Assembly (NCBI RefSeq): GCF_015169395.1
Contig: NZ_CP063458.1
Location: forward strand, 6,572,001-6,636,000
Direction of reading: 5' to 3'
Source of the DNA: Humisphaera borealis
GTDB taxonomy: Bacteria > Planctomycetota > Phycisphaerae > Tepidisphaerales > Tepidisphaeraceae
DNA: 64,000 nt
A program made the position numbers and the translations under genes. Positions 1-64,000 of the stretch are shown here, one piece after another. The notes beneath the pieces were generated by a model, which did no database searches, was not told the DNA's origin, and saw nothing but the letters and a program-made list of their open reading frames with translations. Position 1 is the first letter of the stretch; every line of letters starts with the position of its first letter.

Positions 1-753
1 ATCGTCTGCATCCCTTCCGTGCGCGGCGAGGAACCCGCCACCGACCGGCTGCTGACGCTGCTTTCAGCCTGTGGCGTCAAGCCCCACCGGAACCTGGACG
101 AGTGGCTTCGCGATGATTTCTTCCAAGAGCATTGCAAGTTGTTCCACCACCGGCCGTTCGTCTGGCACATCTGGGATGGCCGCAAACGCGATGGCTTCCA
201 CGCGCTGGTGAACTACCACAAGCTCGCCGACGGCAAAAGGGGAAAGAAACTGCTGGAAAGTCTGACGTATAGCTACCTCGGCGAATGGATCAACCGGCAG
301 CAGGATGGCGTGAAGCGAGGTGAGGATGGCGCGGAAGATCGACTGGACGCGGCGACGGAACTTCAACAGCGGCTGGTAGCGATCATCGAAGGCGAGCCGC
401 CGTTTGACCTGTTCGTCCGCTGGAAGCCGCTGGCGGAGCAGCCCATAGGCTGGGAGCCGGACATCGACGATGGCGTGCGGGTGAACATCCGCCCGTTCCT
501 CGCGTCGGACCTGCCCAATGGCAAAACCGGCACTGGCGTCCTGCGGTGGAAGCCGAACATCAAGTGGGCTAAGGACCGCGGCAAGGAGCTCAAGCGCCCG
601 ATCCGCGAGTACCCGTGGTTCTGGGGCTGGGACGGCACGGTCAACTACGCCGGCGGCCCGCTGTCGGAGTTCACCGGCGAGCGGCATAACGACTGCCACT
701 ACACGACCGAGTTCAAGCGCCAAGCCCGCCAACAGGCCGCGGGCAAATCGTAA
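1..753 (+). CDS. pglX: BREX PglX-type adenine methyltransferase, C-terminal part
   Basis: The reading frame is open from the first base, so this is the 3' end of a longer gene, with about 250 codons visible. No SAM-binding or NPPY motif is present; those would lie upstream. The C-terminal segment holds DDGVRVNIRPF, then GVLRWKPNIKWAKDRGKE and a final FTGERHNDCHYT stretch. That matches the tail I know from BREX-associated PglX-like N6-adenine methyltransferases. In BREX, PglX marks host DNA and is needed to block phage replication. It is followed after 19 nt by an AIPR gene and then by pglZ and brxL on the same strand, which is the main support for the assignment. The family call from the tail alone would be moderate; context raises it. 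Confidence 0.8.
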   Translation: MVCIPSVRGEEPATDRLLTLLSACGVKPHRNLDEWLRDDFFQEHCKLFHHRPFVWHIWDGRKRDGFHALVNYHKLADGKRGKKLLESLTYSYLGEWINRQQDGVKRGEDGAEDRLDAATELQQRLVAIIEGEPPFDLFVRWKPLAEQPIGWEPDIDDGVRVNIRPFLASDLPNGKTGTGVLRWKPNIKWAKDRGKELKRPIREYPWFWGWDGTVNYAGGPLSEFTGERHNDCHYTTEFKRQARQQAAGKS

Positions 754-772
754 CCCTTATCGAGGCAAACCC

Positions 773-2455
773 ATGAGCATCAATATCGGGATTATCGACT
801 CTCGCGTGCGAAAGCTGGCAGGAGACTTGGCGCCGGAGTTCGAGACGCGACTCAACATCAAGAACGACGAGCCGAAGAAGCAGTCCGCGGCGTTCGTTTA
901 TCTTGTGGCAAAGACTCTTCTCGACCTTTCGGAGCCAGAGGCACTCGATGTCTTGACCGAAGGCGGAGCCGACTTCGGCATCGACGCGATGCATGTTGGC
1001 GATGTTGAGGATGGCGAGTTCCTGGTGACCCTCTTTCAGGGCAAGTATAAGCAGAACCAAGAAGGTGCGAGCGCGTTTCCCCAGGGCGGTGCGGAGAAGA
1101 TGGTACAGGCCATCAAGTACCTGTTCGACCCCAGAGCGACGATCACGACGAACGCACAGCTAACGAAGCGTGTGGAGGATGTCCGCTCGCTGGTTGGTGA
1201 TGGGTATATCCCGAGGGTACGTGCCGTCCTGTGCAACAACGGGATCAAGTGGGATGTAAGGGCGCAGGAAGTCATCGACGCCGCCAAGTTCCCGCACGAC
1301 CAAGTTACCTGGATGTATGTCAACCACGACGAGCTGGTCTTACTCATGCAGGCGGCAAAACAGGTGGACGACACCCTCCGCCTGGCTGGCAAGGCCATAG
1401 TTGAAGACCTCGACTTCTACCGTGTCCTGATTGGGAAGATCCCCGTTGCGGAGGTCGCTGCACTCTTTGCCCGACACGGCGACCTTCTTCTTGAGAGAAA
1501 TGTGCGACGGTTCCTTGGGCTTCAGTCCAACCGCGTGAACCAACGTATCGCTTCCACGCTCATCACACCTATCGAACGGGGCAACTTTTACTTTTACAAC
1601 AACGGCATCACGTTGCTGTGCAGGAAGTTCACGCACAACGCGCTTCAGGCCGACAACTTCCAGGTCCGTGTCGAGGGTCTCCAGGTCATTAACGGTGGCC
1701 AGACGTGCAAGACAATCGAGCACACGATGGCCACACTCGCCGCCGCCGAACCAGGTATTGAGAAGGCGTTTGTTCTAGTGCGGCTGTATCAACTTCCTTC
1801 CGATGCGGGAGACTTGGTGCGCAACATCACCTATGCGACGAACAGCCAGAATCCGGTCGATCTTCGTGACCTTCGGTCGAATGACATCCGCCAGAGAAAC
1901 CTAGAGGCTGCAGTTGCGGACCTTGGTTATCAATACCGCCGCCACCGAAGCGATACGGCCTTCAAGACAACCGATATTAGCAGTGCAACGGCGGCGGAGG
2001 CGGTCCTCTCGGTATGGCGCCATCGACCACAGCAGGGCAAGTTCCAAGGGCGAGAGCACTTCGACAAACTTTACGACATGATATTCAGCGATGATCTCAA
2101 TGGGGCACAGGTGGTCATTGCCACACTGCTATTTCGCATCGCCGAGAACAAACGGCGGCGCCCGCCGGCGGGCGCACCAGACTTCGTGGCCTATGGCTCG
2201 TGCTTCCTGGCCATGCTAATGGGCCAGTACCTCCTGAGTGACCTGGGCCTCACGTTGGCCCAACTCAATCACACAAAGTTCGTCGATGCCAAGGCCAAGT
2301 TGGAGCAGAACGAGGAAGCCTATTTCAAGAAGGCCACGGATGCGGTCGACGCGGCGCTGAAGAAACTCTACGGCGGGCAAACGGTATCGCTGCAACGCCT
2401 TGCCGCAACCTTCCGACGCGGCGACCTGATCCAGGAGCTTGGGGTGCCGGCATGA
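773..2455 (+). CDS. AIPR-family (abortive infection phage resistance) protein
   Basis: A 560-residue protein. The open frame runs further upstream into pglX, but the ATG at 773 preceded by GAGG fits a start just after the pglX stop. The family signature regions are visible: NNGITLLCRKF near residue 276 and VINGGQTCKTIEH near 305, followed by a NITYATNSQNPVDLRDLRSND stretch, all typical of AIPR (PF10592). AIPR proteins are phage-defence proteins found alone or as accessories of BREX-like operons; their biochemical activity is not settled. Here the gene sits between pglX and pglZ, and its stop overlaps the ATG of a 26-codon ORF as ATGA. It is presumably co-transcribed and co-translated with the BREX genes. 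Confidence 0.85.
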   Translation: MSINIGIIDSRVRKLAGDLAPEFETRLNIKNDEPKKQSAAFVYLVAKTLLDLSEPEALDVLTEGGADFGIDAMHVGDVEDGEFLVTLFQGKYKQNQEGASAFPQGGAEKMVQAIKYLFDPRATITTNAQLTKRVEDVRSLVGDGYIPRVRAVLCNNGIKWDVRAQEVIDAAKFPHDQVTWMYVNHDELVLLMQAAKQVDDTLRLAGKAIVEDLDFYRVLIGKIPVAEVAALFARHGDLLLERNVRRFLGLQSNRVNQRIASTLITPIERGNFYFYNNGITLLCRKFTHNALQADNFQVRVEGLQVINGGQTCKTIEHTMATLAAAEPGIEKAFVLVRLYQLPSDAGDLVRNITYATNSQNPVDLRDLRSNDIRQRNLEAAVADLGYQYRRHRSDTAFKTTDISSATAAEAVLSVWRHRPQQGKFQGREHFDKLYDMIFSDDLNGAQVVIATLLFRIAENKRRRPPAGAPDFVAYGSCFLAMLMGQYLLSDLGLTLAQLNHTKFVDAKAKLEQNEEAYFKKATDAVDAALKKLYGGQTVSLQRLAATFRRGDLIQELGVPA

Positions 2456-2532
2456 CACGGGTCGTCGTCAAGGTTGCAGGGCGGCTCAAATCGATGGGCA
2501 ACGCAGCCTCGGAAGGAAGCGAGCGGCAATGA
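2452..2532 (+). CDS. 26-codon ORF linked by ATGA overlaps to both neighbours
   Basis: The ATG at 2452 overlaps the AIPR stop as ATGA, and its own TGA at 2530-2532 overlaps the pglZ ATG at 2529 as ATGA. The peptide begins MTRVVVKVAGRLKS and is 26 residues long. A purine-rich GGAAGGAAGCGAG stretch near its end serves as the ribosome-binding site of pglZ. It could be a real micro-ORF that carries ribosomes from the AIPR gene into pglZ, a decayed gene remnant, or chance. No family is recognised. Confidence 0.35.
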   Translation: MTRVVVKVAGRLKSMGNAASEGSERQ

Positions 2533-4877
2533 TTCCGATTTCGCAAAAACCTTCGACTTTGATTGAAGCCGTCCAGGCTTCGCTGGAATCCGCGGCGCGT
2601 CACGCCCCCGGTGAGGTGGCGCCAACGGCCATTTTGTGGCCCGACGCCGACGGTCAGTGGCTTCCGCTGATTCCACAGCTTCGGGCGTTGATGCCGCATC
2701 TGCTGGTCCTGGGTGACTACGAGCCTGACCAGCGGATCGGACCGGCGATCTGGCTCCGGTGTGTGATCGAACGGGCACTGCCTGAGGTTCCGTTGCCGGA
2801 CCGCGCCGTGCCAGTGGTTTACCTGCCTGGAGTTGGCCGACAGACGCTTCGCTCAATTGAGGATTGCCCTGACCCAGTGGTTCCGCTGGTGGAGTTGCAA
2901 TACCGCGGCGCTGTCTGGTGTCAGCGGAACGGCAAGGATTGGACCGTCGAAGCCTTTCTGGTGTCTGAAGACTCCAGCATGGAGCTGGATGTCGCCAAGG
3001 ATAGCCAGACCCGTAGAGCGATGCTCGGTGCGCTGGCCCAGTTGGCCGTGACGCCGCTCTCACGACTGCGAGCCAAGCGGTTGGAGGCGGAGGATTTCGA
3101 CAAGCTGATGATCGAAGACACCCCGCGGAACCTGCTTGAATGGATGAGCGATCCGCGGGGTGCACGGGAAAGATGGGATCAGGGACAATGGTCTGCGTTC
3201 CGTTCGCGGTGCAAAGCTGACTACAAGTTTGATCCTGAAAACGACGGGGAACTGGTCGCGGGCGAACGGCTCGGAATGCGCGAGGTGGAGTGGCTCGGCG
3301 TCTGGCAGCGCTTTGTCGAAGCACCGGCGCTCTATCCGGGCATGCCCGACCTGCTGCGGAAAGCGAAACCGTCCGGATTGGTTTTCGTGAAAGAGACATG
3401 GCCGAGCTTGAATGACGATGCCGAGCGGGCCCTGCGAAAGGCCCTGAGCCAGCTCACCAGTAAGAACCCCTCTGAGGCTCGTGCGACGGTGGCCAATTTG
3501 GAATCTGAGCATGGTGTTCGCCGGCAGTGGGTCTGGGCGAAGCTGGGCCAGAGTCCGCTAGCCAAGGCACTGGCGCACCTGGCGGCGCTAGTGACGCGCA
3601 CGGCCGTCGGCCTGGGCGGTGACACACCCCAGGCGATGGCGGACTTGTATGCCCAGGGCGGCTATCTGGCAGACGACGCGGTGCTCCGGGCGCTGGCCGA
3701 GGTGAAGTCGGCCGAGGACTGCGAGGCCGTCTCCGCTGCCACCCGCGCGATTTATCTGTCTTGGGTGCAGGATGCAGCCGAGCACTTCCAGAAGGTGGTG
3801 GCGGCGACCCCGCTGCCGGCCAGGGGCAATGGCCGCGACCCGGTGGTCGAAGCCGATACGGGGACGTGCATTCTGTTTGTCGATGGGCTGCGCTTTGACT
3901 TGGGGCGGCGTCTGGCGGCACTGGCGGAAGATCGCAAGCTCCGCGTGGGCGACGGCCGGCGATGGGCCGCGGTCCCGACGGTAACGGCGACAGCCAAGCC
4001 GGCGGTGTCGCCGGTGGCGGGCCAGATCATCGGTCATCGGCTTGGCGAGGACTTCGCCCCGGAAACGGCAGACGTGGGCCAGCCCGCCACCACCGACCGC
4101 ATCAGGAAACTCATGGCGGCGGCCGGCTATCAGTGCCTCGGTGCGTCCGAGGTGGGCAAGCCGCAAGACGGCGCCGGGCGGGCTTGGACGGAATATGGCG
4201 AGTTCGACAGCCTGGGCCACAACCTCCAAGTGAAACTCGCCAACCGGATCGACGAGCAGCTTGAGTTGCTGGTGGAACGGATCGACGCGCTCCTGGCTGC
4301 CGGCTGGCGTCAGGTCCGCGTCGTTACCGACCACGGCTGGTTGCTGGTGCCGGGCGGTCTGCCCAACACGCCGCTGCCCAAGTATCTCACCGAGAGCCGG
4401 TGGTCGCGATGTGCCACGGTGAAGGCCGGCTCGCACGTTTCGGTGCCGACGGCCGGCTGGTATTGGAATCCGACGGAAATCTTCGCGTTTGGCGCGGGCG
4501 TTTCGTGTTTCTCCAAGGGACACGAATACACGCACGGCGGCTTGAGTGTGCAGGAGTGCGTGATTCCCGACCTGATGTTTAGCTCGGATATCGGGACGGC
4601 GGGAATCAGCGCGAACATCACAGCGGTGCAGTGGCTTGGCATGCGATGCCGCGTGACCGTCGAGCCGGCCGGTGTATCGGCGAAGGCCGACGTGCGGACC
4701 AAGGTTGGCGACGCGGGTTCCAGCATCGTGACGCCCAAGGCGGTGGACACTGAGGGCAAGGTCGGGCTGCTGGTTGAAGATGAATCACTTGAAGGTACGA
4801 CCGTCAGCGTCGTGTTATTGGATGCTTCTGGCCACGTTGTCGCCAAGCGGGCGACGAGCGTTGGCGGTGAGGAATGA
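2529..4877 (+). CDS. pglZ: BREX phosphatase PglZ, type B
   Basis: A 782-residue protein. The ATG at 2529 is chosen over upstream in-frame codons because it follows GGAAGGAAG and begins MIPISQKPSTLIEAV, the usual N-terminus of this family. The C-terminal half is an alkaline-phosphatase-superfamily PglZ domain: ILFVDGLRFDLGRRL near residue 447 (metal-binding Asp), VVTDHGW near 598 and SKGHEYTHGGLSVQECVIP near 661 (His and Gly-rich metal site). The length and the long all-alpha N-terminal half match what is annotated as PglZ type B. PglZ is a core BREX protein; its substrate is unknown. The stop overlaps the brxL start as ATGA, so the two are translationally coupled. Confidence 0.92.
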   Translation: MIPISQKPSTLIEAVQASLESAARHAPGEVAPTAILWPDADGQWLPLIPQLRALMPHLLVLGDYEPDQRIGPAIWLRCVIERALPEVPLPDRAVPVVYLPGVGRQTLRSIEDCPDPVVPLVELQYRGAVWCQRNGKDWTVEAFLVSEDSSMELDVAKDSQTRRAMLGALAQLAVTPLSRLRAKRLEAEDFDKLMIEDTPRNLLEWMSDPRGARERWDQGQWSAFRSRCKADYKFDPENDGELVAGERLGMREVEWLGVWQRFVEAPALYPGMPDLLRKAKPSGLVFVKETWPSLNDDAERALRKALSQLTSKNPSEARATVANLESEHGVRRQWVWAKLGQSPLAKALAHLAALVTRTAVGLGGDTPQAMADLYAQGGYLADDAVLRALAEVKSAEDCEAVSAATRAIYLSWVQDAAEHFQKVVAATPLPARGNGRDPVVEADTGTCILFVDGLRFDLGRRLAALAEDRKLRVGDGRRWAAVPTVTATAKPAVSPVAGQIIGHRLGEDFAPETADVGQPATTDRIRKLMAAAGYQCLGASEVGKPQDGAGRAWTEYGEFDSLGHNLQVKLANRIDEQLELLVERIDALLAAGWRQVRVVTDHGWLLVPGGLPNTPLPKYLTESRWSRCATVKAGSHVSVPTAGWYWNPTEIFAFGAGVSCFSKGHEYTHGGLSVQECVIPDLMFSSDIGTAGISANITAVQWLGMRCRVTVEPAGVSAKADVRTKVGDAGSSIVTPKAVDTEGKVGLLVEDESLEGTTVSVVLLDASGHVVAKRATSVGGEE

Positions 4878-6928
4878 ACATGGAACTTGATGCCCTAGAC
4901 AGAATCGCGGCGTCAGCCTTTGACGGCTTCCTAGTGCGGAAGGACTTGGTCCGCCGCTACAGCCGGCAGTACCCGGTGCCGACCTATGTGGTCGAATTCC
5001 TGCTCGGCCGCTACTGCGCCACGGTCAACGAAGCCGAAATCGCCGAGGGACTGCAGGTGGTGGAGCGGCAGCTTACCGACCGGGCCGTGCGCACGGGCCA
5101 GGAGGAGTTGTTCAAGGCCCGCGCCCGCGAGAAGGGCTCGGTTAAGCTTATCGACATCGTGAAGGCGAAGCTGGACTCGCGTAACGATTGCTTTCTGGCG
5201 GAACTGCCCAGCCTCCAGTTGGATGACGTTCGGATTGACGACAAGCTCGTCCACGAGCACGAGCGGATGCTCACCGACGGCTTCTATGCCGAGGTGACGC
5301 TCACTTACGATGCGGCCATCGCCCAGGAGAAGAACGGCCGACCCTTCGCCATAGACAGCCTCCGGGCGATCCAGCTTTCCAAGTCGGACGTGCTCAAAGT
5401 GATGGCCAAGGCACGGGCGCAGTTCACCACAAAGGAGTGGCGGGACTTCCTGATCCGCTCCATCGGTCTGGAGCCGGCGGCGCTGTCAGAACGGGCGCAG
5501 ATTGTCACACTGCTCCGCATGGTCCCATTCGTCGAGCGCAACTACAACATGGTGGAGCTTGGACCTCGGGGTACAGGCAAGAGTCACCTTTTCCAGCAAA
5601 TCTCGCCTTACTCGCACTTGGTTTCCGGTGGCAAGGCGACCGTGGCCAAGATGTTCGTCAACAACGCCAGTGGCCAGCGCGGGCTGGTCTGCCACTACGA
5701 CGTGGTGTGCTTTGACGAGATCGCCGGCATTTCCTTCGACCAGAAGGACGGGGTCAACATCATGAAGGGCTACATGGCCTCCGGCGAGTTCTCCCGCGGC
5801 AAGGAGAGCATCCGGGCGTCGGGTAGCCTTGTCATGGTGGGAAACCTGGACGTGGACGTGGAGCAGCAGCAGCGGATTAGCCACCTGCTGGCCCCACTCC
5901 CGCCGGAGATGCGATACGACACGGCCTTTATGGACCGTCTGCATTCGTATGTGCCGGGCTGGGAGTTCCCCAAGGTCAACCCCAATGAGCAACTTACCGG
6001 GCACTTCGGGCTGGTGAGCGATTTCCTGTCCGAGTGCTGGACGAAGCTGCGCGAGTCCAGCCGCGTGTCGGTGCTGCAAGGCCGCGTGAATTGGGGCGGC
6101 GCCCTGAGCGGCCGCGATATTGAGGCGGTGACGCGGACCACAAGCGGGATGCTCAAGCTGCTGTTCCCCGATCCGACCATGCCCGTGCCGGACGAGGAGT
6201 TGGAGACAATCGTCCGCTTGGCTCTGGAATGCCGGCGGAGGGTGAAGGAGCAGCAGAAGCGGGTGCTCAAGTCCGAGTTCCGCAACACCCATTTCAGCTA
6301 CTTCATGGGCACCGAGGGCGTGGAGCAATTCGTCTCGACGCCAGAGTTGCACAGCGAGGACCGCATCGAAAGCGATCCGCTGCCCCCCGGCCAGGTGTGG
6401 GCCATCAGTGCTGGCGATCAGGATGTCTCTCCGGGCCTCTACCGCATCGAGGTTACGGTTGGCCCCGGCGGGAGCGTCAGGATTCTGAATGCCCCGGTGC
6501 CGCCGGCGTTCCGCGAGAGTGTCCGCTATGGCGAGCAGAACCTCTATACCCGCGCGAAGGAACTGGTGGGCGACCGCGATCCACGGTCTCACGAGTTTTC
6601 AATACAGTTGCGGGCTGTCGACGCAGACAAGGCGGGCGCTGGGCTGGGCTTGGCAGTGCTGCTCGCGTTGTGCAGCGGCCTGCTGGAGCGATCCATCAAA
6701 GGCGGCTTGATCGTTGTGGGCGCCCTCAACCTGGGCGGATCGGTAGAGATGATCCCCAACCCCGTCGCCATCGCGGAACTGGCTGTGGAGAAGGGCGCGG
6801 CCACCGTGCTCATGCCGATCTCCGCTCGTAAGCAGCTTTTCAGCCTTTCCGACGACATGGCTACGAAGATCAGCATCGAATTCTACGCCGACGCGGCGGA
6901 CGCATTTATCAAGGCGGTGATTGAGTAG
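4874..6928 (+). CDS. brxL: BREX Lon-like AAA+ protein BrxL
   Basis: A 684-residue protein. The AAA+ core has Walker A GPRGTGKS at residues 230-237 and a Walker B-like VVCFDE at 277-282. The C-terminal part, from about residue 505, is a Lon-protease-like fold with the DADKAGAGLGLAVLLAL segment (583-599) and a GALNLGGSVEMIPN loop (617-629). The Lon catalytic Ser (normally in GPSAG) and Lys (normally after GG in GGIKEK) are not visible at the expected places, so proteolysis is doubtful. BrxL is a core component of type 1 BREX. It is the last gene of the operon; nothing BREX-like follows. Its start is coupled to pglZ through ATGA. Confidence 0.92.
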   Translation: MNMELDALDRIAASAFDGFLVRKDLVRRYSRQYPVPTYVVEFLLGRYCATVNEAEIAEGLQVVERQLTDRAVRTGQEELFKARAREKGSVKLIDIVKAKLDSRNDCFLAELPSLQLDDVRIDDKLVHEHERMLTDGFYAEVTLTYDAAIAQEKNGRPFAIDSLRAIQLSKSDVLKVMAKARAQFTTKEWRDFLIRSIGLEPAALSERAQIVTLLRMVPFVERNYNMVELGPRGTGKSHLFQQISPYSHLVSGGKATVAKMFVNNASGQRGLVCHYDVVCFDEIAGISFDQKDGVNIMKGYMASGEFSRGKESIRASGSLVMVGNLDVDVEQQQRISHLLAPLPPEMRYDTAFMDRLHSYVPGWEFPKVNPNEQLTGHFGLVSDFLSECWTKLRESSRVSVLQGRVNWGGALSGRDIEAVTRTTSGMLKLLFPDPTMPVPDEELETIVRLALECRRRVKEQQKRVLKSEFRNTHFSYFMGTEGVEQFVSTPELHSEDRIESDPLPPGQVWAISAGDQDVSPGLYRIEVTVGPGGSVRILNAPVPPAFRESVRYGEQNLYTRAKELVGDRDPRSHEFSIQLRAVDADKAGAGLGLAVLLALCSGLLERSIKGGLIVVGALNLGGSVEMIPNPVAIAELAVEKGAATVLMPISARKQLFSLSDDMATKISIEFYADAADAFIKAVIE

Positions 6929-7092
6929 CTATCCGAGTTGCTAGATCATCTCGTCCGGCCTTCAATGGCGTCGGCCAGCTTCGACCTAGACTCGTTCCCT
7001 GGCCAACCTCGGGCTTGCCAACTTGCGGACTCCAACTCGCCACCAGACCAGCGTCAGCACCTTGTCCCAATACCCGGTTGCCACGGAGCTCA

Positions 7093-7647
7093 TCAGGAGG
7101 ATGCCTTGGGCTTCCGCTCCCATACGTCGCACTTCTCCTGGACGGCTGCAACGATCGCGGGGAAGTCGGCGGGTCGGGTCGGATGATGCTCGTCGGCGAG
7201 CCAGTTTTTGTACCACTCGCTTGGCAGTAGCGGCCAAATCTCGCGAGGTAGGCCAAGCTCTGGGTATGCGCGGATCATCGATGCAACGTCATCGCAACAT
7301 CCCGGCTTCGCCTCTGGCTCGGGTCGGATGCCGAGTTTTGCGTCTAGGGCAATTGCCTGAGCAGACTTACCGATCAGGCGGTCGAGAATCTCTCGGGCCG
7401 CAACCACATCTTCCGCTTTCGCCTGGGTGACCAGTACACAGACGATCTCCTGGACATCCGTGCCCGTGACCGATTCGAGCAGAATGGATCGAATCTCGGC
7501 AACGCGGCAGGCGGGCGGCGTTCCGGGACCGCGATTGCCGCCGGCCACGGTTCCGTCGCTGTTCCTGTGCTCATTGTGCCGGCACTGGTTTGTCCCGTCT
7601 CTCCCGTGCGTCCAAAGGCCAATCGTGATGCCGCCAGTCGTCCCCAT
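7093..7647 (-). CDS. Uncharacterised protein of about 184 residues
   Basis: Starts at the ATG at 7647; a GTG seven codons upstream is an alternative. The N-terminal 40 residues are Gly/Thr-rich and look disordered. The middle has a helical stretch TDVQEIVCVLVTQAKAEDVVAAREILDRLIGKSAQ that resembles the helical unit of DUF5681-like proteins, which often sit near phage-type genes in planctomycetes (weak recognition). The C-terminus contains LPREIWPLLPSEWYKNWL. It lies convergent with brxL and directly downstream, on the same strand, of the truncated gene at 7726. No function can be assigned; an accessory-island gene is the best description. Confidence 0.55.
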   Translation of the reverse strand: MGTTGGITIGLWTHGRDGTNQCRHNEHRNSDGTVAGGNRGPGTPPACRVAEIRSILLESVTGTDVQEIVCVLVTQAKAEDVVAAREILDRLIGKSAQAIALDAKLGIRPEPEAKPGCCDDVASMIRAYPELGLPREIWPLLPSEWYKNWLADEHHPTRPADFPAIVAAVQEKCDVWERKPKASS

Positions 7648-7671
7648 GTCAACGAAACCTCCGCCCACGCT

Positions 7672-7922
7672 AGCGCCCGGCAGGTTGTGTAGACGTAGAC
7701 GGTGTAGACAGCCCGCAGTTCTGAGCTACATCGTCGGGCCGGCGGTCGTCCAGTAGCCCCTTACGCCGTTCTCGATGATCTCCATGTTCCTGTACTTGAA
7801 CTTGGGTAGTTCGCGGTGAAGTTCTTTCGCCAGGGCGAGCGTCTTGGGCATCAGGGCGTCGATCGCTGCCCGGTCTTTGATGGGATGAAGCCCATTGGCG
7901 CGGGCGATCTGCCGGCGAAGCC
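7672..7922. repeat. Direct repeat copy 1 (about 250 bp)
   Basis: Closely similar, by eye well over 80 percent, to 13572-13836 in the same orientation. Both begin with a triple GTAGAC motif followed by AGCCCG, share ACATCGTCGGGCCGGCGGTCGTCCA, and continue into the coding region of the same protein on the minus strand. Copy 2 has about 20 extra bases after AGCCCG. The two copies flank the large PEP-CTERM gene. Confidence 0.8.
7726..7922 (-). pseudogene. Truncated copy of the gene at 13635-14093
   Basis: The minus-strand frame encodes GLRRQIARANGLHPIKDRAA to the end VRGYWTTAGPTM, almost identical to the last 65 residues of the intact gene at 13635-14093. Upstream of about 7922 the similarity stops, and the frame continues only into an unrelated Arg/Ser-rich stretch. 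The N-terminal half with its Cys/His-rich segment is missing, so this is a 5'-truncated pseudogene. The reading frame of the remaining part is undamaged, which suggests recent truncation. Confidence 0.75.
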
Positions 7923-8238
7923 CCTCGAGGATCACGCAAGGCCGTCGTCGAGGCACATAGCCGCTGCAAGATATCCTCCTGCCGGCGGTGCGCGATGCTC
8001 GGCGTGACGAAGGTGGAATCTCTGTCATCAGGGCGTAGTGACCTCACCTGAAGCGGAAGGCCGACGCGAGCGAAAGAACGTCTTCGTGTCCCCAAGGCGC
8101 AAAGCCAGACACTGATAGGAAAATTGATTCCGCGTTGGCGAAGGTGGACGAGACTGGGGGTGCGGGGTTACCACATTCCCGCGAGGCGCTACGGGCGAAG
8201 CGGAATCGGTGAGGCTGAGGATGGCTTCCCGAGGTTCG
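7923..8238. other. Intergenic region without recognisable gene
   Basis: About 316 bp between the truncated gene copy and the end of the PEP-CTERM gene. I see no convincing ORF, RNA or strong terminator hairpin. It holds the break point of the truncated copy near 7922. Confidence 0.5.
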
Positions 8239-11200
8239 TCAGATCGCCCGGCGACGCCGACGGCGGGTCAGCAGTCCCCCGGTGGCCACGGCAAGCAGTC
8301 CGAGGCTCGCCGGCTCGGGGACCACGTTGACGGCCGTCAGGGTGACATCGTTGTTGGCGTAGCTGATCGTGAACGTGCTGCCGAGGTTACCGGTTACGGT
8401 GCCGCCTTCGGTCAGCGCGACGCCACCGCTGGTGGCGGTGAAGAAGGTGCCGTTGACCGTTCCGGAGGCGGTGTTGTCAACGATGACAAAGACCTGTCCC
8501 GAGGTGATGTTGGGGAGCTCCAGAACCGACAGAGCAGCGTTGGGACTGATGGTCAATGTTGTCCCGGTACCGGTCAGGGCAAGCTGGTCGTAATCGGTGC
8601 CAGCGACGAGGTTGGAATCGGCACCAGCGTCGCCGAGTTCGACGCTGTACGTGGAGGCGTCGGCCAATGACACGGTTGCGCCCACGGTGAGTTTGCCGGG
8701 GCTGCTTCCCGGGGACAGTGTGCCGCCCCCGTTGACCGTGAGTGCGCCGGCGATGGTGCCCGAGCCACCGACAGTAGCACCACTGGCGACGGAGGTGGCC
8801 GACGCGGCCGCCAAAGATCCGTTGATCAATAGTGTGCCAACGGAGACGACGGTGTTCCCAGTATAGGTGTTGGCACCGAAGAGGGTGAGGGTTCCTGACC
8901 CGGTCTTGGTGAGCCCGCTCGTGCCGGTGCCGCTGATGACGCCCGAGTAGGTGGTGTTGCTGTTGTTGCCACCTGCGGTGAGGGTCGCGTCGGCTCCCAG
9001 CGAAACATTGCCGCCCGTAAGGCCGCCGCCGGCAAGAGAGCCGATGGTTTGGCTGAATCCATTGAGATCGAGGATGGCAGTAGAAACGTTTGCCAAAGTG
9101 ACGGCCGAGCCATTACCGAAGGCTTGCCCTGATGCAGCAGCACCGACTTGCAGAGTACCGGCATTAATCACAGTCGAACCGGTGTAGGTGTTGGCGGCGA
9201 AGAGGGTCATCGTGCCGAGTCCGGTCTTCGTCAGCGAGCTGGCTTGGGCGACGTTACTGGCGTTGCCGCCGTTCTTGAGCACCGCCGAAACGGTCAGATC
9301 CGTGCTTGAGCTGGCTGTGGCATCCGCAACGTCAAACGTCGTGCCTGTGACGGTGTTCGCACCCAGATTGATGTCGCTGAACGTGCCGCTACCCGAGATC
9401 GTGGAAGCGACCGAACCGCCGACGGTCACTGTGCCGCGCAATGCCCAAGACGGGAAATTAGCGTTGGCACCACCCGTGCTTGTCAGCGTGCCGCCATTCA
9501 GTGTCAACGGCCCGAGCGTGGTGAAGCTGGTGCCGCCGGTCGTCATGGTGCCGCCGGCACTGATGACAATCGGTATCACCGGAGCACCGGTGGCGCTGGA
9601 ACCCCAAGTGTCGTTGCGGCTCATGGTAAGCGTTGCGCCATTGCCAATGGTGATGGTGTTGGTCGCCGTGTTGGCGATGACACCCCCCGTACCGATGACC
9701 ACGCTGCCCGCACTGATATCGGTCGCACCGGTGTAGGTGTTAGCGCCTGTGAGGGTCAGCGCGCCCAGGCCGCTCTTGGTCAGGCCGCCCGCGCCGCTCA
9801 TGATGCCGGCGATACTCACGGCGAAGTTGTTGGTATCAATCAACCCGGTGCTGGTCAATGTGACCGTACGCGTGGCCGGCGAAGTGATGGCTCCGATGGC
9901 CCGCAGGGTACCGCCATTGAAGATGAGGGTGTTGCTGGCGACGCCGCTGCCTAGCGAACTCGAGGAATTGGCATTCAAGATACCGCCGCTGATCGTCGTC
10001 GTGCCGGTGTAGACGTTGACACCGCTCAGAGTAAGGGTGCCGGTGCCGGACTTGATGATGTTGCCGGTCGCTACTGCGCCGTTCACCTGACTCGTCGTCG
10101 ATCCGATCACGCCGCTGAGAACACTCGTGGTCCCGTTCCCCGCAAAATTAAAACTGTTGTTCGCAACAGCACCACCGCGCCAAATGTAGGGCCCCGTGTT
10201 CGTTAAGTTACCGGTGAAGGTCACGATATTGGAGGCGGCGGAGTTGGAATGAATATAGCCGGCACCGGCAATGTCATACGCGTAGGTGACGCTATCCACC
10301 ACCAGTCCACTGCCTGTATTGCCGGTAGCGCCCGAGCCTGGAGCCACCAGGTTGATCGGCCCGGTGCCTGCCCCAAGGGGCGTCGAACTGTTCAGATAGA
10401 GGAAAGCCCCGCCATTGACAGTGGTGCCGCCGCTATAGGTATTGGCGTTGTTCAGGGGCTGGGTATTGGCTTGGATCACAACGGCGACTTTGCCGCCGGG
10501 GGTCGCATTGAAATCCTTAATGACCACATTATTGCCCGCGACCGTGGCAGGTCCGGCAAGCGTCAGCGTGGAGGTGCCGCTGCCAGAGTCGTTGGCGACC
10601 ACACCCGCTGTGGCCGTGGTTGCGTTGGTGCCCGCTCCGAACCTGATGTTCTGATTCGTGCCGTTCAGATCCAACACCGCCCCGGAGTCAAGGATGACAA
10701 CAGATCCTGAATTGCCCGGAAGACCCGGCGTGCCCGAGCCGGTCAGCCTTAAGGTCCCCGCAACGATGGCAGTGACACCCGTGTAGGTGTTGCTGCCTGC
10801 AAGGGTCAAGAGTCCGGCACCTGTCTTGGTGAGGCCGGTGGCCCCGGTGTTGTCGGCAATGACAGACGAGATGGTCAGTCCGCCCGAGGTGTTGTTCTGG
10901 ATGATCGCCAGATCTTTTGAAGCGGCGCCCGCGAGCGTGCCACCGGCGATGGTCGAGAGATTCGCCCCCACCGCGCTGTTGACCAGAATGCCACCGCTGA
11001 TGAGGGTGTTGGTGGTGCCCGTGAGGGTAAGGGTATTTGCCGCGGCACTGTTAAAACGCAGGCTATTGGCAGAGAACGAAGCATCGAGCGCGCCAGGGCT
11101 GTTGTCGACATCGATGTTACCATTTAAGTAATTCGTAGCCGTGGTGCCAGCCACACTCGATTGTGTGTAGGTGCTCAACGCGCTAATGGCGACACCCGGA

Positions 11201-13098
11201 CCATTGGCAACGGCCCAAGAGTTCCCATGCGTAAAGCCAGGCATAATCCCATTCACATTGCTCGCTGCCAGTGCCGCCACGGTGCCAGCACCTACGCTGG
11301 CAAAGTTCTGCGCGCCGCCCACGCCACGCACGACCGTGCCCAGATTGAGCGTGTTACCGGCGACCACCGATAGCTGTGATGGGACGTTGATGTTGGTCGT
11401 GGTGAAATCCTGGGTGGTATTGCCGGTGCGGGTGTAGCTCAGCGTACCTCCAGCCAGAGTGAGGGTGGGAGAAGCGAGGAACCCATTAGCCGTGCCACCA
11501 CCAAGATCGAGCGTACCGGCGCTAACCGTGGTCACGCCGGTGTATGTATTGGTGCCGGTGAGCGCCCACGTGCCCGTGCCGGATTTGGTCAGCGAGGTGA
11601 TGTTTGTAACGGAGTTGTCCGCAATGGCACCTGCGATTTCTCCTGTTCCCGCAGTTGATCCTGTGAGCGTCAGGGTTTTGCTGCCCGCACCGGTCGCCGA
11701 TACGGGGCCTGTGAACTTTAGCAGACCCGTTCCGGACTGGCTGATGATCGCTCCGCCGGTGGTGCCCGGAAGGTCGAGATTCCGGTCAGTGGTGTTGCCG
11801 GTGCCGATGTAGGAGAGAGTGGTTGTGGTCGTGCCGGTGCCAATGGAGATCAATCCGTTCACTGCACTTGTCGCTACGCCGATGGAACTGTTGCCCGCAC
11901 CGACGGCACTGATGGATGTAACGGCCAAGGTGCCGCCGCTGACAAAAGTCCTGCCGATAAAGGAATTGCCGTCATTGGAGAGGGTGAGGGTGCCGCCCCC
12001 ACCTTTGGTAAAATCAATTTGCTGTGAGGCCGTGCCGGCGATCACATTGGTCAGATTGAGGTTCGTGGCAGCGGTGGAGACCGAGATGATAGGGTTGCCC
12101 GAAAGGGCACCGAATGTCAGGCCGCGGTCCGTGGTGGTGGTGCCGCCAGAGTAGGTCAGGGTTCCGCCCGTCATAACGAGGTTGGCAGAAGCATTGGAAG
12201 CCATCCCAAGCGAGCCGGCCACACCGCCGTTGCTGAAATTATTGATGGAGAGGGTGCCGGCGTTGATCGTCGTCACGCCGGTGTAAGTGTTTGCGCCAGA
12301 GAGCGTGAGCGTGCCCGTACCAGCTTTTGTGATGCCGAACGCGCCGGTCGCACCAACAACACCCCCGAAGGCAGCGTTGCTGCTGGTGGTGATTGTGCGG
12401 CTGGCCGCACCCAAGGCCATGTTGTCCGTAAACGTCAGCAGACCGTTGTTAGTGGCGTCGCCCAAGGTGAAGTCGCCACCGATAGTGATGCCGCCTGCGT
12501 ACTTGCCAGACAGGTCGCGAGCGGTCGTGCTGTTGGAGCGAATGATGGTGCCACCGGCGATCGTAAGGGCACCTCCCTGCCCCATTGCATTGACGCCAGC
12601 GATCGCAACCGTACCGGCGTTCACCGTGAAACCACCGGCGAAGGTTCCGCCCGCAAGCGTGAGGATACCGTCGCCATTCTTGATGAGCCCCGTGCCCACG
12701 GCAGTTGAAAAGGCTTGAGTTCCGAAGTTCAGGTTTTTTCCGGTCGCGACGGTGATGGACGCGACCGTTCCACCCGTGCCAATCGTCCCGCTTGCAGTGA
12801 CGTTAACGTTCTCGTTGGCGGTGATCGAAGAAAAGTTGGTGGTGGCCCCGGTTAATGCCAGGGCCGTTCCTCCGTTGTCTACGAACACGGCCGCGGAACC
12901 ACTGACCCACGCCCCGGTGTAGGGACCACCCGCGCTGGCTCCCCAGAAGTTGCCCGTCCAGGCGTTGGTCGCGGTCGTTGACTTGTAAAATTGCTGCGCC
13001 TTGGCGGCCGGTGCGATCACCAACCCGGTCCCGATAATCGACATCGCGATGAGACGGGACGAGCGGCTACGACGTTGGGCTTTGAGCAAAGTCTTCAT
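8239..13098 (-). CDS. Autotransporter-type beta-strand repeat protein with PEP-CTERM anchor
   Basis: A 1619-residue secreted protein. The N-terminus MKTLLKAQRRSRSSRL followed by a hydrophobic stretch ending AAKAQ is a signal peptide. The body is many copies of the passenger-associated beta-strand repeat, of the form SGTGTLTLSGANTYTG followed by VINAGTL, predicted to build a long beta-helix. The C-terminus, PEPASLGLLAVATGGLLTRRRRRR, is a PEP-CTERM sorting tag: PEP motif, hydrophobic segment, Arg cluster. In systems with this tag, an exosortase processes the protein for surface or matrix delivery; no exosortase is in this window. No autotransporter beta-barrel is present. The gene stands alone between two direct repeats. 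No clear ribosome-binding site precedes the ATG. Confidence 0.92.
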   Translation of the reverse strand: MKTLLKAQRRSRSSRLIAMSIIGTGLVIAPAAKAQQFYKSTTATNAWTGNFWGASAGGPYTGAWVSGSAAVFVDNGGTALALTGATTNFSSITANENVNVTASGTIGTGGTVASITVATGKNLNFGTQAFSTAVGTGLIKNGDGILTLAGGTFAGGFTVNAGTVAIAGVNAMGQGGALTIAGGTIIRSNSTTARDLSGKYAGGITIGGDFTLGDATNNGLLTFTDNMALGAASRTITTSSNAAFGGVVGATGAFGITKAGTGTLTLSGANTYTGVTTINAGTLSINNFSNGGVAGSLGMASNASANLVMTGGTLTYSGGTTTTDRGLTFGALSGNPIISVSTAATNLNLTNVIAGTASQQIDFTKGGGGTLTLSNDGNSFIGRTFVSGGTLAVTSISAVGAGNSSIGVATSAVNGLISIGTGTTTTTLSYIGTGNTTDRNLDLPGTTGGAIISQSGTGLLKFTGPVSATGAGSKTLTLTGSTAGTGEIAGAIADNSVTNITSLTKSGTGTWALTGTNTYTGVTTVSAGTLDLGGGTANGFLASPTLTLAGGTLSYTRTGNTTQDFTTTNINVPSQLSVVAGNTLNLGTVVRGVGGAQNFASVGAGTVAALAASNVNGIMPGFTHGNSWAVANGPGVAISALSTYTQSSVAGTTATNYLNGNIDVDNSPGALDASFSANSLRFNSAAANTLTLTGTTNTLISGGILVNSAVGANLSTIAGGTLAGAASKDLAIIQNNTSGGLTISSVIADNTGATGLTKTGAGLLTLAGSNTYTGVTAIVAGTLRLTGSGTPGLPGNSGSVVILDSGAVLDLNGTNQNIRFGAGTNATTATAGVVANDSGSGTSTLTLAGPATVAGNNVVIKDFNATPGGKVAVVIQANTQPLNNANTYSGGTTVNGGAFLYLNSSTPLGAGTGPINLVAPGSGATGNTGSGLVVDSVTYAYDIAGAGYIHSNSAASNIVTFTGNLTNTGPYIWRGGAVANNSFNFAGNGTTSVLSGVIGSTTSQVNGAVATGNIIKSGTGTLTLSGVNVYTGTTTISGGILNANSSSSLGSGVASNTLIFNGGTLRAIGAITSPATRTVTLTSTGLIDTNNFAVSIAGIMSGAGGLTKSGLGALTLTGANTYTGATDISAGSVVIGTGGVIANTATNTITIGNGATLTMSRNDTWGSSATGAPVIPIVISAGGTMTTGGTSFTTLGPLTLNGGTLTSTGGANANFPSWALRGTVTVGGSVASTISGSGTFSDINLGANTVTGTTFDVADATASSSTDLTVSAVLKNGGNASNVAQASSLTKTGLGTMTLFAANTYTGSTVINAGTLQVGAAASGQAFGNGSAVTLANVSTAILDLNGFSQTIGSLAGGGLTGGNVSLGADATLTAGGNNSNTTYSGVISGTGTSGLTKTGSGTLTLFGANTYTGNTVVSVGTLLINGSLAAASATSVASGATVGGSGTIAGALTVNGGGTLSPGSSPGKLTVGATVSLADASTYSVELGDAGADSNLVAGTDYDQLALTGTGTTLTISPNAALSVLELPNITSGQVFVIVDNTASGTVNGTFFTATSGGVALTEGGTVTGNLGSTFTISYANNDVTLTAVNVVPEPASLGLLAVATGGLLTRRRRRRAI

Positions 13099-13571
13099 GT
13101 GAAAACGGATTACGAATCAAAGGAACTGACGCAAAATCGATACGAAAACCGAGATGCCAACCAAGAGCGGGACGGCCTGACCGTCAGACGACCGAGCGAT
13201 GATTGGACAAACTCAGCCTCGAACAACCCCCAACGACCCACCACAATTCAACTAGGGGGTGCCCACTCAACGATGCCGTTCGGGCCACCAGCATCCAAGC
13301 AAAATTAACAGACTCTTACCTTTCTCCTGAAATCAATGCGATTGTCAAACAAAAAGCAGTAATAACCAGATGTATTGAAATCGATCGATTCGACGAAGTA
13401 CGAAGAGAAATGAGCCGTCATCGTGTTGGCTGTCGCCTACCGTGACTGTTCCTACGGCCGGCGTAAGAAATGCCCACGCTGGATGGACCCGCGAACGGGG
13501 CGCGGCCATCTACACAACCCACGCCCCGCCCACCCCGCGCCAACAGAATCGCGGCCCGTGATAACGCCGGG
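13099..13571. other. Upstream region of the PEP-CTERM gene
   Basis: About 470 bp upstream of the minus-strand PEP-CTERM gene. The part near 13300-13390 is AT-richer than the rest of the window. On the minus strand it contains a TTGACA hexamer (TGTCAA near 13340) without a good -10 at the proper distance. No gene is recognised. It probably holds the promoter and a long leader of the PEP-CTERM gene. Confidence 0.4.
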
Positions 13572-13836
13572 CGGGTTCTGTAGACGTAGACAGCGTAGAC
13601 AGCCCGACTCGCTAGCCGCACTCCGGGCCAGCCGCTACATCGTCGGGCCGGCGGTCGTCCAATGACCCCTTACGCCGTTCTCTATGATCTCCATGTTCCT
13701 GTATTTGAACTTGGGCAGCTCGCGGTGCAGCTCTTTTGCCAGGGCCAGCGTCTTGGGCATCAGGGCGTCGATCGCCGCCCGGTCTCTGATAGGATGAAGT
13801 CCGTTGGCGCGGGCGATCTGTCGGCGAAGCCCGGCG
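13572..13836. repeat. Direct repeat copy 2
   Basis: Second copy of the repeat at 7672-7922, in the same orientation. Here it is the 3' portion of the intact gene at 13635-14093 plus about 60 bp downstream of that gene, including the triple GTAGAC motif at 13580-13600 followed by AGCCCG. This copy is probably the parent, because the gene it belongs to is complete. Confidence 0.8.
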
Positions 13837-14093
13837 TAACGCTTTCGGTACAGCCGGCTCCCTGGTTTGGGTTGCCAACATTCCAACGGCGGATCGGGGT
13901 GGCGGCAAAGCCCACCTGTCGGTCGATGGGGCCAAGGATAGGCCTTGCACCGGCACTTGGGTCGACGCTTGTCGCGCACTTTGTGTTCAGCCCGAACCTT
14001 GGCCCAGGCTTCACGATTCTCCCGGTTGATCCCTCGCCAATGCTGGCGTAACGGCTCGAACACTCCAGCCCATTGTTTCGTCGGTCGTCCCAT
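13635..14093 (-). CDS. Uncharacterised Cys/His-containing planctomycete protein
   Basis: A 152-residue basic protein starting MGRPTKQWAGVFEPLRQHW. The ATG at 14093 is preceded by AGCGAGG. Residues around 45-75 hold a Cys/His-rich stretch (KCRCKAYPWPHRPTGGLCRH, then a Cys shortly after) that could bind a metal ion. The C-terminal half is helical and ends KYRNMEIIENGVRGHWTTAGPTM. I do not recognise a function. A 5'-truncated copy of the gene lies at 7726-7922, so this gene or its surroundings have been duplicated. The N-terminal GRPTK form is reminiscent of small terminase or DNA-binding proteins, but that is speculation. Confidence 0.65.
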   Translation of the reverse strand: MGRPTKQWAGVFEPLRQHWRGINRENREAWAKVRAEHKVRDKRRPKCRCKAYPWPHRPTGGLCRHPDPPLECWQPKPGSRLYRKRYAGLRRQIARANGLHPIRDRAAIDALMPKTLALAKELHRELPKFKYRNMEIIENGVRGHWTTAGPTM

Positions 14094-14115
14094 GTGAACC
14101 TCGCTCTCGGGAATC

Positions 14116-14141
14116 AAAAAACCTGCCCGGTTTCCCGGGCA
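14116..14141 (-). terminator. Intrinsic terminator (minus strand)
   Basis: Perfect 7-bp stem TGCCCGG / CCGGGCA with TTTC loop at 14124-14141, followed on the minus strand by a run of six T (the A-run at 14116-14121). It lies 22 bp downstream of the stop of the minus-strand frame ending at 14163 and just upstream of the gene starting at 14093. Confidence 0.65.
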
Positions 14142-14162
14142 CGCTCGCGGTTTAGCAGCAGA

Positions 14163-14393
14163 TCATTGAGTAGCCTTCACCAATGCCAGGATGCCGGCCC
14201 GGATGGCTGGGGCCAGCGTCGGCCAGGCATTCACCAGTTCGGCCAGATCTGCAGGCAGGGGCGGGGCCGGCTTTGTGGCAGGTGTGCCTGAATTCGTGCC
14301 GCGCTGGCCGGGAATGTTCGATTCTGCCGGGTTTTTGGGGTACTGTTCGTTTCCCAGCGCTCCCAGTCCTCGTGCGGGTCGGGCCGTTTTGGG
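14163..14393 (-). pseudogene. 3' remnant of an unidentified gene
   Basis: A minus-strand frame ends LPADLAELVNAWPTLAPAIR followed by AGILALVKATQ and a stop, with a Pro/Thr-rich linker (TPATKPAPPLP) before it. This linker-plus-helix form looks like a genuine protein C-terminus, resembling tails I associate with planctomycete site-specific recombinases (low certainty). An intrinsic terminator follows the stop. Upstream, the frame runs on, but there it lies antisense to the start of the DUF6288 gene and loses protein-like character. The likely reading is that the 5' part of a gene was lost when the present neighbour was brought next to it. Confidence 0.4.
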
Positions 14394-14474
14394 TTGATTC
14401 GGCACGGTGTGGCATGGAGTCCGGACCGACGGTTCGTCGCACGCCAACTCAAGAACTTCAGAGGCGCCGCCCCC

Positions 14475-16952
14475 TTGATCAGCAAAATCCAACTCGTCGT
14501 GATGCATCTTTGCCTGGCGACAAGCGGGCTGGTGGCCGGGGCGGCCCAGACACCGGCCGGTCCGCCGGACCTGACGCGCGGCCCGGCCATCGATCGCAAG
14601 CTCACTTACAACCTCGGTGCGACGGGACTGCGCGGCTGGATCTACACCAAGCCCGCCAACTTCTTCGAAAGCCAGCAGGGTCGGACCACCACACCCAGCC
14701 GGCAGATCCTGGTTACCCATGTGGGTGCCGGGTCGCCGGCGGACGGCGTGGTGCGGGTGGACGATGTGATCCTCGGCACCGGCGGCACGCTCTTCAGCGA
14801 CGATGCCCGCAAGAGCATCGCGCTCGCGATCCAGGAAGCCGAGAAGGAGACGTCCGGCGGCGTTCTGAAGCTGCGGCTCTGGCGATCCGGAATGACGCGC
14901 GACGTCCAGCTGAAGCTTCGCGTCCTGGGGACCTACAGCCCGACCGCGCCATTCAACTGCCCCAAATCCAAACGCATCTTCGACGACGCCTGTCGGATGC
15001 TGGAGAAGGAGCCGCTCAAGAACGACATCTGGGGTGCCGTCAACGGCCTGGCGCTGATGGCGGCCGGCAATCCCGAATCGATGCCGCGCGTCAGCGAGCT
15101 AGCCCGCAAGATGGCGCCGAAGTCTTTGAAGCTGGAACTTCGCGACGGCATGGTCGTGTGGGAATGGGCGTATCGCAACCTGTTCCTGTGCGAGTACTAC
15201 CTGCTCACCGGCGACAAAGAGGTGCTGCACGCGATCAATGAGTACACGGTGTCGCTGGCCAAGGGCCAGAGCATGTACGGCACCTACGGACACGGCATCG
15301 CCCATCGCACGGCCGACGGCCAGCTTCATGGTTCCATTCCGCCGTACGGCCCGGTGAACGCGGCGGGGCTGGTCGCGAACGTGGCAATCGTCATGGGGAA
15401 GAAGTGCGGCGTGCGTGATCCGGAGGTCGATCAGGCGATCGAACGGGGGTCGAAATACTTCGCCTATTTCGTGGACAAGGGTGCCGTTCCCTACGGCGAG
15501 CATGCCCCCTGGCCCAACCATGACAACAACGGCAAGAACGCCATGGCGGCCGTGCTGTTTGCGCTCCAGGGAGACCAGGTCGGCCCGACGCAGTACTACG
15601 CCAGGATGGTGACCGCGTCGTACCAGAACCGCGAGTACGGCCACACCGGCCAGGGTTTCAGCTACCTCTGGGGCGCGCTGGGCGCCAATGCCGGCGGGCC
15701 GATGGCGACGGCAGGATTCTTTCAGCAGGCGTCGTGGCATCTGGACCTGGTCCGCCGGTCTGACGGCTCGTTCACCTACGACGGCGGCGAGCAATTCGGC
15801 CCCGGCGAAACCCACGACAACACCTACTACGGCAGGAGCGGCTACTACGGCCTGAGCCCCAACGCGACGTACGTCCTGACCTACGCCATTCCTCTCCGGA
15901 AACTCTGCATCACCGGTCGGGATGCGAAGCAGGCCAACTGGCTTGTTAAGAAGGATGTCGCAGACGCGATCGCGTCGGGGCGGTTCGACCTTGATCGCAC
16001 CGGCAAGTCGGCTCGCGAACTCCTCACCTGGCTTGGCGACTGGTCGCCGGTCGTGCGGGGGTGGGCCGCCGAAGAGCTGGCCAAACGTCCCGAGGCCAAG
16101 GCGATGGTGCCGGAACTGATCGCCCTGGCCGAAGGTGCCGACGCCCGGCTGCGACAGGGTGCCTGCGAAACGCTCGGCTACCTTAAGAGTGCCGAGGCCC
16201 TCCCCGTTCTCGGAAGGCTGCTGACGCACGAAGACCGCTGGCTTCGCGTCAAAGCGGCCAACGCAATCAAGAACATGCGCGACGCGGCCAGGCCGGTGCT
16301 GCCCGACATGCTCAAGGCGGCTGCGAAGAATGCCGAGCCTCTCCAGCCCATTGAATGGGCCGACCCGGTGCAGATCTCGCAGACCGAGTTGGCCACCGCG
16401 ATCTTCAAGGGCCTGATGCGCGACCCGAAGGGAACCGACCCTGCGTTGCTGTATCCGGCGATCCGCGCCATCGCCAACAGCCCCGACGGCATGGCCCGGG
16501 CCACGCTGCGAGATCTGTTCGAAAACAAGCTCACTGTCGAAGACGTCCAGGCGTTGGCGCCCGACGTCCTCGCCGCGGTCCGCACCCGCTGCCCGGCCGA
16601 CACGATGTTCGGCAACGAGATTCGGATGGGCGCTTTCAAGGCGCTGACGAAGTATCGATTCAAAGAGGGCATCGAAGCCGGTGTCATTTTCGCAAGAACG
16701 CAGGGCGGTCACGGGAGTGAATCGCGCACCGGCGTGATCATGAAAGAGATCGCCGCCTACGGAACCGCCGCCCGCACCGCCATCCCACAATTGAAAGAGT
16801 TGATTACCGAGTTGAATGAGCAATGCCGAAAAGGGGACTTCCCGGCCGGCGAACTCAATCAACGGCGGGTGTCGGCCGTTGAGGCGGCGATCCGGGAGAT
16901 CGAGTCGGCGACCACGCAACCGGAGCTTCGGACCGTCGCGCCGCCACGCTGA
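14475..16952 (+). CDS. Secreted DUF6288-type protein with PDZ and HEAT repeats
   Basis: About 825 residues. A TTG start at 14475 behind AGAGG gives an N-terminus with a Lys and a hydrophobic stretch ending VAGAAQ, a plausible signal peptide; the ATG at 14502 is the alternative. Residues about 65-150 form a PDZ-like domain (VTHVGAGSPADG, then VRVDDVILG). The middle is an all-alpha, toroid-like region with many Trp, Tyr and His residues (GTYGHGIAHR, GHTGQGFSYLWGALGAN) typical of DUF6288 proteins in planctomycetes. The C-terminal 300 residues carry HEAT-like repeats (VRGWAAEELAKRPEAK, LRQGACETLGYLKS). The function of the family is unknown; export to the periplasm or surface is inferred. It appears monocistronic. 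Confidence 0.8.
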   Translation: MISKIQLVVMHLCLATSGLVAGAAQTPAGPPDLTRGPAIDRKLTYNLGATGLRGWIYTKPANFFESQQGRTTTPSRQILVTHVGAGSPADGVVRVDDVILGTGGTLFSDDARKSIALAIQEAEKETSGGVLKLRLWRSGMTRDVQLKLRVLGTYSPTAPFNCPKSKRIFDDACRMLEKEPLKNDIWGAVNGLALMAAGNPESMPRVSELARKMAPKSLKLELRDGMVVWEWAYRNLFLCEYYLLTGDKEVLHAINEYTVSLAKGQSMYGTYGHGIAHRTADGQLHGSIPPYGPVNAAGLVANVAIVMGKKCGVRDPEVDQAIERGSKYFAYFVDKGAVPYGEHAPWPNHDNNGKNAMAAVLFALQGDQVGPTQYYARMVTASYQNREYGHTGQGFSYLWGALGANAGGPMATAGFFQQASWHLDLVRRSDGSFTYDGGEQFGPGETHDNTYYGRSGYYGLSPNATYVLTYAIPLRKLCITGRDAKQANWLVKKDVADAIASGRFDLDRTGKSARELLTWLGDWSPVVRGWAAEELAKRPEAKAMVPELIALAEGADARLRQGACETLGYLKSAEALPVLGRLLTHEDRWLRVKAANAIKNMRDAARPVLPDMLKAAAKNAEPLQPIEWADPVQISQTELATAIFKGLMRDPKGTDPALLYPAIRAIANSPDGMARATLRDLFENKLTVEDVQALAPDVLAAVRTRCPADTMFGNEIRMGAFKALTKYRFKEGIEAGVIFARTQGGHGSESRTGVIMKEIAAYGTAARTAIPQLKELITELNEQCRKGDFPAGELNQRRVSAVEAAIREIESATTQPELRTVAPPR

Positions 16953-17037
16953 ATCGCGATGGCTTTCGGTACCGCGTCTGGCGCGAACACCGATGCAGCT
17001 CCTTGCGATGACGCATTGAAGTTGCGACATTTGTGAT

Positions 17038-18315
17038 ATGGAACGCCGAGGTCCTCAGGGCCTGAAGTTCGCAGGTCTGTTCGCCGCAGGGGCAGCACTG
17101 ACCGCCGGGCAACGACTGCTCCAGGCGGCTCGACTGCGCCACCGGCAGGACGGCTGGCGGCGCAGTGCGGGGGTTGTGCTGCGGGGGCCGGAATCGACGT
17201 TCATCCTGTCGGCGTTCGGGCTCAAGCTTCCTGACCCTCCTCACCCTGACCATCCCCACACCGACCCGCCCGCGCGGCTGGCGGCCGGCCTGCACGCGTT
17301 TCTCGCCGCCGAACCTGCGCCGCGCGTCCGCGTCCGCCGTGGCGCCGCCGCCGACCAGGCCGAGCCCTTCGATTCGGTCACGTATTCGCTTGGCGTGGAC
17401 TCGTGGGTCGAGGGGGCGGAGCGGTTTCTTCCGCCCAGACGCTGGGACCAGTCGTTGCTGCGAACGCACGACTCGGTCGCCCATCTCCCGGCGTTTGCAT
17501 TCGTCGCCCGGATCGGCCCGCGGGATCAGGTCGATCTGTGGGCGCGGGTCAATCATGTCGCGACCGATGGCGTACCGGCTCAGGAGCTGATCTCGCGCCT
17601 CGAAGCCCGCTGGGGGATCGCCGAGTCGGTCACCTTCCCAAACCCGACGACGTTCGCGCCCTTCGAATTGCCGCAACCGGTCGATGGCCGCGGCGATGCC
17701 GCCGCTTTGCAGACGTTTCTCGATCTATCGCCGCTCATCGCCTGGCGTGGGAAAGCAAACAAGTCGCTGCCCGAGCCCATCACCCTCTCGGCCGCGCTGA
17801 TGTGGTGCCTTTCGCGCCATCCGACCTTCGCCAAGCTGCAGATGGGCACCACGGTTGACATTCCGCCGGTCGGCGATCTGGGCAGGGGCGTCGGGGTGAT
17901 CTCGATCCGTCCGGGCGACTTTGAGAGTGGACCGACCGGACTGAAGGCATATGTAACGGCGTTCAACCGCGAGTTGTCGCTCGTCCGCCGGCGGGCCAGC
18001 GCCGGATGTCAGCTGCTCGATGCGACAGCTCCGATCCCGCCAGCCTGTGCCCGGGCGATGCTGCACCAGGCGCTGCGGCAGGGCAAGGCGTTTGGCACAT
18101 TTGCTCTGTCAGTCCTGAAGGACGCGAAGGTGTTCGGCGCGCCGATCGGCGAGATCGGCCATGACGACGGGTTTCTGGCATTGGGAAGTGCGGCGCTGAC
18201 CGCCAACAACGGCTCGAAGGTCGCGTGCGCGACGATCAAAGGGGCCGCGACGCGCATCGGCGGCCATCCGGCGGCGATCCGTGAGGCAATCTCGCGCATC
18301 GCGAACGATGATTGA
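17038..18315 (+). CDS. CAT/E2-fold acyltransferase-like protein
   Basis: A 425-residue protein. An NHVATDGVPAQ segment near residue 171 matches the HxxxDG active-site motif of the chloramphenicol-acetyltransferase / dihydrolipoyl-acyltransferase / condensation-domain fold. Later features of that fold are also suggested: a TTVDIPPVGDLGRGVGVISI stretch in the second half and a Gly/Ala-rich C-terminus. The N-terminus contains a weakly hydrophobic segment (FAGLFAAGAALTAG) that could be a membrane anchor. No lipoyl or carrier domain is present and no synthetase genes are nearby, so the acyl donor and acceptor cannot be named. The ribosome-binding site is weak. It is convergent with the NarL-type regulator downstream. 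Confidence 0.6.
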   Translation: MERRGPQGLKFAGLFAAGAALTAGQRLLQAARLRHRQDGWRRSAGVVLRGPESTFILSAFGLKLPDPPHPDHPHTDPPARLAAGLHAFLAAEPAPRVRVRRGAAADQAEPFDSVTYSLGVDSWVEGAERFLPPRRWDQSLLRTHDSVAHLPAFAFVARIGPRDQVDLWARVNHVATDGVPAQELISRLEARWGIAESVTFPNPTTFAPFELPQPVDGRGDAAALQTFLDLSPLIAWRGKANKSLPEPITLSAALMWCLSRHPTFAKLQMGTTVDIPPVGDLGRGVGVISIRPGDFESGPTGLKAYVTAFNRELSLVRRRASAGCQLLDATAPIPPACARAMLHQALRQGKAFGTFALSVLKDAKVFGAPIGEIGHDDGFLALGSAALTANNGSKVACATIKGAATRIGGHPAAIREAISRIANDD

Positions 18316-18379
18316 TACGCACTGTCATCGAATGGTGTGCGATCAGGGTGCACCTGCGGCCAGACCCGAGTGTAGACCT

Positions 18380-19063
18380 TCACCGGTCCCGCTGGTCTTC
18401 GGCGGATGAGGACTGCCCGATCAGGCCCACGTCCATCGCGAATCGCGTCAGCTCCGCCCGGTTGGCGAGCCCCAGCTTCTCCATCAGGCGTGCCCGGTAC
18501 GATTCGACCGTCTTGACGCTCAGCAGCAGCCGATCGGCGATCGCCTGGTTGGTGTGACCTTCAGCGACCATGACCATGACTTCCCGCTCGCGCGCGCTGA
18601 GGGTCGCCAGCCGCGGATTCGGTTCGCTGCCTTTGCCGACGCTGGGCGCGACGGCAGCCTCGGAAGTGCTGTGCATGTCGACGAAGAGCCGGCCCCGATG
18701 GACCGTGCGGATGGCGGTGATCAGTTCCGCGTCGGCGGCGCTTTTGACCAGGTACCCCGATGCGCCGGCGGCGAGCGCCGTCCGGCAATACGCCGGGTCA
18801 TCGTGCATGGTCAGAACAACAATTCGAATCGCCGGCCGGCCGGCGAGGATTCGAGAAATCGCGCCCAGCCCGGTGCCGCCGGGCATGGTCAGGTCGAGGG
18901 TCATGACGTCGGGCTTGGTGGAAGCGGCGAGTGCGACGGCGGTCGAAAAATCATTCGCTTCGCCGACGACTTCCATGTCCGGCTGCGCGGCGATCATCCA
19001 GCGCAGGCCGTTGCGCAGGATGGCATGGTCGTCGGCGATCAGGACGCGGATCTTCGGCTGCAT
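18380..19063 (-). CDS. NarL/FixJ-type response regulator
   Basis: A 227-residue two-domain regulator. The receiver domain has the acidic pair DD at 11-12, phospho-acceptor Asp57 in VMTLDLTMPG and Lys107 in GYLVKSAADAE. The C-terminal LuxR-type helix-turn-helix reads LSAREREVMVMVAEGHTNQA, then LLLSVKTVESYRARLMEKLG. It binds DNA once phosphorylated. It begins 3 nt after the stop of the histidine kinase gene, so the pair is one transcription unit. The stimulus and target genes are not shown by the sequence. Confidence 0.95.
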   Translation of the reverse strand: MQPKIRVLIADDHAILRNGLRWMIAAQPDMEVVGEANDFSTAVALAASTKPDVMTLDLTMPGGTGLGAISRILAGRPAIRIVVLTMHDDPAYCRTALAAGASGYLVKSAADAELITAIRTVHRGRLFVDMHSTSEAAVAPSVGKGSEPNPRLATLSAREREVMVMVAEGHTNQAIADRLLLSVKTVESYRARLMEKLGLANRAELTRFAMDVGLIGQSSSAEDQRDR

Positions 19064-19066
19064 GGT

Positions 19067-19948
19067 CTACGGTTCCAGGGGAATCCTCACGTGAATCGCC
19101 GTGCCACCCCGCGACGACTTTACACGAAACTCCCCATGAAGCAGGGCCACGCGCTCGCGAATGCCCCGCAACCCCAAGCCGCCTGACGGTGATTCCAGTA
19201 GCGGTGCCCCCGCGTCAAAACCCCGGCCGTCGTCCTCGATCAACAACGACAAAGCGCCATCAGCCACGGTGATGTCGACCGCCGCTCGTCGTGCCGCGGC
19301 ATGCTTGGCGATGTTGTTCAGGGCCTCCTGGACGATGCGATACACGGAGATTTCGACCGTCGGATCCAACCGCCGGCTGACCTCGCTTTTCAGCCGGATC
19401 GCCACGTCGTGCACGCGCTCGAAATCTTTGCACAACCGCTCGACCGCCGGTCCGATGCCCAGGTCTTCCAGAACGGCGGGGCGAAGACCGCGGGCCAGCC
19501 GGCGGACTTCATCGTGCGCCTGCGCGCCGAGTTCCCGCAGATCGCGGGCGCGCTCCCGGGCGGAGGAAAGATCGGCCGCCGAATCGATCGACGATAGCCC
19601 GACCAGCAGTGCGGTCAGGTGCTGCCCGATGCTGTCGTGGAGGTCGCCGGCGATGCGTGCGCGTTCCTGCTCCTGCGATTCGAACATGCGCTTCAACAGT
19701 CGGCCGCGTTCCTCGAACAACTGGCGGAGCGGCAGAATCGCCAGCCACCAGACCGCCGGCGCGGTCGCAATGGTCAGCACGGCAGCGTCGAGGAGGCTTT
19801 CCATCAGCTCACCATGCAGCCAGGTCGGAAGCCGCGGAAGCAGCAGCATGATCGCGCCTTCGACACAGAACACGACAAGCAGAACAAGGCCGAATACCCG
19901 AACCGGTGAGAGTGGGGACAACGGGGAAAGTCCCAGCCGCGTTGACAT
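19067..19948 (-). CDS. NarX/DegS-type sensor histidine kinase
   Basis: A 293-residue kinase starting MSTRLGLSPLSPLSP; upstream in-frame codons give no kinase-like sequence. Two hydrophobic segments (about residues 17-38 and 52-72) anchor it in the membrane, with only a short external loop between them, so it has almost no periplasmic sensor domain. The HisKA_3 dimerisation box has the phospho-acceptor His104 in RIAGDLHDSIGQHLTALL. The HATPase_c domain shows the N box (VQEALNNIAKHA) and G box (DDGRGFD, then GGLGLRGIRERV). The product phosphorylates the regulator encoded immediately downstream. Confidence 0.93.
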   Translation of the reverse strand: MSTRLGLSPLSPLSPVRVFGLVLLVVFCVEGAIMLLLPRLPTWLHGELMESLLDAAVLTIATAPAVWWLAILPLRQLFEERGRLLKRMFESQEQERARIAGDLHDSIGQHLTALLVGLSSIDSAADLSSARERARDLRELGAQAHDEVRRLARGLRPAVLEDLGIGPAVERLCKDFERVHDVAIRLKSEVSRRLDPTVEISVYRIVQEALNNIAKHAAARRAAVDITVADGALSLLIEDDGRGFDAGAPLLESPSGGLGLRGIRERVALLHGEFRVKSSRGGTAIHVRIPLEP

Positions 19949-20355
19949 GTCCGAATCTTCGGCGTTACGGCCGAATCCGCAACAGGGTTCTGACGATGGC
20001 CCATCGAAGCCCCGGGGATGACGACGGTCGGTGTCGTGGACCGCGCCTGCATCACCATGGTGGCCCTGCGACAGCAGGGGCGCTTCCATCAGGGTTGACG
20101 AGTTGCAGGTGTCCAAGACAGGCCTCACGCGACTGTGGCAAGGTGGCTCCTATGCTGGAGACCTACCTTTGCCCCTTCGCGGGTCTATCCCGGAGCAAGA
20201 CAAACATCCCAACAGACGTTGCGCCGCCGTACTGGGAATCCCTCGGCCGACACGCGGAACAGGCCCGTGACTCCCGAGGGCAGGAATCACGGGCTGTTCG
20301 GCGGACTGGATCGAAGACGCTGCGGTCGTACGTCGCGGCCCAGAGTCGGTTCACA
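19949..20355. other. Spacer with a hairpin between surface-protein and kinase genes
   Basis: About 400 bp between two minus-strand genes. At 20264-20293 there is an 11-bp stem with one mismatch (CCCGTGACTCC / GGAATCACGGG), about 60 bp past the stop of the large surface protein. It may terminate that transcript but lacks a T-run. The part near 19949-20100 should hold the kinase promoter; no clear -35/-10 pair was found. Confidence 0.4.
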
Positions 20356-23300
20356 TCAGTTCAGACCCCAGCGTTCATGATCCCAGACCGCCAGTAGATC
20401 ATCCGAGCCGTCGGTGTCGCCGGCGTCCTTCAAAGACGACTGCGGCCGAATCAACGTCTGGGCGAACACAGGTGAAGCGGGGGCTTCTACCTTTGCCGAA
20501 CCATGCTTGGCCGCGGGGCGGACGGGCGGAAGTTCGACCTTCTCCGACGCGGCCTCGCCAATCGAAGCTGCGACCGACGGGCGGGGGTCGGCAATGCCCT
20601 GCGCGTTGCGGTTGGCGGTCGCCAGCTGGAACGTCGCGCTGGCCGATTGCGATCCTGAAAGCCGTGCCGTCGCGCCGGCGTATTCGTACACCCGATCGGT
20701 GCCGGCATCGACGATCCAAAGGTCGCTGACATCGTTCGGATCGAGGGTCAGGCCCGTCGGCGTCCGGTTGGCCGAGTCGATCGTCCAGTTGCCTTCCAGC
20801 AAACCCAGCATGCTGTAGCGGAACACGCTGTCGAGCTTCGACCCGTCGTTCACCACCCACAGGTGGCTTCCGTCGGTGACAACATCCATGGCGTCACGAT
20901 TGCTGCGGTTCAGCGAGAAGCTCGATGTCGCCGACACCTTGCCCGACAACCGGGCCGCCGCGCCGGCGAAGTAGAACACCTTGTCCGAATCGTTATCGAC
21001 GACCCAGAGACTGACGCCGTCGGTGGTGATGCCCTCTGGCCTGCCGAGGCCCTTGGCCGTCCAGGATCCGAGCAGCTTGCCCGCCGGCGTGTAGACGAAC
21101 ACGTCTCCCTTCTCGTCTATCGTCCAGAGCCGCGTGCCGTCGGCTTTGGCGGCGATGCCACGCGGGTCGGCATTCTCCTTGTTCAGGCTCTTGCGGGTGG
21201 TCGCGGCCCCGGCGGCGTCGTAGCCGAAGGTGTCGGTCGTCGTGCCATCGACCACATAGAACTTCGTTCCGCCCGGCACGACGACCGGCGTCACAACGAT
21301 CGTGACTGTCGCCGCGGCCGAGGCGGCCGTGCCGTCGATGGCGCTGTAGGTAAAGCTGTCGGTCCCGCTGTATCCGGCCGAGGGGGTGTACACAAAGCTG
21401 CCGCTGGCATTCAGCACCAGCGTGCCGTGGGCCGGACCGGTGACCTGAACGGCATTCAGCAGGTCGCCGTCGGTATCGGAGTCATTTCCGAGAAGACCAG
21501 GGGCTGAGACGGTCAGTGTTGCGCCCTGGGCAACCGAGTAGGCATCGTTGCCCGCCACGGGCGTGTCGTTGACCGCGGAAACGGTCAAACTCACGGTCGC
21601 TGCGCTCGAGCTAAGCGTGCCGTCGCTTGCGCGATAGGTGAAGCTGTCCGGGCCGTTGTAGTTCGCAGCCGGGGTGTAGGTGAACGACCCATCGGCATTC
21701 AGCGAGACAGTCCCGTGGGCGGGGCCGGTCACGATGCCGGCAGTCAGCGGGTCGCCGTCGGCGTCGGAATCGTTCGACAGCAGGCCCGGCGCGGAAATGT
21801 TCAGCGGCTGGTCCTCCGCCGTCGTGTAGACATCGTCGGCGGCGACCGGTGCATCATTCACGGCTGTCACACCCAGCGTCACCGTCGCCAGGTTGGAACT
21901 CACGGTGCCGTCGCTGGCGCGATACGTGAAGCTGTCGGGGCCGTTGTAGTTCGCCGCCGGGGTGTAGGTGAAGGAACCGTCGGCGTTCAGCGTGATCGTC
22001 CCGTGGACCGGGCCGGTCACGATGCCGGCGGTCAGCGGATCGCCGTCGGCGTCGGAATCGTTCGACAGCAGGCCCGGCGCGGAAATGTTCAGCGGCTGGT
22101 CCTCCGCCGTCGCGTAGACATCGTCGGCGGCGACCGGTGCATCGTTCACGGCGGCAATGCTGAGCGTCACCGTCGCCAGGTTGGAACTCGCGGTGCCGTC
22201 GCTGGCGCGATAGGTGAAACTGTCCGGGCCGTTGTAGTTCTCGGCCGGCGTGTAGCTGAATGAGCCGTCGGTATTCAACGAGACCGTACCATGGGTCGGC
22301 GCATCGACCAGCGTCACGGTCAGCGCGCTTCCCTCGATGTCCGAATCGTTCGACAACACGCCTGGAGGCGTGACGGTCAGCGTCGTGTCTTCCGACGTCG
22401 AATAGCTGTCGTTCCCGGCGGTCGGGGCATCGTTAACGGCGGCAATGTTCACGATAAAGGTCTGCGGCAGGCTGATGTCGATACCGCCGCCGACCGTGCC
22501 GCCGTTGTCATGCAGACTGACGGTGACGACCGCCGACCCGCTGGCGTTGGCGGCGGGTGTGTAGCTGAGCGTGCCGTCGGCCGACACCGTGGGCTGCACG
22601 CTGAAGAGCGCGTTGTTGTCGTTGGTCACGATAAAGTCGAGCACCTGGCCCGCTTCGCTCGCCGGCCCGGCGCTGATCGCCGTCGCCCAGCCGCTGACGA
22701 TCTGGCTGGCGGCGTCTTCGAGCACGTTCTGGTCGGCACCCTTGACGAAACTCGGCGCGCTGTTGACCGCCACGGCACTGGTCGAGGCGCCGAAGTCGAT
22801 CGAGTCTTCGAACTCGCCGTCTTCCAGTTCGCAATACTCGTAGCCGTCGCCGGGGATTGGCGTTCCGATGACGACTGGGATCGAACCCATCACCACGTTG
22901 GTTCCGGCCCGGACGAATTGCAGGTCTAACCGGCGCGGCGCGCCGTCGCCGATGAACTCGACGTCAAACGTCGCCGTCTGGCCGGCACCGATGCCGGTCA
23001 GCGTTCCGGTGTAATTGGTGATCCGCACCCGCGGATCGGACGCCTGCACGGTGAGATCGACCGCGACGTTGGTGACCGCATTCTGGATCGCGTTGACCAC
23101 GCCATTGGCGACGCTGCCGGCAAAGCCCGAGGCGATCTGAAAGTAAAGCGGGTCGCCGGGGGCGATCGGGTCGGCCGTTCCGTTGTCGATGGTGGCGGTC
23201 GAGCGGTTGACCGCGCCCGTCAGCTTCGACAGCGACTCCAGCCCCTGCCGCGGGTCGAGCGTCGCCTGCGGATTGGTGCCCAGGCCGATGACCAAGGCTC

Positions 23301-26300
23301 CCAGGGCATTCAAACCGGTGACCGTTTCCTGAAGGCCCGCGCCGCTGTTGAACGGTGTCGTCGGACGAGACGTCTGCGTGAGCGCGCTGATCGGCAGCGA
23401 TACGCCGCCCACGCCCGTAATCGTCGATTCGCCTTTGGGCTGGTAGGCAAAGCCGGTATCGGTCGCGGTCAGGATGATCGGCAGTGCGCCGGCCCGGAAG
23501 CCGCCGCCGCCGACATTGCCGGCGGCAGCCATGACCGAGTTGGCCGGGTCGGCGACGAACGACGCGAAGGAGGGCACGTCTCCGCTGAGGCCCGGCGACA
23601 ACTGCGTGGACGCCAGCCCGGCGGGGCCGCTGTCGAGCACCGAGCCGTTGTTGTTGCCGTCAAAGCCCTTGCCGGTCACGAGCTGATACAGCGCTTCGAT
23701 GTCGGTTTCCGGCTGGTCGCCGCCGTAGCCCGGGGTCGTGCGGTTCAGTGCGGCCTGGATCGCGGTCATATAGCCGGCGGAACTGGCGGCGACGATCGGC
23801 TGGTTCAGCGTGAACGGCCGGCCGGTGCCGTATTCCGACGCGAAGTTGCCGTACTCTTCGAGCCGGCCGACGCCGAAGCCCAGATCGATCCCGGGCATCG
23901 CGGTCTGCAACTGCGAGATGATCGTCGGGAACGCCGCCCGAACGATCGGGCTGTTGTTGACGAAGCTGCCGGTGTCGTCGAACAGGAGGAACACGTCAAC
24001 CAGATTCGTCAGCGCGCCGGTGTTCGGCAGCGTCAGGCTGACCGTCTGGCGATGTTTCTGACCCTTGGCCAGCGAGATGTTGATGCTGCCGGGGCTGACA
24101 TTGCCGACGGCGGGATTGCTCACGCCGGTCGGCCAGAGGATGCCGCCGGTCGTGCGAGGGAAGGTGCGCTTGTTTCCGCCGGACAGCACTTCGCGAACGA
24201 CGTAAGCGCCGGGGGTGAGATCGGTGAAGACGTACGAGCCGTCGACCTTGGTGACGGCGGTGGGCTCGCCGGCGTCGAGGGTGTCGTCGCGGTCGAGGTC
24301 GACGAAGACCGTCACACCGGCCACGCCGGGCTCGCCGGCGTCTTTCACGCCGTCGTCGTTGCGGTCATCGAATCGGACGCCGCGGATCTCATTGGCCCGG
24401 AAGACCGCTGCCGTGTCCACGCCCGTGCGGTTTTCAGCGCCGGTGATGGTGACAGCGTGGCGCAGCTCGCCGGTGGGCGTGGCGCTCAGCGTCGCCGGCA
24501 GGATCGACCGGACTACGTGGGTGCCGCCGGCCAGGTGGGTGAAGCTGTAGGTGCCCGCCTCGTCGATCGACGGGGTAAAGAACAGATCGGTGGAGGTGAC
24601 AGCCCTGGGTTCGCCGGCGTCGAGGTTGCCGTTGTCGTTGGTATCGAGATAGACCGTCATGCCCGCCAACCCGCGCTCGCCGGCGTCGCGCGTGCCGCTC
24701 TTGTTGGCGTCGGCGTAGACCGTGCCGCTGATCGACGATTCACGCAGCCGTGCGCTGCCGAAGTCTTGGGCCGTCACATCCTGGCCGTTCCGCAGCGAGA
24801 TCGTGCGGACGTTCGTCACCGGTGCCGACGACCGCCAGCCGCTCGGCAACTGCACCACCACGCTCACGCTGCCTGGCGCGACACCGCTGATCCGGTAGCT
24901 GCCGTCGGCACCGCTGGTAGCGCTCAGCTCGGCGGCGTCGAGCACGCGGTTGGAATTACTGTCGATGAAGACCGTCCAGCCACTCACGCCGGGGTCGGCG
25001 AAGCTGCTCGTGACCAGGTCGAACTCGCGAATGCCGTTACCGTTGATGTCTTCCCACAACGTGCCGCTGACCGTGCCGGGCAGAACTGCCGAGATGGCGT
25101 AGTTGGCGAAATCGGGTGCGACGGACTCTGTTCCGCCGAACACCTTCACCGCGTAGTCGCCGGCGAAACCGGGCGATGTTTCCCAGCCGGCGGGCAACAG
25201 TTCAACGACGTCATACTCGCCGACCTGGAGCCCGCTGAATCGGTAGGTCCCCGTGGCGTCAGTCAGTGCCGTCGGCTCGGCGGCATCCTTGGCGCCGTTA
25301 CCGTTGAGATCGAGATAGATCGTCCAGCCGACCAACGCCGGCTCGGCACCACCGCGAAGACCGTCGGCGTTCAGGTCGTTCCAGGCGCTGCCGCGGATCG
25401 AGCCGTTGGAGTTGCCGAAGTTGGCGAAGTCACGTGCGGTCGAAAGCAGTCCACCGGACACCGCCACCGTCTGCCGCAGATCGAACGTCGGGGAGGTGTT
25501 CCAGCCGGCAGGCAGAACTTCGGTCACCTCGTAGTCGCCGGCGTCGAGGCCGGTGAAAAGGTACACGCCGCTGGCGTTGGTGGTCGCGGTCGGTTCGCCG
25601 GCGTCGGCCGCGCGATTGTTGTTGAGGTCGAGGTAGACCGTCCAGCCTTCCAGGCCCGGCTCGGAGAAGCCGCCGGTCGTCGGGTCCGTCGCCCGAACGC
25701 CGTCACCGTTGAGATCGTTCCAGACCGTCCCCTGGATGGAGCCGTTAATCAGGCTGATGTTGGCAAAGTCGCTCGCCGTGGTGGTTCCGCCGTCCACCAC
25801 CCTGACGGTTTGCTGCACGTCGTGCGTTTTGCTGACCTCCCAACCGGCCGGCAGAACCTGCGTCACTTCGTAGTCGCCGGGGGCGAAGTTGGTGAAGGTG
25901 TATTGGCCGTTGGCATCGGTCAGCGTCGAAGGCTCGCCGGCATCGGGCAGCAGGTTGCGGTTGTTGTCGATGAAGATCGTCCAGCCCGGCAGCCCGGGAT
26001 CGGTGAACAGCCCGGTCGTCGCATCGGTCGCGCGGATGCCGTCGCCGTTCATGTCCTGCCAGACGCTGCCGACGATCGATCCGACGTGCGCCCGGAAGTT
26101 GAAGAAGTCGACCTTCGCCTCCTTGCCGTCCTCGATCAGCGTGTCTTTGCTGCTGGCGGTGCCGGCCGACGGCGTCCACCCGGCCGGGACGATCTCGCGA
26201 ATGCTCCGCACGCCTAGGTAGGTACTGGTGATCAGGTAGTCGCCGTCCTTGTTTGTGACGCCCGCGGGTTCTCCCGCGTCCAGTCCGCCGTTGCGGTTGA

Positions 26301-26529
26301 CGTCGACAAACACCGTCCAGCCGGGCAGGCCGTTCTCGCCGTTGTTCTTGATGCCGTCGTTGTTGACGTCGTCGTAGACGGTGCCGGCCACGTCGCCGCT
26401 GAGCAGCGCCCGGCCTTCCAGCAGCTCCACGCCCAGGCACGGCGGCAACGCGCGACGCGCGGCCCGGCGAATCAGCTTCCTGGGTTCGATCTTCGACGAC
26501 TTGGAAACGGATGGGATCGGGCGGGTCAT
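20356..26529 (-). CDS. Giant surface protein: SdrD-like, vWA-like, cadherin-like and propeller-like modules
   Basis: A 2058-residue protein, started at MTRPIPSVSKSSK. The N-terminal region has the LE-x-R motif VELLEGRALLSG in place of a usual signal peptide. Seven SdrD-B-like modules follow, each with a DxNxDG-type calcium-binding loop (such as NGDGIRATD) and a GDYEVTEVLPAGW-like strand. Next comes a vWA-like domain with a possible MIDAS (LLFDDTGSF). Four cadherin/VCBS-type modules of about 96 residues follow (NDAPVAADDVYTTAEDQPL, LLSNDSDADGDPL, NYNGPDSFTYRASDG). The C-terminal 350 residues are a beta-propeller-like region with LWVVD/LWIVDAGTD repeats. Likely an exported, calcium-stabilised adhesin or matrix protein. 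It lies downstream of a GT87 gene on the same strand. Confidence 0.88.
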   Translation of the reverse strand: MTRPIPSVSKSSKIEPRKLIRRAARRALPPCLGVELLEGRALLSGDVAGTVYDDVNNDGIKNNGENGLPGWTVFVDVNRNGGLDAGEPAGVTNKDGDYLITSTYLGVRSIREIVPAGWTPSAGTASSKDTLIEDGKEAKVDFFNFRAHVGSIVGSVWQDMNGDGIRATDATTGLFTDPGLPGWTIFIDNNRNLLPDAGEPSTLTDANGQYTFTNFAPGDYEVTQVLPAGWEVSKTHDVQQTVRVVDGGTTTASDFANISLINGSIQGTVWNDLNGDGVRATDPTTGGFSEPGLEGWTVYLDLNNNRAADAGEPTATTNASGVYLFTGLDAGDYEVTEVLPAGWNTSPTFDLRQTVAVSGGLLSTARDFANFGNSNGSIRGSAWNDLNADGLRGGAEPALVGWTIYLDLNGNGAKDAAEPTALTDATGTYRFSGLQVGEYDVVELLPAGWETSPGFAGDYAVKVFGGTESVAPDFANYAISAVLPGTVSGTLWEDINGNGIREFDLVTSSFADPGVSGWTVFIDSNSNRVLDAAELSATSGADGSYRISGVAPGSVSVVVQLPSGWRSSAPVTNVRTISLRNGQDVTAQDFGSARLRESSISGTVYADANKSGTRDAGERGLAGMTVYLDTNDNGNLDAGEPRAVTSTDLFFTPSIDEAGTYSFTHLAGGTHVVRSILPATLSATPTGELRHAVTITGAENRTGVDTAAVFRANEIRGVRFDDRNDDGVKDAGEPGVAGVTVFVDLDRDDTLDAGEPTAVTKVDGSYVFTDLTPGAYVVREVLSGGNKRTFPRTTGGILWPTGVSNPAVGNVSPGSINISLAKGQKHRQTVSLTLPNTGALTNLVDVFLLFDDTGSFVNNSPIVRAAFPTIISQLQTAMPGIDLGFGVGRLEEYGNFASEYGTGRPFTLNQPIVAASSAGYMTAIQAALNRTTPGYGGDQPETDIEALYQLVTGKGFDGNNNGSVLDSGPAGLASTQLSPGLSGDVPSFASFVADPANSVMAAAGNVGGGGFRAGALPIILTATDTGFAYQPKGESTITGVGGVSLPISALTQTSRPTTPFNSGAGLQETVTGLNALGALVIGLGTNPQATLDPRQGLESLSKLTGAVNRSTATIDNGTADPIAPGDPLYFQIASGFAGSVANGVVNAIQNAVTNVAVDLTVQASDPRVRITNYTGTLTGIGAGQTATFDVEFIGDGAPRRLDLQFVRAGTNVVMGSIPVVIGTPIPGDGYEYCELEDGEFEDSIDFGASTSAVAVNSAPSFVKGADQNVLEDAASQIVSGWATAISAGPASEAGQVLDFIVTNDNNALFSVQPTVSADGTLSYTPAANASGSAVVTVSLHDNGGTVGGGIDISLPQTFIVNIAAVNDAPTAGNDSYSTSEDTTLTVTPPGVLSNDSDIEGSALTVTLVDAPTHGTVSLNTDGSFSYTPAENYNGPDSFTYRASDGTASSNLATVTLSIAAVNDAPVAADDVYATAEDQPLNISAPGLLSNDSDADGDPLTAGIVTGPVHGTITLNADGSFTYTPAANYNGPDSFTYRASDGTVSSNLATVTLGVTAVNDAPVAADDVYTTAEDQPLNISAPGLLSNDSDADGDPLTAGIVTGPAHGTVSLNADGSFTYTPAANYNGPDSFTYRASDGTLSSSAATVSLTVSAVNDTPVAGNDAYSVAQGATLTVSAPGLLGNDSDTDGDLLNAVQVTGPAHGTLVLNASGSFVYTPSAGYSGTDSFTYSAIDGTAASAAATVTIVVTPVVVPGGTKFYVVDGTTTDTFGYDAAGAATTRKSLNKENADPRGIAAKADGTRLWTIDEKGDVFVYTPAGKLLGSWTAKGLGRPEGITTDGVSLWVVDNDSDKVFYFAGAAARLSGKVSATSSFSLNRSNRDAMDVVTDGSHLWVVNDGSKLDSVFRYSMLGLLEGNWTIDSANRTPTGLTLDPNDVSDLWIVDAGTDRVYEYAGATARLSGSQSASATFQLATANRNAQGIADPRPSVAASIGEAASEKVELPPVRPAAKHGSAKVEAPASPVFAQTLIRPQSSLKDAGDTDGSDDLLAVWDHERWGLN

Positions 26530-26885
26530 GGCGTTGTCCTCGTTCGCGAACTGGGATGAAAAGAGCGCACCTCTCTTCCACACGCAGAACCTACGACCCG
26601 GCCCCGGAGCATGATGCCGGGCAAATTATGGATTCCGGAGAGTTGCTGTCAGGTTTTCCCCGGCAGGTGGAGGGCTCTGACCGGCAACGGGGAGCTGCCG
26701 GGGTAGTCTGGATGAACTGCAGCGCCGACGACCGCGATGGGTCCGACGAGCGGCACGGTGTGACCAGGCGGTCCATCCAGTCCCGACGACAGTGTCTTCA
26801 TGTCCCGAAACTTGGTGGCCCTGCCATCACCCCTTGTTGATCGCCCCGGTCGGGTGGGAGAACGCGGCAGATGGGAAACAATGCC
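26530..26885. other. Long leader region of the giant surface protein
   Basis: About 355 bp upstream of the minus-strand gene. It contains a perfect 9-bp inverted repeat at 26658-26666 and 26695-26703 (CCCCGGCAG / CTGCCGGGG) with a 28-nt loop that can pair further internally. This could be a leader structure or the terminator of the GT87 gene upstream. No ORF with protein-like features is seen, and no known riboswitch consensus was recognised. Confidence 0.35.
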
Positions 26886-28199
26886 TCAGCATGCCGAGCG
26901 ACTTGTATCTGAAACTCGAGGGACCAGCAGGTCGCCCGCATCACGCAGTCGACTGGCGCGCTGGAATGAGCGAATAACCGCCGCCATCAACATCATCGCA
27001 CCGGCCAGTCGCGCGCCATAGATCTGCGCATGATAGGGGGTAAACGTGAGCACAACGGCCGAAGCAAGCAACACCCACGTCAGGCGGTCACGGGGCGAAT
27101 GGCACAACGCGGTCAGCACGACGACATACGGAACGGCCAGCGCCAGATAGTTGTACCTCCAGGCGAGTGGATTAAAGATCGTCATGTAGATGATCAGAAG
27201 CGCAAGGTGCGTCGCCCGGGCCCACGGGTTTTGCCGCGTTTTATAGACGAAAGCATAAAGCACGGCCGCCGATAGAATGCTCAGGCCCAGCCAGGCAAAT
27301 CGGACCGAATGGATGTCCCAGGAGACGACATTGATGTGGTATCCGGTGGAAGAAAGTGTTCGCGCCATTTCGGCGAACATCGACTGATTCTGAAGCCGCC
27401 ATGCCTGCGATGGAATCTCTGTGTCGCGCAAGTGTGCCGGCCACTGTGCGATCAATGTCGCATTGGAATCCCATCCAACCGAGAGCGCCGGAAGCGCGAG
27501 CAGAGCGGCAAGGCTCAGTAGCAGCGACGCGAGCGCCTGCCGCGGTCGGGGTGTAAACAGAAGATACGGAACGAAACATAGGGGCACCACCTTCAGGCAG
27601 ATCGCGATGGCCAGCGCGGCTCCGGCCGCCCACGGTCGGTCGTGAACCGCCAGATAGAACGCCAGCACTGTAAACCCCAGAAAAATCACCGTGGTCTGAC
27701 CGGTGTAGAGTTGCAACATCAAGTAGGGGAGGACCAGTACGAGCGATACCAGCGCGATCCAGGCAGGCACCCACTTGCTGACCGGCACATATGCCGCCAG
27801 CCGCGACACCATTGCCATCAAGGCGGCGAGAACGATGAAGTCGGATGCCAGGAACAGGATTCTGGCCGCGGTGACCGGGACCATGCTCAGTGTCTCGGCC
27901 GCGACGGCGATAATCGGCGCGTTCTTGAAGGTCAGCATCGGGCCCTCTTCAAGCGTGTAGATCGGTCGATGTTCGCGCATGGCAATGCCGGCGCGGTAGT
28001 ACACGCCCCAGTCGCCGAGCATGTCCTTGGACGCGTGTAGCCCCACACGAATTGCGGAGTAGGTGAGAAACGCGATCAGCAGTATCGTTGCCACCTGTCG
28101 CGGAATGGACAACCCGGCGGCCCTGGCGATCCCCAGCCGAAACCTGGCATCGAACAACAGTCCCGCAGAAGCGCCACTGGCAGGAAGGGGAGTGGTCAT
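26886..28199 (-). CDS. GT87-type (DUF2029) membrane glycosyltransferase
   Basis: A 437-residue polytopic membrane protein with about ten hydrophobic segments. After the first one comes the sequence GDWGVYYRAGIAMREHRPIY, carrying the early Asp and the YxxG pattern typical of GT87/DUF2029 polyprenyl-phosphate-dependent mannosyltransferases (GT-C fold). LQLYTGQTTVIFLGFTVLAF and ICLKVVPLCFVPYLL correspond to conserved family segments. The likely role is transfer of a sugar from a polyprenyl-phosphate donor to a cell-envelope glycan or lipid. It is divergent from the small membrane protein at 28427 and lies upstream of the giant surface protein. Confidence 0.8.
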   Translation of the reverse strand: MTTPLPASGASAGLLFDARFRLGIARAAGLSIPRQVATILLIAFLTYSAIRVGLHASKDMLGDWGVYYRAGIAMREHRPIYTLEEGPMLTFKNAPIIAVAAETLSMVPVTAARILFLASDFIVLAALMAMVSRLAAYVPVSKWVPAWIALVSLVLVLPYLMLQLYTGQTTVIFLGFTVLAFYLAVHDRPWAAGAALAIAICLKVVPLCFVPYLLFTPRPRQALASLLLSLAALLALPALSVGWDSNATLIAQWPAHLRDTEIPSQAWRLQNQSMFAEMARTLSSTGYHINVVSWDIHSVRFAWLGLSILSAAVLYAFVYKTRQNPWARATHLALLIIYMTIFNPLAWRYNYLALAVPYVVVLTALCHSPRDRLTWVLLASAVVLTFTPYHAQIYGARLAGAMMLMAAVIRSFQRASRLRDAGDLLVPRVSDTSRSAC

Positions 28200-28426
28200 G
28201 GTGGGCTCGTCGAACTCCTGGAACGCTCAGGTAGCGTTCCCGAAACCGCGGCAACCGCAGTTCAAACAGTTACGATCCGCGAAAAACGCGGACGGATCAA
28301 TCGATGTTCGGTGCCAACGGTGAGTTGCGGCGGGAACTTGGACCCTTCGCCGGGTACCGGATGTCGGCTCCAAGCGTGTGGCCAGTTCGTTGGGGATCGC
28401 GCGGCCGATTGAGGAAGGAGGGGACG

Positions 28427-28708
28427 ATGAACAAGCCTGACGCCCCATTCTTGCCGCCCAACCTCCTATGGATCGGCATCGGTGCCGCTGTGCTGGTTTT
28501 CGTCTGCGTGCAGACGAACATGTCGCCGGGCATGTTCATTTACCTCGGGATTGGGATGGTCGTCGCCGGGTACTGGTTCTGGCGTGACAAGGCGCCGGAT
28601 TCCGGCGGGCGGTCGGATATCGCGGCCGCCTTTCCTTTTCTGGCGATGTTCTGGCCGCTGCTGGTGGTGGCGCTGCTGTTCGGGAAAGAATTTGGCGGGC
28701 CGCGGTAG
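28427..28708 (+). CDS. Small two-helix membrane protein
   Basis: A 93-residue protein starting MNKPDAPFLPPNLLW; the ATG at 28427 is preceded by the strong site GAGGAAGGAGGGG. The hydrophobic segments are roughly residues 13-45 (possibly two short helices, with GIGAAVLVFVCV and GMFIYLGIGMVVAGYWFW) and residues 62-82. No family is recognised. It is divergent from the GT87 gene and followed by a repeat-rich region. Confidence 0.65.
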   Translation: MNKPDAPFLPPNLLWIGIGAAVLVFVCVQTNMSPGMFIYLGIGMVVAGYWFWRDKAPDSGGRSDIAAAFPFLAMFWPLLVVALLFGKEFGGPR

Positions 28709-28897
28709 TTGGTCGAGCGTGGGGTGATCGCGGGGAAAGTTCAGGGCGCGGCGGACTACTTGACGGATCTTTCTTTCCTTTTCGGCGGTCCCGAATATAA
28801 TACTAACATGTGTCGCCGCCACGCCGCGTGGGTTGGCAGACCTTCTACTTTGCGCGGCGGGGATGGGAGCCTTGCGAAGCGTTGGACGAATCTCGTC

Positions 28898-29261
28898 GGG
28901 TTCATTTGGCCGTCTTGGGTTCGTTCGGCGATATCGCCTTGGGTTCGTTCGGCAAGAGGACGTGGCAGTTGAGGATGAACGCCTGTGCGTCTGTGACGCA
29001 CCTTGCACGGTTTGGAAAGCCGTGTCACGGACAGCGCTCGCGAGCAGCGATCTTGGGTTCGTTTGGCGATATCGCCTTGGGTTCGTTTGGCGGCGGAGGA
29101 GATAGGGATGTGCGATTCGAGCGGGTGCCTGAAGCATCATGCACCTTGCACGGGCTGGAAGCCACGTGTCACTGACGGGGTCGCTTGGCGGTGCGGTCTC
29201 GGGTTCGTTCGGCGATGTCGCCTTGGGTTCGTTTGGCAGTTCCGCCTTGGGTTCGTTCGGC
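28898..29261. repeat. Cluster of eight GGGTTCGTTCGGC repeats
   Basis: The 13-bp core GGGTTCGTTCGGC or a one- to two-base variant starts at 28898, 28917, 28941, 29055, 29079, 29201, 29225 and 29249. Spacing is exactly 24 bp within the pair at 28917, the pair at 29055 and the triplet at 29201, with GATATCGCCTT or similar between. Two copies of another dispersed repeat, a GCACGGGCTGGAAGCC form, sit between the groups at 28998-29028 and 29141-29176. The whole stretch 28709-29433 has no convincing gene, although 24-bp spacing keeps frames open and gives spurious LGSFG-like peptides. Confidence 0.8.
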
Positions 29262-29433
29262 GAAGTCGGGGACGCCTGCGCCGGGAACCCCGACCCTTAA
29301 CGCTCTACCGGATGACCGGAGGACGGGACAGGACGCGTGATGCGCCTGCGGGGCGTGGCTGCCTGAGCTTCTTAAGGCGCGGTCGTTCGCCTATCGACTT
29401 TCCTTCCGGACTTCCCAACAATGGCCTTACGCA

Positions 29434-30507
29434 ATGTCTGACTACCGACCCACCCTCGCGATCACCCTTGGCGAACCATCCGGCATCGGGCCGGAAGTTA
29501 TCGTCAAGGCGCTGGCCGACCCCGTGCTGCGGCAGCGGGCCAAGTATGTCATCTACGGGATGAACGAGCTGCTGGCGTACGCCGCCGACCTGGCGGAGTT
29601 TGACGTATTCTGGTGGCGCGATCCGTACCAGGGTCGGCTGCGGAGCTATCCGCACGATGTCGTCGTCGTGGATTACGACAGCTACAACTTCCTCGGCACC
29701 GACATCCGCGGGCCGAGCAAGATGGGCGGCGAAGCGTCGATGCGGTTTTGCCTGGATGCCATCGACGCCGCGATGAACGGGCTGGTGGACGGCATCGTGA
29801 CGGCGCCGATCGCCAAGGAATCGTGGAAGCTTGCGGGGTACGGCTATCCGGGGCACACCGAGCTCTTTGCCAGCCGAACGCAGGCCAAGCGCCATGCGAT
29901 GATGTTTGCCGGCGGGCCGCTGAAGGTGGTGCTCTGCACGGTGCATGTACCGCTGAACGGCTTATGGGGAAAGCTCAACATTGGCGCAGTGTTTCATCCG
30001 ATCGAGCTCATCCACCAGGCAATGGTCGAGTGGTTCGATACGCCGAACCCGCGCATCGCGGTGGCGGGGCTGAACCCGCATGCGAGCGAGAACGGGCAGT
30101 TCGGGGACGAGGAAGAGCGGATCATCACGCCGGCGATCCAGATGGCGCGCGAGCAGGGGATCGACGCGACCGGCCCGTATCCGCCGGACACAGTTTTCCT
30201 GGCGGCGAAGGACGGCAAGTACGACGCCGTCGTCGCGATGTACCACGACCAGGGGCTGATCCCGGTCAAGCTGCTGGCGTTTGATCGGGCGGTGAATGTG
30301 ACGATCGGCCTGCCGATCATCCGGACCAGCCCGGACCATGGCACGGCGTTCGACATCGTCGGCAAGAACCGGGCGAACCCCGGGAGCATGCGGGCGGCAA
30401 TCGAGCTGGCGATCGAGATGGCGGTGAAGAAGCACGATCGGCTGAAGTCGCACCCGCCGACGCCGATGTTCGGCGACGGCGCATCGTCGGGCGCAGGCAA
30501 CGAGTAA
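29434..30507 (+). CDS. pdxA: 4-hydroxythreonine-4-phosphate dehydrogenase
   Basis: A 357-residue enzyme that oxidises 4-phosphohydroxy-L-threonine in pyridoxal 5'-phosphate synthesis; cytoplasmic. Family hallmarks are the N-terminal ITLGEPSGIGPEV, TAPIAKESW, the metal-binding His in GYPGHTE, AGLNPHASENG and AMYHDQGLIPVK, then IRTSPDHGTAFDI. The length is slightly above the usual 330 because of a stretch near residues 60-85 and a short tail. No other pyridoxine genes are near. The last codons and the stop lie in a strong hairpin (30485-30530) that probably ends transcription. Confidence 0.95.
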   Translation: MSDYRPTLAITLGEPSGIGPEVIVKALADPVLRQRAKYVIYGMNELLAYAADLAEFDVFWWRDPYQGRLRSYPHDVVVVDYDSYNFLGTDIRGPSKMGGEASMRFCLDAIDAAMNGLVDGIVTAPIAKESWKLAGYGYPGHTELFASRTQAKRHAMMFAGGPLKVVLCTVHVPLNGLWGKLNIGAVFHPIELIHQAMVEWFDTPNPRIAVAGLNPHASENGQFGDEEERIITPAIQMAREQGIDATGPYPPDTVFLAAKDGKYDAVVAMYHDQGLIPVKLLAFDRAVNVTIGLPIIRTSPDHGTAFDIVGKNRANPGSMRAAIELAIEMAVKKHDRLKSHPPTPMFGDGASSGAGNE

Positions 30508-30530
30508 TGGCTCGCCGGCTGCGCCCGACG
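30485..30530. terminator. Hairpin spanning the pdxA stop codon
   Basis: Perfect 12-bp stem CGTCGGGCGCAG (30485-30496) / CTGCGCCCGACG (30519-30530), extended inside by CGAG/CTCG. The pdxA stop TAA lies in the loop. It is placed between convergent genes, so it could serve both. No T-run follows. Confidence 0.5.
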
Positions 30531-30543
30531 ACATGATGCGGCG

Positions 30544-31398
30544 TCAGAAGTAGTAACGGTTCTGGCCGAGATAAAACTGGCGGCGTGAACTGGCGCTGGT
30601 GGCGGTGGGTTTCTGGCCGAGGTCGCTGTAACCCTTCCATTCCACGCGTCCGTCGATGAAGCCGACGTTCGACCCGCCGCCCTTGGCTTCTTTCGGGAGG
30701 TAGCCGCTGGGGTCGTCACCGATCAGGTGGTTGGACGGTGCCAGGACGTTCTGGTAGCTGCGGGCCATGTCGGTCACGAGGATGTCGTAGTAGGCCCGGT
30801 CGGTGAGTTTGACGGGGAAGATCGTCATGCCCGGCGGGACTTCCTCGAAGCCGGTGTAGGGTCCGATGGTTGCCGTGGAGCCTATGGGGTTGCCGGCCGG
30901 CTTGGCTTTGTTCAGCTCGGTCCGTCCGGCGAGGAACATGTAACCGAGAAAGCCGTAGCCGCTGTGGCCGGTATGCGACCAGACAAGCGGCGAGGCCATG
31001 CCGGGGTTGTCGTTTTCGGGGCTGGTGGGGCAGAAGAACATCTGCCGCGGCACGCCGTAGACGTCCTTGAGCATGTCGCGGAGCTCGGGGTGGACGAGTT
31101 GCAGCTCGTCCTTCGTCGCGGTGACGCCGCTCCGGTTGAACTCGCCTTTTTTGTTGCCGTAATCAGGCAGGCGGCCTTTATTGTCGTTGGCGTACATGAT
31201 CAGGGCGGCACAGTGCTGGCGGACCTGTGCAGCACACTTGATGCGTTTGGCCTGCTCCTGGGCCCGAGACAGCGATGGCAGGAGGATGGACACGAGCAGG
31301 CCGATGATACCGATGACGACGAGAAGCTCGACCAGCGTGAAGCCCGTCGGCGGCAGACGTCGAAAGGGGGGTTTATCCGAAAGTCCGCAACAGGTCAT
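30544..31398 (-). CDS. Type II pseudopilin-like protein with prepilin N-terminus
   Basis: A 284-residue protein. The ATG at 31398 follows AAAGGTG. After a short leader comes the prepilin peptidase site and methylated helix, GFTLVELLVVIGIIGLLVSI, with Glu at +5 after the cleavage position. The rest is the globular part common in planctomycete paralogues (CAAQVRQHCAALIMYANDNKG, a C-terminal FIDGRVEWKGYSD). Such proteins occur in dozens of copies per planctomycete genome, and few have known roles. An ATP-driven pseudopilus system would be elsewhere. Confidence 0.88.
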   Translation of the reverse strand: MTCCGLSDKPPFRRLPPTGFTLVELLVVIGIIGLLVSILLPSLSRAQEQAKRIKCAAQVRQHCAALIMYANDNKGRLPDYGNKKGEFNRSGVTATKDELQLVHPELRDMLKDVYGVPRQMFFCPTSPENDNPGMASPLVWSHTGHSGYGFLGYMFLAGRTELNKAKPAGNPIGSTATIGPYTGFEEVPPGMTIFPVKLTDRAYYDILVTDMARSYQNVLAPSNHLIGDDPSGYLPKEAKGGGSNVGFIDGRVEWKGYSDLGQKPTATSASSRRQFYLGQNRYYF

Positions 31399-31465
31399 AT
31401 GACACACCTTTCGATACAGCAAGAGATGTTAATTATTGCCGAAAATGGTTTTACGTCGGTTTTTG

Positions 31466-31496
31466 AGTATAGGTGCACCACCTAACGGCGGGTCAA
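31466..31496 (-). promoter_or_regulatory. Possible promoter with palindrome for the pseudopilin-like gene
   Basis: On the minus strand, TTGACC (31491-31496) and TATACT (31466-31471) are separated by 19 bp. Between them is a perfect 6-bp inverted repeat TAGGTG-CAC-CACCTA (31470-31484), which could be an operator. The spacing is longer than ideal. Confidence 0.4.
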
Positions 31497-31677
31497 ATCG
31501 CGGAGTGATTTAATCTGGGTTTCGCCGACCGTCCGGACCAAGCCGGGGCGGGGCGGGCTTGTTTATCCGGACGCTGCAGGAAGGAAAACGATCGATTGCG
31601 AATCGCCCTCCCCCCGATAGGATGCCCTCGTCGTTGCGCACTCCGGATTCGAGAGCGTTTGTCGCACGCGTACTGAC

Positions 31678-32457
31678 ATGGACAAACCGATCGACCCGAC
31701 CCAGCCTGCTCTGCCCGACGCCGCCGGTTCGTCGCCGGGCCTGCGATTGTCCGTCGTGATACCGGTCTTTAATGAGGCCGGCACCATCCACGAACTGGTG
31801 GGGCGGGTGGTCGCGGCAAGGGTGCCGGCGGGACTTGTGAAGGAGATTGTCTGCGTCAACGACGCCTCGACGGACGGCACGGCGGCCCGGCTGGATGCGC
31901 TGCCCGCGATGTTCCCTGAAGTGCCCATCCGCGTGATTCACCTGCCGGTGAACCGCGGCAAGGGGGCGGCGGTTCGAGCAGGGTTCGCGGCGGCGACGGG
32001 TGATGTGGTGCTCATCCAGGATGCGGACCTGGAGTACGACCCCGACGACTATCCCACGCTGCTGGAGCCGATCGTCGAAGACCGCGCCGATGTCGTCTAC
32101 GGCAGCCGATTTATCGGGTCTGAGCCGCACCGGGTGCATTATTTCTGGCACTCGGTGGCGAATCGGATGCTCACTTTGATGAGCAACATGATGACCAACC
32201 TCAACCTCACCGATATGGAGGTGGGGTACAAGGTCTTCCGGGCCTCGGTGCTGAAGCGGATTCCGCCGCTCAAGTGCGACCGGTTCGGCTTTGAACCCGA
32301 GGTGACGGCGAAGGTCGCCAGGCTGCGCCCGCGCGTGCGGGTGTACGAGGTCGGCGTGAGTTATCACGGCCGAAGCTACGAGGAAGGCAAGAAGATAACG
32401 TGGATCGACGGGATCAAGGCGGTCCTGACGATCCTGCGGTTTCGGATCTTTAAGTAA
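31678..32457 (+). CDS. Family 2 glycosyltransferase (DPM1/GtrB-like)
   Basis: A 259-residue GT-A enzyme without obvious membrane helices. LSVVIPVFNEAGTIHELV opens the domain, VCVNDASTDGTAARLD provides the nucleotide-binding Asp, and QDADLEYDPDDYP gives the DxD-like site. DVVYGSRF and MEVGYKVFRASVL follow, all typical of polyprenyl-phosphate mannosyl/glucosyl transferases. It probably makes a lipid-linked sugar donor. It is followed, after a heptamer-repeat hairpin, by a UDP-glucuronate decarboxylase gene on the same strand, which suggests a shared role in envelope glycan synthesis. Together with the GT87 enzyme upstream it could supply the lipid-linked sugar (inference). Confidence 0.88.
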   Translation: MDKPIDPTQPALPDAAGSSPGLRLSVVIPVFNEAGTIHELVGRVVAARVPAGLVKEIVCVNDASTDGTAARLDALPAMFPEVPIRVIHLPVNRGKGAAVRAGFAAATGDVVLIQDADLEYDPDDYPTLLEPIVEDRADVVYGSRFIGSEPHRVHYFWHSVANRMLTLMSNMMTNLNLTDMEVGYKVFRASVLKRIPPLKCDRFGFEPEVTAKVARLRPRVRVYEVGVSYHGRSYEEGKKITWIDGIKAVLTILRFRIFK

Positions 32458-32541
32458 GCAGTACGCAGTATGCAGTAGGCAGAACATTCAGTGCGACAGG
32501 AAGAGGCGTGATCTTTTCTGCTTACTGCGTACTGCCTACTT
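32455..32541. repeat. Heptamer-repeat inverted arms between GT2 and uxs
   Basis: The left arm has consecutive 7-nt units GCAGTAC, GCAGTAT, GCAGTAG, GCAGAAC (32458-32485). The right arm has CTGCTTA, CTGCGTA, CTGCCTA (32518-32538), the reverse complement of the same design. A 32-nt loop separates them. The right arm ends a few bases before the GAAGGAA ribosome-binding site of the next gene. Confidence 0.8.
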
Positions 32542-32556
32542 CCGAAGGAACTGACT

Positions 32557-33495
32557 ATGCGTGTTCTCATCTCCGGCGCGGCCGGCTTTCTGGCTTCTCA
32601 CCTGACCGACTTGCTGCTCTCGCAGGGGCACGAGGTGGTCGGTCTGGACAACTTCATCACCGGCAAGAGCGAGAACATCGCCCACCTGACCGGCAATCCG
32701 AAGTACACGTTCATCAAGGCCGACGTCATTGAGCCGGTGAAGGTGGACGGGCCGATCGACCGGATCTATCACATGGCGTCGCCGGCGAGCCCGATCGGGT
32801 ACGTGAAGCACCAGATCGCGACCGTGAAGGTCAACAGCCAGGGCACCTGGAACCTGCTGGAACTGTGCCTGGAGAAGAACGCCCGGTTCCTGATGGCCAG
32901 CACCAGCGAATGCTACGGCGACCCGCAGGTGAACCCGCAGCCGGAAACCTACTGGGGCAATGTCAATCCGATCGGCCTGCGCAGCATGTACGACGAGCCC
33001 AAGCGGTTCTCGGAAGCCTGCACGATGGCGTACCACCGCGAGCGCGGTGCGGACACGCGCATCATCCGCATCTTCAACACCTACGGCCCGCGCATGGATC
33101 CGCACGACGGCCGGGTGGTGATCAGCTTCATCCGCCAGGCGCTCAACAACGAGCCGCTGACGGTCTTTGGCGACGGCAAGCAGACGCGCAGCCTGTGTTA
33201 CGTGAGCGACTTGGTGCGCGGCATTAACATGGTGATGGAGAGCGACTTCCACGAGCCGATCAATCTCGGCAATCCGCAGGAGTTGACGATCCTGGATATC
33301 GCCAAGGAAGTGCTGAGCCTGATCCCCGAGAGCCAAAGCAAGATCACCCACCACCCGATGCCGCCGGACGATCCGAAGGTGCGTAAGCCGGACATCACGC
33401 GGGCCAAGCAGATCCTGGGCTGGCAGCCGGTGGTGAGCCGGCGCGAAGGGCTGGCGAAGATGATCGAGTTTTACCGGGCGGGATTGAAGAAGTGA
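32557..33495 (+). CDS. UDP-glucuronate decarboxylase-type SDR enzyme
   Basis: A 312-residue extended short-chain dehydrogenase. The NAD-binding loop is GAAGFLASH at the N-terminus. MASPASPIGY, MASTSECYGDP, the catalytic YDEPKR (Tyr-x3-Lys) and RIFNTYGPRMDPHDGRVV follow the UDP-glucuronate decarboxylase (UDP-xylose synthase) pattern closely. The expected reaction is UDP-glucuronate to UDP-xylose plus CO2, supplying sugar for envelope polysaccharide; cytoplasmic. It is probably expressed with the preceding GT2 gene. A UDP-glucuronate 4-epimerase or dTDP-glucose dehydratase is less likely given the SPASPxxY motif. Confidence 0.88.
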   Translation: MRVLISGAAGFLASHLTDLLLSQGHEVVGLDNFITGKSENIAHLTGNPKYTFIKADVIEPVKVDGPIDRIYHMASPASPIGYVKHQIATVKVNSQGTWNLLELCLEKNARFLMASTSECYGDPQVNPQPETYWGNVNPIGLRSMYDEPKRFSEACTMAYHRERGADTRIIRIFNTYGPRMDPHDGRVVISFIRQALNNEPLTVFGDGKQTRSLCYVSDLVRGINMVMESDFHEPINLGNPQELTILDIAKEVLSLIPESQSKITHHPMPPDDPKVRKPDITRAKQILGWQPVVSRREGLAKMIEFYRAGLKK

Positions 33496-33520
33496 GCGAA
33501 GGCGTCCCGGTGCACCAAAG

Positions 33521-33547
33521 GAAAACCCACGGACGGCTGTCCGTGGG
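33521..33547 (-). terminator. Intrinsic terminator of the GYF-domain gene
   Basis: Perfect 9-bp stem CCCACGGAC / GTCCGTGGG with a GGCT loop (33526-33547), followed on the minus strand by TTTTCCTTT. It lies 39 bp past the stop of the minus-strand gene ending at 33586, between convergent genes. Confidence 0.75.
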
Positions 33548-33585
33548 CGTTCCTCTCGCCGGATTGAGCGCTGCTGTGATCCTTG

Positions 33586-34287
33586 TCAGAACCGACGGGA
33601 CCCGGCACCGAGCACAACGACGAAGACAATCGCATAGATGACGATGACGATCAGCGTCAGGATGCCGATGAACTTCCAGTACGACTTCTGGGCCTCCATC
33701 GCGGCTTCGAGGTCGGACTGTCGGCGGGAACGGCTGAGGTCGGCGATGCGTGACGCGTAGCGACCAAGGTACATCGCAGGGAAGAAGTACAGTAGCGACA
33801 GGAGCACCGTCCCAACGACGCTAAGCAAGCCGAGTGCGGCGACACCGCCTCCCCTTCGGGAAGACGAGGCAAAGCCGACGACGCCTAGGAGCTGGATCAG
33901 GCCTGCCAGTCCCATGATGCCCACGGCGATAAAGAGGAGGACGGAAAACAGGCGGACCCAAGGCTTGGTTTCGACCAGCGCGGCGATAATGCGGGGCGTG
34001 ACGGATTCCCCAGTGCTCGGCCCTTGGTAATTCAGCGTTTCGGCCGGGGCGGCATATTGAGGCTGAACGACTGCCTCGGCGACTGGGGCAGCGTAGGCTT
34101 GTTGCCGGCGAGCCCCGAAGATGCCAGCCAGTTCGGGCACTTTCGCGGCGGGGAGCCACTGTGACATCCCTTCTCGCCAGACAAGCGTTTGCCCGTCGAA
34201 CTGGCCTGCGGTGGCCCATTGTGAGATCTGTTCGAGCGCGACCGGACCTTGTTGTGCACCGTCAACCGAGTAGTACCACTGGCTCAT
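33586..34287 (-). CDS. GYF_2 / DUF5362 membrane protein
   Basis: A 233-residue protein. The ATG at 34287 follows GGAAAGGGG. Residues 1-55 are a GYF_2 domain: MSQWYYSVDGAQQGPVALEQ, then LVWREGMSQWLPAAKVPEL. A Gln/Pro/Ala-rich linker follows, then four hydrophobic segments of a DUF5362-like membrane part (SVLLFIAVGIMGLAGLIQLL, LLSVVGTVLLSLLYFFPAMY, IGILTLIVIVIYAIVFVVVL). GYF domains usually bind proline-rich peptides; the role here is unknown. It has its own terminator and appears monocistronic. Confidence 0.82.
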   Translation of the reverse strand: MSQWYYSVDGAQQGPVALEQISQWATAGQFDGQTLVWREGMSQWLPAAKVPELAGIFGARRQQAYAAPVAEAVVQPQYAAPAETLNYQGPSTGESVTPRIIAALVETKPWVRLFSVLLFIAVGIMGLAGLIQLLGVVGFASSSRRGGGVAALGLLSVVGTVLLSLLYFFPAMYLGRYASRIADLSRSRRQSDLEAAMEAQKSYWKFIGILTLIVIVIYAIVFVVVLGAGSRRF

Positions 34288-34466
34288 CTGGACCCCTTTC
34301 CGAAGTGGAAATGTTCGTCGCCGAGCGACGCCGGGGGGTAACTTACCCGACGGAAAACCCCTGTCCAACCGCGGAACGCTGACGAATTATCACAAAATAG
34401 CTGTCCATGTCGGCAACCATCTTTCAAATAACGAGTTAGCAGAATTCCATCGCGTGTCGCCCTATA

Positions 34467-34484
34467 TTTCAGTACATACTGAAA
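34467..34484. promoter_or_regulatory. Palindromic operator before the GbsR/MarR-type gene
   Basis: Perfect 8-bp inverted repeat TTTCAGTA-CA-TACTGAAA, overlapping the end of a -10-like TATATT (34463-34468) and ending 14 bp before the ATG of the regulator gene. The position suits autorepression by that regulator. Confidence 0.6.
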
Positions 34485-34498
34485 CTTAGGAGACCCTT

Positions 34499-35116
34499 AT
34501 GGCCATTGCGACCCCAGCGAGCAGTCCGACGAGCAGCGTTTTTGTACCCGTGGCTTTTCCGGCGACGCCTCGGACACCCGAGCAGCTTCTTCAAACCGCC
34601 CAGGACCTGTTCATCCGCCGATGGGGCGAGATGGGACAGACGTGGGGGATCAACCGCACGATGGCGGAGATCCACGCGTTCCTGTTCATCACCGGTTTGC
34701 CGCAGTGCACGGATGACGTGATGGACCGCCTGAACATCAGCCGTGGTAACGCCAGCATGAGCCTGCGTGCGCTGTGCGACTGGGGCATCGTCCGCCGGCT
34801 GCACAAGCGGGGCGAACGTCGTGAATATTTCGAAAGCCTGACGGACGTCTGGGAGATGTTCTCAATCATCCTCGCCGAGCGCAAGCGCCGCGAGATGGAC
34901 CCGGTCCTGGAGACGATCAAGCAGTGCCAGAAGATGCTGGACGACAGCGACCTGGGCAAGAGCAACAAGGCCGAAGCCGTTCAGCTCACCCGCCAGCGGC
35001 TGGAGCACATGCAGGAGTTCATGGAGGTCACGAACAAGCTGTTCCAGCAGTTCATCGGCGGGGCCAAGAGCGGACTGACAAAGGTGGTGAAGGTGTTGCT
35101 GAAGGCGCTGCCGTAA
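34499..35116 (+). CDS. GbsR/MarR-family transcriptional regulator
   Basis: A 205-residue protein preceded by TTAGGAG. The winged-helix region is MGQTWGINRTMAEIHAFLFI, then DDVMDRLNISRGNASMSLRALCDWG and a wing VRRLHKRGERREYF, the pattern of GbsR-type regulators. The C-terminal half (DVWEMFSIILAERKRREMDPV onward) is helical and suited to dimerisation. It probably represses its own promoter through the palindrome at 34467-34484. No choline, betaine or transport genes lie next to it, so its effector is unknown. Confidence 0.87.
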   Translation: MAIATPASSPTSSVFVPVAFPATPRTPEQLLQTAQDLFIRRWGEMGQTWGINRTMAEIHAFLFITGLPQCTDDVMDRLNISRGNASMSLRALCDWGIVRRLHKRGERREYFESLTDVWEMFSIILAERKRREMDPVLETIKQCQKMLDDSDLGKSNKAEAVQLTRQRLEHMQEFMEVTNKLFQQFIGGAKSGLTKVVKVLLKALP

Positions 35117-35136
35117 GCTCAGGACGAGCCCTAAGC

Positions 35137-35215
35137 GAAGTCGGAAGTCGGAAGTCGGGAGTCAGAAGAATGCAGTTCTGAATCTGACTCTGACTCCCGA
35201 CTTTGGACTTCCGAC
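35137..35215. repeat. Heptamer-repeat hairpin between convergent genes
   Basis: The left arm has GAAGTCG three times in tandem and then GGAGTCA (35137-35164). The right arm, 35183-35215, carries TGACTC, CGACTTT, GGACTTC-type units in reverse complement. It lies between the stops of the GbsR-type gene (35116) and the broken four-helix gene (35236). A short unpaired arm of the same unit type, TTCTGAC twice, occurs at 35620-35633. Confidence 0.8.
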
Positions 35216-35235
35216 GCCAGCCGCCATCGGCGGCA

Positions 35236-35602
35236 TCAGCGTCTCTCCGCTGCGATCGCATTCACGTATGCGTTCAGCATCCGGCACACTTCCAGGAGGA
35301 TCGCGGTTTCATGGCTGGTATCCGCGTAGCCCAGATCTTTGACGAGCAGCATGTAGTAGCGGCATTCCTCGGCAGACCCTTGAGCGATGTTATAAAACCG
35401 TAATTTGTCTGCTTTCCCCCTCTTGATGAACCCCTCTGCGATGTTCGCCGGGATCGAGACCGCCGCCCGACGAAGCTGCGACGTCAATCCGAACAATTCG
35501 TCACGAGGAAATGCCGTCGTCCGTCGTCATCCGATAGACCGCGAGCACAAACTCGTGACTCTTCTGATGAACTAGCAAATCCAGAAACGACTTCGCATCC
35601 AT
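35236..35602 (-). pseudogene. Four-helix-bundle protein gene broken by a 7-bp duplication
   Basis: The C-terminal frame reads DELFGLTSQLRRAAVSIPAN, then IAEGF, the signature of the 23S-rRNA-intervening-sequence / four-helix-bundle family (about 120 residues). The N-terminal part is present in another frame from the ATG at 35602: MDAKSFLDLLVHQKSHEFVL, then AVYRMTT. The frames are separated by a tandem duplication of CGTCGTC at 35515-35521 and 35522-35528 (plus strand). Removing one copy restores a 119-residue product reading VYRMTTAFPRDELFG. As it stands the N-terminal frame meets TGA soon after the duplication. It may be inactive or phase-variable. The family's function is unknown. Confidence 0.88.
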
Positions 35603-35663
35603 TCCATCCCCGCATTCTTTTCTGACTTCTGACTCCAGCCGCCGCAGGCGGCCTTCCGCCGCT

Positions 35664-38600
35664 TCAGCGGCGCTGGTTTTCCAGCGTCGTGTTCAGCACT
35701 TCGCTGTCCACGCCCGCCGCGAGTCCTCGCGGCACGATGCTGAAGCTGAAGCCGTTCTGGTCGGTCGTCTGGTTGTAAAACGCCTTGACGACGATGAAGA
35801 GGGTGTCGAACTTGCGGATCACGGAGGCGGTGCTCACCACGTTCTCCCCCTGGCCGAAATCGAAGCTCTGTCCGATCGCGACGTTGTATCGACTGCTGAT
35901 CTGGTAATCGATCGACGCGGTGGTGATGTTGCTGTTCAGTTCGTCGATGTACCGCGTGCCGACGTAATAGGTCATTCGCTCGTCGCGCTGAACGACCATC
36001 CCGATCGACGCCGTCGCCAGGCGCGACTTGTCGGCGTTCCACTGCACGTCGGCCAGCAGGGCAGTGGTGTCGGAAATGCGCCAGGTGGCGTCGGCGTTGA
36101 TGCTGTTCCGCGCCACGCTCACTTCCGGCAGCGTCGGGAAGTACAGCCCGCGGAAACCGATCGGCTTTCGCTGGTCTTCCTCCGGCTGATTGGAGAACAG
36201 GTTCGCTTCCAGGTTCAGCGTGAAGAAGTCCACGCTGCGCCACCGGCCCGGCCCGCCGCGATAGGTCTGCCACCGCTGGTGCAACGCGAACTGCACCGCC
36301 GAGATGTCGTTGACCGGGTCGATCTGCTCGTCGAAGACGTAGACGTCGCCGCGGTCGACCGTGGTCGCGCTGGTGAAGACGTTGATCTCTGGCTCGATTA
36401 CATGCCGCATGCGGTGGAGGTCGAACAGCCGGTTCTCGACCGTGTCGTCGACCTTCCAGAACGCCGTCGTGATGCGAGCGCCGACGCCGCCGTACAGGCG
36501 ATGGATCATGCTGTCGTCCGGGGAATCGCTGTACGCCGTGTAACGCCCCATGACGTACGGCACCACGCGGAACGGGCCGGCGGAGAACGGGAAGTTCACC
36601 TGCTGCCGGAAGTCGCCGCGCCAGATGACGTCATCGGTCGTGCCAGTCGTGCCGAGCGACGGTTGCCCCGGCGGGTTTGACGCAAAGTATCCCTGCTCCT
36701 GAAGCGAATACCGCGACCCTTGAAAGTGCAACCCGCTGACGAGGTTGTTCGAGTAGAACGTGCCCGGCCCGATCGCGTCGCCGATCCGCCGATAGCCGAT
36801 CTCCGGCAGGTGCTCGACTTCGAACTGCTCCTGCACCAAATCGCTGGTGGTCACCTGCTCGTTCGGCTGGAACTGGGCCAAGATCGTGAACGCCTCGGTC
36901 TCCTTCTGCCGCTTCAAGTAGAACGACACATCGTGCGGAAGCTCGCGATCGAACTGCCGCGGGAACCACTGTTCGAGGAACGTGGGGTCGGAGACGAAGC
37001 CGGCGCGAATCTGGGCCTGCCAGTTGTCCGGCAGGATGTGCTGGTGTTCCCACATCACATGGCCGCGAAGACGCTGCTCGCCTTCGATTTGCGTTGGCAG
37101 CGGCCGGCCGATGTCGTCGACGCCTTCGTCATAGACCGCGTAGCTCTTGAACTGCCCTTCGAAGTTCCAGGGCTGCTTGTCCTGACCGACGACCGAACCG
37201 CCCTGGTATTTGCCGTTAAACCCGCCGGCCGGTCCACGGTCTGAGTAGTAATCCACCTGGTACGACAGATCGAGATCACGCGGCGGCGACTTGCCGAACG
37301 TCTCGAACAAGCCCCACTCGGTCTGTGCCTCGACGCCAAATGAACTGGACTTACCGCCGCCGATGTTCCGCAGCGGCGTCTTGTTGTTCGACAGGTCGCC
37401 GCCGACGTAAGGCAGCCAGAAGAACGGCACGCCAAACGTTCGGAAGGTCGTGTTCTCGGCCTCGAAAATCGACCGCGTCTCTTCGCCTTCTTCTTTGCCG
37501 GGCTCCTGGCGGATGTAGATTTTCTCGGCCTTGATGCTGTAGGTCGGCACGGCAAAGGCGCTGGTGCTCAGCTCGGTCTTTTCCGTCTTGTACTCGCCGG
37601 CGGCGAGCTGGCGGATCGTCTTGGCGTGCACCGTGATCGGAATCTGCGCCTTGGGGTCGATCGTCCGCAGCACGGCATCGGTCAGCACGGCACGATCGGT
37701 CGTGAACTCGTAATAGACGCGCGCCGCCTCCAGCCGCTGCTCGCCGATCTTCCGCTGATCGGCAGGCGTGTAAACGATTCGCGCGTCGCCTTCGATATAC
37801 GCCGCCGTCACCGCATCCTGGATCGCCTTGATCTGCCTGCCGTCCTTCTGAAGCTCCTTCAGGTCCTTCAACGGCGTAAACAGCACCACGCGCTGACCCT
37901 GCAATTCGATCAGGTCGCCATTGGGCCGGCGGTGCATCAACTTTACGCCCTTTGACAAGACCGCGGCGACGGTCCCGTCGTCGGACTGGATCAGCTCAAG
38001 CTCCGGCGCTTCGAAAAAGACGGGCGTTGCCGGCAGGACCGCGGCCGAACCGGCGGGATACGTCGTCGGCGCGATGGCCGGTCCGGTCGCGGCGACCAGC
38101 GGTGCCGCGGCGATCGGGACGGCAGGACGCGCCGGAGAGGTCGGCCCGGTCGATGCGGGGTCGCGCGAAGCGGGCGTCGATCCATCGGCCGGTGCCGGTC
38201 GCGTTGCCGGCGTCTGGTTCGCGCCGGCGACGGCGACCGCCGGTGCTGCCGCGACGGCGGGGGCCGCGCCGGGGTTGCGAATCGAGTCGGCCAGCTTGTA
38301 CAGCTCGGACCCCGACTGGTCTTTCTCGGCGCGATCGACGGCCGTCAACCGAACCCGCCCGGCGACCGACGCGTTGACCAGCATCCGCTCGCCGCTGCGC
38401 ACCGCGCCGTCGGCGATCACTTTGCCGTCGCCGACCAGCACGACCTGAACCTTCATCCGGTTCGGCTCGTTCCCCGCTTCGGGGCTCAGCCAGAGGACCG
38501 CCTGCTTCGCCGACAGCGTCGCCCGTTCCAATTCCAGCGAGACGGGCCCTTCGATGAGGATGACGTCGGCGTCTACCTGTCGCCAGGTGACGGCCGACTT

Positions 38601-38843
38601 TCCCGACATGAGCAGCTTTTCGCTCGGGGCCTGGTACTGCGCGACGGCGGGTGCCGGCATCAGCAGCGGCGCGAGGATCGCCGCCGGCGACGCCCAGGCG
38701 ATCGCCAGCGCGAGCAACCGCCCGCGCCGCCGGCGCGTAGCGAGAGAAGAGGGATGTCGCTCAAAGCTCGTCGGCAAACCGATAACCCACCGCCATTGCA
38801 AAAGTTGAGGCGCAATATAGGAACCCGGTCCCGGCGGCGTCAA
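35664..38843 (-). CDS. lptD: LPS-assembly protein LptD (OstA-like)
   Basis: About 1059 residues if the TTG at 38843 is used; the true start is uncertain, since no ATG lies before the signal peptide (LLALAIAWASPAAILAPLLM, cleavage near PAVAQ). After it comes an OstA/LptA-like beta-jellyroll region (EKLLMSGKSAVTWRQVDADV onward), then an Ala/Pro/Thr-rich insert of about 90 residues unusual for the family. A second OstA-like stretch (VKLMHRRPNGDLIELQGQRV) and a long C-terminal beta-barrel follow. LptD inserts lipopolysaccharide into the outer leaflet of the outer membrane. Its presence indicates a diderm envelope. No other lpt genes are in the window. Confidence 0.8.
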   Translation of the reverse strand: MTPPGPGSYIAPQLLQWRWVIGLPTSFERHPSSLATRRRRGRLLALAIAWASPAAILAPLLMPAPAVAQYQAPSEKLLMSGKSAVTWRQVDADVILIEGPVSLELERATLSAKQAVLWLSPEAGNEPNRMKVQVVLVGDGKVIADGAVRSGERMLVNASVAGRVRLTAVDRAEKDQSGSELYKLADSIRNPGAAPAVAAAPAVAVAGANQTPATRPAPADGSTPASRDPASTGPTSPARPAVPIAAAPLVAATGPAIAPTTYPAGSAAVLPATPVFFEAPELELIQSDDGTVAAVLSKGVKLMHRRPNGDLIELQGQRVVLFTPLKDLKELQKDGRQIKAIQDAVTAAYIEGDARIVYTPADQRKIGEQRLEAARVYYEFTTDRAVLTDAVLRTIDPKAQIPITVHAKTIRQLAAGEYKTEKTELSTSAFAVPTYSIKAEKIYIRQEPGKEEGEETRSIFEAENTTFRTFGVPFFWLPYVGGDLSNNKTPLRNIGGGKSSSFGVEAQTEWGLFETFGKSPPRDLDLSYQVDYYSDRGPAGGFNGKYQGGSVVGQDKQPWNFEGQFKSYAVYDEGVDDIGRPLPTQIEGEQRLRGHVMWEHQHILPDNWQAQIRAGFVSDPTFLEQWFPRQFDRELPHDVSFYLKRQKETEAFTILAQFQPNEQVTTSDLVQEQFEVEHLPEIGYRRIGDAIGPGTFYSNNLVSGLHFQGSRYSLQEQGYFASNPPGQPSLGTTGTTDDVIWRGDFRQQVNFPFSAGPFRVVPYVMGRYTAYSDSPDDSMIHRLYGGVGARITTAFWKVDDTVENRLFDLHRMRHVIEPEINVFTSATTVDRGDVYVFDEQIDPVNDISAVQFALHQRWQTYRGGPGRWRSVDFFTLNLEANLFSNQPEEDQRKPIGFRGLYFPTLPEVSVARNSINADATWRISDTTALLADVQWNADKSRLATASIGMVVQRDERMTYYVGTRYIDELNSNITTASIDYQISSRYNVAIGQSFDFGQGENVVSTASVIRKFDTLFIVVKAFYNQTTDQNGFSFSIVPRGLAAGVDSEVLNTTLENQRR

Positions 38844-39271
38844 ACCGGAGCATCGCCGCCATCAACGCAGGTTGACGCTGTTGCGGAGCGTTTCAGGTGC
38901 GAACCACTGTGTGCGACTTCTGTGGCGCGACGCAGTTTGCCGCGATGTGGACCGGGAGCGGCAGGCCCGAACCGCGGGCCTCTTTCAGTTTCTATTCTTC
39001 GTGTCGATTCGTGTTCTTCTTGCCTGAAAGGCCCGACCCACGTCTGACCGATTCACGACGCCACACCGCGCAGCTGCGTAGCAGCAAGACCGACGCAACC
39101 ATAGGGCGAAACTGTAATGGCGGGCACAGTAGCCGACTTATGCCGGCACAGGCGGTCGTGCTGATCGTTGCCGTTGGGCGGGCACGTGACAATTCCGGCT
39201 GCGAGCAGGTGGACGATCGAACTCGCCCCGCTCGCGAGCCATTTCGGCTTGGCCGAGGAACTGGAGATGTC
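38844..39271. other. Divergent intergenic region between lptD and the RTX-like gene
   Basis: About 430 bp holding the promoters of two divergent genes and a long leader for the + strand gene. A plus-strand frame is open upstream of 39272 but its sequence does not look like protein. No known RNA element or clear promoter was recognised. Confidence 0.4.
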
Positions 39272-41200
39272 ATGTCATACCGCACTATCGAATCGCTCGA
39301 GACGCGACGCCTGCTTAGCGCCGTACTCGCGACATTGGATCCGAGCACCAACACACTCAATGTCCTCGGCAGCGAGGTTGCCGACGTAATCCGCATTTCT
39401 CAGACATCGGGGACGCTGGTCGTCACCGAGAAGGTGGGTGCCGTTAGCAATGTGGTCTATCAGGGGCTCGCATCGGGCATAGGCCGCGTCTCCGTCGATG
39501 CAAAGGGCGGAGCCGACACAATACTTGCTGTCCGCGGCAATGTCGTGCCCGTCGTTCCGATGACCCTCCATGGTGGCGATGGACAGGATACCCTTCAGGG
39601 CGGCAATGGCGGCGACGCCCTCTTTGGCGACGGTGACAATGACGTCCTTTACTTCAGCGGTGGTGCCGACACTTACAACGGCGGTGCTGGCGTAGATGCC
39701 GCCAACTTCGGAGTGTCCCTCAACAGCCTCTTCGTTTCCGCTGACGGCGTTGCAGACGACGGCCTGGTCGGCTTGAGCATCAAGAGCAACGTGATGCCCG
39801 ACGTCGAGGATCTCATCGGAGGACGCGGCCCTGACACCCTCAAATCATCGCCTTCTGCATCGCGAACCACGCTCAACGGCCTGGAAGGGGACGATACCCT
39901 CATCGGCGCAGACGGCGTCGACTTCCTAATCGGACTGACCGGCAATGACACGCTGAAGGGCAACGGGGCAAACGACTTCCTCTACGGCGGCGACGGGAAT
40001 GACACGCTGCTTGGGGGCGAGGGCGACGACCAGCTCTACGGCGGAGCCGCCAACGATACACTCGACGGCAACGGGGGCCAGAACAGACTATGGGGCGATG
40101 GCGGCGTCGATCAGTTGACCGGCATCACGGGTGAAGACCTGCTCGACGGTGGCGGCGGAAACGACGTGCTGGCGGTCACCTTCAACCTCAGTAGTTTCGT
40201 TCGGAACCGAGGTCGCTCCGTCGCCGGCGCTGGGGCGTACGCCAACAGTTCGACAGGTATTGACAAGCTCAACCTGAAGCTGGACGTCGGGAGGTTTATC
40301 ACCGACGGCGTTCGCCCGATCGTCGAAAAGATTCAGACCGTCACGAAGCCGCTTCAGCCGCTCGTCGACTTCTATGAAAGGCAGATTCCGGTAATCCAGA
40401 TCTTCGATTCCAGTCAGACGTTTGGGAAGGTGCTCGACAGCAAGAGCCTGCTCGACGGCAAGCTCAATATCTTCGTCAAGGCGATCAAGCTCGTTAACGG
40501 GCTCAACTTTGATAGCCTCACCGGAGCACTAGACCTGGGTGCCTACAACGTCACTTACAGCGGCGTCACGCGGCTGGGCGGCGATCCGTTCAAGAACTCC
40601 TTTATTGCAGACTTGGTCAATAAGCTCGAGGGCGCAGGCTTGGCGTTCCCGATTTTCCAAGACTCGACCAACGCCGCCAAGATGGTGTTGGGCCAGAACA
40701 TCGATCTGGTTACCTATACACTCCCGCCAATCGGTGCCACCTTCGCCGAGTTCCAGATTGCCAAGGCCAACTTCCAGATAGGTCCGGTGCCGGTGACGGC
40801 GGCGATCTACGGAATGGCAGGGTTCTCGGCCTCCGGCACGGTCGGATTCGATCTGACCGGCATTCGGTCGGGCAATCTTGTCGACGGCTTCTACGTGTCG
40901 TCGACGACCTCCGCATCGGTATGGATCGGCGTGAGCGCGACGGCAGGCATCGGCTTCAACTACGACGTCGCCAAGGCAAGCGTGGGTGTTTTCGGCGGGA
41001 TCAAGGGCACACTTACCATGTCGATCAACGACCCCAACCACGACGGAAAGGTTCGCTTGAGCGAGTTTAACGCGAGCAAACCGTTCACGTTCTCGGCGGG
41101 TATCGGTTACAGCTTCGGCCTATACGCCGACTGGAAAATCCTGTGGTGGGGAGGGCACGCTGAACACACGATCGCCAGCGGCACGTTTGCTCTCGTCTGA
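39272..41200 (+). CDS. RTX-type calcium-binding secreted protein with LE-x-R N-terminus
   Basis: A 642-residue protein started at the ATG at 39272 (MSYRTIESLETRRLLSAVL), behind CTGGAG. The N-terminus carries the LE-x-R-x-LL motif. Residues about 85-300 have RTX-like nonapeptides of the GGxGxDxLx type (GGDGQDTLQGGNGGDALFGD, GNDTLLGGEGDDQLYGG), which bind calcium in a beta-roll. The C-terminal 330 residues have no family I recognise; they contain a beta-rich segment with Gly and a possible calcium-binding NDPNHDGKVRLSEF loop near residue 587. Probably secreted or surface-bound. It is alone between two intergenic regions and divergent from lptD. Confidence 0.8.
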   Translation: MSYRTIESLETRRLLSAVLATLDPSTNTLNVLGSEVADVIRISQTSGTLVVTEKVGAVSNVVYQGLASGIGRVSVDAKGGADTILAVRGNVVPVVPMTLHGGDGQDTLQGGNGGDALFGDGDNDVLYFSGGADTYNGGAGVDAANFGVSLNSLFVSADGVADDGLVGLSIKSNVMPDVEDLIGGRGPDTLKSSPSASRTTLNGLEGDDTLIGADGVDFLIGLTGNDTLKGNGANDFLYGGDGNDTLLGGEGDDQLYGGAANDTLDGNGGQNRLWGDGGVDQLTGITGEDLLDGGGGNDVLAVTFNLSSFVRNRGRSVAGAGAYANSSTGIDKLNLKLDVGRFITDGVRPIVEKIQTVTKPLQPLVDFYERQIPVIQIFDSSQTFGKVLDSKSLLDGKLNIFVKAIKLVNGLNFDSLTGALDLGAYNVTYSGVTRLGGDPFKNSFIADLVNKLEGAGLAFPIFQDSTNAAKMVLGQNIDLVTYTLPPIGATFAEFQIAKANFQIGPVPVTAAIYGMAGFSASGTVGFDLTGIRSGNLVDGFYVSSTTSASVWIGVSATAGIGFNYDVAKASVGVFGGIKGTLTMSINDPNHDGKVRLSEFNASKPFTFSAGIGYSFGLYADWKILWWGGHAEHTIASGTFALV

Positions 41201-41401
41201 ATAGCTACACCGGCGGTCGGCTGAGCCGTTGCGGGGCCGGCTGACCGATCAACGAGTCGGAGCCTCGAACTGGTGCAGGACGGGCCTCCATCCGACGGCA
41301 AAGGATTGAGGCTCGTCCGGCACTATTCATCCCGTCGTATCGAGAAACGCGGCGTCGTTTTGCCACCGAATCCCCTTCGTTGCCTTCCGACGTCTCGCAC
41401 T

Positions 41402-42553
41402 TTACTTTGCCGGTTGCGTCGCCGGCGTGCCGGGCAGCCTCAGCACGTTGTCCTTGTGCCCTTCGCGCACGGCAAGCTTCGCGATCAGGTCCTTCAGCTT
41501 GGCCTGCTCCTCGGGGTTCTCCGGCAACGGCTCCTTACCGAACGCCGGCAGCAGCTTGTCCCAGACGACGTTCAGCTCGGCCTGCATATCCTTGGTGTCG
41601 GCGGTGATCGCGACGACCGCATCCTGCTCGGGCATTACGACGCAGAACTGACCGAACGCGCCGTCGCCGCGGAAAGCGCCGTGGCGGCAGCGCCAGAACT
41701 GGAAGCCGTAGCCCTGGTCCCAGTCGCGGGTGGGGTCACTGCCGTTGGACGTTTGCCGCGCGGTCGCCATCTCGACCCATTTCTCGGGAACAAGCTGCTT
41801 GCCCTCCCACTTGCCCTTCTGCAGGTAAAGCTGGCCGAACTTGGCGACGTCTTCGGTGCGGATCATCAGGCCCCATCCGCCGGTGCTCACGCCCTGCGGG
41901 CTCGACAGCCAAGTGGGGTTCGCGATGCCAAGGGGTTCAAAAAGGCGAGGCTTGAGGTATTCCAGCACGGTCTGGCCAGTCACCTTTTGCACAATCGCGC
42001 TGCACATATACGTGCCCGGCGAGTTGTAGAGAAAGTGCGTACCCGGTTTGAACTCGACAGGGTGGTTCAGAAAGGTCTTCACCCAAGGCTCGTCGGCGGT
42101 GAACTTCGGCTCGGTCTGATGGCCGGTGGACATCATCAACAGGTCGCGCACGCGCATCGACTGCAGGTTCTTTGACGGCTTGGCCGGGGCGTCGTCCGGG
42201 AAGAACTTCAGCACCGGATCGTCGATGCTGAGCTTGCCCTCGGCGACCGCAAGGCCGACCGCTGTCGAAGTAAAGCTCTTGCTGAGCGAGTGCATGACGT
42301 GCGGCGTTTCGGCGGTCTGCGGCTTCCACCAGGCCTCGGCGATTACCTTGCCGTGACGGACGAGCACGAAGCCGTGCATGGTATCGACGCCCGCATCGGC
42401 CGCTTCGATGTATGCGCGGATGGCCGCCGACGAAACGCCCTGCGATTCGGGCGTCGCCCGCGGCAACGGCCCGGCGGCAAACGCCGAGGCGGCGCACGCG
42501 AAGACAACAAGAAACAGTGCAGACCGATGAGCGAGACGGTTGAGCGGGTTCAT
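41402..42553 (-). CDS. Secreted serine hydrolase, beta-lactamase/PBP-C family
   Basis: A 383-residue protein with a signal peptide (hydrophobic stretch 11-26, cleavage near AFAA). The SxxK catalytic motif is SLSK at residues 89-92, and the second motif is YNS in FLYNSPGTYMCSAI. A Gly-rich C-terminal motif is probably HGAFRGDGAFGQF. This is the PF00144 fold, covering class C beta-lactamases, D-alanyl-D-alanine carboxypeptidases and esterases; the substrate cannot be told from sequence. The C-terminal residues (TPATQPAK) are a low-complexity tail. It is convergent with the RTX-like gene. Confidence 0.88.
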   Translation of the reverse strand: MNPLNRLAHRSALFLVVFACAASAFAAGPLPRATPESQGVSSAAIRAYIEAADAGVDTMHGFVLVRHGKVIAEAWWKPQTAETPHVMHSLSKSFTSTAVGLAVAEGKLSIDDPVLKFFPDDAPAKPSKNLQSMRVRDLLMMSTGHQTEPKFTADEPWVKTFLNHPVEFKPGTHFLYNSPGTYMCSAIVQKVTGQTVLEYLKPRLFEPLGIANPTWLSSPQGVSTGGWGLMIRTEDVAKFGQLYLQKGKWEGKQLVPEKWVEMATARQTSNGSDPTRDWDQGYGFQFWRCRHGAFRGDGAFGQFCVVMPEQDAVVAITADTKDMQAELNVVWDKLLPAFGKEPLPENPEEQAKLKDLIAKLAVREGHKDNVLRLPGTPATQPAK

Positions 42554-42612
42554 GATGGTTGTGAGATTACCCGAAGGGACTGCGAATGTTGGAGAGTTTT
42601 CATGACGACACC

Positions 42613-42726
42613 GTCAGTGACTCGGGCTTCCAGCCCATGCTGGCGACCTTGAAGTCGAAGGACGGTCGTAGGCGAAACCATCCACTCCCGCACAACGCGC
42701 ACGGGCTGGAAGCCCGTGTCACTGAC
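42613..42726. repeat. Large inverted repeat made of two GGGCTTCCAGCCC hairpins
   Basis: The left arm, 42613-42640, contains GTCAGTGACTCGGGCTTCCA; the right arm, 42697-42726, is its near-perfect reverse complement. Each arm also folds on itself (GGGCT-tcc-AGCCC). Related copies are at 28998-29028 and 29141-29176. It lies between the divergent serine hydrolase and delta-60 genes. Confidence 0.8.
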
Positions 42727-42832
42727 TGAGCCGCTGAAGTGCGAGCGTCCGTGTTCAGATCTGATGTGAACCGCGACCACTTGCCGCGTCGTCCAGAGGT
42801 AGGCCGCATCCATTGCAACCAGCGGAGGCGTT

Positions 42833-44158
42833 ATGCGCAGAGCACGAACCATCGGGCGGACATCGGTGGAAACCTTGGAACGCCGGGCGCTTTTTGCGGC
42901 GACTCCGGGGGGCGGAGGCGGCCTCGATCCCTCGTTTGGCAACGGCGGGCAGCTGGTCGTCAATGTCGCCACGCAAAGCGATGCTGCGATTGACCAGGTT
43001 GCGCTGGACGATGGCTCTTCCTTGCTGCTGGGGCAGCACTTCCCTTCGCCGCAGTCGTCGGTGTTCAGCACGGTCAGCCGTGTCACGTCGGCAGGGGCGC
43101 TCGATCCCGCTTTTGGAGTGGGCGGCGTCGCCGAGCTGTCACAGCCCGGTGGGATGTCGATGGTCGTGACCCCCGCGGGACAAATCGTCGTCGCTGGCGC
43201 GACGCTCGGCGCGGGCACGCCGTCGGCCGACGGCCCTGAAGATTTACTGCTGCAACGACTGAACGCCGACGGCTCGGTGGACACCACGTTCGGCACCGGC
43301 GGCATAACAACCACCGACACGGCCCATCGGCAGGACGCCGCCGTCAAACTACTGCAACAGGCCGACGGCAAGCTGGTCGTCGTCGGGTACGAACAGAAAG
43401 CGTTCCTGTCGCGGGTGCAGCAGTCGCCGCACATCATCGTCACCCGTTACGACGCTGACGGGCATCTTGACGGCACGTTCGGCACGAACGGCGTCGTCGT
43501 CACCGACCTGCCCAGGTTCGACATCGAGCGGGCGGCATCCGCCGCGCTCCAGGCCGACGGCAAGATCGTCGTGGTCGGCACCGCCGCCGAGCGCGAGGCC
43601 GGGTTCAACGTCGAAGCCTCGCCGGCGCGCATCCTTGTCCTGCGATACAACGCCAACGGCACGCTCGACAACACCTTCAGCAAGGACGGCGTGGCGGTCA
43701 GCCGCCGGCGGGGGGCGGCCAGCGATGTGCGGGTCGAAGCCAATCGTATTCTCGTCAGCGCCAGCCGAACCGTGGCCGGCGGGCGGGTGGCATCGGTGCT
43801 GGCGTTCAAGCTCAACGGCGCGGTCAGCGCCGGATTCGGTGCCAACGGCGTCGCGACAGCGGACTATCGGAAACTGCTCGGCACCGCAGCCCGCAACGAC
43901 ACCGCCGACCGTCTGGCGATCGACAGCACCGGAAAGATCGTCCTCGCCGGGCGCGCCGGCACCGACGCAATCGGCGTCGCCCGCCTCACTGCCAAAGGCC
44001 GGGCCGACCCGTCGTTCGGGACCAGGGGAAAGTCGGTCACGGTGTTCACGGCCGTTAACAACGTAACGATGGCCGTCCAGATCGACGACAAAATCCTGAC
44101 TGCGTCAGGGGGCACCGACATTACAATCGCCCGACTACTGGCCGTGGCCGGTGACTGA
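42833..44158 (+). CDS. Delta-60 repeat protein with LE-x-R N-terminus
   Basis: A 441-residue protein; the ATG at 42833 follows AGCGGAGG. The N-terminus MRRARTIGRTSVETLERRAL carries the LE-x-R motif followed by FAA. The rest is a series of delta-60 repeats of about 55 residues with the LDPSFGNGG / DTTFGTGG signature and QADGKLVVVG-like strands (GLDPSFGNGGQLVV, GALDPAFGVGGVAE, GSVDTTFGTGGITT, GHLDGTFGTNGVVV, GTLDNTFSKDGVAV). Such repeats are predicted to form a beta-propeller. Probably exported; the function is unknown. A nucleoside hydrolase gene starts 21 bp downstream on the same strand. Confidence 0.85.
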   Translation: MRRARTIGRTSVETLERRALFAATPGGGGGLDPSFGNGGQLVVNVATQSDAAIDQVALDDGSSLLLGQHFPSPQSSVFSTVSRVTSAGALDPAFGVGGVAELSQPGGMSMVVTPAGQIVVAGATLGAGTPSADGPEDLLLQRLNADGSVDTTFGTGGITTTDTAHRQDAAVKLLQQADGKLVVVGYEQKAFLSRVQQSPHIIVTRYDADGHLDGTFGTNGVVVTDLPRFDIERAASAALQADGKIVVVGTAAEREAGFNVEASPARILVLRYNANGTLDNTFSKDGVAVSRRRGAASDVRVEANRILVSASRTVAGGRVASVLAFKLNGAVSAGFGANGVATADYRKLLGTAARNDTADRLAIDSTGKIVLAGRAGTDAIGVARLTAKGRADPSFGTRGKSVTVFTAVNNVTMAVQIDDKILTASGGTDITIARLLAVAGD

Positions 44159-44179
44159 CCCGATCGCCTGGAGACGACG

Positions 44180-45229
44180 ATGACCCGTGGCCCGGTCCGG
44201 ATGCTGATTCTCATCGTCTGCTGTGTGCCCGCCATCAGCACGGCCGGTGCCGCGCCGGCCACACGGCCCGCCGCACCGGCGAAGATCCTCTTCGACACCG
44301 ACATGGACAGCGACTGCGATGACGTGGGCGCGCTCGCGATGCTGCACGCGCTGGCCGACCTGGGTGAGGCAGAGATTCTCGCGACGGTGGTCTCGGCGAA
44401 AAACCCCTGGTCGGCGCCGTGCGTCGACGCCATCAACACTTGGTACGGCCGGCCGGATCTGCCCATCGGCAGGCCGAAGCAGCCGAACGCGGTCAACTCT
44501 TCGTCCAAGTACGCCCGGCAGATTGCGGAGGAGTACCAGCACGATCTGAAGTCGGGCGCCGACGCCCCGGACGCTGTGCGCGTTTATGTCGATGTGCTTT
44601 CGAAACAGCCGGAGCGGAGCGTCGTCATCCTGACCGTGGGCGATCTAACCAACATTGCGGCGCTGCTCAGTCTGCCGGCCGATGGCGATCGGCCGAGCGG
44701 GATCGACCTCGTGAAGTCCAAGGTCAAAGTCTGGGTCTGCATGGGCGGCAACTTCATCGGTCGGCCGGCGAAGGACGACATGAAGCTGGGGAACAACAAC
44801 TTCTCGCTCGACGCGGCGTCGTCGCTGTACGCCATCACGCACTGGCCGGTGGAGCTGACGTTTGTCGGTCGGGAGATCGGCTCGGTCCCGAGCGGGCTGA
44901 AAGCCGGCGCAAAACTCGCCGCCTTGCCGAAAGATCACCCCGTACGACGGGGGTATGAACTGTACTTCGGCGGGGCTCCGAAAGACCGTCACATTGCCGA
45001 CCAAACCGCCGTGCTGTACGCGGTGCGCGGCCTGCGCGACTACTGGGACATCGAAGCCAACGGCACCATGGACCTTCAGCCGGATATGACATTCACGTGG
45101 CAGCCAGGCGGCGGGAAGCAAAGCTACCTTCTGAAACGGAAGCCCGACGGGAAGCCCAACGACCGGGCGATCGAGCAGGCGGTCGAGCAGTTGATGATGC
45201 ATCCGCGACGAGGGCCAGTGCCGCAGTGA
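44180..45229 (+). CDS. Exported nucleoside hydrolase (IunH-like)
   Basis: A 349-residue protein with a signal peptide (MTRGPVRMLILIVCCVPAIS, cleavage near AGAA). ILFDTDMDSDCDDVGALAML is the calcium-binding Asp cluster of the inosine/uridine-preferring nucleoside hydrolase fold. A SVVILTVGDLTNIAAL segment and the MGGNF loop further support the family. The reaction would be hydrolysis of N-ribosidic bonds, with a periplasmic site giving a nucleoside scavenging role. Planctomycetes carry several divergent members of this family, so the substrate is uncertain. It is 21 bp after the delta-60 gene and may be co-transcribed. Confidence 0.85.
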   Translation: MTRGPVRMLILIVCCVPAISTAGAAPATRPAAPAKILFDTDMDSDCDDVGALAMLHALADLGEAEILATVVSAKNPWSAPCVDAINTWYGRPDLPIGRPKQPNAVNSSSKYARQIAEEYQHDLKSGADAPDAVRVYVDVLSKQPERSVVILTVGDLTNIAALLSLPADGDRPSGIDLVKSKVKVWVCMGGNFIGRPAKDDMKLGNNNFSLDAASSLYAITHWPVELTFVGREIGSVPSGLKAGAKLAALPKDHPVRRGYELYFGGAPKDRHIADQTAVLYAVRGLRDYWDIEANGTMDLQPDMTFTWQPGGGKQSYLLKRKPDGKPNDRAIEQAVEQLMMHPRRGPVPQ

Positions 45230-45397
45230 TGGCGTGGTGCGGGGGCTGGAAGGGCCGCCGCCCGAGCGGCAACCGCTTTCAAAACAAACTTTCCGATGAC
45301 TCCGGGCCGATGAGACGGTATCGTTAGCCCGTTTGGCCGGCTGTTCGACCAAATCTGCTTGCCTCCTGGAATCGACCACCGTAGTGGGAGTTCGTCT

Positions 45398-47371
45398 ATG
45401 CTGAAACGTCACGCGACCGGGTCGTTGTTCCTGGTCCCTTCGTGCCTGCTGCTGGTATTGGGACTGGTTGCGACCGCACTGGCCGAGCCGGCTACGAAGC
45501 CGGTCGGGAAGAAGATGCCGACGCCGGAAAAGCCCACGCCGGATAAGTCGGACCCGACCAAGCCCGCGACGCAGCCCGACAACAGCAAGAGCGACTTCCC
45601 CTCGCCGGCCGAGCTGATGAAACAGCTCAAGGCCGATCGCGAGAAGAAGTCGAAGATGGCGCAGGTCGCGTTTTTCGACCTGTCCGAGCCCATGGGCGAA
45701 ACCGAGGCCTCATTCAGCCTCTTCGGCGACTACCGCCTGAACCTCCGCACCTTCCTAGAACGGCTCGAAAAGATCCGTACCGATGCGCAGGTCAAAGGCG
45801 TGCTGATCTTCCTCGGCGACCCCGGCATCAGCCTGTCGCAGGCCCAGGAAATCCGCGACGCACTGGCCGCGATCGTCAAGGCCGGCAAGCCGGTCTTCAT
45901 TCACGCCGACGGCTACGATACGACGCTTTACACCATGGCGACCGGCGCCAGCGACATCTGCCTGCTTGAAGGCGGCGAGCTCATGCTCCCGGGCATCGGT
46001 ATCGAATCGATGTTCCTCCGCGGCCTGTTCGACAAGGTCGGCGTCAAGGCCGACTACGTGCAGATCGGCGAATACAAAGGCGCAGACGAGCAGTACACCC
46101 GCACGCAGGCTTCGGAAGAACTTCGCGGCGAGATGAAGGCGCTCGTCGAAGGCCTCTACAACGAAGTCGTCAACGGCATCGTCAAGTTCCGCAAGGTCGA
46201 TGCCGACGTGGTCAAGACCACCATCGACGACTCAATGGCATCCGGCAAAACCGCCAAGGCGCGCAAGCTGGTGGACCACCTGATCGACCAGGACGGCGTT
46301 CGGGCCCTGCTGGAAAAGAAGCTCGGCAACGAAGTGCTGCTCAACCCCGCCTACGGCATGGAGCAGCGCGCACCCGTTGATTTCAGCAACCCGTTCGGGC
46401 TGCTGGCGTCGCTGATGAAGAAGTCCGAAGACGACAAGCCGACCGAGAAGGACTCCGTCGCGATCATCTACGCCGAGGGCGTGATCGTCGATGGCGAAGC
46501 CGATGACGGCATCCTCAGCCAGGGGGGAAACATCGGGTCCACCAACATGCGGCAGGCGTTCCGGGCGGCGCTGAGGGACGACAACATCAAGGCGGTGGTC
46601 ATTCGCATCGATTCGCCCGGCGGCAGCGCGCTGGCGAGCGAAGTGATGTGGCAGGCCGCGCGCCGGCTGGCAGAGAAAAAGCCGGTCGTGATCTCCATCG
46701 GCGGAATGGCGGCCAGCGGCGGGTACTACCTGGCATCGGCCGGCGACACCATCTACGCCGACCCCACCGCGATCGTCGGTTCGATCGGCGTGGTCGGCGG
46801 CAAGTTCGTGATGGCCGACCTCTTCGAGAAGCTGGGCGTCAAGTCCGAGACCTTCGCCAAGGGCCGCAACGCCGACCTGTTCAGCATGAATCAGCCGTTC
46901 ACCGATCGTCAGCGCGTGATGGTGACCACCTGGATGAAGTCGACCTACGACCAGTTCACCGACCGTATCCTGACGACGCGCAAGGGCAAGATTGCGGATA
47001 TCGACCGCGTGGCCCGTGGCCGTATCTTCGTCGCCAGCCGGGCCAAGGAATTGGGCATGGTCGACGAGATCGGCGGTCTGCGCGATGCGATCGCCGCGGC
47101 GGCAACCAAGGGCGGTCTCAAGGCCGGCGCTTACGACGTACGGCAGGTTCCCAGCCCCAAGACCCTCGGCGACTACCTCAGCGGCAACGGTTCCAACGGC
47201 CCGCAGGCGGCGATCAACATCAAGCCGAAAATCGAGATCAAGATCGACAGCTTTTTGGGCGCGCTCAACCCCTCGCTCCGCAGGCAGGCACTTCAGCAGA
47301 TCCAGATGATGCATCTGCTGCAGGATCGACCGGTCATCCTGATCAGCCCGTACACGATCACGGTGAAGTGA
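45398..47371 (+). CDS. sppA: Signal peptide peptidase SppA, long form
   Basis: A 657-residue protein of the tandem-domain (about 67 kDa) type. The N-terminus has a hydrophobic signal or anchor (LFLVPSCLLLVLGLVATALA) and then a Lys/Pro/Thr-rich linker. The catalytic Lys is in IGEYKGADEQYTR near residue 226. The catalytic Ser is in ISIGGMAASGGYYLASAGD near residue 440, preceded by IRIDSPGGSALASEVMW. SppA degrades signal peptides left in the membrane; the active site faces the periplasm. A long hairpin follows the stop at 47409-47468. Confidence 0.92.
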   Translation: MLKRHATGSLFLVPSCLLLVLGLVATALAEPATKPVGKKMPTPEKPTPDKSDPTKPATQPDNSKSDFPSPAELMKQLKADREKKSKMAQVAFFDLSEPMGETEASFSLFGDYRLNLRTFLERLEKIRTDAQVKGVLIFLGDPGISLSQAQEIRDALAAIVKAGKPVFIHADGYDTTLYTMATGASDICLLEGGELMLPGIGIESMFLRGLFDKVGVKADYVQIGEYKGADEQYTRTQASEELRGEMKALVEGLYNEVVNGIVKFRKVDADVVKTTIDDSMASGKTAKARKLVDHLIDQDGVRALLEKKLGNEVLLNPAYGMEQRAPVDFSNPFGLLASLMKKSEDDKPTEKDSVAIIYAEGVIVDGEADDGILSQGGNIGSTNMRQAFRAALRDDNIKAVVIRIDSPGGSALASEVMWQAARRLAEKKPVVISIGGMAASGGYYLASAGDTIYADPTAIVGSIGVVGGKFVMADLFEKLGVKSETFAKGRNADLFSMNQPFTDRQRVMVTTWMKSTYDQFTDRILTTRKGKIADIDRVARGRIFVASRAKELGMVDEIGGLRDAIAAAATKGGLKAGAYDVRQVPSPKTLGDYLSGNGSNGPQAAINIKPKIEIKIDSFLGALNPSLRRQALQQIQMMHLLQDRPVILISPYTITVK

Positions 47372-47408
47372 GCGACGTGTCGAAATCGACAAGATGAAGC
47401 CGCACGCC

Positions 47409-47468
47409 ATGACCGGAGCCTCGGGTCGCGACAAGATGATTGTCGGTCGACCCGGGGCTCCGAGTCAT
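47409..47468 (+). terminator. Long nested hairpin downstream of sppA
   Basis: The outer arms ATGAC / GTCAT and GGAGCCTCGGGTCG / CGACCCGGGGCTCC (one mismatch) enclose an inner CGACAA / TTGTCG stem with a GATGA loop. About 25 base pairs in all, starting 38 bp after the sppA stop. Only three T follow, so it may act as an mRNA stabiliser as well as a terminator. Confidence 0.6.
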
Positions 47469-47633
47469 TTCATGCGATCGGTTACTCGTGCAGTTCCCTC
47501 AGGTTATCGTGGTTGCACGTCACTGGATTCGCCGGGTTAGGTGAATGCCGTGAACTCGACGCGGAAATCGTCCAAACCTTTGCCGCCGGCGCTGGTCAAT
47601 CTTCAAGCAGACGTTTGAAAGGACTGCACCCAC

Positions 47634-48173
47634 ATGACCGACGCATTCATCCAAACCCTTGAAGACCGCAAGTTTTTTGCAGCCCACGTTTCGCTGACGC
47701 CGTCTGAAGTCGTCAACCCTCACCTGACCGCGACGACGCTTCCCAACAAGGCCGAATTGAAGGCCGCCCAGAAAGCCGCCAAGGCGCAGAAGCCGGCGAA
47801 GGTCGCCGATGCGCCGCTGGTTCGATCAACCGATCTCGTCGGCGAATGGGAAGGCCACATCAAGGTGAAGTACTTCCTTTTCAGCAAGAAGTACGACTTT
47901 GACATGAGCATCTTCCACCAGACCGACAACAGCATCTCCGGCCGGATCGAGATCGACGGGCACGATTTCGAGGGGACGTTTTACGGAAAGATCAACGAGA
48001 AGAATGGCCGGTTCCGCTACAAGCTCGATGACGACGGCGAAGAGGTGACGATCAAGGGCCAGCTAGGCAAAAAGGGCCTCATCATCGGCGGCGGCAGCGT
48101 CAAAGCCGAAGACTGGGGCTGGGATTGGGGCTGGGATATCAAGGGCAGCTTCGAGGTAGACAGGATCGCGTAA
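47634..48173 (+). CDS. Small LE-x-R protein of unknown function
   Basis: A 179-residue protein preceded by GAAAGGA. It starts MTDAFIQTLEDRKFFAAHVS, a variant of the LE-x-R-x-LL export motif (LEDRKFFAA). Residues 45-62 are an Ala/Lys-rich helix (KAAQKAAKAQKPAK). The rest, from LVGEWEGHIKVKYFLFSKKY on, is a compact beta-sandwich-like domain with alternating strands (ISGRIEIDGHDFEGTFYGKI, EEVTIKGQLGKKGLIIGGG), ending in a Trp-rich stretch DWGWDWGWDIKGSFEV. I recognise no family for it, but the fold resembles small lipocalin-like or DUF-type barrels. It sits between sppA and a decamer-repeat hairpin. Confidence 0.7.
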   Translation: MTDAFIQTLEDRKFFAAHVSLTPSEVVNPHLTATTLPNKAELKAAQKAAKAQKPAKVADAPLVRSTDLVGEWEGHIKVKYFLFSKKYDFDMSIFHQTDNSISGRIEIDGHDFEGTFYGKINEKNGRFRYKLDDDGEEVTIKGQLGKKGLIIGGGSVKAEDWGWDWGWDIKGSFEVDRIA

Positions 48174-48210
48174 GCCGAACGTGTGGCCGCGATGAGCATC
48201 GAAGACGGCG

Positions 48211-48322
48211 GGTCCACGAATAGACACGAATGCTCACGAATGAAGAAGGGCAGGGGCCGCGCGGTTTGTCCGCCAGTCCTCATCCTTCTCTATTCGTGAG
48301 CATTCGTGTTCATTCGTGGACC
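48211..48322. repeat. Decamer-repeat inverted arms
   Basis: The left arm has CACGAATAGA, CACGAATGCT, CACGAATGAA (48215-48244). The right arm has TATTCGTGAG, CATTCGTGTT, CATTCGTGGA (48291-48320). It lies between the convergent small LE-x-R gene and ahpD and could end transcription from both sides. Confidence 0.75.
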
Positions 48323-48348
48323 ACTCTTGCGCGTGCGCCCGTGCAACA

Positions 48349-48876
48349 TTACAAGCCCGCCGTCAGCACTTGCGCCGCCGCGTGGAACACCGCGGCGATG
48401 CGGATCGCGTCGTTCACCTGGTCTTCGGTGACGTTGTGCCCCATCAGGGCCTTCTCGTGCGACTGCACGCACATCTCGCAACCATGAATCGCGCTGACGG
48501 CAAGTGAATAGAGCTCGAAATCGACCTTCGTCGATGTCGGCTGCATGATCCGGTTCATGCGCAGGCGCGGCGGCTTCTGGCCGTAGCTGGGCTTGTCGAC
48601 CATGTGCCGAAAGCGGTAGTAGATGTTGTTCATCGCCATCAGCACCGCTGATGCGGCGGCGTCTTCCAGCACCCTGGGCTCGACATGGTTCCGCGCGTCG
48701 GCGAGGGTTGCTTCCTTCAGTTGCGGGCTGTTGCACGCTATCGCGCTCGCCACCGCCACGCCCCAGCGCTGATCGACCGACAACGACGAATCGGATAGCA
48801 CGCTCGACAGGTTGAGCTTGATGTCCTTGGCGTATTCCGGGAACGACTGGCGGAGCGCCTCGAGTGCTTCGAGCAT
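48349..48876 (-). CDS. ahpD: AhpD-type alkylhydroperoxidase
   Basis: A 175-residue protein starting MLEALEALRQSFPEY behind GAGG. The catalytic segment is HGCEMCVQSHEKAL, with Cys133, Cys136 and His140 in the family spacing. AhpD reduces AhpC in organisms without AhpF, through a CxxC thiol cycle. It lies downstream of ahpC on the same strand. The 204-bp gap between them holds a heptamer-repeat hairpin, which may tune the relative amounts. The upstream extension of the frame is encoded by that repeat and is not protein-like. Confidence 0.93.
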   Translation of the reverse strand: MLEALEALRQSFPEYAKDIKLNLSSVLSDSSLSVDQRWGVAVASAIACNSPQLKEATLADARNHVEPRVLEDAAASAVLMAMNNIYYRFRHMVDKPSYGQKPPRLRMNRIMQPTSTKVDFELYSLAVSAIHGCEMCVQSHEKALMGHNVTEDQVNDAIRIAAVFHAAAQVLTAGL

Positions 48877-48889
48877 GACAACCTCACAG

Positions 48890-49064
48890 GAATGACGAAT
48901 GATGAAAATCGAATGGCGAATGAAGTTCGAATGACGAACGAACAAATGACGAAATGCGGCAGGACAATGAGTGCGGCGAACTGACGAACAAGGCAGCCAT
49001 CCGGTCGCGCCTTCGTCATTCACTCGTCATTCACTTGTCATCCGCATTCCGTCATTCGTCATTG
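48890..49064. repeat. Heptamer-repeat inverted arms between ahpC and ahpD
   Basis: The left arm has GAATGAC, GAATGAT, GAAAATC, GAATGGC, GAATGAA and a further GAATGAC (48890-48935). The right arm has GTCATTC, GTCATTC, GTCATCC, GCATTCC, GTCATTC, GTCATTG (49015-49064), with two 4-nt interruptions. It is the largest of the three heptamer loci. Confidence 0.8.
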
Positions 49065-49080
49065 AGCCGCACCGCGACCT

Positions 49081-49620
49081 CTACGCTACCTTCAGGGTCG
49101 CGTCCCCGTCTTTCCAGTTGCAGGGGCAGAGTTCATCGGTCTGGAGTGCATCGAGCACGCGGATGACTTCGTCCACGTTGCGACCGACCTTCAGGTCGTT
49201 GACGCTCGCCCAGCGGATGACACCCTGGGGATCGACGATGTAGGTCGCGCGAAGGGCGACGCCTTCCTCGGGGTGAAGAATGCCGCAGGCGGTGGTCAGC
49301 TCGCGCTTGGTGTCGGCGACCATCGGGATCGGCAGGCCGCGGAGGTCGTTGTGATCTTTCCGCCAGGCCAGGTGAACAAACTGGGTGTCGGTGCTGACGC
49401 CAAGAACCTGGGTATCGCGGTCGGTGAACTCGCCGTTCTTCCTGCCGAACTCGGCGATCTCGGTCGGGCAGACGAAGGTGAAGTCCATCGGCCAGAAGAA
49501 GACGACGAGCCACTTGCCCGGGAAACTGTCGCTGGACAGCTCGGCAAACTCCTTGCCTTTTTCAATGCTGACCACGGACTGGAGCTTGAACTGAGGGAAC
49601 TGATCGCGAACACCAAGCAT
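49081..49620 (-). CDS. ahpC: Peroxiredoxin AhpC
   Basis: A 179-residue 2-Cys peroxiredoxin starting MLGVRDQFPQFKLQSV behind GGAG. The peroxidatic Cys51 is in WPMDFTFVCPTE. The C-terminal resolving pair is Cys165 and Cys167 in DELCPCNW. A third Cys at CPC recalls the mycobacterial AhpC that is reduced by AhpD, which agrees with the ahpD gene next in the operon. It reduces H2O2 and organic hydroperoxides in the cytoplasm. A palindrome with OxyR-like half-site spacing lies about 215 bp upstream. Confidence 0.95.
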   Translation of the reverse strand: MLGVRDQFPQFKLQSVVSIEKGKEFAELSSDSFPGKWLVVFFWPMDFTFVCPTEIAEFGRKNGEFTDRDTQVLGVSTDTQFVHLAWRKDHNDLRGLPIPMVADTKRELTTACGILHPEEGVALRATYIVDPQGVIRWASVNDLKVGRNVDEVIRVLDALQTDELCPCNWKDGDATLKVA

Positions 49621-49833
49621 GACGAGACTCCATTGATCGTAAATAACCCGGGCGGAGACCGGCACGGGCAACTCATTGCACGTGTATCAGTCAGGACTCA
49701 CGTCCACCGGTCCGCACGCCTCTTTTTCATCCGCCGGAAAGCCAGGTCGTCCGCAGGACGCGAACGAGCACCACTTTGGAAGTGGCAGAAAGTATCCCAC
49801 CGAGGTCAGCAGTTCAAACGGGTGCGGCTGAAT

Positions 49834-49864
49834 GGCTTCAATAGGCATTCCCTATTGAAAGCCC
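49834..49864. promoter_or_regulatory. Palindrome with ATAG-N7-CTAT, possible OxyR-type site
   Basis: GGCTTCAATAGG and CCTATTGAAAGCC form a 12-bp inverted repeat with one bulged base around CATTC. At its centre is ATAG-N7-CTAT, the half-site spacing of OxyR. It lies in the 370-bp divergent region (49621-49990) between ahpC and the FAD oxidase gene. No other structure was recognised in that region. A simple hairpin role is equally possible. Confidence 0.4.
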
Positions 49865-49990
49865 TGTGGTTCGGGGCGCAACGGAGGGTAGGTGTCGGCA
49901 CGGCTCCAGGTGCCTTCCTGTGTAACAATCTGCCTTGTCTGCGTTTAAGGGGTGTGGCGGCGTGCGCCATTGGCGAGGAAACCGAAGCGA

Positions 49991-51373
49991 ATGCGAACCC
50001 GGACGGTCGGAATCATCGGTGGCGGGCCCGGCGGGCTGATGACCGCCTACGCGCTTCAAAAAGCCGCGAACTGTCCCGTTCGCATCACCCTGTTCGAAGC
50101 GAGCGATCGCGTGGGGGGCAAGATTCTGACCCCCCAGTTCGCGCGTGCCTCGGTTCACTACGAAGCCGGTGCCGCCGAGTTTTATGACTATTCACTGTTC
50201 GACGACGACCCGCTGAAGGAGCTGATCGCAGAGATGGGGCTGAGCATTCGGGCGATGGGCGGGCCGGCGACGATCCTGAATGGGCAGATCGTGTCCAACC
50301 TGGACGATGTCCGGTCGCACCTGGGACCGCGGGCCGCGTCGGCGTTGTCGGCGTTTGATCGGCTCGCCAAAGATCGCATGACGCCTCAGGAGTTTTACCA
50401 TTCCGATCACCCGGACGGCTCGGCATCGGAAGCCATCGAAGCGCGGTTCGACACCATGCTCGCCGCCGTCGCCGAGCCGGAGGCCCGCCGGTACATCGAG
50501 CAGTTGATTCACAGCGACCTGGCGACCGAACCGTGCCTGACAAGCACGTCCTACGGACTGCAGAACTACCTGATGAATGACCCGGCGTACATGCGGATCT
50601 ACGGCATCGAAGGGGGCAACGAACAACTGCCCCGCGCGCTGGCGTCGCGGATCGACGCCACGTTCTGCCTTGGGCACAAGGTCGTCGGCGTCGCCGGCAC
50701 CGACGACGGCAGATTGCGTGTCGAGAGCGATCACAACGGGCTTCGCCGACGGGACGAATTCGACTTCGTCGTGGTGGCGCTTCCCCATGGTCACCTGCGA
50801 TCGATCGAGTTCCGCGGCGATCGGCTGGCGGCGGCGATGCAGAAGCACCACGCCTACTACGACCATCCCGCCCACTACCTGCGCATCACCGCACTGTTCG
50901 AACGGCCCTTCTGGCGCGAGTGCTTCACCGATTCGTACTGGATGCTCGATCGGTTTGGCGGCTGCTGCCTGTATGACGAGTCTTCCCGTGAGCCGGCGGG
51001 AACCCACGGCGTGCTTGGATGGCTCCTGGGCGGGACCGCCGCCGAGCAGATGAGCCGACAGACAGACGAACAACTGATCGCCGAGGCGATCGATTCGCTG
51101 CCCTCGTTTCTCGCTCACGGCCGGGACTACTTCATTGAGGCGCGGGTGCATCGCTGGGTCGGCGCAGTCAACGCGATGCCCGGCGGCGCCGCCGCCCGCA
51201 GCCTCGACCGCCGGCACCAGCCCGAGCCGACCGACCACCCGAACCTGTTCGTCGTCGGCGACTACATGCTCGATTCGACGCTCAACGGCGTGCTGGATTC
51301 GGCCCAGTACGTTGCAGCCTGGCTCGCGACAACAATGCTCGAAAACGCCGAAACGCTTCACGCTGAAAGGTAG
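49991..51373 (+). CDS. FAD-dependent amine oxidase / protoporphyrinogen-oxidase-like enzyme
   Basis: A 460-residue flavoprotein. The ATG at 49991 begins MRTRTVGIIGGGPGGLMTAY, the Rossmann dinucleotide motif, followed by TLFEASDRVGGKILT (second FAD contact). The C-terminal DHPNLFVVGDYMLDSTLNGVLDSAQY closes the FAD site in the usual amine-oxidase manner. The substrate is unknown: desaturases, amine oxidases and HemY-type enzymes share this pattern. The next gene starts 3 nt after the stop, so the two are surely co-transcribed. Cytoplasmic or membrane-peripheral; no signal peptide. Confidence 0.85.
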   Translation: MRTRTVGIIGGGPGGLMTAYALQKAANCPVRITLFEASDRVGGKILTPQFARASVHYEAGAAEFYDYSLFDDDPLKELIAEMGLSIRAMGGPATILNGQIVSNLDDVRSHLGPRAASALSAFDRLAKDRMTPQEFYHSDHPDGSASEAIEARFDTMLAAVAEPEARRYIEQLIHSDLATEPCLTSTSYGLQNYLMNDPAYMRIYGIEGGNEQLPRALASRIDATFCLGHKVVGVAGTDDGRLRVESDHNGLRRRDEFDFVVVALPHGHLRSIEFRGDRLAAAMQKHHAYYDHPAHYLRITALFERPFWRECFTDSYWMLDRFGGCCLYDESSREPAGTHGVLGWLLGGTAAEQMSRQTDEQLIAEAIDSLPSFLAHGRDYFIEARVHRWVGAVNAMPGGAAARSLDRRHQPEPTDHPNLFVVGDYMLDSTLNGVLDSAQYVAAWLATTMLENAETLHAER

Positions 51374-51376
51374 CCG

Positions 51377-52267
51377 ATGGTCGTTCACGAGACTGCCGAG
51401 ACCCTGGCAACAGGTTCCCCGCTGAAAGGTTGTTTGCCACACGGATTGCCCGAAAACGCGGAGGTCCTGGATATCGCGTTCCTCGCCGATCGCTCGGCCG
51501 AGCAGATCGTCGTGCTCGAGTTCCCGCATGCCATCCGGTGCCGTGCCGTCCGCGTCGCGCCCCCGGCCGACGGATCCGCCGGCGGCGCGTCCCCGAACAT
51601 CGATCTGTCCGTTCTGGCGATTCCGACGAGCGATCACCAGGACGAAGTTCTGTTGCGGGCGGCGGGCACGTGGGTCGGTCAAGGCGGAGCGGTCGCCGCG
51701 GAACAGGTCCAGCTCATGACGCTGCAAGGCGCCCAGATCCTCTGGTGCGGGCCACGCGTCGCCGTCATGGCGCAACCCGAACGCATTCAAACCGTCCGCG
51801 CCGCGATGATCGAGGCGTTTTATTACCAGACGGAACTGGCCGACATCGAACGCACCCTCGGCGAAGCCTGGCCACAACTGGAAGGCGACATGCCGCTGGC
51901 GTTCGAGTTCAACAATCGGGCGATCAGTCGCCGTAACCAGCTTCTCCAGCGTTTCCAGCAGGTCCTGAAGATCCGCGTACGCTTGGCCAGGCTCGGGCCG
52001 CTGGTGCACAGCCCCCACGTGCATCCGGCCACGCTGGCAAGCCAGATCGGCGAGCGGTTCCGGGAACGCACCCGGATGGTTCACCGGCACGAGGCCCTGG
52101 GCGAGCAGTTGGAAGTGTTTGAAAAGGTCTACGAATCGTGCGGCCAGCGGGTCAGTGATTTCATGCTCAGCCGGTCGAGCACGACGCTGGAGTGGGTCAT
52201 CATCGTGCTGCTGGTCGTGCAACTGGTTCTCAACGGGGTCGAGTACCTTGTGGGCCTGAGTCCGTGA
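51377..52267 (+). CDS. Putative DUF155/RMND1-like membrane-anchored protein
   Basis: A 296-residue protein starting 3 nt after the FAD oxidase stop. The N-terminal half is mixed alpha/beta. The second half has long helices (EAFYYQTELADIERTLGEAW, RRNQLLQRFQQVLKIRVRLA). A C-terminal transmembrane segment, TTLEWVIIVLLVVQLVLNGV, follows. The long-helix then LEW-type membrane-anchor layout is that of DUF155 (RMND1/Sif2) proteins, but I cannot confirm it by conserved residues, so the call is tentative. Tight coupling to the flavoenzyme gene suggests a joint role. Confidence 0.5.
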   Translation: MVVHETAETLATGSPLKGCLPHGLPENAEVLDIAFLADRSAEQIVVLEFPHAIRCRAVRVAPPADGSAGGASPNIDLSVLAIPTSDHQDEVLLRAAGTWVGQGGAVAAEQVQLMTLQGAQILWCGPRVAVMAQPERIQTVRAAMIEAFYYQTELADIERTLGEAWPQLEGDMPLAFEFNNRAISRRNQLLQRFQQVLKIRVRLARLGPLVHSPHVHPATLASQIGERFRERTRMVHRHEALGEQLEVFEKVYESCGQRVSDFMLSRSSTTLEWVIIVLLVVQLVLNGVEYLVGLSP

Positions 52268-52378
52268 ACGCCAGCCTCGGCCGTCCCTTCCCCCGCGCCT
52301 GATCGACCGCAGCGACCGCAAACCCGCCGTGCGTGCCGCCTCGACAGGCTATTGATTGTTCTGAAATCTGGCTAACTC

Positions 52379-53518
52379 ATGCGCTACGGCTCGATCGACA
52401 TCCTTCGGACGGTCGCCATCTTCGTGATGGTCTTCGTTCACTTCGGCGAGAATCTTTCCGGGTACACGCTGCCGATTGCGGGGCTGGGCGCGCCGCTGTT
52501 CGCGTTCCTTTCCGGCGTCAGCTATGTGCTCTGGGTGAACGGCCAGCACGCCCGCGGCGCAAGCGAACTTAAGATCACCAAGGTCTCCGTGCGGCGCGGA
52601 CTGTTCGTCTTCGTGACCGGCTTTGTCTTTAACGTGTTCGTCTGGCTTCCCGAGGATACCTTCAACTGGGACGTGTTGACGTTCATCGGTGCGGCGCTGT
52701 TGTTGCTCAACCTGCTCCGCAAACTTCCGCTGTCGATCTCAGTTCTCGTTGCCGTGCTGGCACTGGGAATCAGTCCGATCCTTCGCGGTTTGGCGCATTA
52801 CCCGTCGTACTGGGTGAACGGTTACTACGACGCCGATCTGACCCTGTCCGATGTGCTGATCGGCTTCTTCACGACCGGCTACTTTCCGCTATTCCCGTGG
52901 ATCGCCTACTCGATCGCCGGGCTGGTGACGGCGACCCTGATGTTCCCGCCCGCCGACAGCGCCTTGGACGCCACGCCGGGCGTGGGACTGTCACCTGCGG
53001 GGCCGGCGACATTGCCCGCGACCCCATCGTGGCGGTCGGTCTTGATGGTGGGGTTGGGGATGATCGCGACATCGGCGGTGCTGCTGGCGGTCCGGCCGTT
53101 CGTGCCGACGCCGGTCGGCAAGCACCTCCTGGGCGGCTGGACGATGTTCCCGCCGACGATCGAATACGTGCTCGCGACCATGGGAATGGCGTTGTCGCTG
53201 TTCGGGGTCGGGCATCGGTGGATCGACGACAATCCACGGATCTTGCGGCACACAGGCCTGCTGAGCATCGCCAAGACCTTCAGCCGATACTCCCTGACGA
53301 TCTACGTGCTGCACCATGTCGTTCACCTGTGGCCACTCTGGATTTACGGCCTGGCGATGGGACAGGAGCCGACCCATTACTGGAAGATCGCGATGCCGAT
53401 GTCGATGTCGATGCCGCTGGCGGCTCTGTTTCTGGGGTGCTGCTATGCGTGGTTCCGCTGGGTCGGTTCTGATGAACGGCGGGGGATCGAGTCGATGATG
53501 CGATGGGTGTGCGATTAG
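52379..53518 (+). CDS. HGSNAT-like / DUF1624 membrane acyltransferase
   Basis: A 379-residue membrane protein with about nine hydrophobic segments. It begins MRYGSIDILRTVAIFVMVFV, then HFGENLSGY, matching the N-terminal R-x-x-x-D-x-x-R pattern and catalytic-region His of the heparan-alpha-glucosaminide N-acetyltransferase / OpgC-related families. APLFAFLSGVSYVLW and a late SRYSLTIYVLHHVVHLW segment agree. Such enzymes pass acetyl or other acyl groups from the cytoplasm to extracytoplasmic sugars. The acceptor is unknown. It follows the DUF155-like gene by 111 bp in the same direction. Confidence 0.72.
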   Translation: MRYGSIDILRTVAIFVMVFVHFGENLSGYTLPIAGLGAPLFAFLSGVSYVLWVNGQHARGASELKITKVSVRRGLFVFVTGFVFNVFVWLPEDTFNWDVLTFIGAALLLLNLLRKLPLSISVLVAVLALGISPILRGLAHYPSYWVNGYYDADLTLSDVLIGFFTTGYFPLFPWIAYSIAGLVTATLMFPPADSALDATPGVGLSPAGPATLPATPSWRSVLMVGLGMIATSAVLLAVRPFVPTPVGKHLLGGWTMFPPTIEYVLATMGMALSLFGVGHRWIDDNPRILRHTGLLSIAKTFSRYSLTIYVLHHVVHLWPLWIYGLAMGQEPTHYWKIAMPMSMSMPLAALFLGCCYAWFRWVGSDERRGIESMMRWVCD

Positions 53519-53610
53519 CCCCCTTGTCCCCTCGGTCGATTTCAGTACGATCGCCTGACCAACCAAGCGCCGTGAATTGAACGCATGATGCCACCCCAGA
53601 GGACCTGAGC

Positions 53611-54141
53611 ATGTTCGGCTTCCGCAAAAGCGAAGAGCCGCTGGCGGGTCCGCGCGTCAGCAGCAAGTACTGCACGGACAAGTTCAGCGGGAAATACCCG
53701 CACGTGGGCCTGTACGACTGCCGCGACCGTAAGGTATGGGTCTGCAAGCCTTTGGGTGGCCAGGCGATCCGTACGTCGCACGCCCGCCTCATCACCGGTG
53801 CCGACAACGCCACCAGCACCGTCTGGAAAGACCGCTTCATCTGCTTCTGGTTCTACACCCCCGACACCGGCGAAGGTTTTATCCACGGCTACCCGATTGA
53901 CTGGGAAGAAGCTCACCTGCTGGTTCGTATCGACCCCAACTGGGACTACGACCGCCAGAAGTACATCCAGCCCGAACTGACCGACCACGTCGAGGCGAAC
54001 CTGGAACGGCAGTTCAAGCACGGCGAGCGGATATTCGAGTTCTTCAAGGCGGGAAAGCACCCGTACCCCATCAGCCTGCACTACATTGGCCAGCGCGCGA
54101 CCGATTCGCTGTTCTACGTGAAGCGTGCGGAAAAGACGTAG
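53611..54141 (+). CDS. Uncharacterised protein, 176 residues
   Basis: The ATG at 53611 follows AGAGGACC. A soluble, aromatic-rich protein with no signal peptide. Segments include YPHVGLYDCRDRKVWVCKPL, DRFICFWFYTPDTGEGFIHG and EANLERQFKHGERIFEFFKA. I recognise no family. Cysteines at about residues 21, 36, 44 and 75 are not in a zinc-finger spacing. It is followed by a palindromic repeat and then glgP. Confidence 0.65.
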   Translation: MFGFRKSEEPLAGPRVSSKYCTDKFSGKYPHVGLYDCRDRKVWVCKPLGGQAIRTSHARLITGADNATSTVWKDRFICFWFYTPDTGEGFIHGYPIDWEEAHLLVRIDPNWDYDRQKYIQPELTDHVEANLERQFKHGERIFEFFKAGKHPYPISLHYIGQRATDSLFYVKRAEKT

Positions 54142-54227
54142 GGGCCGCCCTGGCGGACGGGGCGTAAGGGCGATTCAGCGCGTCCCGCCGATTCAGAGTT
54201 CCGCGTCCGCCAAGGCGGACCCTACTT
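54139..54227. repeat. Inverted repeat of GTCCGCC-type palindromes
   Basis: GTAGGGGCCGCCCTGGCGGA (from 54139) and CGTCCGCCAAGGCGGACCCT (ending near 54225) are near-reverse complements. Each arm is itself palindromic (GTCCGCC/GGCGGAC). The loop holds two copies of CGATTCAG. It lies between the unknown gene at 53611 and glgP. Confidence 0.75.
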
Positions 54228-54305
54228 TGCGGCTTGATCCGAAAACCGCTTTCGGAAGAATGCGACCGGCGGACGAATACCCGCCGGAAGAAGAAAGAAA
54301 GAATC

Positions 54306-56885
54306 ATGGCAGATCCCATTGCAGCATTGGTCCCCAACATTCGCACGTTCCAGGTCTTTCCGGATGTGCCCGATCCGCTCGAGCCGCTGCTGGAGATGGC
54401 CAAGAATCTCTGGTGGGTCTGGAACCCCGACGCCGCCGAGCTTTTCCGCCGGCTCGACCACCTGCTCTGGGAAGAGGTCCATCACAATCCAGTGAAACTG
54501 CTGGGCGCGATCGAGCAGCAGCGGCTTCTGCACCGATCCACCGACGAGGGCTACCTCGCCCAGATGCGCAGGGTTTACGCCGCGTTCAGGGAACACGTCG
54601 AAACCAAGGGATGGTTCGCCGAGGCACACCCCGACAAGGCCAACCTCAAGATCGCCTACTTCTCGGCCGAGTTCGGCATTCACGAATCGCTGCCGATCTA
54701 CTCCGGCGGCCTGGGCATCCTGGCCGGCGACCACCTCAAATCAGCCAGCGAGCTGGGTATGCCGCTGATCGGCGTCGGCCTGCTCTACCGCAACGGCTAT
54801 TTCCAGCAGTACCTGTCGGCCGACGGCTGGCAGCAGGAAGCGTATCCCGAGCTCGACTTCTACAACCTCGCGATCGAACAGTGCTTCCTGCCCGACAAGT
54901 CGCCCGTCCGCGTCCGCGTCGACCTGCCGGACAACGCCGTCTTCTGCCACGTCTGGAAAGCCAGCGTCGGCCGTATCTCGCTCTACCTGATGGACACCAA
55001 TCTGCCGGAAAATAGCCCGGCCGATCGCGACATCACCGCCCGTCTTTACGGCTCGGGTAACGAACTCCGCATCAAGCAGGAGATCGTGCTGGGTATCGGC
55101 GGCGTCCGCGCGCTGTCGGCGATGGGCATCGCGCCCACCGTCTTCCACATGAACGAAGGACACTCGGCCTTCCTGGCGCTGGAGCGCATCCGCGTCCTGC
55201 TCGAAAACAGCGCAATGAGCTTCGATCAGGCCCGCCAGTTCGTGATGGCGACCAACGTCTTCACCACCCACACGCCCGTCCCTGCCGGCATCGACTTCTT
55301 CAGCCCCGAAGTCATGCTCAAGTACTTCCGGCCGATGATCCCGCAGCTCAAGCTCGATGACGAAGGCTTCCTGGCTCTCGGCCGCGAAGACGTCGGCAAC
55401 AAGAAGCAGGGCTTCAGCATGGCGTTGCTGGCGATCCGGCTCGCCGACCACATGAACGGCGTCTCCGAACTGCACGGCGACGTCTCCCGCCGCATGTGGC
55501 ACAATGTCTGGCCGCAGGTACCGCCGCCGGAAGTGCCGATCAAGCACGTCACCAACGGCATTCACGTGCGGTCGTGGCTCAGCAGCGATATCGCATTCAC
55601 GCTCGACCGCTACATGCCCGAAGGCTGGCTCAAGCGGCCGGCGGATTTCTCGACCTGGGACAATGTCAGCCAGGTGCCGGACGAGGAAATCTGGCGCGCC
55701 CACGAGCGCGGCCGCGAAAAACTCGTCGCCTGGGCCCGGCAGACGCTCAAGGCTCAGCTCGCCAAGCGCGGCGCCAGTTACGAGGATCTGACCGTCGCCG
55801 AGCAGGTGCTGGACCCCGAGGCGCTGACGTTCGGCTTCGCCCGCCGATTCGCAACCTATAAGCGCGGCACGCTGCTGTTCCGCGAGCCCGAACGGCTCAA
55901 GAAGCTGCTGGAAGACAACAAGCGGCCGATCCAGTTCGTCTTCGCCGGCAAGGCCCACCCGGCCGACCACGAAGGCAAAGAACTCATCAAGGCGATCGTG
56001 CATTTCGCCCGCGAATCGGGCGCGCGCCGCCGCATTGTGTTCATCGAGAACTACGACATGAGCGTGGCCCGCTACCTGGTGCAGGGCGTGGACGTCTGGC
56101 TCAATACGCCTCGCCGTCCGTACGAAGCCAGCGGCACCAGCGGCATGAAAGCCGCCGCCAACGGCGTGCTCAACTGCTCGATCCTCGACGGCTGGTGGGT
56201 CGAAGGCTACTCGGCCGATCTCGGCTGGGCGATCGGCCGGGGCGAAGACTACTCCGACCCCAACTATCAGGACCACGTCGAAAGCCAGGCGCTCTACGAC
56301 CTGCTGGAGAAGGAAATCATCCCGACGTTCTACAATCGCACGGTGAACAACATCCCGCGCGACTGGATCGGCCGGATGAAGAACTGCATGCGGAAGCTGG
56401 CGCCGGTGTTCAATACCAACCGCATGGTCAAGGAGTACGCCGACAAGTTCTACATGCCCGCCGACACCCGCGGCGCGGCGTTGTCGGCCAACGGCATGGC
56501 CCGCGCCGCCGGCCTGGCGCAGACGAAAGACCTGCTGCGCGGCAAGTGGCCGGGCATCAGGGTTGTCGGCGTCCACACCAGCGGCAACGGGCACTTCCGC
56601 GTCGGCGAGAGCATGCAGGTCGAGGCAATGATCGACATGCCCGGACTGAGCCCCAAGGACGTCCAAGTGCAGCTGTACTGCGGTCGCATCAACGCCCGCG
56701 GCGAGATCGAAGACCCGGCCCCTCTGGTGATGCAGCACACCAAGACCGTCGCCAACGACCGCCACGTGTACGTCGGCAAGTTCGACTGCCGCGTCAGCGG
56801 CCGCCAGGGATTTGCGGTGCGCATTCTGCCCGGCGAAAGCGACCTGGCGTCGCCGTTCGAGCCGGGGTTGATTCTGTGGAATTAA
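54306..56885 (+). CDS. glgP: Alpha-glucan (glycogen/maltodextrin) phosphorylase
   Basis: An 859-residue enzyme that releases glucose 1-phosphate from alpha-1,4-glucans. The start MADPIAALVPNIRTFQVF is an N-terminal DUF3417-like extension typical of the bacterial long form. Catalytic features: AYFSAEFGIHESLPIYSGGL, HMNEGHSAFLALERI, GFARRFATYKRGTLL, and the pyridoxal-phosphate Lys near residue 614 in SGTSGMKAAANGVLN. It is cytoplasmic and acts in storage glucan turnover. No glycogen genes are adjacent. The C-terminal 100 residues form an extra beta-rich domain. Confidence 0.95.
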   Translation: MADPIAALVPNIRTFQVFPDVPDPLEPLLEMAKNLWWVWNPDAAELFRRLDHLLWEEVHHNPVKLLGAIEQQRLLHRSTDEGYLAQMRRVYAAFREHVETKGWFAEAHPDKANLKIAYFSAEFGIHESLPIYSGGLGILAGDHLKSASELGMPLIGVGLLYRNGYFQQYLSADGWQQEAYPELDFYNLAIEQCFLPDKSPVRVRVDLPDNAVFCHVWKASVGRISLYLMDTNLPENSPADRDITARLYGSGNELRIKQEIVLGIGGVRALSAMGIAPTVFHMNEGHSAFLALERIRVLLENSAMSFDQARQFVMATNVFTTHTPVPAGIDFFSPEVMLKYFRPMIPQLKLDDEGFLALGREDVGNKKQGFSMALLAIRLADHMNGVSELHGDVSRRMWHNVWPQVPPPEVPIKHVTNGIHVRSWLSSDIAFTLDRYMPEGWLKRPADFSTWDNVSQVPDEEIWRAHERGREKLVAWARQTLKAQLAKRGASYEDLTVAEQVLDPEALTFGFARRFATYKRGTLLFREPERLKKLLEDNKRPIQFVFAGKAHPADHEGKELIKAIVHFARESGARRRIVFIENYDMSVARYLVQGVDVWLNTPRRPYEASGTSGMKAAANGVLNCSILDGWWVEGYSADLGWAIGRGEDYSDPNYQDHVESQALYDLLEKEIIPTFYNRTVNNIPRDWIGRMKNCMRKLAPVFNTNRMVKEYADKFYMPADTRGAALSANGMARAAGLAQTKDLLRGKWPGIRVVGVHTSGNGHFRVGESMQVEAMIDMPGLSPKDVQVQLYCGRINARGEIEDPAPLVMQHTKTVANDRHVYVGKFDCRVSGRQGFAVRILPGESDLASPFEPGLILWN

Positions 56886-57014
56886 CCGAAGCGGTCATGC
56901 GAAAAAAGTAGCGGGTCGCGAAGCATTCAAAGCATTAGCTTGGGCCAATCATTGCCCGCAACTTTACGCCGCCTGGCGCGTCTCTGTGTTGGTCAACCAA
57001 CCCGGAGCCGCGTC

Positions 57015-57740
57015 ATGAAACGCTTCTGCACTGTTCTCGTCGTCGGCGGGTTCTCCGCCGCTCTTGCCTTCGGTCAAGCCACCAAGCCGTCCGAGCCGGC
57101 ACCAAAGCCGTCAAAGGCGGATTCGGTCGCTAGGGATCGGTCGAACGTTGATGAGCCCAAACCCGCCGCGGACGCGGTGAAATTGGTCAAGCGTCGGCTG
57201 CCCAACGAGCCCGTTCCCGGGTCGGAGAACGGCAAGTGGACGACCTACGACGCCATGCACAAGTTCTTCGTCGAACGCTTCGTCGAGAGTGAGGGCTTCG
57301 GATTCAGCCGCATGATCTCACAGCGCGATCTCGCGCGGTCGAACGCGCTGTATGTCGACGGCCAGAGTTATCGCGTCGGCGCGGTTCGTCTCATCAGCCC
57401 CGGCGAACCCGACAAGGAAGGCAAGGTCGGTAAGCCATTTGCCTATGAGCCCACCGAGAAGGTCAAGATGCGCGGCAGAGACCCAATGCGCAACGCACTG
57501 AAAGAGTCAGACAAAAAAGCGCTCGGCCCTTTCGAGACCGAGGCAATGGCCAAACTGCGGGCGGGGGAGCAGACGGTGATGGGCGCCGAAGGCGGCAAGC
57601 CGATGCTGATCGGCGCGATCCGTGCGACCACCGACTGCCTCGAATGCCACAAGGTGAAGGAAGGCACGCTGCTGGGGGCGTTCCGTTATCCGCTGGAGCG
57701 GACGGAGAAACCCGCCGCCGAAGCACCGGCCGAGAAATGA
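57015..57740 (+). CDS. Exported mono-haem c-type protein
   Basis: A 241-residue protein started at the ATG at 57015 (MKRFCTVLVVGGFSAALAFG, signal peptide). A Pro/Lys/Ala-rich linker follows (to about residue 70). One CxxCH haem c attachment site, TDCLECHKVKEGTLLGAFRY, is near residue 208, close to the C-terminus. The central domain (YDAMHKFFVERFVESEGFGF, ISPGEPDKEGKVGKPFAYEP) looks like a PAS-like / DUF3365-type sensor domain, a family that often carries a C-terminal haem site. No partner gene is adjacent. The role, whether electron transfer or sensing, is unknown. Confidence 0.7.
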   Translation: MKRFCTVLVVGGFSAALAFGQATKPSEPAPKPSKADSVARDRSNVDEPKPAADAVKLVKRRLPNEPVPGSENGKWTTYDAMHKFFVERFVESEGFGFSRMISQRDLARSNALYVDGQSYRVGAVRLISPGEPDKEGKVGKPFAYEPTEKVKMRGRDPMRNALKESDKKALGPFETEAMAKLRAGEQTVMGAEGGKPMLIGAIRATTDCLECHKVKEGTLLGAFRYPLERTEKPAAEAPAEK

Positions 57741-57802
57741 ACTTCGGAGGTCGCTGCTTTTGCGCTGATCGCCTCCGCCGACCGAAGGAGGGGGCGAGAG
57801 CG

Positions 57803-58855
57803 TCACCGTTTTGCCTGTGGCGATTCCACCTCGATCTCGTACTTCTTCCCGTCCGATGTCGCCCGTAACCACCCGTGAATGCCCGTGGCATACACCTGGC
57901 TGCCGACGGCACCGTAAACCTTCCACGCCGGCAGGCCCCTGGCGTAACGCGGGAAGACGCTGCAGAACGTCACTTTCGGCCTGGCCGCCTCGGCGAATTC
58001 TTTCGTCGCATGCAGGCCGTGGCCGGGTGCGATCAGGATGTCGCACTTGAGCGCGTCGGCCGGCAGGGACGGGAGCAGCGACCGCACCTGGTCTTCCGCC
58101 TGGATGTCGCCGGGCAGCAGAAACGTCACGTCGCCGTGCTTGATGCGGATGCCCAGCGAGTTGGCATTCACCAGGTAATGCGCCGGCGGATCGTTCTTGG
58201 CCCGTACTTCGGGGTACGCCTGCGTGAAGAACTCCTTCGGCGGGGCGGTCACTTCAACCGTCAATGCGTCGTCCAGGGCGATCTTGTCACCGGTATGGGC
58301 TTCCTGCCAGGCGTTACGCTTCTGGAACGTTTCCCGCAGCTTCTCGTATTGGCCGAGTTCCGACGTATACGCCGGCGGCGACGCGGCGGGGAACTTGTAA
58401 CCCGAATCAACAATCCGCCGGATGGGGATGTTGTCGACAAGCCAGAGCAGTCCGCCGAAATGATCGAAATGGGCGTGACTGATGAAGATCGTGTCGATCT
58501 CCTTGATGCCGGCCTTCTTGAGAAACGGCGCGACAAGGTCGCGCCCGGAGTTCGCGCCGCCCACCCAGCCATCCGGGGCCGCACGGTCGGGATAGGCCGC
58601 GCCCGTGTCGTAAAGACAAACCTTGCCCGACGGAAGCTGCATCACGACCAGCAGTCCGGCGCCGCGCTGCACGTCCGGAATGTTGAGACAGGTCACCACC
58701 AGGGTACCGGGACGAACCGGAGCCGGCGCAGTGGCAGGCGCGGTCGCCGGGGCGGCGTTGCACGTGAAGGCCGTCAATAGAACGGCGGCGAGCATGATCA
58801 GCCCCATGGCGGCAAATCGTCGGCCGAACGCAGCGGGTCGATGGATGGATGCCAT
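57803..58855 (-). CDS. Exported MBL-fold hydrolase, ComEC-like
   Basis: A 350-residue protein. The ATG at 58855 gives MASIHRPAAFGRRFAAMGLI and then a hydrophobic signal segment ending near NAAPA, followed by an Ala/Pro/Thr linker. The metal site is IFISHAHFDHFGGLLWLVDN (HxHxDH). The later FLLPGDIQAED provides an Asp ligand and ILIAPGHGLH a His. The arrangement matches the ComEC/Rec2-type metallo-beta-lactamase domain without the channel part. Activity on nucleic acid is possible but unproven. It is convergent with the haem-protein gene. Confidence 0.82.
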   Translation of the reverse strand: MASIHRPAAFGRRFAAMGLIMLAAVLLTAFTCNAAPATAPATAPAPVRPGTLVVTCLNIPDVQRGAGLLVVMQLPSGKVCLYDTGAAYPDRAAPDGWVGGANSGRDLVAPFLKKAGIKEIDTIFISHAHFDHFGGLLWLVDNIPIRRIVDSGYKFPAASPPAYTSELGQYEKLRETFQKRNAWQEAHTGDKIALDDALTVEVTAPPKEFFTQAYPEVRAKNDPPAHYLVNANSLGIRIKHGDVTFLLPGDIQAEDQVRSLLPSLPADALKCDILIAPGHGLHATKEFAEAARPKVTFCSVFPRYARGLPAWKVYGAVGSQVYATGIHGWLRATSDGKKYEIEVESPQAKR

Positions 58856-58934
58856 ATACCCCGGCATTACCAGGGCGACGTGTACGGCGTTTATCCCGAT
58901 CACGGTCGCGGCCGCATCTCCCCGGCAAAAGAAT

Positions 58935-58964
58935 CGGGGTTGGGTGGCAGGCCACCCAACCCCG
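58935..58964 (-). terminator. Intrinsic terminator of the agarase-like gene
   Basis: Perfect 13-bp stem CGGGGTTGGGTGG / CCACCCAACCCCG with a CAGG loop, followed on the minus strand by ATTCTTTTG. It lies 23 bp past the stop at 58987. Confidence 0.75.
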
Positions 58965-58986
58965 AAGCAACGTCAGCCAAATGCGG

Positions 58987-61900
58987 CTACACGATCTCGA
59001 TGAAGTTGATCTTCGTGTCACCCGTCGCAGCAGCACCGATGCCGAGCGTCAGGCGACCGTCGGCGACCGTCACCTGTGTCTTGCGGGCGATGAACGTCGC
59101 AGGGCCCAGCGGAACCCCGCTGAAGAACGTCGTACCCTCGATGTTGATCGTGCTGGTGCTGCTGCCACCGGCGTCGCCGACGCTGATCGTCACCGTATAG
59201 GTGCCGTTGGGAACGTCCAGCTCCCAGGTCGCACCTGCCTTGACGGCGACGTGCGTATCCAGCAACTGGTTCGCGTTCATGTTGCGGTCGAAGACCGAGT
59301 CGATGTGCGACGTGCTCCAGCCATAGTTCTGGCCGTTGCCCCGGTCGGCGAAGGTCAGGCCTGAATCCACCAGGTAGCTCGGAACGGTCGTCGCGGCCGA
59401 CGGCTGGAAGTTGATCAGCACCGGCGGCGAGACCGGCGGCGGCACGGTCGGCGGGGCGACGAAGTTCAGCGTCACCTCGTACGATCCGCCCACCGTTCCG
59501 GTGGCACCGGCACCGCTGTAGGCGATCGCCTTGATCACATGCGTACCGAGCGGGGCTGTCCAGGGGAGGAAGTCCAGCCCGAGGTCGCCACCAATCGCAT
59601 GGGGCAGACTCGTCTCCACTTTCACTTCGACGCCATCGACCAGGAACTGCACTGAACCGACCGTTCCGGTTTCGATCGCGTGCAGGTTGATTCCCGGCGA
59701 GCCGACCTGGATCGTCTGATCGGCAACGACGGCACCGATGTTCGCATCCATGTCAGCGTTCACCAGCATCAGCCCCGTAACGCCAAACGTCGGCGTCGGA
59801 GGCACAGTCGGCGGAACGGTGGGAGGTACAGTCGGCGGCACCGTCGGCGGAACGGTTGGAGGTACTGTGGGCGGCACCGTCGGTGGAACGGTAGGCGGTA
59901 CGGTCGGTGGGACCGTGGGCGGCGTCGTCGGGGGAACGACCGGGGGCGGTACCGCGGTTACTTCGATGAAATCGAGCCGCGTCGCGTTCGTCGTCGTCCC
60001 GCCGAACGCCAGCGTCAATCGCCCGTCGGCGACGGTGATGGTCGCCGTCTTGTTGCTGAACACATTCTTCGCCAGGCTCTGGTAAACGAACAGATTGGTC
60101 GACCCTTCGACCCAAACGTTGTTCTTACTGGCGGCACCGGAGTCGCCGACCCCGATCTTCACCGTGTACTTGCCGTTCGGGACGGCCAATTCCCATTTCG
60201 CGCCGGCTTTGACGCCGACATTGGTATCGAGCAGTTGGTTGCTGTTGAGGTTCCGGTCGATCACGTTGCCGGCGTGGGTAACAGTCCAGCCGTACGACTG
60301 GCCGTTGCCCCGGCTGCCATACAGGGCACCGGCGTCCACCAGGTAACCCGAAACCGTCGGTGCCGTTGACGGCTGGAAGTTGACCTTCACCGGCGGGGGG
60401 ACCGACGGCGGAACGGTGGGAGGTACTGTCGGCGGCACCGTGGGCGGCACGGTTGGCGGAACAGTGGGAGGCACGGTGGGTGGCACCGTTGGCGGTACGG
60501 TTGGGGGTACCGTTGGCGCGACGAATGTCAGCGTCACGTCGTACGTCGAGGCGACGCTGCCGGTCGCATCCTGTCCCGTGTAGGCGACCACTTCGATCAG
60601 GTGCGTGCCGAGCGGGGCATTCCACGCCAGGAAATCCGGCGCGGCGTCGCCACCGATCGCATATGGCGCATTGTTCTCGACCTTTACCTCCTGCCCGTCG
60701 ATCAGGAACTGCACGGAACCTACGGTCCCGGTGGTGATCGCATGCAGATTGATCCCGGTCGTGGCGACCTCGATCGTTTCGTTGGCGATCACCGCACCGA
60801 CATTGGCGTCAGTCGTCGCGTTCACCAGCATCAGGCCGGAGATCGTTGCCGGCACTGTCGGGGGCACGGTGGGCGGAACCGTCGGCGGAACGGTGGGGGG
60901 CGATGTCACGGTGGAACCGATCCGCACATAGTTGAGCCGCGTCAGGCCCGCCGTGGACTGCCCGCCGACCGACAGCGTCAGCTTGCCGTCGGTCACGTTG
61001 ACGGTCGCAGTGCGCGCCAGGAAGTTGTTCTTCGCCAGCGGAACGTACGCGAAAAGGTTGTTGGCGCCTTCAATCCAGATGTTGTTAGTCGACGCGATCC
61101 CGGCGTCGCCGACGCCGACGGTCACCGTGTACTGGCCGTTGGGAACGGCGTACTCCCACTTGCCGCCGACCTTGAGGCCGACATTGGTGTCGAGCAGCTG
61201 GTTGCTGTTGAGGTTCCGGTCCACCACGACGTCGGTGTGACTGGTCGTCACCCAGCCGTAGGTGCTGCCGTTACCGCGACTGCCGTAGAGTGAGCCGCTG
61301 TCCACCAGGTAGCCCGAGACGGTCGGCGCGGCGGCCGGCTGGAAGTTGACCTGAGCCGTTGTGACTGTCGGCGGTACCGTCGGAGGGACGGTGGGGGGCA
61401 CTGTCGGGGGGACAATGGGCGGCGGCACCGCCACGATGTTGAACGTCAGCGCGTATTCCAGCGAATTGCCCACTTCGCCGGTCGCTGCGGCGCCGGTGTA
61501 TACCGTCACCTTGACGGTGTGCGTGCCGGCCGGTGGCAGCCACGGGTCGATCGCCGCTCCGTTGCCCGTTCCGATGACATACGGCGCAGTTCCCTCGATC
61601 CGCTCCTGAACGCCGTCCACTTCGAACTTCACCGACCCGACATCGCCGGCCGTGACGGCGCGCAGGCTGATGTTGGGCAGTCCCACCTGGACGGTGTCGC
61701 CGGTGGTGAGCAGCCCGATATCGGCATCGGTGTCGGCGTTGACGAGCATCAGGCCCGTCACCTGCATGATCGGGCGCGTGTAGACGTCCGTCTCGGTGGC
61801 GGCCGTGGTCAGGTTGCCGGCGCGATCGGTGCCGGCGCCCTCGGGCAGCGACATCACGTAAGCGCCGTCGCCGACCAGGTACGGCGACAGCCCTTTCAGC

Positions 61901-63939
61901 AGCAGCTTGGAGCTTGTCGGCGTGAATGGCAGCGACTTGTCGAGCAGCGTGACCGGACCGGTGATCAGGTTCGCGCCGCCGTCCTTGGTGAGCAGCAGAT
62001 CCGCCGCGTCAATTCCGAAGACCTGTTCAGGCGTTTCGTCGAGCCGTCCGGCGAAGAAGTTGAGCTGGAACTCGTCCAGCAGCGGGGAAGTCAGCCGGGG
62101 GCGTTTCCAGATCGAGGCCGCAGGTCGCACGGTATCGACGGTGATCGTCAGAGGTGCCGACAGCACAAAACCACTGCCGTCGTTGACGCGGACGGTCACG
62201 ATGCGGGCGCCGTCGCGGACCGAGGGTGCCGTCAGCGAATAGGCGCCGGTTGCGTCCACCGTCTGGCCTGCCACGACGACACCATCCACCAGCAGCGACA
62301 CCTGGGCGTTGGGCGCGACGATGCCGGTGAAGGTCGGTGATGCGTCGTTGGTGACGTTGTCGGTGCTGTCGATCCCCGAATCGCTGGCCACGTCCAGATC
62401 GGGTGCGGCAATCGTCGACACGCCGACCGCCGGCGGACGGATCAGCGCGTACATGTTCTTGTTGAGGTCGCGCATCTTGTCGGTCAACGCCTTGTAGGGG
62501 TTGGCCGACTGGTCGGGGTAGTCGATCGGGACGATGCCGCGATTGGATTCCGACGGGTCGGAGTGGGTGCCGAAGGTGCTCTTGTTGGTGTCGGCGAAGG
62601 TGAGCCACGACGTGCCGACCCCGTGGGCCGACTCGAACATCGAGAGCATGATCGACTGGTAGTAGGCCCCGCGGTCGCCTTGGGTTTGGACGGACAGGCC
62701 GTAGCCGTCGTTGTTGGTCAGCCCCGAATCGACACCCTTGGTGTAGAACTCGCTGAGCATGAACGGCATGTCGTAGGTGGCCGCCATCGAACCGATCGCG
62801 GCCCCGGGGAGCATGTCGTTGTAGTAGTTCACCGACATGACATCGACGTACGGCTTGGCCGACTGCCACAGGTACGCCTTGCCGACGTCGCCACCCAGCA
62901 GCCGAGTGCCCAGGATCATGTGGTTCGGGTCGAACCTGCGGATCGCCTCGCCGGTGACACGGAAGTAGGTGTCCGACACGTAGGAGAGGAAGGCGGTGCG
63001 GTCGGCGGCGGTGGGGGTGGTGCGGCCGCGGGCGGCAAGCCAGCTGCTGGCGGCGGCGCGGTTGACGTCGCCGGCAGGCAGGGAGAGGTAATTGTCGAGC
63101 GTCGAAGTCTCGAAGGGCAGTTCGTTGTCGGTGTAGTACCCGACCAGGTAGGGGTCGTTCGCCGGGTAAAGACCCGGAAACTTGGAATAGATCTCGGTCG
63201 AGAAGTAGTTCTCGCAGAACGTCTTGAACCGCGGGTCAAAGACCGGCAAGGCGCCGTTCGCGTAGTTGTCGTGGCCGATGCCCGGCGACGTCACGCCGAG
63301 GAAGTCACCGAACTCGCTCATCAGCGCCAGCGTGATGCTGTAGTTCATCGGCGCGTTGGCGTATTCGAGCTCGGCGGGCGAGCTCCACGACCCTGCGCTG
63401 TAGACGCCGATCTCGTTTAGCCAGCCCTTGCTCCAGCGGAACCAGTTTTCGCGGCCAGTGTTGCCCGCGCCGAACTTCTGGGTGAAGACCGTGGAATTGT
63501 TGGGCTGGATGGACGGGGTGACATTGGTGACGGAGTTATCGAAGTAGAGATATCCGTCGGGATCGACCATGTACCACTTGCCGTCGATCTTGGCCGTCCG
63601 GAAGTAGCCGGTTGCCGCGACCTGGTACGACGTATCGCCGCCATACCGGCTGCGCGGGGTCACACCGAGATCGACGCCGGGCTTGAGTATCTTGGCGGCA
63701 TAGCCCGCCCAGGGGTTATTGGACCGTCGGCGGGCCTGGATGGTGGTCGATTGGATGGAAGCGGTTAGGGTCGAGCTGGGGGCCGCGCCGACACCCACGC
63801 CCGAAAACGCGCCAGCCGTCGGGCCGACAAAAGTGCCGGGCGTGGTCGATCCACCCAGGTAGACGGGAAGGCCGGCGTCGCCGTCGAGGACAACCCGGGG
63901 CTCCAGAGACTCAATACCGCGGTACGAAGAATAGCTCAT
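58987..63939 (-). CDS. Agarase-like glycoside hydrolase with repeated carbohydrate-binding-like modules
   Basis: A 1650-residue protein. The N-terminus MSYSSYRGIESLEPRVVLDG carries the LE-x-R motif. Residues about 100-510 are a (beta/alpha)8 enzyme domain: KIDGKWYMVDPDGYLYFDNS near 117, the acid/base Glu273 in YYTDNELPFE and the nucleophile Glu397 in MPFMLSEFYTKG. This pattern recalls GH50/GH86-like agarases. After Ig-like modules, two types alternate three times: module A (about 105 residues, GLMLVNADTDADIG, then IDPWLPPAGTHTVKV) and module B (about 145 residues, VNFQPAAAPTVSGYLVDSGS, RNLNSNQLLDTNVG), a malectin-like or CBM-like domain. They are joined by (PPTV)n linkers. Probably secreted for polysaccharide breakdown. 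It has a strong terminator. Confidence 0.8.
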   Translation of the reverse strand: MSYSSYRGIESLEPRVVLDGDAGLPVYLGGSTTPGTFVGPTAGAFSGVGVGAAPSSTLTASIQSTTIQARRRSNNPWAGYAAKILKPGVDLGVTPRSRYGGDTSYQVAATGYFRTAKIDGKWYMVDPDGYLYFDNSVTNVTPSIQPNNSTVFTQKFGAGNTGRENWFRWSKGWLNEIGVYSAGSWSSPAELEYANAPMNYSITLALMSEFGDFLGVTSPGIGHDNYANGALPVFDPRFKTFCENYFSTEIYSKFPGLYPANDPYLVGYYTDNELPFETSTLDNYLSLPAGDVNRAAASSWLAARGRTTPTAADRTAFLSYVSDTYFRVTGEAIRRFDPNHMILGTRLLGGDVGKAYLWQSAKPYVDVMSVNYYNDMLPGAAIGSMAATYDMPFMLSEFYTKGVDSGLTNNDGYGLSVQTQGDRGAYYQSIMLSMFESAHGVGTSWLTFADTNKSTFGTHSDPSESNRGIVPIDYPDQSANPYKALTDKMRDLNKNMYALIRPPAVGVSTIAAPDLDVASDSGIDSTDNVTNDASPTFTGIVAPNAQVSLLVDGVVVAGQTVDATGAYSLTAPSVRDGARIVTVRVNDGSGFVLSAPLTITVDTVRPAASIWKRPRLTSPLLDEFQLNFFAGRLDETPEQVFGIDAADLLLTKDGGANLITGPVTLLDKSLPFTPTSSKLLLKGLSPYLVGDGAYVMSLPEGAGTDRAGNLTTAATETDVYTRPIMQVTGLMLVNADTDADIGLLTTGDTVQVGLPNISLRAVTAGDVGSVKFEVDGVQERIEGTAPYVIGTGNGAAIDPWLPPAGTHTVKVTVYTGAAATGEVGNSLEYALTFNIVAVPPPIVPPTVPPTVPPTVPPTVTTAQVNFQPAAAPTVSGYLVDSGSLYGSRGNGSTYGWVTTSHTDVVVDRNLNSNQLLDTNVGLKVGGKWEYAVPNGQYTVTVGVGDAGIASTNNIWIEGANNLFAYVPLAKNNFLARTATVNVTDGKLTLSVGGQSTAGLTRLNYVRIGSTVTSPPTVPPTVPPTVPPTVPATISGLMLVNATTDANVGAVIANETIEVATTGINLHAITTGTVGSVQFLIDGQEVKVENNAPYAIGGDAAPDFLAWNAPLGTHLIEVVAYTGQDATGSVASTYDVTLTFVAPTVPPTVPPTVPPTVPPTVPPTVPPTVPPTVPPTVPPSVPPPVKVNFQPSTAPTVSGYLVDAGALYGSRGNGQSYGWTVTHAGNVIDRNLNSNQLLDTNVGVKAGAKWELAVPNGKYTVKIGVGDSGAASKNNVWVEGSTNLFVYQSLAKNVFSNKTATITVADGRLTLAFGGTTTNATRLDFIEVTAVPPPVVPPTTPPTVPPTVPPTVPPTVPPTVPPTVPPTVPPTVPPTVPPTVPPTPTFGVTGLMLVNADMDANIGAVVADQTIQVGSPGINLHAIETGTVGSVQFLVDGVEVKVETSLPHAIGGDLGLDFLPWTAPLGTHVIKAIAYSGAGATGTVGGSYEVTLNFVAPPTVPPPVSPPVLINFQPSAATTVPSYLVDSGLTFADRGNGQNYGWSTSHIDSVFDRNMNANQLLDTHVAVKAGATWELDVPNGTYTVTISVGDAGGSSTSTINIEGTTFFSGVPLGPATFIARKTQVTVADGRLTLGIGAAATGDTKINFIEIV
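59791..59949. repeat. 12-bp minisatellite (PPTV)n, tract 1
   Basis: About ten tandem units of the type GTCGGCGGAACG with synonymous variation, encoding PPTV on the minus strand, inside the agarase-like gene. The longest of four tracts. Confidence 0.8.
60391..60515. repeat. 12-bp minisatellite (PPTV)n, tract 2
   Basis: About eight tandem 12-bp units encoding PPTV on the minus strand, with one PPSV variant. Confidence 0.8.
60850..60901. repeat. 12-bp minisatellite (PPTV)n, tract 3
   Basis: About four tandem 12-bp units encoding PPTV on the minus strand. Confidence 0.75.
61365..61428. repeat. 12-bp minisatellite (PPTV)n, tract 4
   Basis: About four to five tandem 12-bp units encoding PPTV on the minus strand, with a PPIV variant. 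Confidence 0.75.
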
Positions 63940-64000
63940 GGCAACGTTCCCGCCGGCTCAGCGGATGCAAACCTGGTCTCAATGCGCTGCGGGTGAGGAA

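Follow-up and report, generated by a model that had tools for sequence, protein, structure and literature searches.

What is the long inverted repeat that separates ahpC from ahpD in the planctomycete Humisphaera borealis, and is it a device of this peroxide-defence locus? We analyzed a 64,000-nucleotide stretch of the genome (the window; contig NZ_CP063458.1, positions 6,572,001–6,636,000), in which the original prediction had placed arms of about 50 nt, built of heptamer units, between the two genes. The gap measures 204 nt (48877–49080, plus-strand coordinates), and the locus comprises the following features.

48211–48322, no strand assigned: second hairpin, of the CACGAATG dialect with a period of ∼10 nt, in the convergent gap that follows ahpD (−75.1 kcal/mol, z −10.7)
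48349–48876, minus strand: ahpD (alkylhydroperoxidase D family; TIGR00777, TIGR00778), with its ATG 14 nt after the hairpin
48882–48885, minus strand: GAGG, a possible ribosome-binding site of ahpD as read from the sequence, 5 nt away from the ATG and not part of the stem
48891–49063, no strand assigned: whole element, a degenerate copy of a dispersed heptamer-hairpin family that we term R1 (cmsearch with the R1 model)
48891–48942, minus strand: left arm on the plus strand (3' arm in the transcript), with units AATGACG, AATGGCG and AATGAAG (repeat searches; R1 match from model position 1)
48943–49011, minus strand: inner segment and loop, which exceeds that of intact family copies in length and is less regular (repeat search, fold, comparison with copies)
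49012–49063, minus strand: right arm on the plus strand (5' arm in the transcript), with units GTCATTC and the terminus CCGTCATTCGTCATT, compare the family consensus TTTCGTCATTCGTCATT (repeat searches, R1)
49081–49623, minus strand: AhpC/TSA-family peroxiredoxin (ahpC; Pfam AhpC-TSA, 1e-36), with its stop codon 17 nt before the hairpin

A repeat search recovers two arms of 52 nt each (48891–48942 and 49012–49063), which are 71% complementary and spaced by 69 nt. Tandem-repeat searches locate the 7-nt units GAATGAC at 48890–48953 and GTCATTC at 49037–49063, and an 11-nt phase, TCGTCATTCAC, is also found at 49013–49041. The transcribed minus strand folds with −71.6 kcal/mol, compared with −55.0 ± 4.2 kcal/mol for dinucleotide shuffles (z −4.0), and none of the 200 shuffles folds equally well; the hairpin thus goes beyond chance. 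The heptamer-built arms are therefore as originally described, but the stem they form is imperfect and contains no clean 50-bp helix. No Rfam family matches the window above its gathering score. Of the flanking proteins, the peroxiredoxin reaches 151 of the 272 bits set as cut-off for the NCBIfam AhpC equivalog, and AhpD scores 188.5 bits with TIGR00777, slightly under the cut-off of 191.95, while passing that of the core domain model TIGR00778. Order, strand and gap length suggest that ahpC and ahpD form one operon.

Is the element confined to this locus? The pattern ATTCGTCATTCGTCATT has 65 matches in the 7.19-Mb genome when two mismatches are allowed, and typically a reverse match is followed by a forward match within about 200 nt. 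Extracted copies read AATGACG, AATGACG, AAAWTCG, AATGGCG and AATGAAG, followed by an inner arm, a loop and the complement, with the 7-nt register running all along the arms. The element is ∼125 nt long, with copies of about 95–200 nt that have paired AATGACG...CGTCATT ends, and pairing is nearly complete in the best copies, such as the one of 126 nt at 3879644–3879769. We built a covariance model from 13 copies, leaving out the one in the window, and found R1 at no fewer than 53 places in the genome at E ≤ 1e-4 (at least this number, 150 of 1348 candidates having been scored, and both-strand matches taken once). The ahpC-ahpD element matches this model with 68.0 bits (E is 1.1e-14 in the window and 1.3e-12 in the whole genome) and aligns over model positions 1–131, that is, over its full length. 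Stem columns of the R1 alignment covary, with 19 pairs showing two-sided changes and a score that is equalled in 1 of 500 shuffles. R1 is present in 37 of 61 relatives and, at E ≤ 1e-4, in 35 of 199 genomes sampled across the phylum. A nearly exact R1 arm also occurs in records labelled Phycisphaerae, Pirellulales, Acidobacteria and Chloroflexi, which are metagenome bins in which mis-binning is possible; a clear partner arm is seen in only two of these four records, in the stretch examined.

We next asked how far such hairpins extend beyond R1, using an 864-kb sample of the genome in which genes were called by a simple codon-usage caller made for this analysis. Scanning the first 464 kb de novo yielded 39 ungapped inverted repeats with a score ≥22; after shuffling of this sequence, none had a score ≥18. 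Over the 864 kb, inverted repeats with a score ≥18 occupy 114 of the 489 gaps of ≥60 nt, compared with 13 such repeats in 711 kb of coding sequence. Their arm words vary widely (GAATGAC, AGTAGGC, CGAACAT, TGTCACT, GTCGGAA and CACGAATG) and include G+C-rich palindromic dialects such as GTCCGCC..GGCGGAC. Self-similarity at lag 7 is 0.396 across all 117 arms and 0.278 after shuffling (z 16.4; at lag 14, z is 13.1). The lag-7 signal persists when GAATGAC/GAATGGC arms are left out (z 11.5), and arms of the congener G001 show it as well (z 5.3); gaps that hold no hairpin have almost none of it (z 2.4). R1 is one of many sequence dialects of long intergenic hairpins. The ahpC-ahpD hairpin, a degenerate member of a family that is spread over the genome and belongs to this larger class, is for this reason not specific to peroxide defence, and the earlier idea of a feature belonging to the ahpC-ahpD operon is replaced by that of a dispersed element.

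Other members of the class lie in the window. The hairpin at 48211–48322 is more perfect than the one between ahpC and ahpD, and its word pair has 24 pattern matches in the genome. A GTCGGAA-heptamer hairpin occupies a convergent gap at 35137–35218 and matches R1 weakly (E 8.9e-6). Heptamers of the type AGTAAGC/AGTACGC are found at 32453–32540, with CTGCCTA units close by, and the reversed control of our first pattern search, which returned 70 places, points to this dialect genome-wide. The hairpin at 42613–42726, with arms GTCAGTGACTCGGGCTTCCAGCCCATGC, is among the few in divergent gaps; a palindromic word related to its arms is about fourfold denser in the congener. Dialect repertoires differ between the two genomes: GTCCGCC..GGCGGAC occurs 76 times per Mb in H. 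borealis, with none in the G001 sample, and GCGAAG..CGCGAAG 16 times per Mb in G001, with none in H. borealis. Two further repeats in the window appear to be coding: a tandem array with a 288-nt unit at 21617–22447 (2.4–2.9 copies, 82–89% matches) is likely a repeated protein domain, and long 12/24-nt tandem runs at 59794–60897, GGCGGCACC-like, are probably a low-complexity coding region.

The hairpins are unevenly placed with respect to genes. Among gaps of ≥60 nt in the 864 kb, an inverted repeat is found in 23 of 70 convergent (33%), 77 of 313 co-directional (25%) and 14 of 106 divergent gaps (13%; p is 0.0024 for convergent versus divergent and 0.014 for co-directional versus divergent). 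In the 120–250-nt range, the contrast is 54 of 154 versus 1 of 31 gaps (p 1.5e-4). In co-directional gaps, the median distance of the hairpins is 17.5 nt to the stop codon upstream and 41.5 nt to the start codon that follows, with 56 nearer the stop and 20 nearer the start. In a small sample from the congener G001, divergent gaps are not depleted (6 of 15 contain an inverted repeat with a score ≥15).

To see what is retained at the same position in another genome, we turned to G001, the one relative in which ahpD was detected (87% identity) and on which the comparison of the ahpC-ahpD gap therefore relies. The G001 gap contains an uninterrupted 44-bp outer stem made of GCGAAGGC-family words and folds with −157.5 kcal/mol (z −11.8). 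It has no R1 match, and its arm sequence is unrelated to that in H. borealis. Comparison of the gap in a relative, as originally proposed, thus reveals a long hairpin without common sequence, which suggests that in this orthologous gap the shape has been kept while the letters were swapped. We extended the comparison by searching G001 with C-terminal pieces of hairpin-preceding genes, which gave 14 gaps with conserved neighbors. Nine of these hold a hairpin with a score ≥20 in G001, against a background of 11 in the 45 remaining G001 gaps that are co-directional or convergent (p 0.0085 for nine); the count becomes 10 of 14 with case 26, whose gap was cut inside its hairpin, and four show no clear hairpin. 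Most syntenic hairpins use other words in G001: AATGACG here is matched by GTAGGCG/GTACGCG between pilB-like and pilT-like genes, and CGAACAT by CCCGGGGCTT between murE- and murF-like genes (all four names are readings of the translations); one gap pair has AGTAGGC in both genomes. The control set of gaps without hairpins contained only three syntenic cases, two with an inverted repeat, and is too small for use.

Is there a sign of selection on the RNA? Selection for RNA pairing would favor G·U wobbles over A·C mismatches, yet 143 co-directional hairpins show 421 and 428 of them, respectively, on the transcribed strand. R1 alone leans toward G·U (149 versus 118, p 0.066, non-significant). A hint of G·U excess in a few R1 copies is gone in the set of 143, and we rejected wobble asymmetry as a sign of RNA-level selection. 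Because long stems tolerate single mismatches, equal counts remain compatible with an RNA role. U-tracts are likewise rare, 5 T in 8 nt being found in 3 of 128 hairpin tails, and both results argue against strong selection at the RNA level. The role first proposed, limiting read-through into ahpD or protecting ahpC mRNA, is backed in part, and indirectly: clustering at stop codons, rarity in divergent gaps and the congener hairpin speak for it, and wobble asymmetry and U-tract do not.

Taken together, we favor, with a probability of about 0.5, the reading that the ahpC-ahpD feature is a dispersed extragenic hairpin that would be selected as a hairpin and not as a sequence, and that would serve as a barrier or processing structure at gene 3' ends, with interchangeable dialects. 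Both where the hairpins lie and their retention are consistent with a structural element at the 3' ends of mRNAs, and the hairpins probably damp read-through or shield the upstream mRNA. Upon transcription of ahpC and ahpD, the element would fold into a long stem ending shortly before the ahpD start. This stem could slow or end transcription, be processed, or block 3' exonucleases, so that read-through into ahpD, or its translation, would be reduced and/or the 3' end of ahpC mRNA protected. The balance might thereby be tilted toward ahpC; an action on ahpD translation is conceivable because the stem base lies 14 nt from the ATG. If selection retains the hairpin and not its particular sequence, hairpins of different dialects could replace each other. 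We consider it rather unlikely that, beyond this, a single copying process deposits inverted arrays of 7-nt period immediately after stop codons, using whatever word is current, with dialects replaced in place and the hairpin selected.

The strongest rival is that the hairpins are selfish or neutral repeats without a host role, which survive where they are least harmful, outside genes and promoters. Such survival would by itself yield a bias toward gene 3' ends, and the depletion of divergent gaps is expected from promoter damage. The lack of wobble asymmetry and U-tracts, the patchy distribution among relatives and decayed copies such as the one in the window (71% complementary) agree with this explanation. 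Against it stand the above-background occurrence of hairpins in orthologous gaps despite sequence change, the position of co-directional elements far nearer to stops than to starts, and the covariation of the arms. We regard it as a possible explanation, though a tentative one. A transposon-derived MITE appears very improbable, as does a REP that owes its mobility to a REP-associated tyrosine transposase. Palindromic copies are dispersed in the genome, which also has 11 Y1_Tnp matches, and the terminal inverted repeats of a MITE are present in that the element forms an inverted repeat over its entire length. However, none of 16 copies has identical flanks of 2–9 nt that would indicate a target-site duplication, no R1 hairpin was found at the four Y1_Tnp loci inspected, and a ∼125-nt unit in heptamer register (copies of about 95–200 nt) is unlike the 20–40-nt palindrome of a GTAG/CGTC-tagged REP. 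An ordinary intrinsic terminator between ahpC and ahpD, a short G+C-rich stem with a U-tract, is scarcely credible: the location just after the ahpC stop would suit it, and termination by hairpins without a U-stretch has been reported in some bacteria (PMC8355165), but a terminator scan returned no site at the element, no T-run follows the stem on either strand, the stem is much longer than usual, and ahpD would lose its only evident promoter.

If orthologous 3' ends indeed keep a hairpin whose sequence is exchanged, comparison by sequence would miss a large structural class, which by extrapolation from the 864-kb gap counts has about 970 members in this genome. How inverted arrays with a 7-nt period originate, and whether a hairpin of any sequence can set the gene balance of an operon, are the questions raised. 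In the open-access literature we found no paper on heptamer hairpins at gene ends or on their replacement in place, and the arm words, searched as text strings, returned no match.

Several known systems resemble the hairpins in part. The heptanucleotide repeats of cyanobacteria are known as STRRs. In cyanobacteria and Beggiatoaceae, such intergenic tandem 7-nt units form several word families per genome (PMC4679880). These are direct repeats, and TAACTGA in most cases closely precedes a start codon, whereas the heptamer arrays described here are inverted pairs that form hairpins near stop codons. Haemophilus and Neisseria have terminators made of inverted DNA-uptake-sequence pairs, which lie 3' of genes and whose two arms consist of repeated short words (PMC2267715). 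R1-class hairpins are likewise built from repeated short words 3' of genes, but their arms contain many heptamers and many different words. We know of no uptake role for them.

By analogy, the element is best read as a REP/ERIC-like extragenic palindrome. REP, BIME and REPIN elements with their RAYT transposases are repetitive extragenic palindromes of many copies, reported from Planctomycetes as well (PMC3733652). R1 shares the extragenic palindrome and the many copies per genome, and differs from the 20–40-nt REP with GTAG or CGTC tags in being ∼125 nt long, untagged as far as seen, and without a link to the four inspected Y1_Tnp loci. The enterobacterial ERIC, also termed IRU or RU-1, is an imperfect palindrome of ∼127 nt, intergenic, multi-copy and co-transcribed, with a single long predicted stem-loop (PMC2267715, PMC2229807). 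R1 is likewise palindromic, intergenic and multi-copy with a long stem-loop, a likeness of description. ERIC ends in TA with a target-site duplication, whereas no duplication is seen in 16 R1 copies, and R1-class arms differ from ERIC in their 7-nt register and many dialects. For Yersinia ERIC, co-transcription has been reported, and the transcript upstream of the element is reportedly affected (PMC2229807).
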